64,000 nt of DNA from Balamuthia mandrillaris (lineage: Eukaryota > Discosea > Longamoebia > Balamuthiidae), in NCBI GenBank assembly GCA_031835245.1, contig JAVKOQ010000116.1, positions 1 through 64,000 on the forward strand, read 5' to 3'. The notes beneath the pieces are model-generated. The model was not told the DNA's origin and searched no databases. It was given only the letters and a program-made list of their open reading frames with translations. Below are positions 1 to 64,000 of this stretch, one piece after another. Made by a program: the position numbers and the translations under genes. Position 1 is the first letter of the stretch; each line of letters begins with the position of its first letter.

Positions 1-298
1 CAGAGAGCAGAGAGATGGTAAACCTTGGCCGAGTTTGAAGCGAAAGGGGTAGCCTTGGGACTCATCAAAGATCTCTCCGTCCTCCAACTTTCCAACGTAG
101 TCCACTGACAATGATGAGGTTGTATAACAAAAAAAAAAAATGAGGAGAGAGAGGGAGAAATGGTTTGTTTTTGGGCTGGGTGGGTAGGTCTCACATACCT
201 GAAACAAAGGATCCAGCAGGAGGCACGCCGCCTTTGCCCTTTGCAAGAACCTTCTTCAGCACTTTGCCATTGCCAAGCAAATCTTGTTGTTGGGCCAT
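1..298 (-). CDS. FKBP-type peptidyl-prolyl isomerase, N-terminal part (runs off the window)
   Basis: FKBP-family prolyl cis-trans isomerases catalyse X-Pro bond rotation and often act as folding factors. The ATG is at 298 and exon 1 ends at 199, before a GTATGT donor; exon 2 begins at 104 after a TTGTCAG acceptor and continues past the window edge. Exon 1 encodes a short Gln/Lys/Gly-rich leader (MAQQQDLLGNGKVLKKV...). Exon 2 opens with VDYVGKLEDGEIFDES followed by GYPFRFKLGQG, which is the canonical FKBP start (VHYxGxLxDGxxFDSS ... PFxFxLGxG). The splice keeps frame. No signal peptide is visible, so a cytosolic or nuclear location is likely. Only about 65 residues are present, so the subtype and any downstream TPR domain cannot be judged. 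It diverges from the FG-GAP gene across a 478-bp spacer. Confidence 0.85.
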
Positions 299-776
299 TT
301 GCTTTCTTTTCGTCCTAAGTATCAACAAAAGACCCCTCAAAGTAGGTTTGTTTGTTTTATTTTTTGTCGACAATATTTAGATCAAAATCGATGATCTGCC
401 AATTATCGATGACTCCGAAATTTCTCAACTCCGCACGAATGAAAAAAGAGGTTTTTATAAAGAAAAAACTCTTCAACTGGTTTAACTATTTTCAGCTTTA
501 GACAATTGGTCTGTGTGCTCTTCCCTTTTGGGTAAACCCTCACAAGCGCAGGTGTGTCCATATTTGTGCGAGAAACCTGCTCGACGAACAAAAGAAAGAA
601 ATAAAGTAGTTGAAGAGGGAAAAAGCGGCGCAAGGGCTTGTAAGTGGGGGAGGCTCCGTTAGTTCTTGAGTGAAGGTGCGCCGGGGAAGAGAAAAATAAA
701 AGCAAACGGAGTGAGACTTGGAGTTAGAGTGAAGCATATCGTTCTCTCTTTCGCCGAGCGAGAAACAAAAAGAAAG
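299..776. promoter_or_regulatory. Divergent promoter region, FKBP / FG-GAP gene
   Basis: This 478-bp gene-free stretch separates two divergent start codons, so it should hold both promoters and 5' UTRs. The only motif I single out is AATTATCGAT at 401-410, about 100 bp upstream of the FKBP ATG; the same 10-mer recurs at 18662 in another divergent spacer. Nothing else recognisable is seen. Confidence 0.45.
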
Positions 777-3620
777 ATGAAGAGCGCCCTTCCTACCCTG
801 CTGCTTCTTCTCTCAATCTGCAGCTCTCTTCCGGCGATAACGTTTGGTTCACATGACGTAAGAGTTGATTGGGAAGTGATAGGACAGAACTACACGGGTC
901 CCGTTGACGTGGAGGAAAACATAGAGTCAAGAACGGGGAGAGCTTTGACTTGCGGGCACTTCGACGGCGACAGCTTGGTAGAGTGAAACCCTTCAACATG
1001 AAAGAGTGTGTGATGAATGAAAGGAGAAGAGATGGTGTTAGATGAGAAGGAATAGAGAAAAAGAGAGAGCAGTATGCAGTACTGACCGCATTGTTTCTGC
1101 AGGTTGATCTCATTATTTCTGGGGATGGTGCGTTGGGTAGAGACCTTGATGGTAACATCTGTTCCACCTTTGATAGCAACATCTTTCCCCCTTTCTTTCT
1201 TTAGATGCTAAGAGAGGGCAACAACAGGGAACTTGGTGGTGAAGAACGCCGGTCGCGCTTGGTTCATCTTCGGTTCAGAGGCGTTGTCTACTGGAGACTT
1301 GTCCCCCGAAAGCCCTGTCTCATTCGCGGGAACCAATACCAACGACTATGTCGGCTCCGCTGTGGCTGCTGGTGATGTCAACGGAGATGGATTGGTGAGC
1401 TCTCCTCTGTTTATTGTTGTTTGATTTTTGTTGTTTGTTATTTTCCTTTTCATCTGCTCCCATCACTGTCTCACCTTTGAATGCTGCATCCATCAAACAG
1501 GACGATGCAGTGATCTGTGCAAGTCAAGCTGATCAACACGGTTTCTGTGCCATCATCTTTGGCAACAACGAGCGGAGCGTGCCCACATCACAGAGACAAG
1601 TCAAGAACGAAAATGGCTTCCTCGTGACTGACTCGGACGTGTACACCGGCTTCGGTTCTTCTGTCGCCGTGCTGGATATCAACCACGACGGCTATGCCGA
1701 TGTCTGTGTTGGTGCTCCTCACTCTGAAAACAACAAGGGTAAGGTCCACTGCTTCTTTGGCAAGCAGTCTGGCTTCCCTCGGCGGTTTGAGACATCTCGT
1801 CTCAACGGGCTGAACGGTATCACCATCGTCGGTGAATACGCCAGCGATCTTTTCGGTATCAGTTTGGCTGGTGGTGACATTGACAATGACCAACGCCATG
1901 ACCTCGTGGTGGGTGCCACTGGAGCCTTCACCGGGGATGTGGACTACCATGGAGCTATTTACGTCATTCTCGGTCGCGGTGCGCTCCGTCAGAATGCCAA
2001 CTACCAAGTGGGCAACTTGGTGGCCAACCAACAAGCCTACTACATGGAAGGTTACGATGGTAACACTGGCTTCGGTCGGGCAGTCGCCACTGGAGACTTC
2101 AACGCCGACGGCGTGGTACGTTTATCCCCCTGGCCTCTTTCTTTCTCACCTTAGAAATCCTGTTTTTTGAAGAGAGTTAATGACAACGAACATTGCTTCT
2201 GCTCCCTCTCGCGCTTCTCTCTCAGACGGATATTGCCGTGACAACTGAGTTTGGAACCTATGCTTACCTTATTCTGGGCGGTTACGCTCCCTACAACCCC
2301 GATGCCTACTTCAACCGCGGTCTCAGAATCCGAGGCTACGGTGACCTCAACAAGGATCCCCACTGGACTTCCGTGGCCTTTGGCGACGTCAACGGCGACG
2401 GCGGCGCGGATCTTATCTTGGGTGCTGCGCGCGGCACCACCAACGAGGCCAAGGTGCAGAGCGGCTACATCGCCATTCTGTATGGTTTCTGTAATGAGGG
2501 CACGGCCTTTTACAAGAGCAGCATCATGCCCACCGTGGAGCTCAGCCAGGCCACCACCGATGTTACCATAGTGAGAGGCAACCTGAACGACGAGGGGCTG
2601 GGCACTGGCCTCGGTCTCTCTGTACTCTCCGTTCCCGACGGCTTTGGCAGGTCCAACATCTTGTACGGCTATGAGGGGGAGAACAGGGCCAGCTTGGTCT
2701 TCGCCAACGCCATCACCGGCGAGACGGACCCGCTGGAGTGCGCTGCTTTGCAGGTAACCACCGGCGGCACCACCATCTCCAGCACCATCACCACCTCCTC
2801 TGCCACCACCGGAGACTATTCCACCACCACCGCCACCTCCACCACAGGAGGCGGAAGTACCACCGGAGGGGCCTCCTCTACCACCACCACCGGAGGGGCC
2901 TCCTCCACCTCCACCACGGGCGTGGGCAGCACAACCGGCTTCGTTCCGCCTACCGTCAACCCGCTGGAGAACGGGGTGATCTCGGAGCAGCCGGTCACGC
3001 AGAGGGGCATCACCTACTTCCAGATCGATGTGCCTCAGGGGGCCGCCACCTTTCAGGTCCTCGTGACGGAGGGAGAGGGCTCTGACACGATGTGCGCGTT
3101 GGTGCGGAAGGCCGACCTCCCCACCGAGGAAGACTTTGACTACCGAAGGTGCTCCAACCTGATCGAGCTGGACGTTGAAAACACCGGCCTCTCCGTCAGG
3201 GAACACACGGATGACCCCTGCGAGCTCGTCACTTACTTTGTGGCGGTGCAGGGCAACCCTGGGGATCTCTTTTCCATCGTGGTGGCCTGGGACACTGGCT
3301 GCGACGGCTGCGGCTCCGTTGAGGACAGATGCGGCGACTGCCCGGCCACCGGCACCTGCGAGTGCGAGGTCGGCAGCTACCGCAACTATGAAGAGGACCT
3401 GCTGGACCAGAGCTTGTTGACATGGGAGACCCTCCGACTGAGGCACAGCGTGCGGACGACCCGCCAGGTCATCCAGGAAATCCAGGAAGCCATCCTCGAA
3501 GGCAAAACCACCACCCCCGAGTTTTACGATGAGCACTTTGAGCTAGCGAAGGCGTTCCTTGCAGAGATTGAACTGTTTAACTCGCAAGCCCAACTCGTGG
3601 CCAACGCTTTGAACGCGTAA
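777..3620 (+). CDS. Secreted FG-GAP (integrin-alpha-like) beta-propeller protein with Thr-rich stalk
   Basis: Five exons (777-977, 1103-1151, 1228-1394, 1501-2115, 2226-3620) with GT-AG introns sum to 2427 bp, 808 aa. The N-terminus is a signal peptide (MKSALPTLLLLLSICSSLP). At least six FG-GAP/calcium-loop motifs follow, for example GDVNGDGL, LDINHDGYADVCVGAP, GDIDNDQRHDLVVGA, GDFNADGVTD and GDVNGDGGADLILGA, as in the seven-bladed propeller of integrin alpha chains. A Thr/Ser/Gly-rich linker (about residues 520-590) leads to a beta-rich domain, a Cys-rich segment (CDGCG...CGDC...CECE) and a helical C-terminus. No transmembrane helix follows, so the product is probably secreted rather than a true integrin subunit. 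An adhesion or matrix role is inferred from the fold only. Confidence 0.88.
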
Positions 3621-3902
3621 TGCCGCTTTTTCTTTCTTTCGCCTCTCTCTTTTTTTTTTGTGCCTCTTCCTCGTCTTTTTCTTCTTCTTCTTCTTCTTCG
3701 CGTGTTCAAAAACTTTAAAAAACAAACAAGAAACCAAAATGGTGGGTGGGCTCTGTTGGTTTCACCACCCGCAATAACAACAACTACTACAGGATAACGA
3801 GGAGAAGCCATTCTTTTTCAACTCGTGCCTGGAAGCTTCTTTTCTTTTTTCTTTTTTCTTTTAAACAGATCAGTATAACAACTTATTACAGTAAGGCGCT
3901 GC
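3621..3902. other. Convergent 3' intergenic spacer
   Basis: This 282-bp spacer lies between the 3' ends of the FG-GAP gene (+) and the histidine kinase (-). It contains CTT/TTC-rich low-complexity sequence around 3640-3700 and 3838-3862. No gene is seen. Confidence 0.5.
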
Positions 3903-6900
3903 TTACTCGCTCAAGGGGATAGGCAACCACCGTTGCAGCGTTTGGCGAAGCTGCGCCAGTTTCAAGGGCTTGCTCAAGAAAGCAGTCATGCCGGCCGCCT
4001 CGCATCGCTGCTGGTCTCGGTCCATGCCGCTAGCTGAGAGAGCCACTATAGGAAGGTTGCTGAGGTAACGCCGCCGCCGAACATCCATCTCTGCTCGTTG
4101 GCTCATTTCCCTCAGTTGCTTTGTGGCCTCGTAGCCGTCCATGATGGGCATGGCCAGGTCCATCAGCACCAGGGCAAAGTGTCCCGTCGGCGCTGCGTTG
4201 ATGATGTCGATGGCTTCTTTGCCGTTAGTGGCGACCGTCGCAGGTAAACCTAGCTTGCGGAGCTGTGCCAGCACCACTTTGATGTTGACGCGGTTGTCTT
4301 CCACTACCAGTATGTGGTTCGTTTTGTACGTTGTTGTCTGTGTCACGTCCTTTTCCTCATTTTTCGTTTCTGATTTTTGTACAAGTGGCGGGTGACCAGC
4401 TGCTGTGTTTCGTTCTGTTTCCTCTTGTTCCTCTTCCTCTTCCTCCTCTTCTTCCTTTAATGGATGCAGTTGCTGTTGACAGTCCTTTTCTCGATCTTTG
4501 CAGCCGCTGAGACTATGCCAAGAAGACAAGGACTTGGCAATAGCGGCACGTATGCACTTGGTTAACTCGCTCTTCTTGATGGGTTTCGTGACGTATCCAC
4601 TGCTGAGGTGGCTGCCAAGCATGGCCAACCCCTGACGAGCCAGCCCACGTGCTATCTGCGAGGACCCACTCATCAGCACCACTCGCAACCATGATTGGTG
4701 TCGATGCAGTGCTCTGCCAGTATTGATCGCAGATTCCAAGTTGGGCGACGCTATGTCCAGTACAATAATAGTGAATGGACGCCCTTGCTTTAGGCCTCTG
4801 TAGAAGAGTCGTAAGCCTTGTTCCATGCTTGTAGATCCTTCGCATTCTAGGTAAAGAATAGGTAATAATGAGAAACGGAGATGAAGGAGGAGAAGGAGAA
4901 GGAGAAGGAGAAGGAGAAGGAGAAGGAGAAGGAGAAGGAGAAGGAGAAGGAGAAGGAGAAGGAGAAGGAGAAGGAGAAGGAGAAGGAGAGAAGGAGAAGG
5001 AGAAGGAGAAGGAAGAGGAGAAGGAGAAGGAGAAGGAGAAGGAGAAGGAGAAGGAGAAGGAGAAGGAGAAGGAGAAGGAGAAGGAGAAGGAGAAGAAGGA
5101 GGAGGAGAAGCAGAAGCAGAAGCAGAAGCAGAAGGAGAAGAGCAATAAAAAGATACGCACCAACAATATCGCACAATTGCAGAAGAATCGAATCGAGACT
5201 GTGCTGCTTGGCCTCAATAACGAGCACGCGTTGGTCGTATGGGTGCAAGAGACAACCATCGGTCGAATAGCTAGTTTGTAGTTGTTTCAAGGTGAAGCGA
5301 TGTCCTGGTGTACTACTACTGGACGGGGATGGTAGAAGCTGGCAGCGCCAAGTGAACCAGAACGTGGAGCCTTTACCAGGTTTTGTGGTCACTCCAATCT
5401 CTCCTCCCGCCATCTCCACTAACCGTTTGCTGATGGCCAAGCCAAGTCCTGTGCCGCCATGTTCTCTTGTTGTAGAAGAGTTCACTTGACTAAAGGATTG
5501 AAAGATTTTCTGCACGCCTTCTTCGCTGATACCAATGCCTGTATCTATAATTTCCACATGTAGAATGACTTCTTTTGGATTATCTCCAAAGTTGTCACTC
5601 TCATTTTCGTGCGACGCCTCTCCAGTAGCTGTCTCCGCTCCCGGTTCAATTGCAGAGCGGGGAAAGGAAGAGGAGGCAATCGGTGATTGTTCAACGATAG
5701 AGTAGCGAACCTTCACCATGACCTCCCTGCCTCTTTCCGTGAATTTGATGGCGTTATTGATGAGGTTCACAAGCACCTGCTGCAGGCGGAACGGGTCGCT
5801 GCGTACCCAAAGACCCGAGTTAGAGGTCACCAGGTCCGACATGTTCACCAGTTCGATTTGACGCATCCCGGCTTGCTCCGCAAACATGTCCATGGTTCTC
5901 TCTACTAGCGAACCAACCTCAAACTCTGAGCAATGAAACAGCACTTTGTCCATTTCCATCCTTGAAAAGTCCAAAATGTCATTCACAATCTCCAATAACA
6001 GTTCGCTTCAGAGACCAAAGCGCATTAACATAAGCCATTATGAAGAAAAACAAGCAAGAAAGGCCCAACCTTGAATGTTGAAGAGTCTGCACCATCTCCT
6101 TTTGCTCTGCATTGAGCGGCGTATCTCGGAGCATTTCCATCATGCCGATGATTGCATTGAGAGGAGTACGAATCTCGTGGCTCGTGTTGGCCATAATCAT
6201 GCTTTTGGCTTTGTTAGCAGCTTGTGCTGCCTCTAGCTGTGTCTGTTGCTGCATTCGTTCCTCCATCAGCCGGGCTTGATTGAGACCGAGGCCCACCTGC
6301 AATGCTATTTGCAGCAACAAGGCTTTGTCTACTTTGCTCCAGCTATTATCTCCTTTCATTTCTTGGATAACAAGCCTAGAGGAGGTTGAACTAGAAGGAA
6401 GAGGCGCCCATCGTACACATTGCAACAAACCCCAAACTTTGTCTCTCATAGGAATGATGGCCGAGATGCTGTTCTCTGCTTGCAACTCGTTAGGAAGCAT
6501 TGCCACCAACCGCTCCGTTTGCTTGGAGTCTTGCCAGATGTCAGTAGTCGAGAAATTGACATCCCACAAACCCACTTCGCTTTCGCAGTTGTTCATTGCG
6601 AATTTAAGGCCAAGATACCGTTTTTCCGGTACCCGGTGGCTATCTACGCTTTCGGCGGGGATGGTGCACACTTGTTGCGTTGGACATGGGTAGCGTGCAT
6701 CCCTCGCACCTTCTTCTTCTTCTACTACTGCTTCTTCTGTTCCCACATACCGATCTTCGTATTCTTTTGCTGCTAGAGTTTGATCTGGTACTTCCAAGTC
6801 CTTGCCGTTCTTCTTTATTCTTCGTTCCCCTGAATCAGCAGAGAGGCTGCGACGGCGAATCGAGTTTTGAGCTTTGCTGGGTTGTAGCTTTTGCCGTCGC

Positions 6901-9433
6901 GATTGAGGAGGACTAGAATCCTGTTGTGGCGTGTTCTTTCGTTCGGGATCCCCTGTATCGTAGTCACCATGACGTTGAGTCCCTTTGACTTCTCCATCTG
7001 AATCCGTGCCAGAAGCCTCTTCGGTAGTGCCGTGATTCGTACTGGTGATGCTTCTCTTTCTTGCCACTTCCTCGAAGCGATAGATACGCACTGCGTCTGC
7101 CTTCAACACTGCTCTAACCTCCGCAACGGTGCTGTCCAACACTTCCTGCATGCTGATTTTTCCACAACGAATCTTCTCACCAATTCGCATTACCAGATGC
7201 TTCCGTTTGACGAGTTGCTTTTCTCTGAGATTCATCTGCTTCCTCAGCCTACTGAGCTTGACAGTAGCTCTGGCTTTTGCTACCAGTTCTGTGGCCGAAA
7301 AAGGTTTGGCAAGGTAGTCATCTGCGCCTGAATCTAGACCTTCTGCAGAAGCGTCTGGTCCAGCACGTGCAGACAGTAGGATAAACGGTATGCTGTGCGT
7401 CTTTTTGTTGGCACGAACATCGTGCAATAGGGAGAATCCATCCTTGATTGGCATCATTACGTCGCTGATGACAAGATCAGGAGGCGGAACACGGTGTATC
7501 ATTTCGAGAGCCTCCGCTCCATTCGTCACAGTCGTGACACGAAAATGGGGACTCAACAATCTCGAAACGTAGTTCCGCATATCTGCGTTGTCATCTGCAA
7601 TAAGCACGCGCGGTTTGCTTGAGAGCATCTCGCTTGCTATTTCTTCCATTTTTTCTTGTTCGAATTCTTCCTCTTCCTCTTGTCTTTCTCGTTCATCTGC
7701 TTCCTCTTCTGCTTCTTCTTCGTCTGTTTCGTCCAAAATCTTCCCCTTCCCCATTGGCCGCTCAAGCAAAGACTGTGCGGAAGAATTGGTGTCCCAGTTG
7801 AGGATCTCGCTGGCATATTGGTCGGTTGTGTAGCACCCAGCTATCTTGTTCTGAGAGACGGAATCTAGTTGACCGCAGTCGGCTACATCATCACTCAGGG
7901 GCATAACCACTTTATCGCGCGGCAGGTGCTTGTAGCCGGATGGTATGAAAACGGTGAATGTGGTGCCTTTGCCTTCTTGACTCTCCACCCTTATGGTGCC
8001 TCCATGAAGTTGCACCAATTCTTGGGCCAGCGCAAGGCCAATGCCCGATCCTTCGTGGCTACGGGCCTTATCGTTTTGAATGCGATAGAACCGTTGGAAT
8101 AGTTTCTGTAAGTCCTTCTCCGCGATTCCCACTCCTGTGTCCTTTACTTGCATCTCCATTCCCCCGTTCACTCTCTCCACAGAAACGGTAATGCTTCCTT
8201 TCCATGTGAATTTAAGCGCGTTTGAAACTAAGTTCAGAACGATCTTCTCCCACATATCTTTGTCTACGTATATCTCTTCTTCATTCGCAGACTTTGTTGA
8301 ATTCACGCATCGCGTGATCAATTGAAGGCCCAGCCGTTCCGCCGAGGATTCGAATTCGCTCACTAACTCTTGAGTAAATGCTCCCAGATCTATTGGTCGA
8401 TATCTTGCTTGTACACTGAAAAGTACGTGAGAATTCACGTTGCACAAAACTGCTAAAATGATGGGAATTGAGTACGAACCGGCCAACTTCAATCCTGCTG
8501 AAATCGAGCAGAGTATTAACAAGCTTAAGAAGCCTTTGCCCATTCCTGAACACCGTTTCTAACTGTTGTCGATGATCGGGAGGAAGATTCTCTGACTGAA
8601 GGAGGTCTGCAAGTGGAGCCACGATCAGTGTCAGCGGGGTGCGAAACTCGTGGCTTATATTGCAGAAAAAATTAGTTTTGGCTTTGTCGAGTTCAGCGAG
8701 CTTCTCTGCCCGTTTGCGTTCTTCCTCGCGAGCCTGATGAATGGCGACATTGGTTAGCCTTGTTTGAAAGACAAGTTCGTACTGAAAAAAAATACCTTGG
8801 CGTTATTCAGAGCAGTTGATAAATGACCTCCAACCAAATTGTAAAATTCTTCATAGTAGGTATCAAAAGGGAGAAATGGGTTGACACGAGCCACCATCAC
8901 AGCCGAGGTGTGGCCTTGCTCTTCGTAGGAGGTTGTCACTGGTACCAGCATCACACGACCTTGCCCTTCTGGCAGCGAGACCAACATTGTTGCGCCTGTC
9001 GCAAATACTTGTGCTACGGGCCAATCCTTTCCTAACGCCGCGTGCTGGTATTTAGAAGAGGAGTTCATTGTTGGCAGAGCACTTCTGGGCGAGACGCCAG
9101 CCCGCGAATTAGTTTGTGGAAAGTTGCTGCTTTCTTCTTGTTCTTCTTCATCAAAAGCAGTAAGGGAAACAGTTGTGGGAAGGGTCAACAAAGCAGAAGG
9201 AAAATCTCCAGGTTGCTCTTTGCTTGCGTTGTCAGGAGCGTATTCTTTGTCATTTTCTTCGCGCTGCAAGTCCTGGTCGAAGGTGCTTGCCACTAGTGTT
9301 GCAGTTTTGTTGTCTTCTGACGCCAAATAGATAAACGCGAACGGTATGTCCTTATTGCCCTTCAGTGTCTGTGCTGTAACCTTGCACGCCTATTATCGTC
9401 GTTCATTGTTACGATAGAATGAGTTCATGAATC

Positions 9434-9477
<44 letters not shown>

Positions 9478-10214
9478 CGGGAAGGAGAGAGAGAGGAGAA
9501 GACAGAATGAGAGAGAAAAGAAGAGAAAGGAGAGAGACGAGAAAAACCACACAAAAAAAAAAGAAAGTAAAAGAGGAAAACAAACGTCAACGAGGCAAGA
9601 GGCTGAAGGGGTGCGGATGGCCAGCTCAGACAGAGTATTTAAGCGTCTCTCACTCATTACTCGCTGAGAGGTCTCAAAACACACATTGACAAGGCCTATG
9701 ACGGAGTTATCAGGGCCTCGCAAGGGTGATAAGCTGAAGGAGTAGTAGGTCTCCTCCACGTAGCCATGGCGCTCCATCATGAGGCGAGTGTCATGGCACA
9801 GAACCCCCTTTCCAGAGGAGTACGCCTCGTCCATCAAAATACCAACGACGTTCCAGATCTCTTCCCACACTTTTTGCCCAGGTTGGCCCATGGCTTGGGG
9901 GTGCTTTGTTCCGAGCGTTGGCCGCCATGCCTGTGATTGGTCCACGAGGTAAAAAAGAGGGGGAAAAAGAGGGCAAGAAACAAAAATCAGGAGCTGTTGA
10001 GGAGGGAAACGAGGAAAGGAAAAAAACGTACATCTCCGTAAATAAGGTTGCGCCCAGGACCCAAGTAGAGCGCCATGGGGAAGGTACTCTCCAAACAGAG
10101 TTCCACCGCAGTGACCAGTTGAGGGGGCCACTCTTCCCTTGGCCCAATGGGGGTCTTGGACCAGTCCATGGTGGCCACCAACTCAGCAGCGGTGATGCTG
10201 GCTGGGTATTCCAT
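3903..10214 (-). CDS. Giant hybrid sensor histidine kinase (PAS-GAF-HK-REC-GAF-HK-REC-REC)
   Basis: Phosphorelay sensor that should autophosphorylate on His and pass phosphate to its own receivers. Seven exons (10214-10032, 9930-9586, 9389-8796, 8733-8480, 8415-6070, 6005-5161, 4846-3903) sum to 5511 bp, 1836 aa. Order: PAS-like sensor ([17 protein letters not shown]); GAF-like region; HisKA 1 ([15 protein letters not shown]) with HATPase ([13 protein letters not shown]); receiver ([14 protein letters not shown]); a second GAF-like region; HisKA 2 ([16 protein letters not shown]) with HATPase ([18 protein letters not shown]); a divergent receiver (IIVLD); and a terminal receiver ([13 protein letters not shown]). 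There are no transmembrane helices, so it is a cytosolic sensor. Intron 3 was placed because joining NNAK to [10 protein letters not shown] restores the family consensus. The last intron (4847-5160) is almost wholly a hexamer satellite. The ligand is unknown. Confidence 0.95.
4884..5122. repeat. (GGAGAA)n hexanucleotide satellite in a kinase intron
   Basis: An almost uninterrupted purine tract of GGAGAA units, with a few variants (GAGAGAAGG, GGAAGAGG, and GCAGAA units at the end), fills about three quarters of the 314-bp intron 4847-5160. On the kinase's sense strand it is a pure pyrimidine tract directly upstream of the CCTAG acceptor. All three sense frames are open through it (poly-Leu, Ser-Pro, Ser-Phe), which could mislead gene prediction. 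Flanking coding frames join only if it is spliced out. Confidence 0.95.
9447..9473. repeat. (GA)n microsatellite in kinase intron 2
   Basis: A run of GA dinucleotides lies inside the 196-bp intron 9390-9585 of the minus-strand kinase gene, so the sense transcript carries (CU)n upstream of the acceptor. Confidence 0.95.
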
Positions 10215-10764
10215 TGTTCCCCACCCTCTCTCTACTTTTTTTTTGTTTGTTGTTGTTTTTGAGTCGTTCTCTTTCAAGCTCGATCCCCTTTTTTTTATTG
10301 TTGTTGGTATTGCTTCCTTCCTTCTCCCTCCTGGCTTTTATTTTGTTCCTGCACTTTAAATGAAAGCTGCAGGCAGCCTTTGCGTTGCTTTTCCCTTTCC
10401 CTTTCTCCCTTTCAAATTATTTTGTTGCTTTTGTTTTGACTGGTTGTGTGTATGTTGCCAAAGCGGGAGGGGGATCCCCCCCAAATGAGGTCGCCATGCT
10501 GGGTTTTTAGTGCCCCACCTGCCATCCCTCATCCACAATTTTTCCTTCCCGGCGCCCAAAGGAAATTTAATCACTGCATCTCTGCTCTTGCCCCCATCCC
10601 GAAGGATAGCACCGGGCATGCGTAACGCTTCATCTACAAAAATTTTACGGTTCTTCTCATTTTCCCTGTTGTTTCGTTCAGTTTTCAGATTTTCAGAATG
10701 CATGTAACAAAAAAAGGAGAATTTGAGCAGATCTCTTTCGTCTCCTTTTCATCGGCCAGATGTT
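10215..10764. other. Intergenic spacer upstream of the histidine kinase
   Basis: This 550-bp stretch lies between the kinase ATG and the stop codon of the CAP gene, both on the minus strand. It should contain the kinase promoter and the CAP 3' UTR. It is rich in T/TTG low-complexity runs (10232-10460). No convincing small gene or RNA gene is seen. Confidence 0.4.
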
Positions 10765-11536
10765 TTAAGGTTCATTCACCCTCCACAGAGCTCCATGCTG
10801 CTGGGCTCCAGAGGACGTGGCCTTTTCCTGAAAGTTTCTGGCAAAGAGAACGACGGCGACGGTGTTGAGGCTGGAGTTATGCTTCCCAACGGCCAGGCCG
10901 ACATGCGTCCACTCCTTTTCAAACATGTCTTTGCTGTACGTTTTTTTTTGTTTAGTACGTTTTTGCTTGCTTTCTGAACAAACAGAAGGAGGCAAAGAAG
11001 GAAGAGATACCGTTGGGAGCGAAGATCATCTCCATCGCATATCAACAAGCTGAAGAGCATGCCTTTGGCGTCACGGGCGCCCAAGGCGCAAATCTCAGCG
11101 GCAGTGCTGCCAGGTTCCATCCTGCCAAACTCTGAAATAAAAGCGGTGGCATCTATCTCTCTACTTCCCTCTTGTCCAAACTTGTTGGTTGCCTCTGCAA
11201 AGATGTTGCTGTGTTTTGAACAAAAATATCATCAAAAAAGGAATGAAGATGAGAATACCAACTCTTTGCGGCAAGGGTTAAGCCTTTGCTGAGAGACAAA
11301 GCAGGAAGGCCACTGGTGCTGTTCAAAAAACTGATTGCTTCTTGGCACGCGGCGGCCCCTTCGTGGGTTTCCAATTGAACCCGCCGCTTGGGGTTGAGGG
11401 ACGGCACGAGTGTAAGCAAACTGCCATCGTAGTTTGGTAACCGTTCTTCCTTGAGCAATTTAGCTATTGTGGTCGGCTCTGTCCTCGCTAGTTGCACTAA
11501 GTGGAACAGTTCTTTCTCATAGTCTACATGGCTCAT
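10765..11536 (-). CDS. CAP/SCP (YkwD-like) domain protein
   Basis: Three exons (11536-11259, 11208-11011, 10933-10765) sum to 645 bp, 214 aa. The translation follows the CAP (CRISP/antigen 5/PR-1) pattern, closest to the bacterial YkwD-like branch: an N-terminal helix with LVQLARTEP, then EGAAACQEAISFLNS, LPALSLSKGLTLAAK, a central STAAEICALG followed by LLICDGD, then QRKDMFEKEWTHVGLAVGKH (the HRxNIF...HVGVA signature) and VLFARNFQ. CAP domains are usually secreted and bind lipids or act extracellularly. The ATG at 11536 gives no signal peptide, but the same frame stays open upstream to an ATG at 11668 through a hydrophobic stretch (FVVIVVVVFIFYLL), which could be a signal anchor or simply 5' UTR. 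The start is therefore uncertain. Confidence 0.75.
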
Positions 11537-11856
11537 AAACAACACCTTTAGAAGATAAAAAATAAAAACAACAACAACAATAACAACAAACCATTGAGAG
11601 GTAAGTCTATTTCCATAGCTGGTAAAAAGCGTTACACAAAGTTCTTGTTGGTTTCCTTTCTTCTTCACTCGGTTTTGGGCGTCAGTTCGAAACTGGACCC
11701 CGACAAACTAATTATTTTAATTTCAGGTGACGTCACTTCCCGCCAAAATGGTTTTCCAAACAAAAAAAAAACCCGCCACTTGTAAGGAATGAGAGACTAA
11801 CAGTTGGAACGAAGCGAAGCTGTGTGCTCGGTGGTTCGTTCCGGCCAAGAAGAAAA
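11537..11856. promoter_or_regulatory. Divergent promoter region, CAP / RECQL4
   Basis: This 320-bp spacer separates the divergent CAP and RECQL4 starts. If the CAP gene starts at 11668 the spacer is shorter. A TGACGTCA palindrome (CRE-like) occurs near 11728-11735. Nothing else is recognised. Confidence 0.35.
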
Positions 11857-14800
11857 ATGGAACAGCTGCGGAAGGAGCTCAAGGCTTGGGAGCGGGCGGT
11901 TCAGGATGAGAAAGGTCACAGGCCCACCAAAACGGACATTAACAGCCAACCCGAGATAGGTTCGTAACGTGCCTATTTTTCTCCCCTGCCAGCTCGTTTG
12001 CTGATGAGCAGGTTTCGCCTCCTCTTCTCATCAGCAAAGAAATTCCAGCTCTACCGCCGACTGAAGCATGAGGAGGAACAAAGAGAGAACCAACCACCTT
12101 CTCGCTTAAGTGTTATTGCTATGGACCCTCCTAACAAGTGCGAGACCACCTACAGCATATGGAAGCCTCCGACAGGAGGCACACGCCTCTTGCGACAGAA
12201 CTCTGCTCGCTCGTTTTCCAGTAATTCAAAGAGTGGGCAGGTTCGCCGACACACACAGAAAGCGGAAGAGATCGCAAGCGCACCGCTTGCTCCTACACTG
12301 GAGCCGCTTTCGTTGGTCGCCATATCGTCTCCTGACCTGCAGCAAGCAGAAGAAGAGCCAAGCACGGAGCAAGGCAAACCCATTTGCATTGACGCCATAT
12401 TTGACGTGGTTACCGCAACCACGACGAAACGTGTGGCCACTTCCAAAAAGAGAGCAGCACGCAGTCTGAAGAGCTTTATCTCTCCTCCTTTTGCTGCCTC
12501 CTCTGCTCTATCTTCATCATCGTCTTACATTTCGGCAGACTGGTCCTCCAATGTTTCTGCGTTTGATGCTTCTGCTTCTGCTTCTGCTTCTTCTTCTTCT
12601 TCTTCTTCTTCTTCTTCTCACAAGCGAAAGAGAGCAATTGAAGCGGAACAGACAGGCGGCGAGGAGCAGCGAAACACAGAAACAAAGGACTCGCAGCAGA
12701 TGGCAGCAACTCCACCTAGAGCATCTCCACTTCTGAAGCGACAAAGGCCAAATGGCACCTCCCCAATGGCCTCGTCTAGGCTAACCTCGCTCCTGAGAGA
12801 AGAGGAGGAAATGGTACAAGAAGAGGCAAAAGAATCAGAAGATGATAAGCCGTTGTATAGAAGAAAAACTCGACGGAACAAAAGAACGGCAATAAGTTAC
12901 CGAAAGTGGAAACGAAAACGACATGTTTTGAGGTCTTATCTCTTTCTCACTCACTCACATACATACATACACACTCTCTCTTTTTCTAATGTTCCTGGGA
13001 TTGCTAATATTAACACAACAGCCATCGCAAGTCAAGTCGGCAAAAACAGAAAGCAAAGCAAGAACACGACAAAATCGCCACAAAGAATGAAGAGGAAGAA
13101 GATGTGGATGAAGCGGAATGGATGGAGTTGGCGAGTGCTGCAATTGCAGAGAATGTGTTTCGCGGTGCTAGCAACACTGCACCCGAAGCAGAGCAAAACT
13201 TAACATCGCCTAGAATTAGAACAAATCCTGGTAGTCGAGACATTGAGGCTTGTCTTTCAACTGATTCTTTGCGTGCATTGTTACAAAGTCACTTTGGCTT
13301 TACTTCTTTTCGGCATGGTATTGTTGCTCTCGATTCTACGCGATTTGTACATGCTAAATCCACACATAGGGCAGGAAGAGGCGATACGACGATGTGTAAA
13401 GGGCTTCTCAACGGTACCTATTGTCATTTGCTTTTTCAATTTATAACACGTTAAGTTTGGGGTTTTGTACGCTGGTAAAAGCTGGTGGTGACGCCTACCG
13501 GAAGCGGGAAGTCGCTCATTTTCCAATGTACTGCTATTCTGTTCAAGCAAATTTATGGTCCATCGTTAGTTCTAGTTATAGTGCCGCTGCTATCTTTGAT
13601 GTAATGCTCTCTCACCACACTCTGAATGTTGCTTCTTACCTTCAACTCGGATAATAGTCAAGACTTGTTGAAAAACTTACCTCCTTCATTACGAGGTGGA
13701 ACGCTCAATAGCCAGCAATCTGAGGAACAAAAGGCAGAGGTAATGAAAATGTTACGAGCCGGAGAGATAGACGTGTTGTTTATCTCTCCAGAGCGACTGC
13801 TGAGCAGTTCATTCATCAATGCATGTCCCTACTTTCCTCCCATTCGATTGGCCGCCATCGACGAGAGTCATTGGTAGGCTATTGTCATTCATCCAGTCAA
13901 GCCAAATGTTTCAACTAACAAACAACCCACAAAAAAAAAGCGTTACAGAGATATCTCACAACTTTAGACCATCCTACTTGCGGTTGAAGCCTGTGCTGCG
14001 CAACCTATTGAACGTACCGAGTATTCTTGCTCTTACCGGTACATTCACCTTATTTTGTTCCTTTTCGAACATCTAAAAGCTTGCTAACTTTTCTTGAATA
14101 CTGAAGCGACGGCCAACAGAAGCACACAAGAAGCCATCTTGAAAGCACTAACAATACCTAATGATAGCAATGATGGCCATTCCACAGGACTGATACTGGC
14201 ACCTTCTCCTCTATGCAACAATCTCCGTTGCACTGCGTCAAAAGATATTGAACGGCTCTCTGCTCTTGTGTCATTACTTCAGAGCCCACGCTTTTCATCC
14301 GCTACCAGCATCATTGTGTATTGTCCCACACAGAAACAGACCGACCAAGTGGCTACCTATCTATCGTATGTTGCCCACTTCTGTTTTTGTCATGTTATCT
14401 CGTTTTTTGTTTGTTTTTGTCTTTATTCTTCTTGTTATGGCGGTGTTTGCTTTGCTCATCAGTTGCTGTTACCTGACAGCTCACATGGACTGATTGCAGC
14501 ATCATACCACGCTGGAAAGTCAACAGGTCAGTTTGTATTTTATTCCTCATGGCTTCCGTTTCTTACTCTTATTTCTTTTCGCAACTTTGCAGCTGAGCGT
14601 TCGCGCCTGCAATCTCGCTTCCTTAACAATAAGCTTAAGATAATGGTGGCCACAGTGGCATTTGGAATGGGCATAAACAAGCCTGATGTAGACGGTACGT
14701 TTAAAACAAACAAATATTTGCATTCTCTGAGGGTTGTCTGACCTTATAACTTGTTTTTTTCAGCGGTGATTCACTTTGGGCTGCCTGCTAGTTTGGAGCA

Positions 14801-14958
14801 CTACATTCAAGAAATAGGTAGAGCAGGCAGGGATGGAAGACAAGCTGAATGTCATGTCTTTTTTGGTGCAGAGGACTATGCTCGGTTATGTTCCCTTTCG
14901 CATACAGACTCGGTTGACGAAAGCACAGGTTCAATCCCTCATCACTTCTTCTTCTTCT

Positions 14959-14996
<38 letters not shown>

Positions 14997-16182
14997 CTTA
15001 AACTGATCGGCTGATACGTTTGCAAAACAAGTGAAAGCATTGTTAAAGCTACTATTTGGTGGAAATGTGGGACCTTCTATTTGTGGAAAGCTATTGGCAG
15101 TTGGAATGGAGAATTGTGCAACGCAGCTCGACATCAAAGCAGAGGTTATTGGCACGCTGCTTGCTCACGTAGAAACGGAAGGTTATCTCCAAATGCTTCC
15201 AGCGGGCAACGCCACATGCAACCTTAGTTTTTACAAGCGAGAGCCCAAAGAGCTGGCCAAACACAACCGCCTCATCGCAGCAATACTGCAAGACAACAAC
15301 ACCAAACATAAGGGAGGTTCTTACAGGGTCGACCTTGCTTCCGTCTTGAACAGCAGCCAAGAGCTGGTGGAGGCAGGAATAGACATTAGTATGGTCTTCC
15401 AGGAGCTGTGGCGCCTCCAGATGGAAAAGGAAATAACGTATACTCTCGAAGACAAGTCTTTCTTTGTGCGGATATTAGGTTTGTAGTTTGTGTCCCCCGT
15501 CTATTGTGTGGTGGCAACACTCGCTAACAAGACTCGTTTGGACAGATGTACCAACGGACATTGATGCTCTTAGCCAGCGATGCTTTGAGAAAACCGAGAA
15601 ACTGGAGCAATGCAAACTGCGCAAGCTCAGTAGCATTTACAAGGTGATGGAATCAGTTGCATTCAGCTCGTTTGGGTCAGCTGCTTCTCTTTCAGAGGAA
15701 GTTACAAGCAAGAGTATGTTTTATGTTCCTACCATCTTTCTACTTCCATGAGTGGCCTAACTGATGTTGTTGTAGGTGGACTGCTGCACGAACTCATCAG
15801 TGAATACTTTACCTCTTTGCAAACCAATGGAGCAGAAACTGAAGAAGTGGAGATTGTGGGCTCTGAGAAGCAAATGCCGTTGCTTCGAAGTGACATCAAA
15901 GTGTTCTTGCGTTCTCACGATGGTCAAGTTAAGACGGGAAGGCAAGTTGCCAAAGTATTCCACGGTTCGTTTCCTTTCAACACCACGCGGTATTATCCTT
16001 TACTTAGATGTGTCACTTCATGTTGCATAGGCCTTGCTTCTCCGCAGCTACCACAAAGTGAATGGGAACAGAACTACTTTTGGGGAAAGTATCGCGATGT
16101 ATCTTTCAACCACATCCGCAAGATGGCCAACGAGGAGCTTGCCTCGCGTCGTCAATCTGCTCGCCTAACCGAACATTACTAA
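11857..16182 (+). CDS. RECQL4: RECQL4-type DNA helicase with N-terminal Sld2-like motif
   Basis: ATP-dependent 3'-5' DNA helicase; RECQL4/Sld2 proteins act in replication initiation and repair in the nucleus. The gene has more than ten exons. Exon 1 (from 11857) encodes MEQLRKELKAWERAVQDEK...RPTKTDIN, spliced to AKKFQLYRRLK; this matches the Sld2 homology found only in RecQ4-type proteins. A long basic, Ser-rich low-complexity region follows, including a (TCT)n-encoded Ser run near 12590-12618. The helicase core shows the Q-motif (FGFTSFRHGQEEAIR), Walker A (TPTGSGKS), DESH box (spliced to CVTEISHNFRPSYLRL), motif IV (IIVYCPTQKQTDQVATYL) and motifs V/VI (VATVAFGMGINKPDV, QEIGRAGRDG). The C-terminus is divergent with no clear RQC or HRDC domain, as in RECQL4. 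Not every splice site was resolved. Confidence 0.92.
14962..14992. repeat. (CT)n microsatellite in RECQL4 intron
   Basis: A CT dinucleotide run follows a short CTT run inside a RECQL4 intron; the pyrimidine strand is the sense strand of the gene. Confidence 0.95.
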
Positions 16183-16219
16183 AAAAAAAACACGGAAAGA
16201 AACGTTTCGTCTCGTATTT

Positions 16220-16524
16220 TTATTCTTTGTAACGAGAAGAGGCTGGTATTGCCGACCACAATGATCCCAACAGTAACAAAGACAATATAGCAACAGCAAA
16301 TAGCACCCAGAAAAAAGCAGACCAGCCGAAGCCCAACACTATGCTGCCCGCTGGCAACCCCGCCAAAGTGGTTCCTAACCCTGACCACATTCCACACACC
16401 CTTTTTTGAGAAACAGATTTGTGAGCAGATGCTCGCAAAGCAGCACATTGACAACAGAAGGTACCCTTGGGCAGTGGCGCGGGCACGGGAATCGGCTAAT
16501 TCCACTGCATGTAGACCCACCAAC

Positions 16525-16565
<41 letters not shown>

Positions 16566-16979
16566 ACAACAGAGTTTCCGCTATGATAAGGAGAGAAGAT
16601 AAAGAGTACCGTTTTGGGGCCATAAATAAAGAACCCAAAGATGAAGAGAGAAACGGATGTCATGGTGGCACTGTCGGAATGCTGCGTGGTGGAAATAAGA
16701 ATTAGGATAAGAGGGATACAGAAAATAAGGCATTTGGTGGCAATTCAGCCATATTACCCACAACATCCAAAAAGAAAATAGAGCTCCAAGCATGAAGATC
16801 ACGTTGGTAGGACCTCTCTTTCCTTTGGTAACGGCATCAGAGAACATGCCAGATCCTGATGCACCAAAGATGCCTCCAATCTCCAGCCAAAATAAACAGC
16901 CACCTGCTAATAGTATGCTATATCCCTTTTGCTCTACTAGAAACAGCGTCATCCTGTTGAGATTCTTAGACCTATCCAT

Positions 16980-17013
<34 letters not shown>

Positions 17014-18655
17014 CCGCACCAATCAGCGATACTTGATCGTACAACATTGACGAGGCAGCATGCCACACCCAAACGCAATAATTGAGGTTCCAAAGCACCC
17101 AGACGAACGCCATCCACGAATGAAAGAGCATCCCTTGCTGATTTCTTTTTATATACATTATATGAATCTGCATTGTGTAAATGCTCAAAACGACGTCATT
17201 TTAAAGATGAAAAAACAGAACTTACCAATGGGGGCATCCACTGGAGGAAGGCCCACTGCCCTGGGCGAGTCCTTCAAAGTCAGCCATAAACCCGCCGCCA
17301 CCGCAAATGAAATAACACTAGGCACTACCATTGCAATTCGCCAGCCATAGCTTTGTGCAACAACGACAGTAAACAATACGCGGAATCAATGATAAGCAAA
17401 CAAATAAGGTGAAGGAACAAACTGTTGGGCACAGAAGCTGGCCATCAGTGCTATTATGGCAGCACCTGCGCTCTGGCTTGTGCTAGCCAGGCCATATACA
17501 CTCCCTCTGTTCTATAACGATCACCAAGCATCGCGCCAAAAGGTGAGATAGGAAAAACAAACCAAATATATCAACTCGAATAGTACCGTTGCGGGAAACC
17601 ATTCCGTCAACAAAAGTGTGATTGGCGCCTGTTTCAAGCACAGTTAATGTCCCAAAATAAGTACGGTTGATGGGGGCTCGTTACCCAACCACCGCTCTGA
17701 ATAAGCCCATTAAAAGACCACACTAGCACAAATACCGGCACCGAATAGGCGGCAGCCATCCCCACATTCGACAGCCTAAATGGGAGCATGTCACGTGTGG
17801 TAATGTGGTACCGGGGGTCATTAAAATACTAAGCCCCCAAAAAAAAGAAAGAAAAATGGAAAGAAAAAATGGACAAAAAGGAAAAGAGAATGAAGGTGCT
17901 TTGGTGTGGTACCAACCCACAAAGGCAGAGACCATAGACCAAGGCCACAGTGGGAGAGACCCTGTCAGCAAAGTAGCCAACAAAAATCTTGCCGAGAGCA
18001 TAGCTGAGTCCCATTCCGCTGTTGATCACTCCAATCTGGTTTCATGGTAAGGCAAAGGCTGTCGTTAACAACACTTCCCCCTGTGTATAACAACCAATAA
18101 GAAGGAACAGACAAACCTCGGCTTTGGTGATGTTGGGCAGGTTTGGGTCTTCAATGACGCTCGGTATCACAAACGTGAAGCTTTTCCTGGTGAAATAGTA
18201 GCAAGTGTACCTGTTGTTGCAGTTGTTTCAACCAACCCACCCTCTTCAGTAAAACTTCTATGTTCTACTGCTGTAGATCCAAACAGGAAAAAATAAAAAG
18301 GAGAGAGAATGAACAAGGCTAACCCTACGTAAAGGCTCAAGAAAATGCAGAGCTGCCATCGCCGCATTCTGGTGGCGGTGGCGCCGTTCGACTCGAGAAG
18401 TGTAGGAGGAGAGGAAAAGCCTCCATGGGGTCCAGTGCCACCAACGCCCGGCAAAGGATGGAGCATGGCCGAGGAGGAGGAGGAGGAGGTGCTTGGAGGA
18501 AAAGAAGAAGAAGCCTCTTTGCCTGTCTTCTTTGTCGCAAATGGGAGGCGCCCACCCCCTTGGTGCACAAACTGTGCAGGGGCCGAGGAGCGTCGGCACA
18601 AAATAAGCACGAGGGGTACATACAGAAAGACCACGGAACGATCGATCCGATACAT
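16220..18655 (-). CDS. MFS organophosphate:phosphate antiporter (GlpT/SLC37-like)
   Basis: About a dozen short exons encode a 12-helix major facilitator of the organophosphate/inorganic phosphate antiporter type, which exchanges sugar phosphates or glycerol-3-phosphate for Pi across a membrane. Family signatures appear in order: [17 protein letters not shown] in helix 1, [22 protein letters not shown] (helix 2 and DR loop), LTEWFPAT then [48 protein letters not shown] then [48 protein letters not shown] and [15 protein letters not shown]. The first ATG used is at 18655, but it lies only 7 bp from an AATTATCGAT promoter-like motif and gives an unusual hydrophobic N-terminus, so an internal ATG at 18466 may be the true start. 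Two introns contain (GA)n arrays. Plasma, ER or organelle membrane location cannot be decided. Confidence 0.88.
16525..16562. repeat. (GA)n microsatellite in transporter intron
   Basis: A 38-bp GA run lies in an intron of the minus-strand transporter gene, giving (CU)n in the pre-mRNA. Confidence 0.95.
16983..17010. repeat. (GA)n microsatellite in transporter intron
   Basis: A GA run lies between the exon ending SSIADW and the exon beginning MDRSKNLNR of the minus-strand transporter; the sense strand is pyrimidine. Confidence 0.95.
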
Positions 18656-18777
18656 ACCGAAAATTATCGATTTTTTCTATTCTTTTTTTTCCTTTTCTTT
18701 TCTTTTCTTTGCAAAAAAAAGTAGAGACAAGCGAAGAGCAGCCCCCCCTTTACGTTCCCCTCCCCTCTGATCACCAA

Positions 18778-19278
18778 ATGGCTGAGGAATCTACGCCCAA
18801 CCCAAAGGCCTTCCCGATGGCCGACTCCCAGCTCACAGTGGGTTTGCTGGACCTGGTGCAACAGGCAGCAAATTACAAGCAGCTGAAGAAGGGCGCCAAT
18901 GAGGCCACCAAGACCCTTAACCGCGGCATTGCGGAGCTCATCATCATGGCTGGAGATACCGAGCCTCTGGAAATCCTCCTCCACTTGCCTCTCCTTTGCG
19001 AAGACAAGGTACCTTCCCCCTGTTTTTTTTTTGTTTGTTTGTGTGTACCGGCACTCTCGGAGTTGTTGAGACTAACGGCTTTCTTCCTTTTTGTCCGTTC
19101 TTTCTTTCTACTCCGACTACAGAACGTGCCCTACGTGTTTGTTCCTTCCAAGGCAGCTTTGGGAAGGGCGGCTGGTGTGTCCAGGCCGGTCATTGCCATC
19201 TCCATCACCAGCAATGAGGGCTCCCAATTGAAGAACCAAATCTTGAAGATGAAGGACGCCGTGGAGACGCTGATCTAA
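18778..19278 (+). CDS. SNU13: SNU13 / NHP2L1 (15.5K) L7Ae-family RNA-binding protein
   Basis: Binds the K-turn of U4 snRNA and of box C/D snoRNAs, nucleating U4/U6.U5 tri-snRNP and box C/D snoRNP assembly in the nucleus and nucleolus. Two exons (18778-19008, 19123-19278) give exactly 128 aa, the same length I know for the human protein. Diagnostic stretches are [13 protein letters not shown], the L7Ae signature [15 protein letters not shown] followed by [33 protein letters not shown], and the C-terminal [13 protein letters not shown]. It diverges from the MFS gene across about 120 bp containing AATTATCGAT at 18662-18671. Confidence 0.97.
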
Positions 19279-19802
19279 TAAAAAACGATCTTTGTCTGTC
19301 TATCCCTCTTTGTTTTTTCCCCCTCCCCACTACTACCACCATCTCATGCCTGCTGCGATGGTTTGCTCAACAAAGATTAGACCCAGGGTACCAGTAAAAC
19401 CAGTCATGGTGGTGTGCGCTTTGGGCCCGCTATCTATTGCACGGGCGATAAATTGTAATTGTGTGTAGTAAAGCGGCTCAATGCTTTGATAGTTTACTGA
19501 AAGTTTCAAACCACCAATCAAAAATCAAAACAGAGGCTTTATCTTACCATAAAAAGGCCATTTCTGTTGTCTTTTTCTTTGTCTCATCTCTAGCAGAGAT
19601 CTTTCACGTCGACAAAAATTCATTGCTCCGCTTTAGGGGGGGGAGGGGAGGCGATAATAATTGAGGCCTCATATCCTGCTTAGGCCGCCTTTCTTCCCCA
19701 GCGGCGACCTCTCCATTATCCAATAATTATCGCGGCGGTGCCTTTGATAGCTCTCTCTGCTGCCCACAGCAAGCAAGCAAGCAAGCGAACAAGCAAGAGC
19801 CT
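19279..19802. other. Intergenic spacer upstream of GRAM gene
   Basis: This 524-bp stretch lies between the SNU13 stop and the GRAM-protein ATG. It contains a G-rich run (19635-19650) and the inverted repeat annotated separately. No coding or RNA gene is recognised. Confidence 0.45.
19651..19733. promoter_or_regulatory. Imperfect inverted repeat in promoter of GRAM gene
   Basis: The left arm GCGATAATAATTG (19651-19663) pairs with the right arm CAATAATTATCGC (19721-19733), 12 of 13 positions, separated by 57 bp and ending 69 bp upstream of the ATG. It could be a paired binding site for a dimeric factor; the function is inferred from position only. Confidence 0.4.
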
Positions 19803-21038
19803 ATGGAACAACAGAGTCAAGCCAAGTACCACGCGGCTGCTGCTGCTCCTTCCTCCTCTCAACAACAGCCCTTGCCGCCGCTGCCTCAGGGTGCTGCTGC
19901 TGGCTACCAACAGCAGCCCCTGCCGCCGCTGCCACAAGGGGGTTACTACTACGCAGCACCACCCCCTCAACAAGGGGGCCAGCCCGTCTATTATTACACC
20001 CCAGCACCAGCAGGAAGCGGAGGAGCCCCACCTCCACAAGCCTACTATTACGCCGCTGCTGGCCAACAGCAGCAGCCTGTTTACTATGCTGCCCCTCCGC
20101 AGCAGCAGCAGCAACAGCGTCAGCAGCCACAGCAGCAGCAGCAACAACAACAAAGAGGACGAACGGTGGCTGCTGAGGACTACTCCACCTCAGAGGAAGA
20201 GGAGGACGGGAGTGAAAGGGCTCCCTTGTATTATGGTCAAGAGGGAGCTGCAAGTGGAAGTGGCATACCTCCTGCTGGTGCTTATGGTGGAGGCCCTGCT
20301 GCTGGTGGTGCTGGCCTAAGCGGATCGGGCCACCATGGAGTGCGTGATGGTGCTTCTAGGGTCAAGCATAAGATCACAGGCTCTCTGGAGGTGTTTGACC
20401 TGCCGCCAGAGGAACAGCTGGTTCGTTCGTTTAAGTGCAGGAAAGGCATCAAAGTGGGTCATCTCTACGTTACCACCAGCCATCTCTGTTGGGACACCCT
20501 TGTTTCTGGATTTGGCACTCGCCTTGTCATTCGGGTTCGTTCCTGCCACTTGTTTAAACTCCTCACCTTCGCCTTGTGCGTTCTCTTCTTTCTTGTTCTT
20601 CTTTTTCTTGTTCCTTTCTTGTTGTTCTTCTTCTTCTCTTCTGTTCTTCTCTTTGTTGTTCTCTCTCTGGGGGGAAGGCTGACCCTTTGAGCTTCGCTTT
20701 GTTTGGTAGATGAGCAGCATTGGTTCAATCAAGATGAAGAACGACATCGAAATCAAAGTAAAACTCCCCATGGACCCCTCCAAGAAGAAACAGGTAATGA
20801 TCTGTTCTGTGAGTCTCTTTGTGTGTCCATGTGCGTGTTCACATTCTCACCACGAGTTTTGTGGGTTTTTTTTTTCTGAAAACAGAAACAAAAGTACAAG
20901 ACATTCACGTTCAGCACCTTCAAGAATCAAGGCAGACGCCGGGAGGCGTACGACCTTATCCTTGAGCAAGCCAAGAAGAACGGGCTTGACTTCCCTCACC
21001 ACCCACCTCAAGGCACCAGCTCTGGTGAACGTTACTAA
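19803..21038 (+). CDS. GRAM-domain protein with Gln/Pro/Tyr-rich N-terminus
   Basis: Three exons (19803-20534, 20710-20793, 20886-21038) sum to 969 bp, 322 aa. Residues 1-120 are low complexity, with repeated QQQPLPPLPQG, YYYAA, PVYYYTP and poly-Gln. A Gly/Ala stretch follows. The C-terminal third is a GRAM (PH-like) domain: VFDLPPEEQLVRSFKCRKG, then HLYVTTSHLCWDT, then SSIGSIKMKNDIEIKVKL and KQKYKTFTFSTFKNQGRRREAYDLI. GRAM domains bind membrane phosphoinositides, so peripheral membrane association is likely. There is no transmembrane helix or enzymatic domain. The intron after exon 1 is strongly pyrimidine-rich (CTT/GTTCTT). A second GRAM-type gene lies at 28091. Confidence 0.85.
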
Positions 21039-21251
21039 CAAGCAAGCAAGTAACCTTTGGTACCCCTTCTTTTTCCAGTTTGTGCAGTTAACAACAGGAT
21101 GGACCAACAAACATCATCAGTAGCACTTCTTTAACTGTTCTTTTTATGTATTCAGAAGTTGTAAATGGCCTGGAAGTAGCTTAAACTTTATGCTCTCCTC
21201 TTTCTTTTTCTTCTTTTACAACATGGCCATCTTGTCTTCTTTCAGAGAAGC

Positions 21252-21858
21252 TCACCTGACTACCAACACAGGTCTATCCGCATTGTTGACGAGGTAATTG
21301 CTCACGGAGCCCAGCAGCATCCGTTTGATGGCGTTGAGGCCCCTGGACCCCACCACTATGCTATCCACGTTCTCTCTCGCGGCAGCCTCCAGGATGCCCA
21401 CCCTCACGTCCTCCGTCACCTCCTCCTTCAGTTCGAGTTGCTTTGCACTCAACTTCACCAGCGAAACGCGTTAGAAGGCAACAGAAGAGAAGAGCAAACA
21501 AGTTCGAAAACGAAGAAGAAGCAGAAGAAAAAGAACGAACCCCAAGAGCCTCCAGTCGGATCTTGCTCTCAAAGAGAAGGTTCTGGACGTAGTTTTTTCT
21601 GTGCATGATCTCCTGTTTGGTGAGGTCATTGCTGATGGCTGTTAAGCTGCCTTCCTCTTCCCCTTCCTTGATAGTGGAAGGGGTGGTTGGGGTGGAGGGA
21701 GCCGCAGTGGTGGTGCCGCGCACCGAGATGAACTCGGAGGGAAGGGTCCACAAGGACATGACCAAGATGTGGTCCTCCCCTTTCTTGGCCATTCTTGCCA
21801 GGAACTCCAGCGCCTTGAAGCTTGGCTCTGAGCCATCCACACATAACATGTACTTCAT
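21252..21858 (-). CDS. Universal stress protein (UspA family)
   Basis: Two exons (21858-21541, 21452-21252) sum to 519 bp, 172 aa. The N-terminus MKYMLCVDGSEPSFKALEFL is the UspA strand-1/helix-1 motif with the nucleotide-binding Asp. The C-terminus VDSIVVGSRGLNAIKRMLLG followed by SVSNYLVNNADRPVLVVR carries the ATP-binding G-2x-G-9x-G(S) motif, so ATP binding is expected. A Thr/Pro-rich insertion (about residues 45-70) separates the halves. Such proteins are cytosolic and often stress-induced; nothing in the sequence shows a specific trigger. The acceptor GTGAAG was chosen because it keeps frame. Confidence 0.9.
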
Positions 21859-22069
21859 CTTTTTTTTTTGGAGTCGTTGTGGTTTGTTTCTTGTTTGTAC
21901 TCTCTTCGAAGGGCAAAAACGAACAGAGAGAACTCTTTCACTAGCGTGATGAACCACCGCAACGCAAGAAGGCGTGTGGCAGAGAGACAGAGGTGCTTCA
22001 AATCGATAGAAACTAGACTGAAAGTAAACTAGTAAAGGTCCGTTCATTGATCAGCAGATGGGATTGGTG

Positions 22070-22073
<4 letters not shown>

Positions 22074-22101
<28 letters not shown>
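22074..22101. repeat. (CT)n microsatellite at the stop codon of the secreted orphan
   Basis: A CT run (plus strand) abuts the TGA stop of the minus-strand gene at 22100-22102, so the 3' UTR of that mRNA begins with (GA)n. Confidence 0.9.
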
Positions 22102-22103
<2 letters not shown>

Positions 22104-23169
22104 GCGGAGGAGCAGGGAGCCATGTCCGAGACGTCAAAGGTAGCGGGGTCAATGCCAACGCCCCACTCCTCATCGTTCTCCCAGCTCAGGAATGTGAACC
22201 CCTGTCGACCGGGATATCCCAACCACAACGGCGGTGGCTTTTGTTTGGGTGGCTGGGGAGGGGCCTCCACTTTCCCCACCGCTTCTGCTGCGCTTGGCTC
22301 CTCCTCTTGCAGCTTTTCGGTGAGGTAGTGCAGGGGGAGCTTGTCTAACTCCTCGTCAAACCCCTTGGTCAGAGAGAAGAACATGCTGAACACGACGCCA
22401 TCCCAGCGACCTCCTTTGCTGCGACGGCTCCACCGCTCCGCCCGCTTGCAGTTGAAGTGCTCGAAGGAGGCCTGGCGGCCATCCGGGTGTGTGTCGTGAG
22501 GCCGGACGGGTCGCATGCTGCGCATCCAGTCTGGAGGCGGCACGCTGTTAGGGCGATGTAACTTTATGCATTGCAACTGGCTCCATCCATTTGTTTCCTT
22601 TGGAAAGAGAACGTAGAGGTGGTCCTGTGCGTGGTGAATGCACCTTCAGCAGGGTTCTCATGAAACAGAGGAGTGTGTGAGGAGGGGAGATAGCATAGCT
22701 TTCAAACCTTCTTCCAAATCAAGCTAGTAAAGACAGGTTGAGTGAGAGGGTGAGCTTCTGACTCGCCAGCGCCGGTGCGGGAAGGCTTCCAGTAGGACGG
22801 AGGCCAGGACAACAAGCTATCCCGCCTCATCATGCGGTTCGGCCAGTCATAGTAGATAATGCTACTGCCGTTCCAATCGTCAGCGTAACCCATTGCGATG
22901 AAACTGGAGGGCCACATAGGTGGCTGTTCTGCTTCCTCGTCGTCCTCACCCTCCTCGTCCTCAGCTATATGCCCAAACTGCTGTCCTGGCTCTGCCTCCA
23001 GTTCTCCATCCTCCTGGTACTCATACTCCAGCCATATGTACTCCGCATCGTCTTGCGCAACTGCCTCGCTCAACGGGCACAGTAGGCTAGGACAAAGGCA
23101 TGCCAGTGCCAGCGCAACCACAAACCATGGTGCACCACAGCTACCTGTCCACCGGCTCTCCCTTCCCAT
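22100..23169 (-). CDS. Secreted protein of unknown function (YYDWPN motif)
   Basis: Two exons (23169-22708, 22624-22100) sum to 987 bp, 328 aa. A hydrophobic signal sequence (WFVVALALACLCPSLLCPL) precedes a very acidic segment rich in Glu/Asp. The conserved-looking core has MWPSSFIAMGYADDWNGSSI, IYYDWPNRMMRRD, DHLYVLFPKETNGWSQLQC and SVPPPDWMRSM. A pattern of YDWxxxRxxRD, an internal Cys and PxDW recalls uncharacterised secreted proteins of plants and protists; that likeness is from memory and I cannot name the family. No catalytic motif is recognised. It diverges from the sterol desaturase. Confidence 0.7.
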
Positions 23170-23547
23170 TTTTTCCCCTGTTGTCCAGCCACCTTTTCAA
23201 GAGAGTTCCCCGTTCAAAACCTCTCCCACATGCAAACAAGAGGTTGCGACGGGAACAATTGAAGCTTTTATCTGTCCCTTGGGCATACACTCTCCCACTC
23301 TTACCCCTTCGGGCGCAGAGGAAATCTTAATAGGGGGTGACGTCACTGCCAATACGCTTCGCCAAATGCCCCCCCCCCCCCCTCTATTGGCATAAACAAC
23401 CAACTTTTTGTATTCAGCTGTAACGTAACAGCTTCACTCCTCCTCCGAGGATAATTACGCAAAGACTTCTTCCGCTCGCGAGAGAGAAAGCAGTGGGCTC
23501 TGGCCTGTACCGCGCAACGCGTGAACGACGTCGGAAGAGGGACAAGA
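23170..23547. promoter_or_regulatory. Divergent promoter region, secreted orphan / sterol desaturase
   Basis: This 378-bp spacer separates two divergent ATGs. It holds a TGACGTCA palindrome (CRE-like) near 23338-23345, a poly-C run near 23370-23383 and GATAATTACG about 100 bp upstream of the desaturase ATG, resembling the AATTATCG motif of other promoters here. No gene is seen. Confidence 0.4.
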
Positions 23548-24481
23548 ATGGACATAGTGAGGGCGTACGTGGACGATGAAATAGTGGACAAGCACTTGTT
23601 GGGAGAGGGAGCCCCGCCGGAATGGTTCCAGAAGGGCGGCTACCTTCGGGACTTTGTGGTGCTGTTCTGGATCCAGATCGTGGGCGCCTACCTCCTCTAC
23701 TTCTTCTTCACTACCACCAGCTACTACATCTTCTTCGTGTGGTTCAAGGACACGTTCAACCCCACCTATAAATACAACGGCAAGGAGATCCGCAACGAAA
23801 TCGTAACGTCCTGCAAGGCCGTGCCTTGGTTGGCCATCATGACTGCCCCTCTCTGGGTACCCATTTCTCTTCCTTTTTTTTAAAAAAAAAAAACTCGTGT
23901 TGAACAAGGACTCACGAAACAAACGACCGATGAAGATGATAGACGAAAAGCTGACCTACAAGAACGTGGCGGACTATGGAGTGGGATACCTGCTGTTCAG
24001 CGTGGTGTGGTTCCTGGTGTTTACCGACTTTTTGATCTACTGGTTCCATCGGTGGCTGCACTACCCGCCGCTGTACCGGGTGCTTCACGCCACGCACCAC
24101 AGCTTTGTTTCCATCACGCCGTTCGCCAGCCACGCCTTCCACCCTGTGGATGGCTACATACAGGCGCTGCCCTACCACCTCTTTGTGCTGTTCTTCCCCA
24201 TGCACAACATCACGCAGTTCTGCCTCTTTATCTTTGTCAACTTTTGGACCATCTCCATCCACGACCGAGTGCGCATGGAGCGCGGCGGCGTCATCAACGG
24301 GGCTGCTCACCATACCCTCCACCACCGCTACTTTAAGTGCAACTACGGCCAGTACTTCACCCTTTGGGACAGGGTGGGCAACACCTACCTTGAGCCTGGC
24401 GATAAGCCCTCTTGGTCCTACAAGACCCTGAAAGAGGAGGCCCATCGCCGCAATGGCTTTGCCCAGGACAAACAAGATTGA
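23548..24481 (+). CDS. Delta7-sterol C5(6)-desaturase (ERG3/SC5D-like)
   Basis: Di-iron membrane enzyme of the ER that introduces the C5-C6 double bond in sterol synthesis. Two exons (23548-23856, 23936-24481) sum to 855 bp, 284 aa. The three His boxes of the fatty acid hydroxylase/sterol desaturase superfamily are intact: HRWLH, HATHH and HHTLHH. Hydrophobic segments are at LRDFVVLFWIQIVGAYLLYF, VGYLLFSVVWFLVFTDFLIY and a third between the boxes. FNYGQYFTLWDR-type sequence (CNYGQYFTLWDRVGNTY) is characteristic of C5 rather than C4 desaturases. The intron contains a T-run followed by an A-run. Sterol synthesis is thus present in the organism. Confidence 0.93.
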
Positions 24482-24651
24482 GGTTGCCCAATATCCGCCC
24501 CATTACTTTGTGCCTCCGGTGGTGATGCTCGGAGTATCACAGCAAAGGGAAGAGAAGACCCTTTTTCATGAGAATTCATTTAATATGCTTGTGCTACTGA
24601 ATGGATTGTGGTTGTGCTTGGTTGGCGTTATTATCGTTCGAACTTATCTTG

Positions 24652-24654
<3 letters not shown>

Positions 24655-24686
<32 letters not shown>
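24655..24686. repeat. (GA)n microsatellite between convergent genes
   Basis: A GA run in the 230-bp convergent spacer between desaturase and thiolase, 26 bp downstream of the thiolase stop on that gene's sense strand. Confidence 0.95.
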
Positions 24687-24687
<1 letters not shown>

Positions 24688-24711
24688 AAAGAGGAGAGAG
24701 CAAAGAAGAGT

Positions 24712-26674
<1,963 letters not shown>

Positions 26675-26941
26675 CCTTCCTTCCTCCTCTGCTCTCCAGC
26701 ACTACCGAGGCCAAATGGTGCAGAAATTGTGTTGTGCGAAAAACTCCGCTAAACTCCGGGTCGAGGGTTCAGATCTTAAAGAGACAGAGGAAGCCCATCC
26801 CCCAATCCTCCCTCCCAGCCCCCACCCTTGCTTTCTCTTTCCCATTCTTGCCGACTGCACCATCAGTCAACCCTTATCGAGCAACTCGAGACGAGCAAAC
26901 CGCCGCCAGAGCACCAAGACCCACCAACACACCCATCAACA

Positions 26942-27501
26942 ATGGAGGCCCAACGAAAGAAGTCCGTACAAACCTTTGGCAGAAAGAAGACTGCCGTCGC
27001 TGTCGCCTTTTGCAAGCAAGGCCGTGGTTTGGTCAAGGTGAACGGCTGCCCTGTGGAGTTGGTGGAGCCCGAGATTCTGAGGTACAAAGTGTTTGAGCCC
27101 ATCTTGCTCTTGGGTTCCGACAAGTTCGCGGATGTGGATATCAGAATCAGGGTGAAGGGAGGAGGTTACGTGAGCCAGATCTATGGTACGCGAAACTCAC
27201 CACTCAATTGTTGTTATGATTCCGCTTCTCACGCTTTTCGCTACAGCCATTCGTCAGGCTCTCGCCAAGGCCATCATTGCCTACTACCAGAAGTGTACTG
27301 TCTTCCTACCTTCTTGCTGGCACCGCTACCTTTGCTTACCTCTATTTCCTCACAGATGTTGATGAGGCTCAAAAGAAGGAGATCAAGGACATTTTGTTGT
27401 CGTACGACAGAAGCTTGCTTGTCGCCGATCCCAGGCGCTGCGAGCCCAAGAAGTTCGGAGGACCTGCTGCCAGGGCCAGGTACCAGAAGTCTTACCGTTA
27501 A
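26942..27501 (+). CDS. RPS16: Cytosolic small-subunit ribosomal protein uS9 (RPS16)
   Basis: Component of the 40S subunit whose C-terminal tail reaches the decoding centre. Three exons (26942-27185, 27247-27294, 27356-27501) sum to 438 bp, 145 aa, close to the usual eukaryotic length. Hallmarks: [70 protein letters not shown] and the tail [20 protein letters not shown] then KSYR. Its 5' region has pyrimidine-rich sequence typical of ribosomal protein genes, and it is divergent from the thiolase across 267 bp. Confidence 0.97.
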
Positions 27502-28090
27502 ATCCTCTCGCTTCTCCTTTTTCAACCGATTCCATCTTGTTTGTCTTGTTCTGCTCGAAATACATACCCTTGCTTGGTATCCCTCGGTTCTTCTCTTTTG
27601 TTCTATTATCCTACTCTGCCCTTTGTTTTTTGCCCTCCTTGCTTCCCTCGCCCTCCTCCCTGCCCAATGCAACCGGACTTCTTCCTCCACCCTTTGTATC
27701 CATTCTCTCTTTCTCCAAGTTGGTTGACTGGCGAGGCTGGAGGTTGGGTTGGGCGCGTTGCTTGTGCATTGGTGGGTTAGCACCGGTTGGCAGAATGAGG
27801 ATTACCACCAAGGGTAATGTTGCGCGTGGTCCTCTTGCTGTTTGTTTTTGGGAAGTTTTTGGTCACTTACAAGGCCACCACGCTTCTTAACATGTGCAAC
27901 TTCGGAGAAGAGGGCGGGGCCAACAACCCAACCACGAAAATGCGTCGTGGGCCGAAGTAAAATAAAAAGGAAAAAAGCAAACAAAAAACACTTCTATTCT
28001 ATTCAAAAGAGAGGACTTAGCAGCAACCAGAGAGAGAGAGAGAAGGAGAAAACGGCAACTCCTGTAGCAACGAGGTGAGGAGCATAATAA
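27502..28090. other. Intergenic spacer between uS9 and the SNAP-47-like gene
   Basis: This 589-bp stretch is C/T-rich at the start and has a short (GA)n run at 28027-28042 just before the next gene, within its probable 5' UTR. I see no coding gene, tRNA or hairpin of note. Confidence 0.4.
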
Positions 28091-30223
28091 ATGGAGGTGG
28101 ACAAGAAGGCCAAGAAGCTGGCAGAAAAGACGGAGGAGGCGCGCCGCCTCTTCAACCTCCCAAACTCGGAGGAAGTTATACAGGATTACACCTGCACCAT
28201 GTCTCGCACTATACGGGTTGGCGGCCGCCTTTACATTACCCAGAACTACGTCTGTTGGACGGCTGTCGTCTCTCTCACCAGCGCCACCGTAAGCTACCCT
28301 TTTACCTGCCTACCCCTTGGGACAAAGAACTTAATAGTTCATTGTTTGATATAAACACAAACAGGAAAAAATCCCCTTTCGTGAGATTAAGAAGATAACA
28401 CCACAAAAGACTTTGTTGGTACCCAGCGCTATTGAGATACAAACCGCAAAGGCTCAGGTGCGTTTTTCTTCTTGTTCTCTACGCGCTGCTCACTTAATAA
28501 GCTAATCTCTCTCTGCCTCCTCCCCAGTACTTCTTCTCTGCGTTCATGCACAGAGATGAAGCGCTGAACCTTATGCTCTACCTCTGGCAAAACCCACCCA
28601 GCGTTGTCTCTTTGTCCGCCGCCGCCTCTTCCTCTTCCTCCTCCTCTTCCTCCTCGGCGGTCAGCGGTACCTCTCGCTCCGGCTCGTTTTCGACCACAGG
28701 CACCGCTGGGTTCGGTGCTCGTCCTTCTTCAAGCCCTTCCCTTGCCGCTTCGGACGGTGGCGCCTCATCACGACCCACCTCCACTCCTCACCCCTTGAAC
28801 CGCGCCCCCTTGAAGTGGGGGAGCAGCGCTGACATTCAACAAATATCTTCCTCCCCTTCCTTGGGACATCAACAGCAAGCTCAAATTACGAATAGGAACT
28901 TGGTGGACACTGCAGCCTCCAAACGCGCACTCAAGGCCGCTCTTGAAGCCAGAGACCTTGGCCAAGATACCCTCCAGGAACTCAGCATACAAGCCGGTAT
29001 CTCTCCCTCTCTCTCTTGGCTTTTGGTGACTTCTTAGACTCAAATTCATTGCAAATGCTCCACAACCATATCTCCACCACCATTCTCTACATTCAACCAC
29101 AGAGCAAATCGATAGGATTGAGAACGATATAGAGAAAGTGCATGGCAATTTGGACAAAGGAGAGCGGTTGATGCGGGGCATTGAATCATTGGGCGGCTAT
29201 GTGCTCAACAACGTAACGAACCCGGTCTCTAGCGCAAAAGGAACTAATTTCACCGACAGAACGGTGTGTATGACTTCGGCGTCTATTTCATTATGTATGA
29301 TCCCTTTCTTTCGCTTCGCTGACACTTTCTTTCACTCGTTCATTGTGATTCCCTGGTCAGCTTCATGTGGCCAAGCGCACCAAAGTGGTAACTCTGGAGA
29401 TACTGATAAAGCACAAAAATGATCACCGTATCCTTTTCTTATTATATTTTTTGCGTGTTGATGCGTTTGTCGTTTTACAGTGGCCATTCCTTGATTCCAA
29501 CACAGTTGCACCAGCTACTCTTCAGTTTGAGGAAGACATATTTAGATGCCTTGAAAATGGAGAGCAGATAAGGGGAATGCAGTGGCGTTACGATTCTGTA
29601 GATCGTGTGGTTGTGAGGAGCAGGCCTCTGCATTTGGATATCAGGTATCTCTTCCTCTCACTTTTTTTCATTGTGCCGTTTTGGGAGTGAGCCGAACTAA
29701 TCCCCACAAAACAGATTCCTGAAGCAGGACCGCTTTCGTATATGCTCCTCATACTTGCAGGCTATTGTGAACGAGATGTATCTTCGAGTGGCAACCTGCC
29801 AAGTTGTCTTTGAGGCCGGGGCCAAGTCGTTTGACTACGGGGACCCCTCTCTCGTTATCGCCACCAAGAAAAGCAGGGATGACGGCGGAGGAGGAAGCGC
29901 CTTCTTCGGCGTACGCAAGCAGGCTCCTGACTTGGTAAGTGACAACGTTTCCCAGGAAGTGAAGCAGGCCTTGCAAGAGCAGCAAGATGATTTGGACCAA
30001 ATAGAAATGTTGGTTGGCGAGATGGGAGGCATGGGCGTCACCATATCTACTGAACTTGACAGGTCTCTCTCTCTGTCTCTTTTTTGTACTCTTTCGCTTA
30101 CTGACATTGTCCCTACTTTCTTGCGATAGGCAAAACCAACAACTGGATCGCGTCACAGGAAGAGTGATTTCAGCCAACGAGAGATTGCACAACAATACCA
30201 ACAGGATCGAAAAGATGTTGTAA
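28091..30223 (+). CDS. SNAP-47-like Qbc SNARE with N-terminal GRAM/PH-like domain
   Basis: Membrane-fusion protein contributing two SNARE helices. Eight exons (28091-28288, 28365-28457, 28528-28996, 29103-29263, 29361-29427, 29506-29644, 29715-30062, 30130-30223) sum to 1569 bp, 522 aa. Residues 15-120 form a GRAM domain (IQDYTCTMSRTIRVGGRLYI, then TQNYVCW, EKIPFREIKKI, YFFSAFMHRDEAL). A Ser-rich linker leads to the Qb helix (ALEARDLGQDTLQELSIQ then AEQIDRIENDIEKVHGNL). A middle domain is followed by the Qc helix, whose end (STELDRQNQQLDRVTGRV ... NTNRIEKML) mirrors the SNAP-25 C-terminus with its zero-layer Gln. No Cys palmitoylation cluster is obvious, as in SNAP-47. Intron 5 is U12-type. 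Confidence 0.88.
29428..29505 (+). other. U12-type (minor spliceosome) intron
   Basis: The donor GTATCCTTTT (29428-29437) is a perfect U12 5' splice site. TTCCTTGAT (29487-29495) fits the U12 branch consensus TTCCTTRAY, with the branch A (29494) 11 nt from the acceptor CACAG (29501-29505). Splicing here keeps frame (NDH then LAPATLQF), whereas the nearer U2-like acceptor at 29479-29480 with the same donor runs into a stop. Confidence 0.8.
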
Positions 30224-30365
30224 ACTTAAGCAGAATAGAACACCCTAAAGAGGCAGGCACACGCCTTCCGCTGTTAATTTACTGTAGTCTGAATGGGTGA
30301 CGAATGAGGGAGGGTCATTATGTTCAATCTTTACAAAAAAGGTTGGCGAATGGAGGAGTGGCCAA

Positions 30366-31676
30366 TCACGCTGAGTCAAAGCACAGCAAGCCTGACCGTA
30401 CTCGGAAGGAGTTGCTTGAGGGGGACTGTGAAAACGGAGAAGATGGCGCTGCTTTAGGCAAACTGATCCAAGCTTTAAAACGGCAGTGGTTGCGCTGTTC
30501 AACGTCACTGGTGGGTTCATCCTCCTGGCTTTGCTGAGAAGAGGTAGCAGTCTTTTTGAGTGAAAAGGAATCTTCCTTGCGTAGTGTGACTCTGTACTTG
30601 ACAAGGTTGGCCCAAGCGTTGCCCATATACTCTGCATGAAGGGGGATTGGGAGGGAGGAGGAGATTGAGGAGGAGTGATGGCAGAAAGGCCTATGTGTTT
30701 GCAGTTGTTGCGGCGAATGTTGATAAGATTCAGCAGAGTTGTTGGTTGGAGCAGAGCCAAAGCTAGAACGTGTTTTGGAGTAGAGGGCAGCTTTCGTGGC
30801 CACCAATATGAGGTTGTAGGTCAGCACATAATGCCTCAGCAGGTTGACCACTTGTCCGTGTTGTCGTTGCTTTTTATCCGTATATTTGTCCAAGTCGTGG
30901 AAGGCCGATATGCTGTCCACTACCAACAGCCTTATTCTATTTTGGTCGCTCTTGTTGAGGTCGCCGCTACCACTGCCACCATCAGTCCCAGCAGCAGAGT
31001 CAGAGCCACCCATCCTTTCTTTGTGCTTCTGTCGTTGCGTTTGCTGTTGCTGTTGCTGTTGCAGCGAAGAACGAGTGGGTTGGGAATAGCCTCCAGCCGC
31101 AAGTAAGGGCTCCAAGTTTCGAAGTGTAGCAAAGAAGTGCAGCGTGTTGAAGCAACGAACTATGTGCAGCCGCTGTAGGCTGCTTCCAATGATTTGCTGT
31201 AGGTTTGGTTGCTCAAGTAGATCAGGCCTATTTTGTTGTTGAAGAATGATGGTGAGACGGCTTTCCAGCATCGTCACCAACTTTAACAGGTTGAACTTAT
31301 GCCGGTTGTCAAACATGAGCACTCCCGCTTCTTCACCAGCCAGCAGCACGCCGTCCCACTCTTTTGGAAGCACTGCGTTGACTATCATCTGTAAGAGGAA
31401 GGTCGACTTGCAGGTACCCTCGCCGCCGTATACCTCCACTACATCGCCCGGTCGCAGCAGTCCTTCTCCGTCTGGTGCTTGTGGCTGACCCGAATTCCCC
31501 CTCCAACCCTTGTTGTTGTTGTCAAAGCCCTGCTGCTGTTGATCTAAGAGGCAGATCCCGGTGGTGAACGGAGGTTGTCTGCCTCGCATGAATAGCTCAG
31601 CTGCGTTCTCACTTGATTGCAGTAGCGAAGAGAAATTGAGGCAAGGCTGCCGCTGCTGCTGCTGCCGCACCTTCAT
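30366..31676 (-). CDS. XRCC2: XRCC2-like RAD51 paralogue
   Basis: RecA-fold ATPase of the RAD51 paralogue complexes in homologous recombination. One uninterrupted 436-aa frame, intronless unlike its neighbours. It has a P-loop GGEGTCKST within LLRPGDVVEVYGGEGTCKST, VLMFDNRHKFNLLKLVTMLE, HIVRCFNTLHFFATLRNLEP, a Walker B-like LLVVDSISAFHDLD and a C-terminal WANLVKYRVTLRKE, which are the XRCC2 landmarks. It is longer than the roughly 280-aa vertebrate protein because of poly-Gln and Ser/Gly insertions encoded by GCT/CTG repeats (near 31051 and 31680). The ATG at 31676 was chosen because the upstream in-frame extension is low-complexity. The frame ends at 30366. Confidence 0.85.
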   Translation of the reverse strand: MKVRQQQQRQPCLNFSSLLQSSENAAELFMRGRQPPFTTGICLLDQQQQGFDNNNKGWRGNSGQPQAPDGEGLLRPGDVVEVYGGEGTCKSTFLLQMIVNAVLPKEWDGVLLAGEEAGVLMFDNRHKFNLLKLVTMLESRLTIILQQQNRPDLLEQPNLQQIIGSSLQRLHIVRCFNTLHFFATLRNLEPLLAAGGYSQPTRSSLQQQQQQQTQRQKHKERMGGSDSAAGTDGGSGSGDLNKSDQNRIRLLVVDSISAFHDLDKYTDKKQRQHGQVVNLLRHYVLTYNLILVATKAALYSKTRSSFGSAPTNNSAESYQHSPQQLQTHRPFCHHSSSISSSLPIPLHAEYMGNAWANLVKYRVTLRKEDSFSLKKTATSSQQSQEDEPTSDVEQRNHCRFKAWISLPKAAPSSPFSQSPSSNSFRVRSGLLCFDSA

Positions 31677-31681
31677 ACTTG

Positions 31682-31712
<31 letters not shown>

Positions 31713-31962
31713 TCCCACCTTTTTTGTTTTTTGCTGTTGCCCACCATTTTTTGGTTTTCTTGGAAAAAAATTATCCACCAAAAATAAAAAAAAGAGAACA
31801 GCGTGAGGAGCAGGCAAGCTGCTGTTTACACGACAAATACAAGAGGAGGGGGGGAAGGAGGGAGGGAGGGGTTGGGGTGGGACCAAAGCAGACGATGATT
31901 TACTTGATTTTTCTTCTCTGTAAAAAAAAAAAAAAAGACAAAGCGCCCACAACATGTGGCAT

Positions 31963-32907
31963 TTAAAGACGGGCAGCATGTGCGGGACAGGAACCGGAGG
32001 AGGAAGGGCGGGTGATGGTGCCCTTGATGAGGCCTTGCGGCTCGGAAACGGGGGTCAGGATTTCATTGCTCCACTCGTGCTGCAAGCCAAAGCGGGTGAG
32101 GTCCACCGTCCAGTTGTGGATGTTGGGCAAGGTGAAGGAAATGGACTGCACGTGCACAAAGTCCTTCAAGACTGCGTCCCCAATGGCGTACACGGTCTCT
32201 TGCACGGAGCGGCTGTATCGCTCGGCAAAGAGACGGCAGGTGTTGCGAACCACTCCATTCCATACGGCAGTAAAGTCTATTTGGTGGGGAGGGGCGTTGT
32301 AGGTCCACGTGGCCTCCACCTGGGTGCGGAGCAGGCGGTCTTTGACCTCAGGCAAGGTGGTGTAGCGGTCCTTGTGGAAGCCAACGAAGCCAGAGCCGCT
32401 CGTCTTGAGGAGCTCCAGGTTCCTGAGGCCAGAGACCACCTGGATGGGGCGAGGGCCAGCGTCGAGGCCAGCAGCGCCCTTGCTGCTGGAGATCAGAGCG
32501 GTGCGCACCTCCCTACGAGGGGCAAAGGAGTGGGAGTGGGGCTGTCCAGCCACCACCAGCCGCTCCCACAGCTGCTCCTCTATGTAGGCCTCTACGGTGT
32601 GTATGTGGGAGTACTCCTCCAAAAAGTGTTGCACCAGGCGCACTCCGAACGTCTCTATGTGGGTGATGGGGTCTTTCTTGGCCAGAACGTAGATGGTGTT
32701 CTTGACCGTGTCTGTGGGTACCACAGCCGAGTTATCACCGGTGAGGTAAGAGGCGTCCAGACCCTCTCCTTGCAGCAGGACGCGCACGTTGAGGTCCCTG
32801 ACCTGCTCCTCTCCGCCACCCTCCTTCCTCGTCACCTTCAACAAGCGCACATGTCGCTTGCCGTACTCGTTACCCGATAAATAAGCTGCGGTACTGCTGC
32901 TTGCCAT
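31963..32907 (-). CDS. Urate oxidase (uricase), peroxisomal
   Basis: Cofactor-free oxidation of urate to 5-hydroxyisourate in purine catabolism. A single exon of 945 bp, 314 aa, typical uricase length. Hallmarks: GNEYGKRHVRLLKV (catalytic Lys region), DNSAVVPTDTVKNTIYVLAK (active-site Thr), HIETFGVRLVQHFLEEYSHI, SFAPRREVRTA, SGLRNLELLKTSGSGFVGF, KDRYTTLPEVKDRLLRTQVE, and QHEWSNEI. The C-terminus ends in ARL, a plausible PTS1-type peroxisomal signal. The gene sits next to XRCC2, same strand, with a 287-bp gap that holds an A/T-rich tract. Confidence 0.97.
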   Translation of the reverse strand: MASSSTAAYLSGNEYGKRHVRLLKVTRKEGGGEEQVRDLNVRVLLQGEGLDASYLTGDNSAVVPTDTVKNTIYVLAKKDPITHIETFGVRLVQHFLEEYSHIHTVEAYIEEQLWERLVVAGQPHSHSFAPRREVRTALISSSKGAAGLDAGPRPIQVVSGLRNLELLKTSGSGFVGFHKDRYTTLPEVKDRLLRTQVEATWTYNAPPHQIDFTAVWNGVVRNTCRLFAERYSRSVQETVYAIGDAVLKDFVHVQSISFTLPNIHNWTVDLTRFGLQHEWSNEILTPVSEPQGLIKGTITRPSSSGSCPAHAARL

Positions 32908-33067
32908 CGTGGTGCTAATAACAACAATGTTGTGGTGTTGTGGGAGGAAGAAAAGAAAGAAGAAGAAGAAAGGCGACTCAAGAAGAAGAGCTCTGTTTGT
33001 TTTTTTTTTTTTTTTGTTAGAGGGCGACTTGAAGTCGCTGCGGGAAGGCTGCGGGGAAAAATATGGC

Positions 33068-33085
33068 TTAGGGTTAGGGTTAGGG
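33068..33085. repeat. Interstitial TTAGGG repeat (three units)
   Basis: Three exact TTAGGG units lie about 160 bp upstream of the uricase ATG and about 85 bp outside the left end of the Fanzor element. Too short to be a former chromosome end with confidence; it may be a promoter element or a chance or repair-derived insertion. Confidence 0.8.
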
Positions 33086-33169
33086 CCACCAGGGGTTACT
33101 AGGGCTAGCCTTTTGTGCCTTCCTTCCACCTCGTGTCGACGGAAGTTTTAAGGAGAACCCTCTTTAGGC

Positions 33170-33214
33170 TAAGGCGGCGCCAAGATCAAGCCGATCCATG
33201 GGACAACGAAAATA
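33170..33214 (+). repeat. Left terminal inverted repeat of the Fanzor element
   Basis: Outer 19-bp arm 33170-33188 and inner exact 14-bp block 33201-33214; partner at 35609-35651. The end lies downstream of the Fanzor gene's 3' end. Confidence 0.85.
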
Positions 33215-33347
33215 AAGCAAAATTAGTAAAAGATTAGTAAAACAAAAAAACAGACACAAAAAATAACCCACCTCCGGCGTGCCTAATCACGGCTTGTCTT
33301 ACGACTCGCTATAAGCAACGGTGCCGGCACCAAAGCAACCTTACCGC

Positions 33348-35079
33348 CTACCGCCCCCTCACAGAGGAGGAGGAGGAGGTGGTAAGTGCTTGTAAAGTGA
33401 AAAAGCGGATCAAGATGTTTCGGGCGGCGTTGGCATCTCGATCGGCCTGGTAGCCACACTCGGGTTGGGCACCGAAAGGTCTTGTTTCCCCCCAACTGGT
33501 GGTGGACTTGGCCGCACTTGCCGCAGGTCTTGGAGGTGTATTCCTCATCGCAGAGGCAGACCGTACAGGACGGAAATTGCTGGGCCTTGTTGAGGAGCCT
33601 CTGCCTGAAGCGATAGTGGGACCAGGTGAGCATGGCTCTGGCCGTTCGCGAGCCAATGCGGCGGTGGCCTCGCCGCACCATCTGCTGGCTCCTGAACTCT
33701 GGCAGAAGGATGAGGGAGAAGTTCCTGACCAACCAAGACACGAGCTTCTTGTGGAGGTCATCCACCAGGTTGCGGATCCTCTGGCGAAGCCGAGCAGCGG
33801 CCCTTCGGAGACGGCGCCGTTGCCTGTGGTTGCCCTTGGTGCCCTTACTCTGCATGCGATCCAGGCGGTGGCACAGCTTGCCTATCTCGTTGATGTCCGC
33901 TTTGCCCCACTCGGTGACCTCCCCGCAGCCGTTGTAGGTGGTCATGAATGTGCGCACTCCTGGATCCAAGGCGATGATGCCTGCCTCTCTCCTTCGGTGC
34001 TCACGGGCTTGGCTCTCGCCCATGAGCTTCAAAGGCTGAGGCACGCAGAGGTAGTAATGGCCCAGTCGAGTGTCCTTCACCAGACGAACGGCATAGAGCA
34101 CCTCTGACGGAACTTTGTAGTTCTTGTCCCTCGCTTTGATTCGCGCCTCCCCGAAGAAGAGTTGGCGGATAGAGCTGTTGTGGTTCCACTCCCTGGCTTG
34201 GATGCTGAGAGACTGGCTCTTGTCCTTCCTACCACGGAACTTCATCTGGAATCCAGTCGTGCCTCTGCCCGCCGCCAAGCTGCTTTTCACGCCGTTGAAG
34301 AAATCATCGACAGCGTCACTCCGAATGAATCGAGGAGTTTCCAACACCCACGCAAGGCTCTTGTCCTCTCCCGTGAAATTGCTGTTATTTAGGAATTTCT
34401 TCCTGACTTGTTCCTTCATCTCATCACGAGGCATTCCTTGATGTTCACGATGGAACTCCACGGCCTTGTTGTAGGTCCATCGTACTGTGCCGAACCACTT
34501 GGCCAACGTCTTCTTTTGTTCCGGGCGCGGATAAAGGCGGATCTTCTCCACTCGCCCCACTACCGGTTTCTCCTCTCCGTTCTTGCCTTTTTTGGTAAGC
34601 TGTACGGCTGGGCGAGACGGAACGAGTCCCTCGATGAGGCCTAACAAGCCTTTCTGGTTTTTCTCCTCTTCTTCCTTCTCCTTCTCCTCTTCCTCTTCCT
34701 CCTTCTTCTCCTTCTCCTTCTTCTCCTCCTCCTCCTCCAACACCTTTTCTCCGTTAGGAATGTGCTTGCAGGCGGTGAACCATCCTGAACCACAGGCAAA
34801 GGGTTCTTCCAAGCACAAGGCTTCCGGGCGTATTAATCTTCTCCCGATTAAGCTGGAAAACTGGTTCCAAAAGGGCTGGGCGGGTGCAGCCTGCGGCCTT
34901 CCACGCTTCTGTGCCCTTGCCTGAGGTGCCGCTGGGGCGTTTTCCGCTCTTCTTTTCCGAGTAGCAGTGGAAGTAGCAGAAGTAGTGGCGCGACCCCCTT
35001 CCTTGTGGACCCGACCGAAGTGGATGGCCAACCCGTGAGAGGTAGCAAACTTTTTTCCGCACTGTGGGCAACTTGCCAT
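33348..35079 (-). pseudogene. Fanzor (eukaryotic TnpB/OrfB) RNA-guided nuclease, frame broken near C-terminus
   Basis: Fanzors are eukaryotic relatives of TnpB/Cas12 that cut DNA with an RNA guide. From the ATG at 35079 the frame encodes an N-terminal C2H2 finger (C4, C7, H20, H25), basic linkers, a Glu/Lys tract (about residues 112-142), then the TnpB core: RLYPRPEQKKTLAKWFGTVR, WTYNKAVEFHREH, RuvC-I ALDPGVRTFMT (Asp), a basic bridge helix, RuvC-II LILLPEFRSQQM (Glu) and the zinc-ribbon start KTCGKCGQ...TFRC. Just after that Cys (about 33455-33472) the frame breaks by one base: the continuing frame gives noise to 33283, while the overlapping minus frame ending at 33348 encodes ECGYQADRDANAARNI, the second half of the ribbon and the RuvC-III Asp. 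It is either a recent pseudogene or a single-base sequence error. Confidence 0.9.
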
Positions 35080-35608
35080 TCAGGCCAGCTTCCAGCAGCG
35101 TTGTGGAAGAGGCGCACAGAGGTTCGTGATGCTGTTCTTTTTTAAACAATTTTGTTTCCATCATCAAAAAATGTAGTGAGCGAGCAGAGAAAAAAGAACG
35201 CTACCTTTTCAATCGGAGCAGTGCCCCTGCTTGCGGCTGAACCGCTTCGGTTTCCACCTCTGCCTCCTTCCGCTGGTTTCCTCCTTGTGTAGTAGAAGCG
35301 TAGCAATGAGAAATACGGTGGTGCGTGGAGCTTCGTGGATGCGTGTGTCTGTGTGTTTACTTTTTAAAAGAAAGAAATGAAAAGAAAAGAAGAGAAGAGA
35401 AGAAAAGAAAACGAGTAGCAGAAAAGTGTCAAGGCGACTGACGAGTACCAAAAGTTTATTGGCGGCAGCAGCAGCATGAGCATCCATTCCGTACACCCCC
35501 CACCCCACACCCCAACCCTACCACTTTGCCTTCAGAGACGTGGGAGAAGGAAGGGTTGTTTTGGCGGGAAACATGCTCATTGGCCCAAAAGACTAATGTC
35601 GTGATTTC
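35080..35608. other. 5' non-coding part of the Fanzor element
   Basis: This 529-bp stretch separates the Fanzor ATG from the inner block of the right inverted repeat. It should hold the Fanzor promoter and 5' UTR. It includes a purine-rich AAAAGA stretch (35366-35412). No transposase or other convincing gene is visible. Confidence 0.5.
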
Positions 35609-35651
35609 TATTTTCGTTGTCCTTAGATCTTATGATCTTTGCGCCGCCTTA
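35609..35651 (-). repeat. Right terminal inverted repeat of the Fanzor element
   Basis: Partner of 33170-33214: inner 14-bp block 35609-35622 and outer 19-bp arm 35633-35651, followed at once by the 10-bp duplication 35652-35661. Confidence 0.85.
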
Positions 35652-35762
35652 CTCTTTAGGCTGTGCCGCCAACAATTAAAAAGCACTAGCTAGCTGCGGG
35701 CGACGAGCAGCTTTCCTTCGCCACTCATTTCGTCAGCAGTCAGGATAAGGCCGATCTCTGCC

Positions 35763-38700
35763 ATGTGGTCTCACAGCATCCGCAACGGGAACTGGCGTTC
35801 CTTGCCCAGTTTGTCAAGTCCGCGTTCTTTTTTGGGGAGTTGCACCAGCGGGCTGCTGGGGCGGAGCTGCGGCCCAAACCTCGGCCCAAGCCTTCCTGCG
35901 GAAACTCGCCGACATGCTTCCTCATGCACACCATTTTCCGTCTCGCGGGGTGCACCGCCCTCCGCAACACCAACAACAAAGCCAGTGGGAGGACTGCCCA
36001 CACTGGGCCGCAACGGCCGGTTTGATGGTCTCCACGCTCTTCGCACGTTCAGTACTCACTACAAAACGTGCGGTAGGCTAGACCCCATGAAGCGGACCGG
36101 CTGGCAGACAGGTGGCAACCTTCGCTTTGTTCGTTTTTTCTGCACCAGTGGCACCGGCGGAATTAGCCGCCTCCGCAACGTGGCCATCATCGCTCACGTC
36201 GATCACGGAAAGGTACGCACTCACGGACAGCACTCCCATCTGTTGCAACACTTGCTCATCACCACCCCTCCTACCAAACAACAAACTACCACATAGACAA
36301 GCTTGGTTGACACCTTATTGAAACACAGTGGTAGTAACTTTGCTGATGGAGAACGTGTCATGGTTAGTTTGCCAACCCCTCCTTATTCGTGAGCGAGGGC
36401 GATGCTAAGTTTTGTCTTGGCTGCTCTTGAAATTCTAACAGGATTCCAACGAGCTGGAGAAAGAGCGAGGAATCACTATCCTATCCAAACAAACTAGCGT
36501 TTATTACAAAGACTACAAAATCAACATTGTTGATACCCCCGGTGAGTTCTTGTTCTTTCTGCTTTCTTTGTTGTTGTCTTATCTTCTTCTTGTTCTTCTT
36601 CTTCTTGTTCTTCTTCTTGTTCTTCTTCGTTCTTCTTCGTTCTTCGTTCTTCGTTCTTCGTTCTTCGTTCTTCGTTCTTCGTTCTTCGTTCTTCGTTCTT
36701 CGTTCTTCGTTCTTCGTTCTTGTTCTTGTTCTTGTTCTTGTTCTTGTTCTTGTTCTTGTTCTTGTTCTTGTTCTTGTTCTTGTTCTTCTTGTCCGTATTT
36801 TGTTAAACCATCGTCTCCAGCGGAGTATACTAACCTCTAAGGTGTCACCGCTTTAGGGCACGGCGATTTTGGAGGGGAGGTAGAACGGGTGCTCGGAATG
36901 GTAGATGGTGTACTTCTGTTGGTAGACGCTTCCGAGGTTTGCATTCACGTCAATGCTCTTCATGAAGACTGCGACTAACCAGTATCACAGGGACCCATGA
37001 CCCAAACTAAATACGTGCTTTCAAAGGCTCTACAAAGGAACCTGCGACCCATTGTGGTTCTCAACAAAATGGACCGTGAGACTGCTCGACCAGAGGACGT
37101 AGAAACAGAAGTACGTTCTTGCCTCTCTCCAGACAGCACTGCATTTTTTTTGATAATCCACAACGTTTGAGTGTTGTGATGCTACTCTGACATGTTGCGG
37201 TTGCCATTAGATTTTTGATCTTTTTGTGAACTTGAGTGCATCTGATGAACAGTTGAGCTATCCTACTTTATATGCCTCGGCCAGAGAGAGTAAGGATACA
37301 CCTCCTACCAGTCGTCAATCATTATTAACACATTTTTCCCCTCTCCCTTGCCCTCCATCCCTGAAGGCTGGGCTGTGGCGAACAAGGAAGACGAAAGAGT
37401 AGATATGACACCTGTCTTTGAGGCGATCATAAACAACGGTACGTCTGTGAGCTCAATCTTAATTTATCATGTCCATCACTGATCGGTTATTGTTTATGAT
37501 GATTGCAGTCCCGCCGCCAAATGTTGATCCTAGTAAACCGTTTTCAATGCTGATTACCACTTTGGAGTATGATCCTCACTTAGGCAGACTATTAATTGGT
37601 CGCGTGGAAGGCGGGCGAGTTGTGGCTGGCTCACCCTTGCGCTCCCTTTCCTTGGAAGGAAAGGAGCTGGAATCAGGTATGCCTCTTCTTTTGTTGTTTT
37701 CCTCTATGTCTTTTCTAATTTTGCTTGCCAACCCTCACAATCGGAAAACAAACATGAAACAGGAAAGGCGTTGAAGGTGTTGGGTAGGCAGGGCCTGCAG
37801 CGCAAACCACTAGACGTTGGCGAATGCGGAGATATCATTGCTGTCGCAGGTTTTGCAAATACTTCGGTGACAGACACTCTTTGTGACCCTTCTGTCACAG
37901 AGCCTATCAAAGCAGTTCCGATTGATCCTCCTGTTCTCTCCATGGTATTTGGAGTCAACGACTCCCCTATGGCTGGCAAAGATGGAACCAAAGTAACATC
38001 GACAGCCCTAAAAGCTCGCATCCTCCGAGAGCTTGAAAGCAATGTGACCATTGAAATGGAGGAATTGCCAGAGGAAGGCAAGATGGAAATCAAAGGAAGA
38101 GGAGAATTGCAGCTTGCGATTCTCATCGAGAACCTTAGGAGAGAAGGCTTTGAGCTCTCAGTCTCTCCGCCCAAAGTACTTTTCCAGTACGATGAAGATG
38201 GCACCAAGCTTGAACCACAGGAAGAACTTACAATTGATGTGGATGGTGAATTCAGTGGACCAATTATTGAAAAACTTTGTATGTACACCCCCAATTGTAG
38301 TTCTCTTGGTGCCTTTTGCTTACCTCTGTTTGTTCCTCTTAGCTAATCGCAAGGCTGAACTGTTGGAGATGAAAAATGAAGGAAAGAAGGCCCGCATGAC
38401 ATTTTTGTGTCCCTCCAGAGCTCTCATTGGCTTTAGGGTAAGGCATCAACTGCTGGAGTTTACTTGTAGCTGAACTCACCACGATGTCCTGGAACTACCA
38501 ACAGGCAGAGATGACCAGACTATGCAGAGGTTCCCTGGTCTTACACCATACATTTCATTCGTGGGTTCCTTACAAAGGGCCAATTGATAACATGCGAAAG
38601 GGGGCTCTTGTTTCCAATGCGACAGGCGTGGCAACAACCTACGCTCTTAACCTTCTTGAGCCTCGCGGAACTCTTTTTATCCATCCTCAAACCCAAGTTT

Positions 38701-39124
38701 ATATGGGTGAGTGCTAACAACTTCATCTCAATATCTGTTACTGATGCAGACAAATACCTTCTTCCAGGTATGATTGTGGGAGAAAGTGCCAAAAAGGGGG
38801 ACCTCGATGTAAATCCCGTCAAAGCGAAGCAACTCTCTAACGTGCGATCGGTGCAGAAAGAGGAGAATGTGCGCCTAACTCCTCCTCGCATTCTCAGCTT
38901 AGAGGAAGCCATAACCTATGTGCAAGGTACTTGCCCAGTGACATCGGCATGCCGTTTTTTTATTTTGCCAAAATGGTCTATTTTTCCCTCCCTAACCACT
39001 TCAATCCACATTTCCAGAGGACGAACTTGTGGAAATAACGCCAAAGCACGTAAGAATGAGGAAAGAAGTCTTGGATACTTCTCTCAGAGAACAGGCTGCC
39101 CGAAGGAAGAAAAAAGCGAACTGA
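35763..39124 (+). CDS. TypA/BipA translational GTPase, probably organellar
   Basis: Ribosome-associated GTPase of the EF-G/LepA superfamily. Exon 1 (35763-36212) encodes a roughly 130-residue Arg/Ser-rich extension consistent with a mitochondrial presequence, then [12 protein letters not shown] (G1) spliced to [28 protein letters not shown] is the TypA switch [22 protein letters not shown]3, and LNKMDR G4. Domain II/III and TypA-specific C-terminal sequences follow ([67 protein letters not shown]). At least twelve exons; those checked are in phase. The 315-bp intron 36542-36856 carries a compound satellite. The annotated stop is at 39122-39124. Confidence 0.93.
36575..36788. repeat. Compound pyrimidine-rich satellite in TypA intron
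   Basis: CTT-rich sequence passes into a heptamer array (TTCTTCG)n at about 36628-36719 and then a hexamer array (TTGTTC)n at about 36720-36788. All lies inside intron 36542-36856, on the sense strand of the gene. Confidence 0.92.
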
Positions 39125-39446
39125 AGAGGGTGCATCCAAGACCTCCACGCTTTGCCTACCCGAATAAACCACTGCCACAAAACAAGAATTACATCACTTT
39201 GCCCAGCCATCTCTCTGCAGGGGTGATAGATTAGGGGCTGTTGATCGTTTGCTTGTTGTTGTTTCGCTTTGTTGTAGTTCGGGAGTTTTTGGACTCGAAT
39301 TGCAAATAACTAAAAAATCCGGTTGGTGGGCTGGTTGACCCGCAAGCCGTACCAGTCTTTATGAACTTACCCAAATTGAGGTGTGCTTTATAGCGCAGAG
39401 AAGAGGAAGGCCAAAAACGCAAAAGCTGTCAAGCAAGAGGAGGAGA
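39125..39446. promoter_or_regulatory. Spacer between TypA and the NRPS/KS gene
   Basis: This 322-bp stretch holds the TypA 3' UTR and presumably the NRPS/KS promoter. No particular motif or gene is recognised. An in-frame open extension upstream of the NRPS ATG lacks another ATG. Confidence 0.4.
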
Positions 39447-42400
39447 ATGAGCGGTAGCTCGGTGCGAAATGGCAGTGGTGGTAGTTGCTGCAGGGAGAGC
39501 TTCTGCGCCAAAACTACGACTACCACCGTAAACCAACTACTATGGCGGGCGGTGAGGCGGTTCGGCGAACGCCCGGCGTTGGCTTGGGAACAACAAGGCA
39601 AGTCCTACAGAATGACCTATTCGGAGTTAGGGGACGAGGTGCTGCGACTAGCCAAACAGCTGCAGAGACAGGGCGTTACAAGGAACAGTCGGGTGGCCAT
39701 CCTAGCAGAACGGCGCGCCGAACTTATTTTGGCAGAAGCTGCTGTTATATGCGCAGGAGGAGCCTTTTGTTGTTTAGACCCGGAAGCTCCCCCCCAACGC
39801 AACCAATTGATTCTTGCAGACCTTCAACCCTCCGTCTTCCTCTGTCAGCAGCATCTGCTGAACAAACTTAGACCTGGTGCAGCCCAGTGGAAGACCGTGG
39901 TCCTTCCCTTAGAGACCTTCTGTTGCAAACAAACGAGCAGCCAAAGAACCGAGGTAACCATTCACAACAACAACAACAACAACAACAACGTAGATAAGGC
40001 GCCACTGGAAGAAGAGAAAGAAGAAGACATTCAAGTAAACAACCGGCCGGAGGACTTGGCTTATCTGGTGTATACCTCCGGGACGACCGGCAAACCCAAA
40101 GGAGTTATGGTAACGCATCAGAATCTAGTCAACTTTGTGGAGAGCAGCATGAGCAGGAGGGGAAGGACGTGCCATCATCGGAAGCAACTCCATCGGACTA
40201 TCGCTAGGCGAAAGGAGGAAGAGGCAGATAAGCACGAAGGAGAGCAGGAGGAGCACCACTGGTACTATGAAGAGGGGGATCGTACGCTGCCCACTGCAGC
40301 AGTGCAATTTGACATTCATGTGATGGAAGTGTGGTGTGCGCTTTCAGCTGGCGCTTCCTTATTTCTTATAGCCAAGTGGGAGGTGCTGGACAGCAGCTTT
40401 CTTGCCCAATATCTCTACAAGCACAACATCAACAAAATGTTTATGGCAACGGGCTTGTTTCATCGGTACGCCAACACGAGGCCAGATATTCTCGGTCAAC
40501 TGGAGGCATTGTGTGTAGGAGGGGACTCCCTTTCGGCCTCATTGGCTATGGCTGTAGCCAACAGCTATCCCGGATTGCGGCTGCTAAATGCCTACGGCCC
40601 TTCGGAGACCACGCTTTGGGCGTCCTACTTTCGCGTGAGGCCTGGACGTCACTATGAGAGGATTCCAATTGGCTTCCCTTTGCACAACTACGTGATCTAC
40701 GTCTCGATGAAGAGATGCGGCCCCTCTCCTCGCATCACCAATACCAGGAGAAGGAGAAAGAAGAAGAGAGACAAAAACAGCGGCAACAGGTTGGCGAGAT
40801 TGTGATAGGCGGACTTGGTGTGGCGACCGGCTATTTCAACCTTCCAGAGCTGACTGCCACCAAGTTCCTTCCGGATCCGTTTGTGGCAACAGCAGGCCGT
40901 GAACCACAACGTATGTATCGCACCGGTGACCTTGGCTACTGGTTGCCAGATGGATGTCTAGCCTTCGCAGGAAGGGCTGATGATCAGTTAAAAATCAGGG
41001 GCAACCGTATCGAGCTCGGCGAGATCGAAACTCAACTCAATCAGCATGCCGGTGTGGCGGCGGCCTGCGTCTGCGTACAGCAAACGATAACACTTGAGGC
41101 TACAGCAACCAGTACAACCCACGGCAACGAAGGTGAAGAGAAACGCTTGATAGCCTGTGTGGTGCCACAGAAGAGCAATCATCCACGAGAACAACAGGTT
41201 TCGAAGGAGGAGCTGTTGCGCTACATGAAAGAAAGACTTCCAGAGTATATGCTGCCGAAGCACATCTTTTTTGCAGAGCATTTGCCTACCAATTTAAACG
41301 GTAAAGTGGACAAAAACCAGGTCCTCAGCATGTGGGAGGAAAACCAGGAAGAGGAGGATCTCCGAACGAGCTGCACACCGTTGCCTCTGGATGCCGGCGT
41401 AGAGACAAGATGTGACCAGTCATCTGTGGGGTGCATGTTGCGAGACTTGTGGCAAAGCTGCCTCCATGACACAGCCGGTACGATCGGCATGGATGCTAAC
41501 TTCTTCCAAATGGGCGGAGACTCGTTTGCATGCATGGCACTTGCCGCCAAAGCCAACGAAAAGGGGCTTCCCCTTACCCCACTCCTCATCACTGAGCATC
41601 CAACACTAAGAGCTCAGCTGCAGTACTTGCTTTCCTTGCCTGCTCAAGTATCAACGACTGGTACGACGCGCGAAGACTACTTGCTGCAAGTTCGACTCAT
41701 GCCTGCACAACAACGACTGGCAGACATAGTGTTGAAATCTCACGATAGTGTGGAATACCTTGTACCGGCAACTCCTTCCCAACGAGCTCTACTTATGATG
41801 TCACTACGGCAGCCAAGCAGCGGCCTCATGCAGCTTGTTGCCTCCACTGTTTCTTCTTCTTCTTCTTCTTCTTCGTCTGGAGTAGTATTCGATATTCATG
41901 CCTTCCACAGGGCCTGGGAGATAACCTGCGCCTCCCATCCTGCCCTCCGTGCAAGCTTTCACTGGACTGGCGACATGGCAACCGTTCTCCAAGCCGTTCA
42001 CAACAAAGTGAAACTTCCACGTTTTCCTGTGTTTGAGGTTGGCTCTGAAGAGAAACTCGAAGAGCGGGTGCAACGCTATCTCGCTGTGGATAGGAAACGA
42101 GGAATGGACTTCAAGGTAGCTCCATTGCTCCGCATGGCTATATTCAAGAGAGGCAACGATTCCCAAGGCCCTCGTTGCACATTCGTTTGGACCTACCACC
42201 ACGTTTCACTTGATGGCACATCAACTTCCATCGTCTTCCAAGACTTTGTTTCGTTGTACACAACCTTGGTCAGATCATCACCACCATCAACATCACCTTC
42301 AAATGACCCGAAACGATTGGAAACGCAAACCTCCCTCATCGAAGAGACTGCCCTCATTTCCACCAGCAGCTTACAAGGCCAACAATTCAGCGTGGAACAG

Positions 42401-45400
42401 GAAACAAGAGCAGAGCAGTTTTGGAAGGAGAGAATGGCGGGTGCCCCGACTGAACCATTGATACCGCTAGACTGTACCAGCAGCGCCCCTCCAACAGCGG
42501 AGCAGCTGGTCATCCATCACCCACTCCGACCAGAACTGGTGATACGATTGAAGCAGTGGTGCAACAGGAATGCAATGACTCTTGCTACTGTAACCTTTGG
42601 TGCTTGGCTGTTGCTTGGCTTCGTAGAAGATTGCCTTAGTGGAAAGAGGCGCAAGGCTCTGGGATCTCTCATCAACTTTGCAGGACGGCCTTCAGAAAGT
42701 CTGTCGGCCGCCGCACCCAAAGCCGTGAGCATGCTAGTTAACCCTCTCCCTGTTCATTTATCGGTGGACGAGGAGGATCTCCTTCTTCGTTGGCTGAGGC
42801 AGCTCCGTACCGCTGTGGTGCAGGCCCAGGAGTATGAGTTGTTTTCTCTCGCTAAGGCACTCTCCTTCGCCAACAAGCAAACCTTAGGTCTCGTGCGACA
42901 TTGCTTCAATTGGGACGGCTCACCATTGGAGCACCGAACGGTGGAGTGCTTTTCTACTCCTTCTTCTTCTACTGCTGCCTCTTGCGCTTTCCGAGTCGAA
43001 CGTATAGAAGAGCGTACAGGATTCGGGCTGGCCATGAATGTAGCGGACCATGGAGGCTCCACCCTCACTGTCACAATGGAGTGGAATAACGGAATGTACC
43101 GTCAGCAGACCATTCATAAGCAGCTAGTACGGTTTGAGTGGTTGCTGGAAGGTGTTGTTGCTGTAGACAAAGATGATGATCCTTCATTGAGACATCTCAT
43201 CGAAAACATAAGTGCTGTATCTGCACAGTTACCCATTCGGCTTCCGCTTGGGCTTACTCCTTCCGAGCTAGCTGTACTTCGTTACCGGCGAGGGCCAAAG
43301 AGGGCGAGGGTTGCTTCATATTTCGAAGAGAGTATGTGGAAGCTTCAAGTTGTCAAAGTCAAGGGTACTTTGAAGCCTTCTGCTCTGCATCGGTGTCTAC
43401 ACGAGCTGGCTCGTCGCCATCCAATACTTCGTACTGTCTTCTACCATTGCGAAGACAACGAAGAAGAGCTGCTGCGTCGCACCATTCCTCAGGAAGACAT
43501 CGATGTATCGTTTCAAGCGCAAGATCTTTCCTATCTGAGCAAGGGACAACAAGCAGCTAAATTTGAAGAGGCGCGGGCCTCGGCCAAACAGCTCCTTCGG
43601 CTTGGGCAAGGCGACAACCAGAACATGTTCGGCATCATTGCTTTGCGTCTTGGCAAGTTACGGCATTGCTTGCTTCTCTGTTATCATGAGCTTCTCCTCG
43701 ACCAAAACTCTACAATGCTCTTCTGGCAACAGCTTTCTTTGTTGCTGAACGGCAAAGATGGCAACCTCCGAGGCAAACCTAAAACAGATGCCTCTTCCTC
43801 TTCTTTTTTCTCCATTCATCAAGAAAGCGGGATATCAGCCGTTTTACTGTTGCCATTATTCAACAGAACACGTTTAAGAGGAAATTATGAGAAGATATGC
43901 AATCCGCAAACGAGTTTTAGTAAGCCTCCACTCCCTGCGCAACTACCTTATAGTGTACTACCTTCTTCATTATCAGAGAGTGAAGCAGCAGTGACGAGAC
44001 GGCCTACTGCTACTGTTGTGCGCACTCTTCTTGTCCCCAATATAAATGGCGAAGAGGGAGCACAACGGCTGTTGCTGCAACAACCGGTGGTTGAAGAGAA
44101 GCAGCTGTTAGCGGCTCTGCTCATACTCCTCCATAGATACAACACGGAAACCGAATGTGTGGCAGCCACTCTTGTCCCTTCCGAGCTCGTGCCTCGTGGG
44201 ACTGATAGCCATACTGCAGTTGTTTTGGGATGCTTTGTTGCTCCTCGTATCCTAGCAGCAAATATTCCATCAGCCAACTGCCGTGCGGAGGACGTTATAC
44301 GACAGGTGGAGAGGGCTCTTTTGAATTCTGGTGCTGACGATGACGAAGACAACTGCTACGATGATCAATGGCAGCAGCACTCATGCGACTCTTCATCCGG
44401 GATTCAACATCGCCATGGCAATAACGTGGAGTTGCTATTCCACCCATACGTTGAGTTCCCGAGGGAAGAATGCACCCCTCTACGCCTTTCACTCCTTCCT
44501 TCCCGTTCCATGACGCTTCTCTCTGGATCCACTGAGGTTGCCTTCCATATCTCAGAAGACAGACCCGGCGGCTCTCCTGTGGGAACGCTGGAGCTTGCTC
44601 TACACTACGATACGCGTCTGTTTTCCAGCAGAGCTGCTGCATTCATGACCGCCCACTACGCCAATGTTCTGAGCAGCATGTTGGCTGACCCAGCAGTACT
44701 GCTAGGCGACATACCGCTGCTCTCCGCTGAGGAAAATCAACTCTTGGATAGCTTTAGTACCAGCAATGAGAACCACAAGATGCAAGACGCTGCAGCTGCC
44801 GTGCTGGTGCAGCACCTCTTTGAAAAAAACGTCGCTTCTCTACCCGACAGAACCGCAGCATACGTTGCAGAAGGAGATATCTCAGTCTCATACGACCAAC
44901 TCAACTACAAAGCAGAAGCGATCAAGGAGATGCTATGGGATGTGTGTGGAAGGCAGAAGCGAGTGGTTGCACTTTTTTTCAGGCGGTCTGTTGGTTTGTT
45001 GGCCTCACAGCTGGCTGTACTCAAGGCTGGCTTTGTGGTTCTTACTCTGGACCCCGAAGCACCGCTTCAACGCAATTCTGGCATTCTAGAAGACGCCAAC
45101 TGCCAAGTAATCCTCCACATGGATGAGCTGAAGGACAGTTTGCCATCGCCTACTGTCAACGGTAGCTATGATCCTCGTCTTGTGCAGCTGTGCATTGATT
45201 GCCTGGGGGAACCTGTTGTAGCCGAGTCTTCTGGCAAAGGGCGGCATCTCTGTAAACCTACTGCTGCTGCCGCTCTCCATCATGACGTCGCCATGCTGGT
45301 ATTCACCTCTGGAACCACGGGGCGACCAAAAGGCATTCAGGTCACTCATCAAAACATGGTGAGCATGTTTAGCAACAAGTTTCAATTCCATGTGGAGGAA

Positions 45401-48400
45401 GGGGATAGGGTGCTGGCCACCACTGCTGTGCAGTTTGACATGAGCGTGCTGGAGGGGCTGGGCACTCTATGCGGAGGAGGCAGCGTCGTTTTGGTGGACA
45501 AAGAGTCTATTCTGGATTCTCGCTCTATGGCGAAGGTTATCAAGCAGCACAAGATAACCAAGATGGTTTTTGTCAGTGCACTGTTCAACCACCATGCACG
45601 AGAGAGACCCGAAATGTTTGCAGGACTGAAGCAAATCATACTTGGCGGAGACGAGGTGCTGCCCAAGCCTGTACTGCGGGTGCTGGAGACCAACCCAAGC
45701 CTGATCATCACTCCTGGTTATGGACCCACCGAGTGCACAATGGTCTCTACCTATTACTCGATGGACCCTGCCTTGTTGAGCAGCATGCAGACTTCAGTGC
45801 CTATTGGCAGACCCATTGACAACGCGGTGGCCTACGTAGTAGACAGCTATTTCAACCGCGTGCCCGTTGGTGTTTGCGGGGAATTGCTCATAGGCGGCGG
45901 AGGTGTTACTAAAGGCTACCTTGGCAATGAGGAGCTGACTGTCCGCAAGTTCGTTCCCAACCCATTTGCCTCCTCGGCTGTTGGAGGAGCAACGGGAGGG
46001 AGTGCCATGGCTCCGGTGTTGTACCGCACTGGGGACAAGGTGAAATGGCTGTCAGATGGCAATATCCTCTTTGTTGGCAGAAATGATGGGCAACTCAAGA
46101 TAAGAGGAAACCGTGTGGAATTGGGAGAGATAGTCCGCGCTCTGCAAGACCACCCACTTGTTGGGGACGTTGCTGTGGTAGCCTGCGACGGGGAAGGTCC
46201 TGCACCTACAGCAGAAAAGCATTTGGTAGCCTTTATAGTCAGGAAAGGAAAGATTGCCACGGGCAGCGGTATCACTGCTCCGCTAGAAGCTGCCATGCAA
46301 GAAGACTTCAGGACGTTTTTACGAGGACGCCTTCCCAGCTACATGACGCCACGCAATTTCTTCTCCATCGACCGTATCCCGATGACCCTTAACCAGAAGG
46401 TGGATGCTGCCAAGCTGAGAGATATTGCTCACATCAAGCTGCGTGAGGAGATGGAGGAAAACGATATCGGATTGCTTCATCCGCACGAATTAGGGAATGG
46501 TGGTGAAGCCTGCAAGAATTCCTGCGTGAATGGATCAAAAGATAGGATCACCTCTATCTCGGGAGGTTGTCCGGAGCACCACATCGCGGTGCGAAAGAAG
46601 CTGCACTCACTGTGGAAAGGGGTCATTGGCCATCCAGTCCGTCCGGAGGACAGATTTTTTGAGGTTGGCGGTGAGTCCCTCATGGTATCAAGGCTCTGTC
46701 AACAGATCGCCAACGCTTTCGGGCTTGATGAAGACGAGGACCTCATGGGTGTATTCTTTGAGCGGCCGACTATTGCCGGCATGGAGAAGTACTTATTACA
46801 ACGTTTTGAAGCTATAACAGCGACGGGAGAAACGCATCAGCTATTGCAACCATCCAACGCTGGTAGTATGACACAAACAATCAGCAAAATGCAACCTGAG
46901 TCGACGCCTACAGCCAGCTTTCCACCAGCGACTCACTCTGCTAATAACAAGGAAGGAAAGGAGAAAAAAGAAAAGAATCAAGCAATGGGCAATGTAGAAT
47001 CCACGCACATAGCAATAGTGGGTATGGGATTTAGAGGTCCCAAGGCTAGCAATTACCAAGAGTTGTGGGAGAACCTCAAGAATGGGCAGGATTGCATTAC
47101 TAGGTTTACCACAGCTGAACTGAAGGGGCACGTCTCAGATGAGGCCCTCTCTCATCCCTCCTATATAAAGGCAAGGGGGTGGGTCGAGGATGCTCTTCAG
47201 TTTGACCCACAGTTCTTCAACATTGCGGAGGAGGAAGCTTGCGCCATGAGTCCCCAACACTGGATGTTTTTGGAAATGGCTGCGACCGCCCTGAACGACG
47301 CTGGCTACCCCAATCCATCCCTTCTCAGGACGGAGAGGAAGCTTACTGGAGTATTTGTTGGAGCTGCGGACAGTCACAGTGATGACAGTGGGTATAGCAA
47401 CGGTGAGGACGAAAAAGAGGAGGAAGAGGAGGGAACTGGTACCTGCCGGAAGAACGAGACCAAGACGAAGAGGAGGAGGACTCCAGCAGAGGAAACCAAG
47501 CGAAGCATGCTACGCTCTAACCACTTTATAGCCTCCCGTGTGGCATACCACCTGGACTTGGATGGACCAGCAGTAAGCGTGCAGGCGGCCTGTGCCTCAG
47601 CTTTGGTGGCTGTGCATCAGGCTTGTTCCGCTCTGAACAACGGTGAATGTGACATAGCAGTAGCTGGCGGAGTGGAAGCTGCCCACAAGGAAAAGGAGGG
47701 CTACTTTGTGGCAACTACGAGCCTTTCCAAGGATGGGGTGTGCCGGCCCTTTGACACCCAGGCAGGCGGCTGTGTACCTGGTAATGGCTGCGGTGCTGTG
47801 GTACTGCGACGACTGCAGGATGCTCTTGCTGATGAGAATCACATCTATGCTGTGATAAGGGGCTCTGCCACCAAGAATGATGGGGCAGCAGGAAAGATGG
47901 GCTATTATTGTCCCGGCGTGCAGGGCGTCGCCTCCACTATTGAACACGCCATTCGTGTTGCTGGCCTGCGCCCTCAAGACATTTCTTTTGTGGAGACAAA
48001 TGGTACAGCTGTACCTTTAAGTGATTCCATTGAGATTCAAGCCCTTCGCAAAGTATTTGTTGAGAGAGCTGCTACCAAGGACGGACAGACTAAATACCAG
48101 ATGGAGCCCCTTCATCAGCACCGTTCTCAATATTGTGATGGAGAAGACAGCAGCAGGCAGCATCCTCATGGCCCCCATATCGCCTTGGGAGCTATCAAAT
48201 CCAACATTGGTCATCTTGGAGCAGCTTCAGGTATTGCTGCCCTCATCAAAACCGTTTTATGCCTCTACCATGATACAATTGTCCCAACTGTGAACCATTC
48301 TTCTTCTCATGCCAATCTCCGCTTGGAGAGCTCTCCATTCTTTGTGCCTACAAAGTGCGAGGCCTGGCCTCTCACTACTGTTCATTCTCACTTGGGTAAG

Positions 48401-48694
48401 GCAGCTGGAGACGAAACAAGAACACTTTTTGCAGGGGTAACTGCGATTGGTAGTGGAGGCACTAATGTCCATGTTGTACTGCAAAATGCCCATCCTTTCC
48501 TACCAAGAAGAGGAGGAGTTTCTCTGAGTGCTGACTCCTCCTTACAAGAAAGGAAACTAAACATCCCTCCCCTTTGCTTCAACAGAGTGTCAATGTCCTC
48601 TTTATTGTGTAAACATCAGATTGCTGTTAAGACATTAGACATATCTAGCATATCACAAGAGGAGGAGATTGCAGCCTTTGAACTTTATGAGTAA
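39447..48694 (+). CDS. NRPS/KS megasynthase A-T-C-C-A-T-KS (one frame break)
   Basis: About 3080 aa with no introns seen. A1 (to ~41330): YTSGTTGKPKGV, NAYGPSETTLW, YRTGDLGYWLPDG, LKIRGNRIELGEIE, NGKVDKN. T1: MGGDSFACM (~41510). C1 (~41750-43090): intact HHVSLDG. C2 (~43220-44740): degenerate HELLLDQ. A2 (~44800-46430): FTSGTTGRPKGI, GYGPTECTMV, YRTGDKVKW, LKIRGNRVELGEI. T2: VGGESLMVS (~46670). KS (~46995-48510): nucleophile Cys in VQAACASALVAVHQAC and NIGH retained, but the HGTGT His is Asn (ETNGTAVPLSD). No AT, KR, reductase or TE. Near 40702 the frame breaks by one base inside A1 (YVIYV then LDEEMRPL in the next frame); total length is one base short of whole codons, so a one-base deletion or sequence error. 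The product is unknown. Confidence 0.88.
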
Positions 48695-49599
48695 GGAAAC
48701 TTGGAAAAAAATAGAAATAAAAAACCTTCTGCCTTGTGAAATAAGAGCAAAATGATTTTCTTTTTTCTTTCATTTTGTTGATTCATTTCTCTTTGGAGAT
48801 GATTATTAAGAATAAGAATTACTTTTAACATATTAGCTCTGTCATCCCTTTCATTATTCTTTTCTTTCTGTCATTATCTATAGTATCTGCTGTCACATCA
48901 CTAGCTTTCTTCCTTTTTTTTGGTTACTTTTAGCTGGCCAGCAGGGACACAGCTCTGTTCCTCTCCTCTTTTATTCTATTAAACTCTCTGCATTTAAGTA
49001 AAAAAATGAAAAAATATTATTTATTATTTAAGAATTTTTCAATAGGAGATTCTTCTTTTTGTTTGCACTGTGTTCTACAAGAACTTGGAGATAAAGGTGA
49101 TAAGAAAGAATATTATGATAAAATAAAACTAATTAAGTAAAGAAAAGAAGACAGTAAGAAGATGAACTAGCAACATAATGTACAATCAAACAAGATAGAT
49201 TGGAAAAATTAATTAGCATGTTCAATAAGTGTATTGTCTTTTGATGAATACCATGTGTTATTGTTAATAGAGTCACCCTTTGTTATGTGTATGAATCTGA
49301 ACAGTGATTAATTAGACAGTAGCTTACCATTTATCAAGGCCTTGCTTCACTGTCATTCCTCAAACTCTGACATTGCCTTGTTGTTACAATGATTAAGGAA
49401 TAAGTGTGCTTCATATATATGTGCTATTGAGAGTATTTGTGAAAAATAAAATCAAATAAAATTTTGAAAAATAAGTTTAGTTTTGGTTCTATTAAACTTA
49501 TATTCTTTCCATCAAAATTCATTCAATTGGCAGTATAATTGAAAGTAACTATTGAAACCTGAGTAATAGTAATAAGAAGTTTATTTGCTCTGAAAGAAA
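48695..49599. other. AT-rich gene-free stretch
   Basis: The base composition becomes clearly AT-rich immediately after the NRPS stop. I see no open frame of note, no RNA gene and no recognisable repeat before the LINE fragment at about 49600; it probably contains decayed repeats. Confidence 0.5.
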
Positions 49600-50250
49600 C
49601 AACCATAAAAGTAGGCATTGTATATAGTTGTGTACTCATATTTTTTTTACTCATTCTTTATACCTTCCCAAGAAAAATGTAGAATGAGCATTTAGACTAG
49701 CTTTATACTATATCCATCCTCTTCTTTCCTTTTTTACTTTTTACTCTTTTTCTTGAATTTACATTACTAAAAAGGTGTTAAAGGAATGCAAAATAACTTC
49801 CATATTTTACTTGCTCTTGCTGCCTGTTATCTTCAAACTAATTTACAACTTTGCTTGCATTGTTTCATCTCTTGTGCTTTATTTCATTTCTTTTCACTTG
49901 ATAATAGCTTTGTTGTACAGTCTTCTATAATCAGCTTTCTGACTTGTTCTTCATCTTCATTATTGTTGTGAACATAACCAACGAAAATAGTCATTTTTGT
50001 CAAAAATAAGTCTGGACAAGCTGGGATTGGCAACTTGAGTTAAGGTCCTTATTCTCCCTCTTGGCTTTCTCTCTCTTTCCATTTCCTTCACTTTCTTCTT
50101 TCTCACCCTCCTCTTCCCTTAGTTGACTTATCTCTAGTAACTCAAAGTGCCCATCTTGTCCCTTGGCATAATGAATTACAGTAAGTAGGCCTTGATGGTC
50201 AACTAACCTAATTTTGCTCTACATATCCCTACTACTGTCTCAATGTACTA
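49600..50250 (-). mobile_element. Decayed 3' fragment of a LINE-A copy
   Basis: Read on the minus strand, about 50250-49790 matches the C-terminal part of ORF2 of the full LINE-A (equivalent to about 60430-61140), and 49775-49610 matches its 3' UTR. For example CTTTGTTGTACAGTCTTCTA at 49910-49929 is the exact complement of LINE-A sequence near 61010. There are many substitutions and a deletion near 49990-50070. It is a classic 5'-truncated LINE relic. Confidence 0.75.
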
Positions 50251-50644
50251 AGGCCTTAAGAAATGACACCTGGAACCTGAGTAGAACTGAGAAAAAGACA
50301 AACAGAGGATGAAAATGAAATGTATTAAAGGAAAGAGAAGGAAACAAGTGCGTTTTTGTTTGTGTTGTTGTCCCAATTCTCTGTATTTGAGGAGAAAGTA
50401 TTTATAATTGAAAAGCAAACCAAGGAAGAGACTTAGAGTTGAAGAGTAGTTTCTTACTTTCTTTGTTCTTGAAGATCTTTGTAATAGATGTTAAGATTGT
50501 TAATTAAAAAAAAATAAACAAAGACCCTGCGCACTTGGCTGTTTTTAGTAGTCAGTAGTCAAACTGCTGATTTCTGCCTTTATTGGCGGTTTTGGCGGTT
50601 TTCAGCAGTTTTTGGCAGCTTTCCTGCCACTGTTGTTTGAAATG

Positions 50645-51690
50645 TGAGATGCCCAGCTGCCTGGGCAGTCTCCAAAGTAACTCCCCAATGCTGCATACCA
50701 TTCTTCTCCCCTACTTTCCACACTTTAACATGCTTGAGCCCCAGCTCAAAGATCCTCTTGCACACCTTTTCTTTTTTAAGGCCTTACTGCTCACCACAAT
50801 CAATCTGCCCTCCACAGCCCCTACCTTGGAGTAGGGACTGGCAAAGCCATACTTTGGTTTTACTCCAGACCAATAGTTCAGGTTGGTTACCATATCCTTG
50901 GTTCACATCTTCCTGTATATTCTGAAGTTCCTCTGCCATTTCTTCCTTCCAGTATTCCAAGCTTGGTGTGATAGCTGCAGTTACCATTGGAAGGAAATTG
51001 CTTTCTGCAGTAATCTTATTACACCATGGAGCTGATCCAACCACCTCTGTATATGACTGTTGGGAACCCCGAGCAGGGCTGCCTTTGGTACTATTTGCAC
51101 TTCCTTTTTCTTTCACCATAAGATTACAGATCTCCTGGTCGAGAGATTCAATCAGGTCCCTGAATTGTACAATCACTGTGAGTGAGAGTACACTTGCCTT
51201 GGAAGGCTTACCACACTTGCAAGAAACACTGCTAATACAATCAAATAGCAGCGCCACTTGACTGTTGATTCACTCTTTAACATTGTCTACACTGACTGAG
51301 TTCAAATCAATCTTCCTCTCAGGCACAACACTGGTCCCTTCCCCTCAGCAGGGCGAATACACCACTGAGTTATACTGCTTGTCCCCTTTGACAAAACACT
51401 CAGGGATCTTTGCCTCTTTTTGCGCAGCTTGCCAAGCAGGCTCCTATGAACAATTGCTATTTAGGTCCAGTCCCCTTTGACAAAACACTCAGGGATCTTT
51501 GCCTCTTTTTGCGCAGCTTGCCAAGCAGGCTTCTATGAACAATTACTATTTAACCCCAGTCTAAGACGTTCCTTCATGGCCAGATCCATCCATTGATGTA
51601 GGACCTGTTCCCTCTTCTGATTCAATTGATTGACAGTCAGTGCTTTTGTGTGGCGGTGCCCTTTTTTTCTGCATTTTTTTCCCCACTCTA
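50645..51690 (-). mobile_element. Decayed 5' portion (ORF1) of a LINE-A copy
   Basis: On the minus strand this matches LINE-A from its 5' end through most of ORF1 (equivalent to about 56510-57600). Readable blocks include EQVLHQWMDLAMKERLRL, IVQFRDLIESLDQEICNL, GSANSTKG, SLEYWKEEMAEE and FELGLKHVKVWKVGEKNG, but the frame is broken repeatedly. The 3' break at about 50645 is abrupt. Most CpG sites of LINE-A appear here as TpG or CpA. Confidence 0.8.
51381..51558. repeat. 89-bp tandem duplication inside the LINE-A relic
   Basis: Copies at 51381-51469 and 51470-51558 start with GTCCCCTTTGACAAAACACT and differ at a few positions. The unit falls within the ORF1 relic, so it arose after or during that insertion. 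Confidence 0.9.
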
Positions 51691-51900
51691 TACATAAAAA
51701 GTAACATTGTACATACATAGTGTACTCTTACTTCTCTTACTCCCTTATCCTCAATGCCTTTTCAATTGTTATTCAAGTTCACAAGTGAAAGGTGTTGAAT
51801 TAGCTTTCAGACTAACTTTGTGCTATCTAGTTATTCTTTTCTTTCCCCTTTCCTTTCTTCTCTTTTCCTTACTTTTACATTATATCCAAAGTCCCTTTCT
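51690..51900 (-). mobile_element. LINE-A 3' UTR fragment abutting the 5' end of the next copy
   Basis: The minus strand of 51900-51690 matches the LINE-A 3' UTR (equivalent to about 61170-61365), including the complement of CTTTTTATGTATAGA at its end. It runs directly into the 5' start of the ORF1 relic with only a short A-rich joint, giving a head-to-tail arrangement. Confidence 0.75.
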
Positions 51901-52349
51901 TGATCCACAGGGTTATTCCCTATCAACACATCCTCTATGAGAAAATCAATAAGGAAACAGAACACTATGTCAGACCCTAATGCAGAAAAGTTTCCAACTT
52001 TCACTCAACATCTTTTATGAGACTTCTGACAAGGTCAGAAAAGAGAAACAGGCAGAAAATACTGCCCTGGAAACTCAGATAACAGAAGTTGACAAGGACC
52101 TCATACACTTTCCAGAATAGTCGAAGAAGTGCAAAGAGCTAATCTTCAACCTACTGTGGTCAGCTGATCACACCTCTTTCAATGCATTTCCTCCTTCAAC
52201 CCCCCAACTTTCCCTTATCATGCCAGCTTTGCCTACTCTCTTTCCTCGTATACAACCTTCTACTCTCATCATAGGATTGGAGAACAGCACCCCTGCTGGC
52301 CCCTTCACCTCTTCTAGTCACACACAACATCCTACTTCCATCATGTGAT

Positions 52350-52869
52350 CAGCAGGTGAGTCTGCTTCTCACTCCTCCTCTCAAAATTTCCCACCTGGAG
52401 TCTACAAGCAATAGTGCTTCACCTTTTTCCACACCTACTCCAAAGAAAGTGCCTCACCTTCCTGCCAGATTACCCAAATTCAACTTAAACAAACGTGAAG
52501 ACTCTACTCTTCACACCAAAGAGCTTGAGTATCTTCTTTGTGCACACGACTACTCAGTTGAGTGTTGGATGCAAGCTTTGATCATCACCCTTACTGAACA
52601 TGGACAGTTTTGCGCCATCAACATGCTTGGCAACCTTCTTTGGAAAGAAGCTCACATTGTGTTCCATCAGCATTATCATTTACCAGATGATAAAACCACA
52701 ACCACTGCTGTAACTACCTTTCATCAGTAGTCAGGCGAGTCTGTTCACAAACTTATCAACCAATTCACTACACTCTGCAACCAGCTTCCCAATATGTTCA
52801 GTGATGAACTCAAGGCACACTACCTTGGGAAGTCTCTTCTAGAACTCCTCAAAACGCATTACAAACAAT
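52350..52869 (+). pseudogene. Gag-like retroelement remnant
   Basis: A 124-codon frame (52356-52730) contains LPARLPKFNLNKREDSTLHT followed by KELEYLLCAHDYSVECWMQA, and it continues in the same frame after a TAG at 52728-52730 as SGESVHKLINQFTTLCNQL up to a stop at about 52869. The layout (PKF...W...A...W...Y...GESV...F..L) resembles retrotransposon gag capsid regions. No protease or integrase is seen nearby. The assignment is tentative. Confidence 0.4.
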
Positions 52870-54500
52870 AAACTATGGGATAAACCCTGGACCTTAGGAT
52901 GGCAGCTGGAATTGCAATCCTAGTAGAAGCCGCTTTCCCTCCTTCTTCAGGAAAAAGCCACAAGAGCACAAGAACCAACAAGCTCCCAGCAGCTCTGCTC
53001 CTTCTTCTGTTACCTTGGCTAATCATGTCTCTTCCTTCAACACATCTCTGATTTCTATGTCACAGCTTTTCCTCTTCAAATCTCTTTCCCCCACTCTTTC
53101 CTCTTACACACAACTCAATCCTGTCTCAGGATCAGAGAACAGCACTCACACTGCTTCCTCTACCACTAAGCACACTAGACAGACTTTGAAAGAATGAATC
53201 AACAACTCTGTTGCTTTCCCTACGTCCCTTATAGCCACACTAGGTTGCTCTTCTACCCCTTGTTGGAAAACTCCAACATAGTAGCTCTTCTCTTCTTTCT
53301 GCTGACTTCTCCTTCCCGAGGAAACCTCTCATCTTCCCTTCTCCTTTCTTGATGTTTCCTTTTTTCTCTGTTTTCTGTTTTTTGCTTTGCTCTTTAATGG
53401 ATCTTTCTTCTAACTTAAATACTGCCTCTCCTTGCTTCTTCTTCTTTTTCCTCTTGGGACAACTTACAACAAAACACAAGATACTTTACTATCACTTGTA
53501 CTCTTCACTTTTAGTAAATTAAGTTTGGGTCGCATACATACTTTGTCTCCACCATCATTCACGTTCTTATTTTACAATCCTCCTTACTTTGTCTCAGCCT
53601 TCATTCCCGTTCTTATTTTACAACACCCTCACTCTTCTCTCAACAGCTCTTTCACTCCTCTCCCACATGTGTCTCTTCCCTTGTCTCTTTTATATCATAT
53701 TCACTCATCAGCATTCTTGCCAACACTGTGATACCTTGGCTGCATCTTCCACCAGGCAGATTAGCACTTTTCCCCCTTCTACATACAGTTGCAGTGTTGG
53801 CAACTGCCAACATAACCAACTCTTTCTTCGTTTCTTTCTTCATTTCTTTTCTCTTTTTTGTCGACAATCTCATGTCAGCTATCATCAATCTTTTATGTCG
53901 ACACCGAGCCATTCCGAAGATCTTTCTCCTGCCTTCCCTGGAACTTTCCCAAGCCTAGAACTTAAGAACAAAGAAACCAAGAAGTCACTCCCCAACTCGA
54001 GCCCCTTTCCTTCCTTGGTTGCCTTCTCAACTATAAATACTTTTCCCACAACCAAGAACACACAGACAAACAAACAAAGAAACAACACACTCACAAACAC
54101 ACTTGTTTTCTTCCTCTCATTAAATACGTTTGGCTCCCGTCTTTCTCTTGGTTCCTGTCTTGGTTCTATGCTCAGGTTCTAACAGCAACACACAGCAACA
54201 CACTTATATATGTCTTGTGCTCCCTGGCCAAGACTTACTCTTCGCACTAACATTAAGGTCATTAGCATTCCTTTTGTCCCTAGCACTAACACTTCTGAGA
54301 TTCCAAGCTGTTAACTTAATACACAACCTACTACTTCTTAAATCAAAGCAAACATATTTTTTTAAGAAAAAGGGAACCATAAAGGAATAGAGGTAAAGAA
54401 GTAGGGCATTGAAGGATATGAGCCTACAAAAGATATGTTTAATCACCAACACATATCTCAAAACTCCTCATGCAGAATATCTTCTACAAATTTCTCTCTT
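52870..54500. other. AT-rich, gene-free stretch of decayed repeats
   Basis: No convincing gene. Several C/T-rich open frames (for example 53432-54182) lack any domain or codon structure and look like chance. A short tandem duplication of about 46 bp (53539-53584 and 53585-53630, starting TACTTTGTCTC) is visible. The region probably belongs to the gag-like element or other old repeats. Confidence 0.45.
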
Positions 54501-54539
54501 CTTCCCTTTTCTCTTTTCCCTTTCTCTCAGTATACTCTA

Positions 54540-56478
54540 AAGCAACAACGGCTTGGTTTGTGTGGGTGGGATGTGGGGTGTGTACATGAGTGTCTTTGTT
54601 GGGCATGGGTTGCTGTGGTCTGTTATGCGTTGTGGTGTATTGTCTTGTTGCCTTCCTGTAAGGTGGTTAGTTGCTGTGGTGCTGTGGGGCAGGTGGGGTA
54701 CTGGCTGGCTACAGGTTTTGTAAGGGTAGGCCCAGTGGGCATAGTAAGGGAATTTGGAAATGAAGTTGTTGTAGAAGAGGAAGGGAGAGGGGGAGGGAGG
54801 AGGAGGGGAGTTCAGGGAGGGAGGGGGGCGGGGGGCAGCCAGCCCTTTTCTGTGAGGGCTTTGTTTGTTGTTCGGTAGAAGTTTTGTAGGGCATTTGCAA
54901 TTTTGTACAGGCTGTCTAGGACTTGTTTTCTTTTGTCTTTGTTCGTTGGGTGAAGGAATACCTGGTGTGGGAGGGCGCCTAACCAGACATCAGTGTTGTC
55001 TAGGTTGTCAATGAAGAGGCAGGCGAGGTTGGGGTTGATGTTTTTGAGGTCTTGGTGGAGGTGTTCTCTGGTTTTGCATCAGTGCTGGACAGTGATGGAC
55101 CAAGTGGATTAGGTCCTCTTCCTCCGGAGTTTGGTGGGCATAGCTTACATGTTGGGCTTTGGAGGCAGTGGAGGAGTATGCGTTTGCACATAGAGGGAGA
55201 AGGTTATGGCATGCACTGAATCTTACATGTTCTGTGTCAATTGGGAGATATGGTAATTGGATGAATCGGTCTGGTTTTTTGTTTGGGGCTGTTTCTTTGG
55301 GGAGGGTGGCTTTTACAGTTTTCCATGTGTTATGTGTCCAGAACTTTTGTTAGGTGTTGTCCTTGATAAGGTATTCTGTGGGGGAGAGGCAGAGTTCTTC
55401 TATAAGGGGCCTAGAGGGGAGCTGGGAGGCTTGGCTGGCCAGCTTGTCTGCTTGTTCATTGCCTTGTTTTAAAATAGCTGGGTCTACAAAGGTGGTTAGT
55501 ACTTTATCTTGGTGTGTGATTTTCTTTTTCCAAGTGTTCTTTTGTTTTTTGAGCTTTTCCTTTTGGTGGCTGTAGATATGCTGGAAATCAACTGTGGCTT
55601 CTTGCTCAAGGATAACTGTGTCGATGAGTTTAAGGATTGGATGCTCCTTTTTTCCTCTTGGGGTAGTTGGGTTTCTGTTCTTGAGAGCGTTGATGCAGCT
55701 CAGGTTGTTTGAGAAGATGGTAATGGGTAGATTGTTGTTACTTTTGACTGCTAAGCGGAAGGCTGTTAATTCTGCATTAAATGAGGTCTGATCATTTGGA
55801 GTTCTGTATATGATGTTAGCAGGGTCATTAGCGTTGAAGAAGATGCTTGAGCCTGTCCCATCTTTGGAGTGGGAACCATCTGTGAATATTGCACTTTTGC
55901 CATTCTTAAGGAGAAGGGGGTTGGAGAGGAAGTAATAGGGTAGAGAATATTGTGTATATAATTTTTCTTTTCTTCAATGAGAGCATGTGCTGCTAGGAGC
56001 TGTTCTTTGTAAGGAGATTGAATAGAGGTTCTTGTGAGGGGTGCTATGTGGCCTGCATAAAGGGTGGAGAATGGCACACCATTATTTAAGGGCTGTTTAT
56101 GATTTTCTCCAGTACTGTAAAGAGGCCTGTGATAGTAAGAAAACTTGATTTAGGTTTTGGGGCGTATGTGCCTATCAGAGGGTGAGGTTCTATTTTGCTA
56201 TTATAGTTATCAATATTGTCTTTTAGGAGTTGTGATGAGATTAGTTCAAGTCTTTGTGATGTGTTGTCTATGAGGTGGGACCTGAGATTGATGAGTTGGA
56301 GTGATAAGGCCGGTGAGGGACAAACGGATACCAACTCGTTGTATGCAGGGAAAAGACCTTTAATAGAATGAAAGAAAGAAATATATATACAAGGAGAGAT
56401 AGAGATAGGTATTATGGGGGAGTGGTATAACAGGAGTTCTTGTATTTTTAGTAGTTTTATATCATCTTCTTTGTTATA
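54540..56478 (-). mobile_element. LINE-B, 3' part with RNase H domain (decayed)
   Basis: On the minus strand, broken frames encode the C-terminal half of a non-LTR retrotransposon. Around 55900-55600 an RNase H domain reads AIFTDGSHSKDGTG, then FNAELTAFRLAVKS and SNNLSCINALKN; the first Asp and the Glu are present but the expected third Asp (SDS-type) is Asn. A Cys/His tail with HVRFSACHNLLPL and EEEDLIHLVHHCP follows near 55200-55050. The 3' limit is unclear, about 54540. The 5' part continues at 61416 beyond the nested LINE-A. Confidence 0.75.
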
Positions 56479-56495
56479 TAGAATTGCTTTATTGT
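56479..56495. repeat. Left target-site duplication of LINE-A
   Basis: TAGAATTGCTTTATTGT, identical to 61399-61415 on the other side of the element. Both copies sit in LINE-B sequence. Confidence 0.92.
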
Positions 56496-56516
56496 TGAAA
56501 GTCGAGGCAGGAAAAA

Positions 56517-57746
56517 ATGCGGAAAAATAGGACTCTGCCACGCAAGAGCACTGAATTGATTGACAGTCAGGAGAGGGAACAGGTCCTACGTCGATGGGTG
56601 GATCTGGCCATGAAGGAACGTCTTAGACTGGGGACCCTAAACGGTAATCGTTCGTGGAAGCCCGCTTTGCAAGCTGTGCAAAAAGAGACAAAGATCCCCG
56701 AGTGTTTTGTCAAAGGGGACAAGCTAAATCAGTTTCTGGAGGAAGCGTTCAAGTTTGCGGTGGAAAAGTATGGGCACCTGAACACTACCACAGTCAAGAT
56801 TCCTTCTCCCAGGGTGAACCAAAAGGAGGAGGACGACAGAGGGGCAGAGGATCAGTGTAACTCGGTAGCGGATTCGCCCCGCCGAGAGGAAGGGACAAGT
56901 GTTGTGCCCAAGGGGAAGATTGATTCGGACTCAGTCAGTGCAGCCGGCGTTAAGGAGCGAACCAATAGTCAAGTGGCGCTGCTGTTTGATTGTATTAGCC
57001 GTGTTTCTCACGAGTGTGGTAAGCTCTCCGAGGCAGGCGTACTCTCACTCGCAGTGATTGTACGATTCAGGGACCTGATTGAATCCCTCGACAAGGAGAT
57101 CAATAATCTTATGGTGGAAAAAGGAAGTGCAAATAGTACCAAAGGCGGCCTTACTCTGGGTTCCCAACGGTCTTACGTGGAGGTGGTCGGATCAGCTCCG
57201 CGGTGTGATATGATTACTGCGGAAAGGAATTTCCCTCCAACGGCAACTACGGTCAGCGCGCCAAGCTTGGAATACTGGAAGGAAGAAATGGCAAAGGAAC
57301 AAGGGATATGTTGGCAGGATAACTCCAACATATACAGGAGGCCGTGGACCAAAGATACAGTAACCGACCCGAACTATTGGTCTACAGTAAAACCAAAGTA
57401 TGGCTTTGCCAGTCCCTACTCCAAGGTAGGGGCGGTGGAGGGCAGATCGATTGTGGTGAGCGGTAAGGACCTTAAGAAGGAAAAGGTAAGTGAGAGGATC
57501 TTCGAGCTGGGGCTCAAGCACGTCGGAGTGTGGAAAGTAGGAGAGAAGAATGGCACGCAGCATTGGGGAGTTACTTTGGAGCCGGCCCAGGCTGCCGAAG
57601 ACATTATTGCGGAAAGAGCCAGGCTGTATGCTTTTACCCGCTGGTGGGTGGGCAAAGCCCGAATTGAAGAAGCCAAGAATGAAGGTAAACCGCTGTGGAA
57701 GCCTAAAGAGCAAAGAAAGATGGAGAAGAAGAAGGAAAAGGAGTAG
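56517..57746 (+). CDS. LINE-A ORF1 protein
   Basis: An intact 409-aa frame in the position of a LINE ORF1, which normally binds the element's RNA. The start at 56517 is the first ATG and lies about 20 bp into the element. It is basic and polar, with no recognised zinc knuckle or RRM. Notable segments are EQVLRRWVDLAMKERLRL, VRFRDLIESLDKEINNLM, FASPYSKVGAVEGRSIVV and a Lys/Glu-rich C-terminus (KEQRKMEKKKEKE). A relic copy of the same reading frame at 50645-51690 supports that it is a real protein of a multi-copy family. The function is inferred from position only. Confidence 0.8.
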   Translation: MRKNRTLPRKSTELIDSQEREQVLRRWVDLAMKERLRLGTLNGNRSWKPALQAVQKETKIPECFVKGDKLNQFLEEAFKFAVEKYGHLNTTTVKIPSPRVNQKEEDDRGAEDQCNSVADSPRREEGTSVVPKGKIDSDSVSAAGVKERTNSQVALLFDCISRVSHECGKLSEAGVLSLAVIVRFRDLIESLDKEINNLMVEKGSANSTKGGLTLGSQRSYVEVVGSAPRCDMITAERNFPPTATTVSAPSLEYWKEEMAKEQGICWQDNSNIYRRPWTKDTVTDPNYWSTVKPKYGFASPYSKVGAVEGRSIVVSGKDLKKEKVSERIFELGLKHVGVWKVGEKNGTQHWGVTLEPAQAAEDIIAERARLYAFTRWWVGKARIEEAKNEGKPLWKPKEQRKMEKKKEKE

Positions 57747-57868
57747 AATGTTGGAACAGTGGCCTTGGACAGCTCTTTGGAACTCTCAGGCATCGCGCTG
57801 GCTGAGGAGGAGTATCATGGTGCTGCCAACTGGTCTGACATTGTGGAGGAGGAAGGAGAGGAGACCCA

Positions 57869-60800
57869 ATGACTTCAGTAGCGTTTGTCAACTCTAGGGG
57901 CTGGGGACAAGAGGAATTGGTCAGCTGTTGGGCTGACAGTAAGCAATTTGACATTATTGGAGTGTGCGAACATAGGAGGATGGTTGCCCCTCGATTGGAG
58001 GGGTATCGGTGGATGGGTGGAGGGGCTGCTCCAGGGAGGAGTGGCTATGGAAGGGGTGGCGCAGGTTTCTTTGTTCGAGAGGGCTTCAAGGGGAACATCA
58101 GAGAAAGGAAAGAGTGGCGAACACCCAACTCCACTTGGGTGGAACTGGCGGGACAGGGTTGCATCTTTATAATCGGTATAGTGTATCTCCCTCCAGGAGG
58201 TACCGTGGACAACTTTAAGGTCACCTTGGCTGCGATTGAGAAAAGAATCCTGGACGTGGTCAAGGAAGGAAGACCCCTGATTATTGGAGGTGATTGGACC
58301 GCCAGGGTTGGAAAGGGATGGAATGGTAGAGGTGAATCTACTTACAACACGAGAGGAAAGGTGTTGGTGGAGGCTTTCAAAAGGCTGGCCCTCTCGTTGC
58401 CTCAGCTCGAAGAGGAAGCGCCAGTATTTACATGGAGAGCTGGAAAACGAAAGAGCATTGTGGACTATGTGGTAGCATGGAGATGGCCGGGCAAGGTAGT
58501 TGGTGACAGATGGCAAGCTTGGACCGATCATCGACCACTGGTAGTCGAGTTGAAGGACCCAGCAGATAATTGTGGCGGGGTTTGGATGGAACGATGGAAG
58601 TGGAAGTCCTACTCGGAGGAAGATCGCAAGAGGAGGTGGAGGGAGTACAAACGCGGGTGCAAGCGTTTCTTCAAAGGAGAGGAATGGAAGGCCATGGTCA
58701 AGAAAACACGGGAGGGAGCAGCTACTGTTGAAGATCTTTGGAGCAAGTGGAAAAAAGGATTGTGGGATTGTGCAATGAGATGGTTTGGTAGAGAAAGGAG
58801 ACTGATAGGAGCAACAACAAGCAGGGCAAGGAAGCCATGGTGGACAGCAGAGTTAACATCCTTGAACAAGCAGGTAGCGATAGCCCATGCTCAGTGGCTA
58901 AGAGAAGGAAAGAATGATGGAAAGGCCAGAGAGGAATTTGTGGAACTCAGAAAAAGGTTTGTGAAGTTGTGGAGAGCCAACAAATGGGACTGGATGAAGT
59001 GGAAAAGACAAGAGAACATCAAGGAAATGCAGAAATGGATCGGCAACATGTGGAGGATAGTGGCAAAGCGTAGAGCAGAGCCCAAAGCAGTTATGGAGCA
59101 CCACGGTAGCACAGCAGCCTTCAAGGAACATTGGGCAAAGCTGGGAAGGAAGGATTCTTCCATTGGGAGCTTGCATCGAGAGGAAGCAGGTCCAGAAGGA
59201 CTGCCTTGGTCTGGTAGTAACTGGCTTAAGAAGGAGAGTTTTAATCTTGCATGGAGGAAAAGATTGAGGGTGGGCAAAGCAGCTGGGGGGGACAATATTG
59301 ATGGGGAAATGATGAAGTATGGAGGCAAACATGTGCAAGATGCAACTTGGACGCTGATCAAGGTCATTGAGAACCAAGGCATATTCCCCAAGGAGTGGAA
59401 ACAGGGGGTGGTTATTCCCTTGCATAAGACAGGAGATCCCCAGAATCCAGCAAACTATAGAGGTATTACTCTCCTATGCAATGCAGCCAAGGTGTTCGAA
59501 GGAGCTATCTTGGTACAATTGAACATACAAGCAAGAGAGCAAGGGTGGATAAGTAATTGCCAGGGTGGATTTAGAAAAGGAAGGGGAGTCATGGATCAGG
59601 TGTGGCGGTTGAAGAAATGCCTGATGAAGAGAAGCAAAGAACGTACCTATATTGCTCTGTTGGATATCAGCAAGGCATATGACATGCTTGCCCATGACAT
59701 ACTGGCAAGGACATTACGCAAAAGAGGAGCAGAAGAGGCAGCAGTGGGTATCATTACAGAGTGGTACCATGGTATGACGAGTGTTATTCGCATGAATGGG
59801 CAGCTTTCAGAGGAATTTCTGGTGGAAAGAGGAGTTAAGCAAGGAGGAGTTTTGTCTCCATTCTTGTTCAATGTATACATTGATGTGGTGGCAAGAAAGC
59901 TACAAGCTGCAGAGGAGAAGGAAAGATGAGATAAAGCAAGGAATGTTTGCTTGTTGTTTGCAGATGACTTGGCAGTGGTGGCCAGCGACCCATTTGAGCT
60001 TCAGAGAAGATTGAATGTAGCAGTGGAGGCAGTGAATGCTCTGGGACTTCAGTTCAATGCAAAGAAATCAGTGGTGCTAGTACAAGGAAAGAAGGCTCAT
60101 TTTCAAGAGTGGAGACTGAAGGGGGAGGCTGGGAAACGGGTGAAGGAGGCCAAGTACCTGGGACTGTGGTTTGAAGAAAGTGGGGAATGGACAACTCATG
60201 CCAAGGAGAGGATCACCAAGGCCAAGCAAGCCCTCTACAGCCTTAGGCAGCGGGGAGCCAATGCCCAAGGCCTTGGTACACGCACTGCCCAGATTGCTGC
60301 AGAGGCTATTGTCAAGTCTACCTTGTCATATGGATTATGTATGACAGAGCTTTCCAAATCATGGTGGAAGAAGATCGAAGCAGTGTGGAATGAGACAGCA
60401 AGAAGTGTATTGCAAGTTCATCGAAGGACTGTGGCGGGGGTTTGTAGAGCAGAATTGGGCTGGTTGACCATCAAGGCCTGCTGTGAGTTGGAAAGACAAG
60501 CAGTAATTCATCATGCTGAGAGGCAAGATGGCCACTTTGAGCTACTTGAAGAGGTAAGCCAAGCAAGTGAAGAGGAAGGGGAGAAGAATGAAGGTGAGGG
60601 AGGTGACGGAACGACAGTTGTTGAAAAGAAAGCCAAGAGGATGAGGGCTTTAACTCGAGTAGCCAAGATGGAGTATGCAGCTGAAGGAGAAAGAGGAACA
60701 AGAGCATGGCTATGGCATAACTTCTTGACAAATGGAAGATGTTTGGTTGGACAACAACGGAGCTTAGTGATTACCAACCCAAGGAAAGAACGTTTGATGA

Positions 60801-61174
60801 ATGCTATTCGCTGTGGTGGACTGCCTATTGGAAAAAAGTGGGGATCCATTCAGCAGTCTGAGGAGGATAGCAAGTGCCCTGCTTGTGATGCTGAGGAAGA
60901 AACAGCAGAACACTTCCTGTTAAGGTGTCCTAACCTTTGGGAAGATCGCTTTAGAATCTGGAGTGTGGACAATGGAAGTGAAGAACAAGTCAGAAAGCTG
61001 ATTATAGAAGACTGTACAACAAAGCTCCTGTCAAGTGGAAAGAAATGTAACAGAGCTCAAGAGATGGAACAATGTAAGCAAAGTTGTAAACGAGTCTGGA
61101 GATTATGGGCAGCAAGAGCAAGTTGGAAGCATGGAAGTTCTTCTGCATTTTATCAGTCTTTGGAAGTAATGTAA
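57869..61174 (+). pseudogene. LINE-A ORF2: APE endonuclease and reverse transcriptase, single nonsense codon
   Basis: The frame spans 1101 codons plus stop, interrupted only by TGA at 59927-59929. The N-terminal APE-type endonuclease shows IIGVCEHRR, IIGGDWTARVG, KSIVDYVVAW and WTDHRPLVVEL. The reverse transcriptase shows FPKEWKQGVVIPLHKTGDP, NYRGITLLCNAAK, CQGGFRKGRG, ALLDISKAYD (catalytic Asp), VKQGGVLSPFLFNVY and LLFADDLAVVA (catalytic Asp pair) just after the stop. The C-terminus carries a Cys/His knuckle, CPACDAEEETAEHFLLRC. No RNase H is present. The TGA is consistent with deamination of a CGA codon. With the stop this copy should be inactive unless readthrough occurs. Confidence 0.88.
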
Positions 61175-61398
61175 GCAAGGAAAAGAGGAAAAAGGAAAGG
61201 GAAAGAAAAGGATAGCTAGATGATACAAAGTTGGTCTGAAATCTCATTAAACACCTTTCACTTGTGAATTGAGTAACAATTGGGAAGGCATTGAGGATGA
61301 GGGAGTAAGAAAAGTAAGAGTACACTATGTATGTACAAGGCTTACTTTTTATGTATAGATTGGTGTTGCTCTCAGAGCAAATAAACTTTTATTACTAC

Positions 61399-61415
61399 TA
61401 GAATTGCTTTATTGT
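61399..61415. repeat. Right target-site duplication of LINE-A
   Basis: TAGAATTGCTTTATTGT, identical to 56479-56495; LINE-B resumes immediately to the right. Confidence 0.92.
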
Positions 61416-64000
61416 ATTTGTGGTTTATGTTGAGAGCTTTTCTGATAGTACATCTGACCTCCTGGTCTATTGTTTCTAGGACAAGTAGGGCAAGAGTGTG
61501 GGTATAAGTAATGTAAACAAAAAAAAACCCCTACCTTACAATGAAGTAAAACAATTCTGAAAAATCAATGTAGCATTTCCATCAAGACGGCTTCCAGCAC
61601 ACTTAAAAGCCCTACTTATTAACAACATAGCCCTTAGATAGGTAGAATACAATAAAATAAGGTAGGGGTTTCCATCAAGTTCTACATAAAGACTAGGTGA
61701 TTTGTCATGAATGGAGGAGATTGCAGTTTTCTTTGGGTTAATGTTGATAGAGAATAGTTTGAGGAAAAGGTAAAGGTGTTTAAACAACGTGCTAATCTTT
61801 TCTGCTGAGTCTGCTAAGAGGACAATATCATCTGCAGAAGCATTATGGCAATATTTCTACCTTTTCTAGTGGTATGACCTAAGTTGAGGTTTGAAAGGAA
61901 TTCCATAATAGGGTTTAAGAATTATATAAAAAGGAGAGGTGAAAGGAGGTCACCTTGTTTTACACCTCTACTAACTGTGAAAGGGGGAGAGTCTCCATGT
62001 GGGGTGATGACAGTAGTTGTTGAGTCTTTGTAAATTCCTCTATAGACATCACCTGCTGGATCCTCCAGACCATACAGTTGAAGGGTTTTGAAGATAGCTT
62101 TTTGAGTCAAAGGCTTTTTGTATATCTACATATTGAGTATGCAATGGGTGATTGTGAGAGGCTGCATCCTCTATGATGCATCTCAGGGCTGTGATGTTGG
62201 AGTGGGTAGAGTGGTTTTTCCTAAAGCCGGATTGATAGGTAGAGAGGATATTTGCCTTGTGGAGGGCTTCTTCTAAGCGTTGTTGGATGAGTTTGGTGTA
62301 TACCTTGTAGATAATAGTACATAAGGCAATTGGTCTGTAGTTCATTGAAAGATCGGGGTTCCTTTAAAGATTAGGAATATTTTTGTAGTGTTCCACTCCT
62401 GTGGAAGTTCTTTCTTCTTGTGTACTTCATTGAGGGAGTCAAGGAAAGAGGAGAGGTTATAGTCATCTGTGAGTTTGAGTAGCTCTGCTATGACGTTATC
62501 ACTACCTAGGGCAGAGTCATTCTTGAGTGTTTTTATACACATTTTTAGTTCCTGCATAGAGAATAGAGCTATTATTTGGTTTGTTGCTTCTGGGTGCATT
62601 TTCTTTTGGAGAGATTGCCAGTAGCAGTTGTTATCAATATCAGGTGGGAGGGGACGTTCTTTGTACATGTTTTCCTAGAAGCGGCCTACATTTTTAGTGA
62701 TTTTTTCTGGGGTCACAGATGTTTTTGTAGTATTATCTTTTGCTAAGTAAGTGACACGATTTTGTTGACCTTCTTCCTTAAGTGAGGAGAGGTTCTTGAA
62801 TTTTTTGAAAAAGAGTTTTGAGGCTTTGTTGCTTGCTTTTATTATGTGTTGGACATTTAGCTGTGTGATTTTTCCTTTTCTTTTGCTTCATGAGTTTTCT
62901 GTATTCACTATTTAGTCTTTTGAGTTTTGAAAGGGCTTCTGTTATCCAGTTAGGGTCATCTAGATGGAGGGGCATTATTGCTCTATTTCTCTTGTAGTCT
63001 TTTTTCCTCCATTCCTTTTCTCCACAGAAGCTCTTGATGAGTTTGTGGAGGCGATTCTTTTGTTGAATTGTTTTTCCTAACTCTGGAATTGAGAGTGGGT
63101 GTTTTATTTGTTTGGGAGGTGGAAGGGCCTTTTTGGCAGCATTAACATATTTAAGCATAATATTATGAGGGTTTGTTGGAGTTATATCAAGTTCTATTCC
63201 AAGTAGTGTGTTAAAGTATTCTGTGTCTTCTGTGGAGGGTTTTCTTTGATAAGGAGGCGTTTCTTTGGGATGATTGGCTTAGTACATTGAAGGTTTATTG
63301 TGGCAGTGATAGGTTTATGGTCTGTTGAAATGTTTGTTTTACCATGTTTAGTGAAAATGAGTTTTTCAATTCTTTCTGTAAGAAAGTAGTCTATGCGAGT
63401 CCTTTGTGTGTATTTTCTGGTAGAGATGTATTGTTCACGGGTAGGTGTTCTAAGGTTGTCATTGAAATGTAAAAATGCGTCCTGTAGGTTATGGCGTTCT
63501 TTAAACTGGGAAAAGTTTTTATTAGGTTTGCCATTTCCATTGGAGTTATCATGAGGGAAATCATATGCATTGAGGTCTCCACATACTGTTATTGGATTTT
63601 TGTTTTCAAGACTGGTAAGGTAATTGTTGATGTCTCCATTCCAAAATAGTTTATTTTCTGTTCTGTTTGCTGGAGCATATATGTTGACCAAGATTAGCTT
63701 TTCAAGTTCTGAGTTACTTAGCTTTTTTGCTATCACCCTGTCTTTAATGTTGTCTGGTGGGGGTTGTAAGGGTTGGATCTATCCTGCTAGATAGGATGGA
63801 AAGATGAAAGCAACTCCTCTGTGGTTGTTTTTGTCTGTTGGAGTACTAGAGGTTATTGTAGTAAGGTTTTTTGGGACAGACCTAGTCCATTTTTGTGTTT
63901 AAGTTGCACATTCCTGTAGACAAAGGATATCAATACTATGTTTTTTTTGCATTTTTAAGAGTTCAGGGAGTTTATTGGAGATTCCTCCTCTAATATTGAG
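61416..64000 (-). mobile_element. LINE-B, 5' part with APE endonuclease and reverse transcriptase (decayed, off window edge)
   Basis: Minus-strand frames, broken by several stops and shifts, encode in order an APE endonuclease (LILVNIYAPANRTENKLFW, VCGDLNAYDF, TRIDYFL, ISTDHKPITA at 63736-63194), a linker, and a reverse transcriptase (LKNDSALGSDNVIAELLKL; MNYRPIALCTIIYKVYTKLI; STYQSGFRKNHSTHSNI; YVDIQKAFDS; VSRGVKQGDLLSPLLF; ASADDIVLLADS near 61820). It continues beyond the right edge. Together with 54540-56478 it forms one RNase H-bearing LINE (I/Tad/R1-like grouping inferred from domain content) interrupted by LINE-A. Confidence 0.85.

Follow-up and report, generated by a model that had tools for sequence, protein, structure and literature searches.

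The element examined in this work belongs to a DNA transposon family that is present in many copies in Balamuthia mandrillaris, and is bounded by 19-bp terminal inverted repeats (TIRs) and a 10-bp target-site duplication (TSD). The insertion site of the family reads C-R-G followed by nine free bases, in an orientation that is fixed relative to the Fanzor gene carried and with the motif on the 5' side of that gene only. The copy in question lies in a stretch of 64,000 nucleotides, hereafter the window. We consider it likely that the element is a non-autonomous cut-and-paste transposon of about 2.5 kb which has captured a Fanzor2 nuclease of IS607 descent, and that this nuclease, working with a guide and with C-R-G as its target-adjacent motif (TAM), recuts sites from which the element has departed.

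The original prediction described an inverted-repeat transposon with a captured Fanzor gene, and its structural description of the window copy was borne out at the positions it had given (Table 1). The outer TIRs are alike at 18 of 19 bases, the inner inverted block is exact over 14 of 14, and the 10-bp direct repeat is flush with both outer ends. The outer repeat produced no chance match at up to three mismatches in 100 shuffles of the window; the inner block is weak when taken alone, with 0.48 matches expected at up to two mismatches and two matches found in 12 of 100 shuffles. The sole recognised gene inside the element is TnpB-like, as had been claimed, and corresponds to the longest open reading frame (598 aa). 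The remaining reading frames of at least 60 aa do not exceed 202 aa, and the search among these covered the one at 33348-33761. The gene is frameshifted, and the window copy as such does not encode a whole nuclease: the frame leaves the family sequence past residue 539, and the RuvC-III motif lies out of frame. Intact Fanzor copies (n=17) exist elsewhere in the genome.

Table 1. Features of the window copy (positions are those of the window).
Feature	Position	Strand	Remark
TSD, left copy, CTCTTTAGGC	33160..33169	.	Occurs singly in the empty counterpart C102
TIR, L end (Fanzor 3' side)	33170..33188	+	End alignment, shuffles and genome pattern counts
Candidate omega-RNA (reRNA) segment, from the 3' non-coding region to the L end, reading into the flank	33170..33347	-	Proposed by analogy with SpuFz1
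Inner inverted block, L end, GGACAACGAAAATA	33201..33214	+	Also present in other copies
ORF, most likely of Fanzor2 type, 598 aa as read	33283..35079	-	Family-like to residue 539, then in another frame
Other-frame ORF with the family C-terminus and RuvC-III motif	33348..33761	-	
C2H2-type zinc finger, N-terminal, residues 3-25	35005..35073	-	Pfam E 5e-4, below the Pfam cut-off
Inner inverted block, R end	35609..35622	-	
TIR, R end (Fanzor 5' side)	35633..35651	-	
TSD, right copy, CTCTTTAGGC	35652..35661	.	Final C is the G of C-R-G in the Fanzor sense
CA (Fanzor sense) immediately 5' of the TSD	35662..35663	-	First two bases of C-R-G, the predicted TAM

Searching the genome (64,792,369 bases in 775 contigs) with the ends of the element established that the family is multi-copy. 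Within two mismatches the outer repeat has 126 matches on each strand, or 252 ends, while the reversed control pattern has none on either. Patterns of 23-24 bases were used to tell the two kinds of end apart and gave 65 L and 105 R ends, and the pairing of ends drew on the 165 that were listed (65 of 65 L and 100 of 105 R) among the 252 counted. These form 30 convergent L-R pairs closer than 20 kb, 29 of them spanning 187 to 2,547 bp and one 9,917 bp. The Fanzor gene itself has at least 86 genome matches, with 73 of 459 candidates scored. Duplications were surveyed over 149 distinct ends, comprising 36 convergent pairs, from the loci extracted; 18 of the 36 pairs carry a duplication of 8-10 bp, mostly 10 bp, with at most one mismatch, and two more (C176 and C131) gain one once an end is shifted. 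Among the others, 14 have no duplication, one (C46) has too little flank to judge, and C98 has an inverted flank. C98 is the only pair that stands out in this respect, scoring 9 where the 99th percentile of random pairs is 7; C114 is borderline at 7. Nine short copies that were compared with each other proved to be separate internal deletions.

Empty sites with a single duplication, which had been proposed as a check, were also found. The flanks of ten copies were joined across a single duplication and searched in the genome, and for four of the ten a counterpart spans the junction without the element. The clearest is C562, which corresponds to the C129 site without its element and in which 140 of 140 bases are identical. 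The window site has a diverged counterpart, C102, with one CTCTTTAGGC and no element; this counterpart lacks the TG beside the duplication, so that the C-R-G motif is missing next to its single site. The C598 copy likewise has a diverged empty counterpart in C9 (and a second match, C83, seen as a match only). For the C593 copy, C23 is nearly empty, having ~10 extra bases that include GCCGCC and that may have been left behind by an excision. The remaining six joined flanks matched the two flanks of the copy itself or gave incomplete matches stopping short of the junction. The perfect empty site at C562 indicates that the family was recently mobile, and to this extent the suggestion of recent activity holds; for the window copy itself it does not extend to the nuclease, given the frameshift.

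Mutator-like (MuDR/MULE) elements have TSDs of about 8-11 bp, and our best guess, made from the length of the duplication, is that the family is Mutator-like. This part of the original prediction agrees with the duplications, but the searches turned up no transposase between ends of this kind. The transposase families searched were PF00872, which has no match in the genome, and PF10551 (the MULE domain), which has 68, none of them within 8.8 kb of the 165 listed ends; in the 20 of these 68 loci that were read, no element end closer than six mismatches was seen. The autonomous relative that had been envisaged, with a MULE transposase and the same ends, was therefore not found around the listed ends, and the listed pairs speak for a non-autonomous element: of the 30 convergent ones, 29 are at most 2,547 bp long, and the 9.9-kb pair (C354), considered as an autonomous element, shows no shared duplication by eye. 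A 4,542-bp copy at C12, flanked by an exact 10-bp duplication and containing a further reading frame, was also considered as the autonomous partner. Its second frame, which has 78 genome matches counting itself and distant relatives, lies within a foreign transposon with CACTG...CAGTG ends (by eye) that is nested in the L repeat, and as such C12 is not the partner.

With regard to the protein, the window reading frame scores above the Pfam cut-offs for HTH_OrfB_IS605 and Cas12f1-like_TNB and slightly under the one for OrfB_IS605, and the intact copy C110 passes NCBIfam guided_TnpB with 124.9 bits (cut-off 100). Across 20 aligned relatives the RuvC-I motif ALDPGVR has an invariant D372-P373-G374, the alternative glutamate E512 and the RuvC-III aspartate D549 are likewise invariant, and E512 stands seven positions before the first zinc ligand, C519, with six residues between. 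A DPG motif and an alternative glutamate about six residues before a C4 zinc finger are described as fingerprints of Fanzors and of the bacterial proteins nearest to them (PMC10711439), although, being common to Fanzor1 and Fanzor2 in that account, they do not discriminate between the two. An expression for the N-terminal C2H2-type finger matches one of 120 homologues (P0002, of Balamuthia mandrillaris). The best solved relative is the TnpB-like L79 (1.7e-27 by single sequence and 5.6e-48 by profile), which we take to be a mimivirus Fanzor2; an AI-designed nuclease and then bacterial TnpBs follow it. The coding sequence appears to be maintained. A pooled pN/pS of 0.277 over 17 intact copies (136 pairs that are not independent, pS 0.044; three of the loci, L046-L048, are 99.2% alike) suggests purifying selection.

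The surroundings of related genes point to an origin in IS607-type elements. From 326 viral relatives we kept 79 loci, of which 42 contain an IS607-type recombinase. It lies immediately upstream in 41 of these, a group that takes in 37 of the first 38 loci listed; the viral locus with the best score, L158, has no recombinase match. Since the viral relatives mostly sit behind such a recombinase, and given the kinship to L79, the window protein, to judge by these relatives, is most likely a TnpB-family nuclease of the Fanzor2 type rather than of the Fanzor1 type cited in the original prediction. The same genome holds six more divergent Fanzor loci, with 44-57% identity to the window family (56-57% over about 210 residues for the IS607-type Fanzors at C57, C622 and C774). 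A serine-recombinase match adjoins five of these six (C27, C57, C71, C622 and C774; none is listed for C79), and that of C622 is above the NCBIfam cut-off for IS607 transposases. In a tree drawn from an alignment (125 rows, 146 columns) the TIR family forms a single group with P0067 (source lgn) as its sister (98/85); the C622 Fanzor, considered as the direct sister, was placed elsewhere, with weak support in a tree of this length whose bootstrap had not settled. We also considered whether the L end originated from IS607, as C57 carries an L end ~320 bp behind its IS607-type Fanzor2. However, C57 has a 3' boundary in common with C622 and C774 that comes before this L end, which is therefore not an IS607 end.

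Several readings of the element as a whole can be weighed against these observations. That a stray TnpB gene happens to lie between repeats that arose by chance might be entertained on the ground that the inner block alone is not rare, but 252 ends against none for the control, together with the empty sites, refute this and leave it a negligible chance. An IS607-type element, with serine recombinase and Fanzor2 and with accidental end repeats, would agree with the IS607-descended appearance of the protein and with the recombinase matches beside the more distant loci. The IS607 recombinase TnpA is nonetheless absent from 30 of 30 loci of the window family, and the repeated inverted ends, the 10-bp duplications and the empty sites refute the reading, to which we attach very little probability; Fanzor2 elements of the IS607 type are described as having neither TIRs nor TSDs (PMC3627910), and in that study Bao and Jurka found Fanzor2 solely in IS607 elements. 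A MuDR-type element that carries a Fanzor1, as in fungi, has the same layout in its favor, namely a Fanzor with TIRs and 9-bp duplications and no transposase (ROr-4, PBl-3 and MCi-4; PMC3627910). We regard it as improbable. The profile reaches L79 and bacterial TnpBs and, in a PDB search to E 10, no chain named Fanzor, although Fanzor1 entries may bear other names. Furthermore, the viral relatives are linked to IS607, in whose transposons Yoon et al. report no Fanzor1 (PMC10711439), and HTH_OrfB_IS605, which is present here, is described as not discernible in Fanzor1 (PMC3627910). Some Fanzor2 of alga and mollusc TIR transposons have been named Fanzor2* (PMC10711439). As the window family combines a Fanzor2-type protein with TIRs and TSDs and lacks the IS607 TnpA, it is very likely a further Fanzor2*, that is, a Fanzor2 in a cut-and-paste transposon.

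The distribution of bases at the insertion site is markedly one-sided. Read in the Fanzor sense, the 17 duplication-verified copies have C at position -2 in 14 cases and A at -1 in 11 (G in five), and the duplication opens with G in 15 of the 17, with nothing comparable on the far side. The same asymmetry is seen when the two kinds of end are taken separately: a G stands at outward position 1 in 54 of 62 unique L ends against 27 of 75 unique R ends (Fisher p 1e-9), and in 47 of 54 against 22 of 66 under a stricter end typing that dropped duplicate flanks and the 22 of 149 ends that were of unclear type. A C[T/C]G beginning at outward positions 8-10 occurs in 51 of 66 R ends, where 5.2 would be expected from positions 14-29, and at the same positions in six of 54 L ends, where 1.9 would be expected (Fisher p 1e-13 for R versus L). 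With the motif relaxed to C[C/T/G]G at start positions 9-11 and duplicates kept, it is found at the R ends of 11 of 13 copies shorter than 800 bp, five of seven in the 800-2200-bp class, 14 of 16 full-size copies and 23 of 36 unpaired R ends. The short copies are a poor control for the motif, the nine that were compared being separate internal deletions.

It is probable that C-R-G is the TAM of the nuclease, with a guide that starts inside the duplication. A TAM that lies 5' of the guide target, combined with a guide read from the 3' end of the element, predicts a motif on one side only, and the Fanzor2 TAMs CCG (NlovFz2) and TAG (MmeFz2) also end in G. A strong rival is that C-R-G reflects which targets the transposase itself prefers, the one-sidedness arising from ends that are bound differently, with the Fanzor a passenger or acting elsewhere; we hold this to be a serious possibility, if somewhat short of an even one. 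The inner blocks lie at unequal distances from the two ends, and the motif has a similar frequency in short copies devoid of the reading frame and in full-size ones, both of which speak for the transposase. The latter observation is tempered by the deletions being separate, as copies that arose in this way may have landed as full elements. The rival is also favored by the lack of a guide RNA signal in folding or Rfam: the predicted folds of the 3' region are no more stable than those of shuffled sequence (z +1.2, +0.5 and +0.4 for 110, 130 and 180 nt, the 130-nt value being +0.47, with +0.3 for an R-end control), and Rfam returned two sub-threshold matches, neither of them in the 3' region. 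The missing motif at the empty counterpart C102 likewise counts against C-R-G as the TAM. Against it, the two TIRs are nearly identical, differing at one of 19 positions, so that a symmetric preference would be expected of a symmetric transpososome rather than 51 of 66 ends on one side and six of 54 on the other. The apparent constraint on the coding sequence is likewise at odds with it.

Returning to the reading with a TAM, the following course of events can be postulated. A DDE-type transposase supplied from elsewhere, Mutator-like to judge by the 10-bp duplication, would move the element, which would earlier have captured an RNA-guided Fanzor2 nuclease of IS607 descent. A putative guide RNA would be read out of the 3' (L) end. 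IS607 TnpB is described as treating a fixed right-flanking nucleotide as scaffold (PMC10711439), and the G that opens the duplication, adjoining the 3' end of the element, may take this role, in which case the other nine bases of the duplication and the flank beyond would make up the guide and C-R-G would be the motif adjoining its target. Once the element has excised, the nuclease would cut the restored site again and so drive repair from a copy in which the element is still present; interruption of this repair may account for the many internally deleted copies. We propose more tentatively, and as an account that may well prove wrong, that the nuclease kept the IS607 rule after its switch of transposon: with the fixed G now the first base of the duplication, C-R-G the TAM and the guide lying inside the duplication, an emptied donor site would be recut and the element copied back, and C-R-G would mark those insertions that the nuclease could protect.

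Capture of Fanzor2 by ordinary transposons has been proposed as a step from bacterial TnpB to the eukaryotic Fanzor1 (PMC10711439). The family described here is another such capture, this time in an amoeba; it is present in many copies, some of its sites have empty counterparts, and the genome that harbors it also contains relatives linked to a recombinase. Since the 10-bp duplication is variable, the target of the transposase, the boundary of the RNA scaffold and the TAM should be separable in this family. It also furnishes a prediction on how an RNA-guided nuclease may serve a cut-and-paste transposon, namely through a C-R-G TAM and a guide that runs from base 2 of the duplication, and it is the asymmetry of the target site that most deserves experiment. 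No paper that names Balamuthia together with Fanzor turned up in the literature searched.

Among known systems, Fanzor2* is a kind already known from the alga Chloropicon primus and from molluscs, and the Balamuthia mandrillaris family very likely adds a member to it. These elements resemble the window family in their DPG motif and alternative glutamate, in their TIRs and TSDs, and in being without IS607 TnpA (PMC10711439); they differ in their hosts, an alga and molluscs as opposed to an amoeba. The TSD is predicted in that paper to lie within the RNA scaffold, whereas here the 10-bp TSD is variable and only its first base is near-fixed. The IS607-type Fanzor2 elements (ISvMimi_1 and the like, and C57, C622 and C774) have a related nuclease, but the last three have an adjoining serine-recombinase match and a shared 3' boundary, and the window family has neither. 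ROr-4, PBl-3 and MCi-4 of Bao and Jurka (PMC3627910) likewise combine a Fanzor, TIRs and long duplications and encode no MuDR transposase. They carry Fanzor1, however, and have 9-bp duplications and TIRs that were matched to confirmed MuDR elements, whereas duplication length is the point of comparison here. A similar layout is seen in the SpuFz1 elements of Spizellomyces (Saito et al., PMC10432273), in which a single Fanzor reading frame of ~2 kb likewise lies between TIRs, in many copies that are accompanied by others without the frame, and in which CA stands upstream of the 5' repeat as it does in the window family. They differ in carrying a Fanzor1 with the TAM CATA, and their 'ghost' loci share a conserved region of ~550 nt (PMC10432273), whereas the nine short copies compared here are separate deletions.

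Sixty-eight MULE-domain matches were found in the genome, and in many contigs (C473, C321, C612, C725, C361, C521, C138, C294 and C738, together with others) the match begins 1,288-1,292 bp after the contig start; this recurrent distance suggests a near-terminal or assembly-breaking repeat. A separate transposon family, bounded by CACTG...CAGTG ends, is represented at two extracted loci, one on contig C12 (L146) and one on C83 (L149), and one copy of it is nested within the L repeat (the terminal inverted repeat on the Fanzor 3' side) of a Fanzor element. A Pfam search with the 363-aa ORF of this family returned nothing above the cut-off, and 78 matches to the ORF were found in the genome, including relatives in open frames of up to 901 aa.

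The short Fanzor-element copy on C98 (L017) is flanked by its target in inverted rather than direct orientation, and the C114 copy may share this arrangement. As read by eye, three minimal copies of approximately 36-52 bp (L071, L078 and L112) comprise barely more than the two end repeats, with apparent duplications on both flanks. The C23 counterpart (L154) of the C593 insertion site is almost empty, carrying approximately 10 additional bases, GCCGCC among them, which are possibly an excision scar.

Within the window, the Fanzor-element insertion adjoins a uricase gene, and three TTAGGG units lie approximately 75 bp from the insertion; an exact search of the window located TTAGGGTTAGGG at this position only. 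Telomere-like repeats resembling TTAGGG units also stand beside two further copies, in the L-end flank of L026 and at the R end (Fanzor 5' side) of L089. The second ORF behind the reverse-transcriptase ORF is without a Pfam match, and the pair is perhaps a non-LTR-like retroelement divided over two ORFs. The shorter ORF immediately ahead of the hybrid NRPS/PKS gene may be the start of that gene.

Coordinates of features in the window and at other loci
Feature	Position	Domain match
Uricase gene	window 31963-33129	PF01014, 5.4e-58
TTAGGG x3	window 33068-33085	
Shorter ORF	window 39381-40805	
Hybrid NRPS/PKS gene	window 40715-48694	AMP-binding, condensation, ketoacyl synthase
Reverse-transcriptase ORF, then second ORF	window 57869-61174	RVT_1, 4.5e-21 (first ORF)
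Short Fanzor-element copy (L017)	C98:144215-144590	
Almost empty site (L154)	C23:68390-68560	
CACTG...CAGTG transposon (C12)	L146:3264-5290
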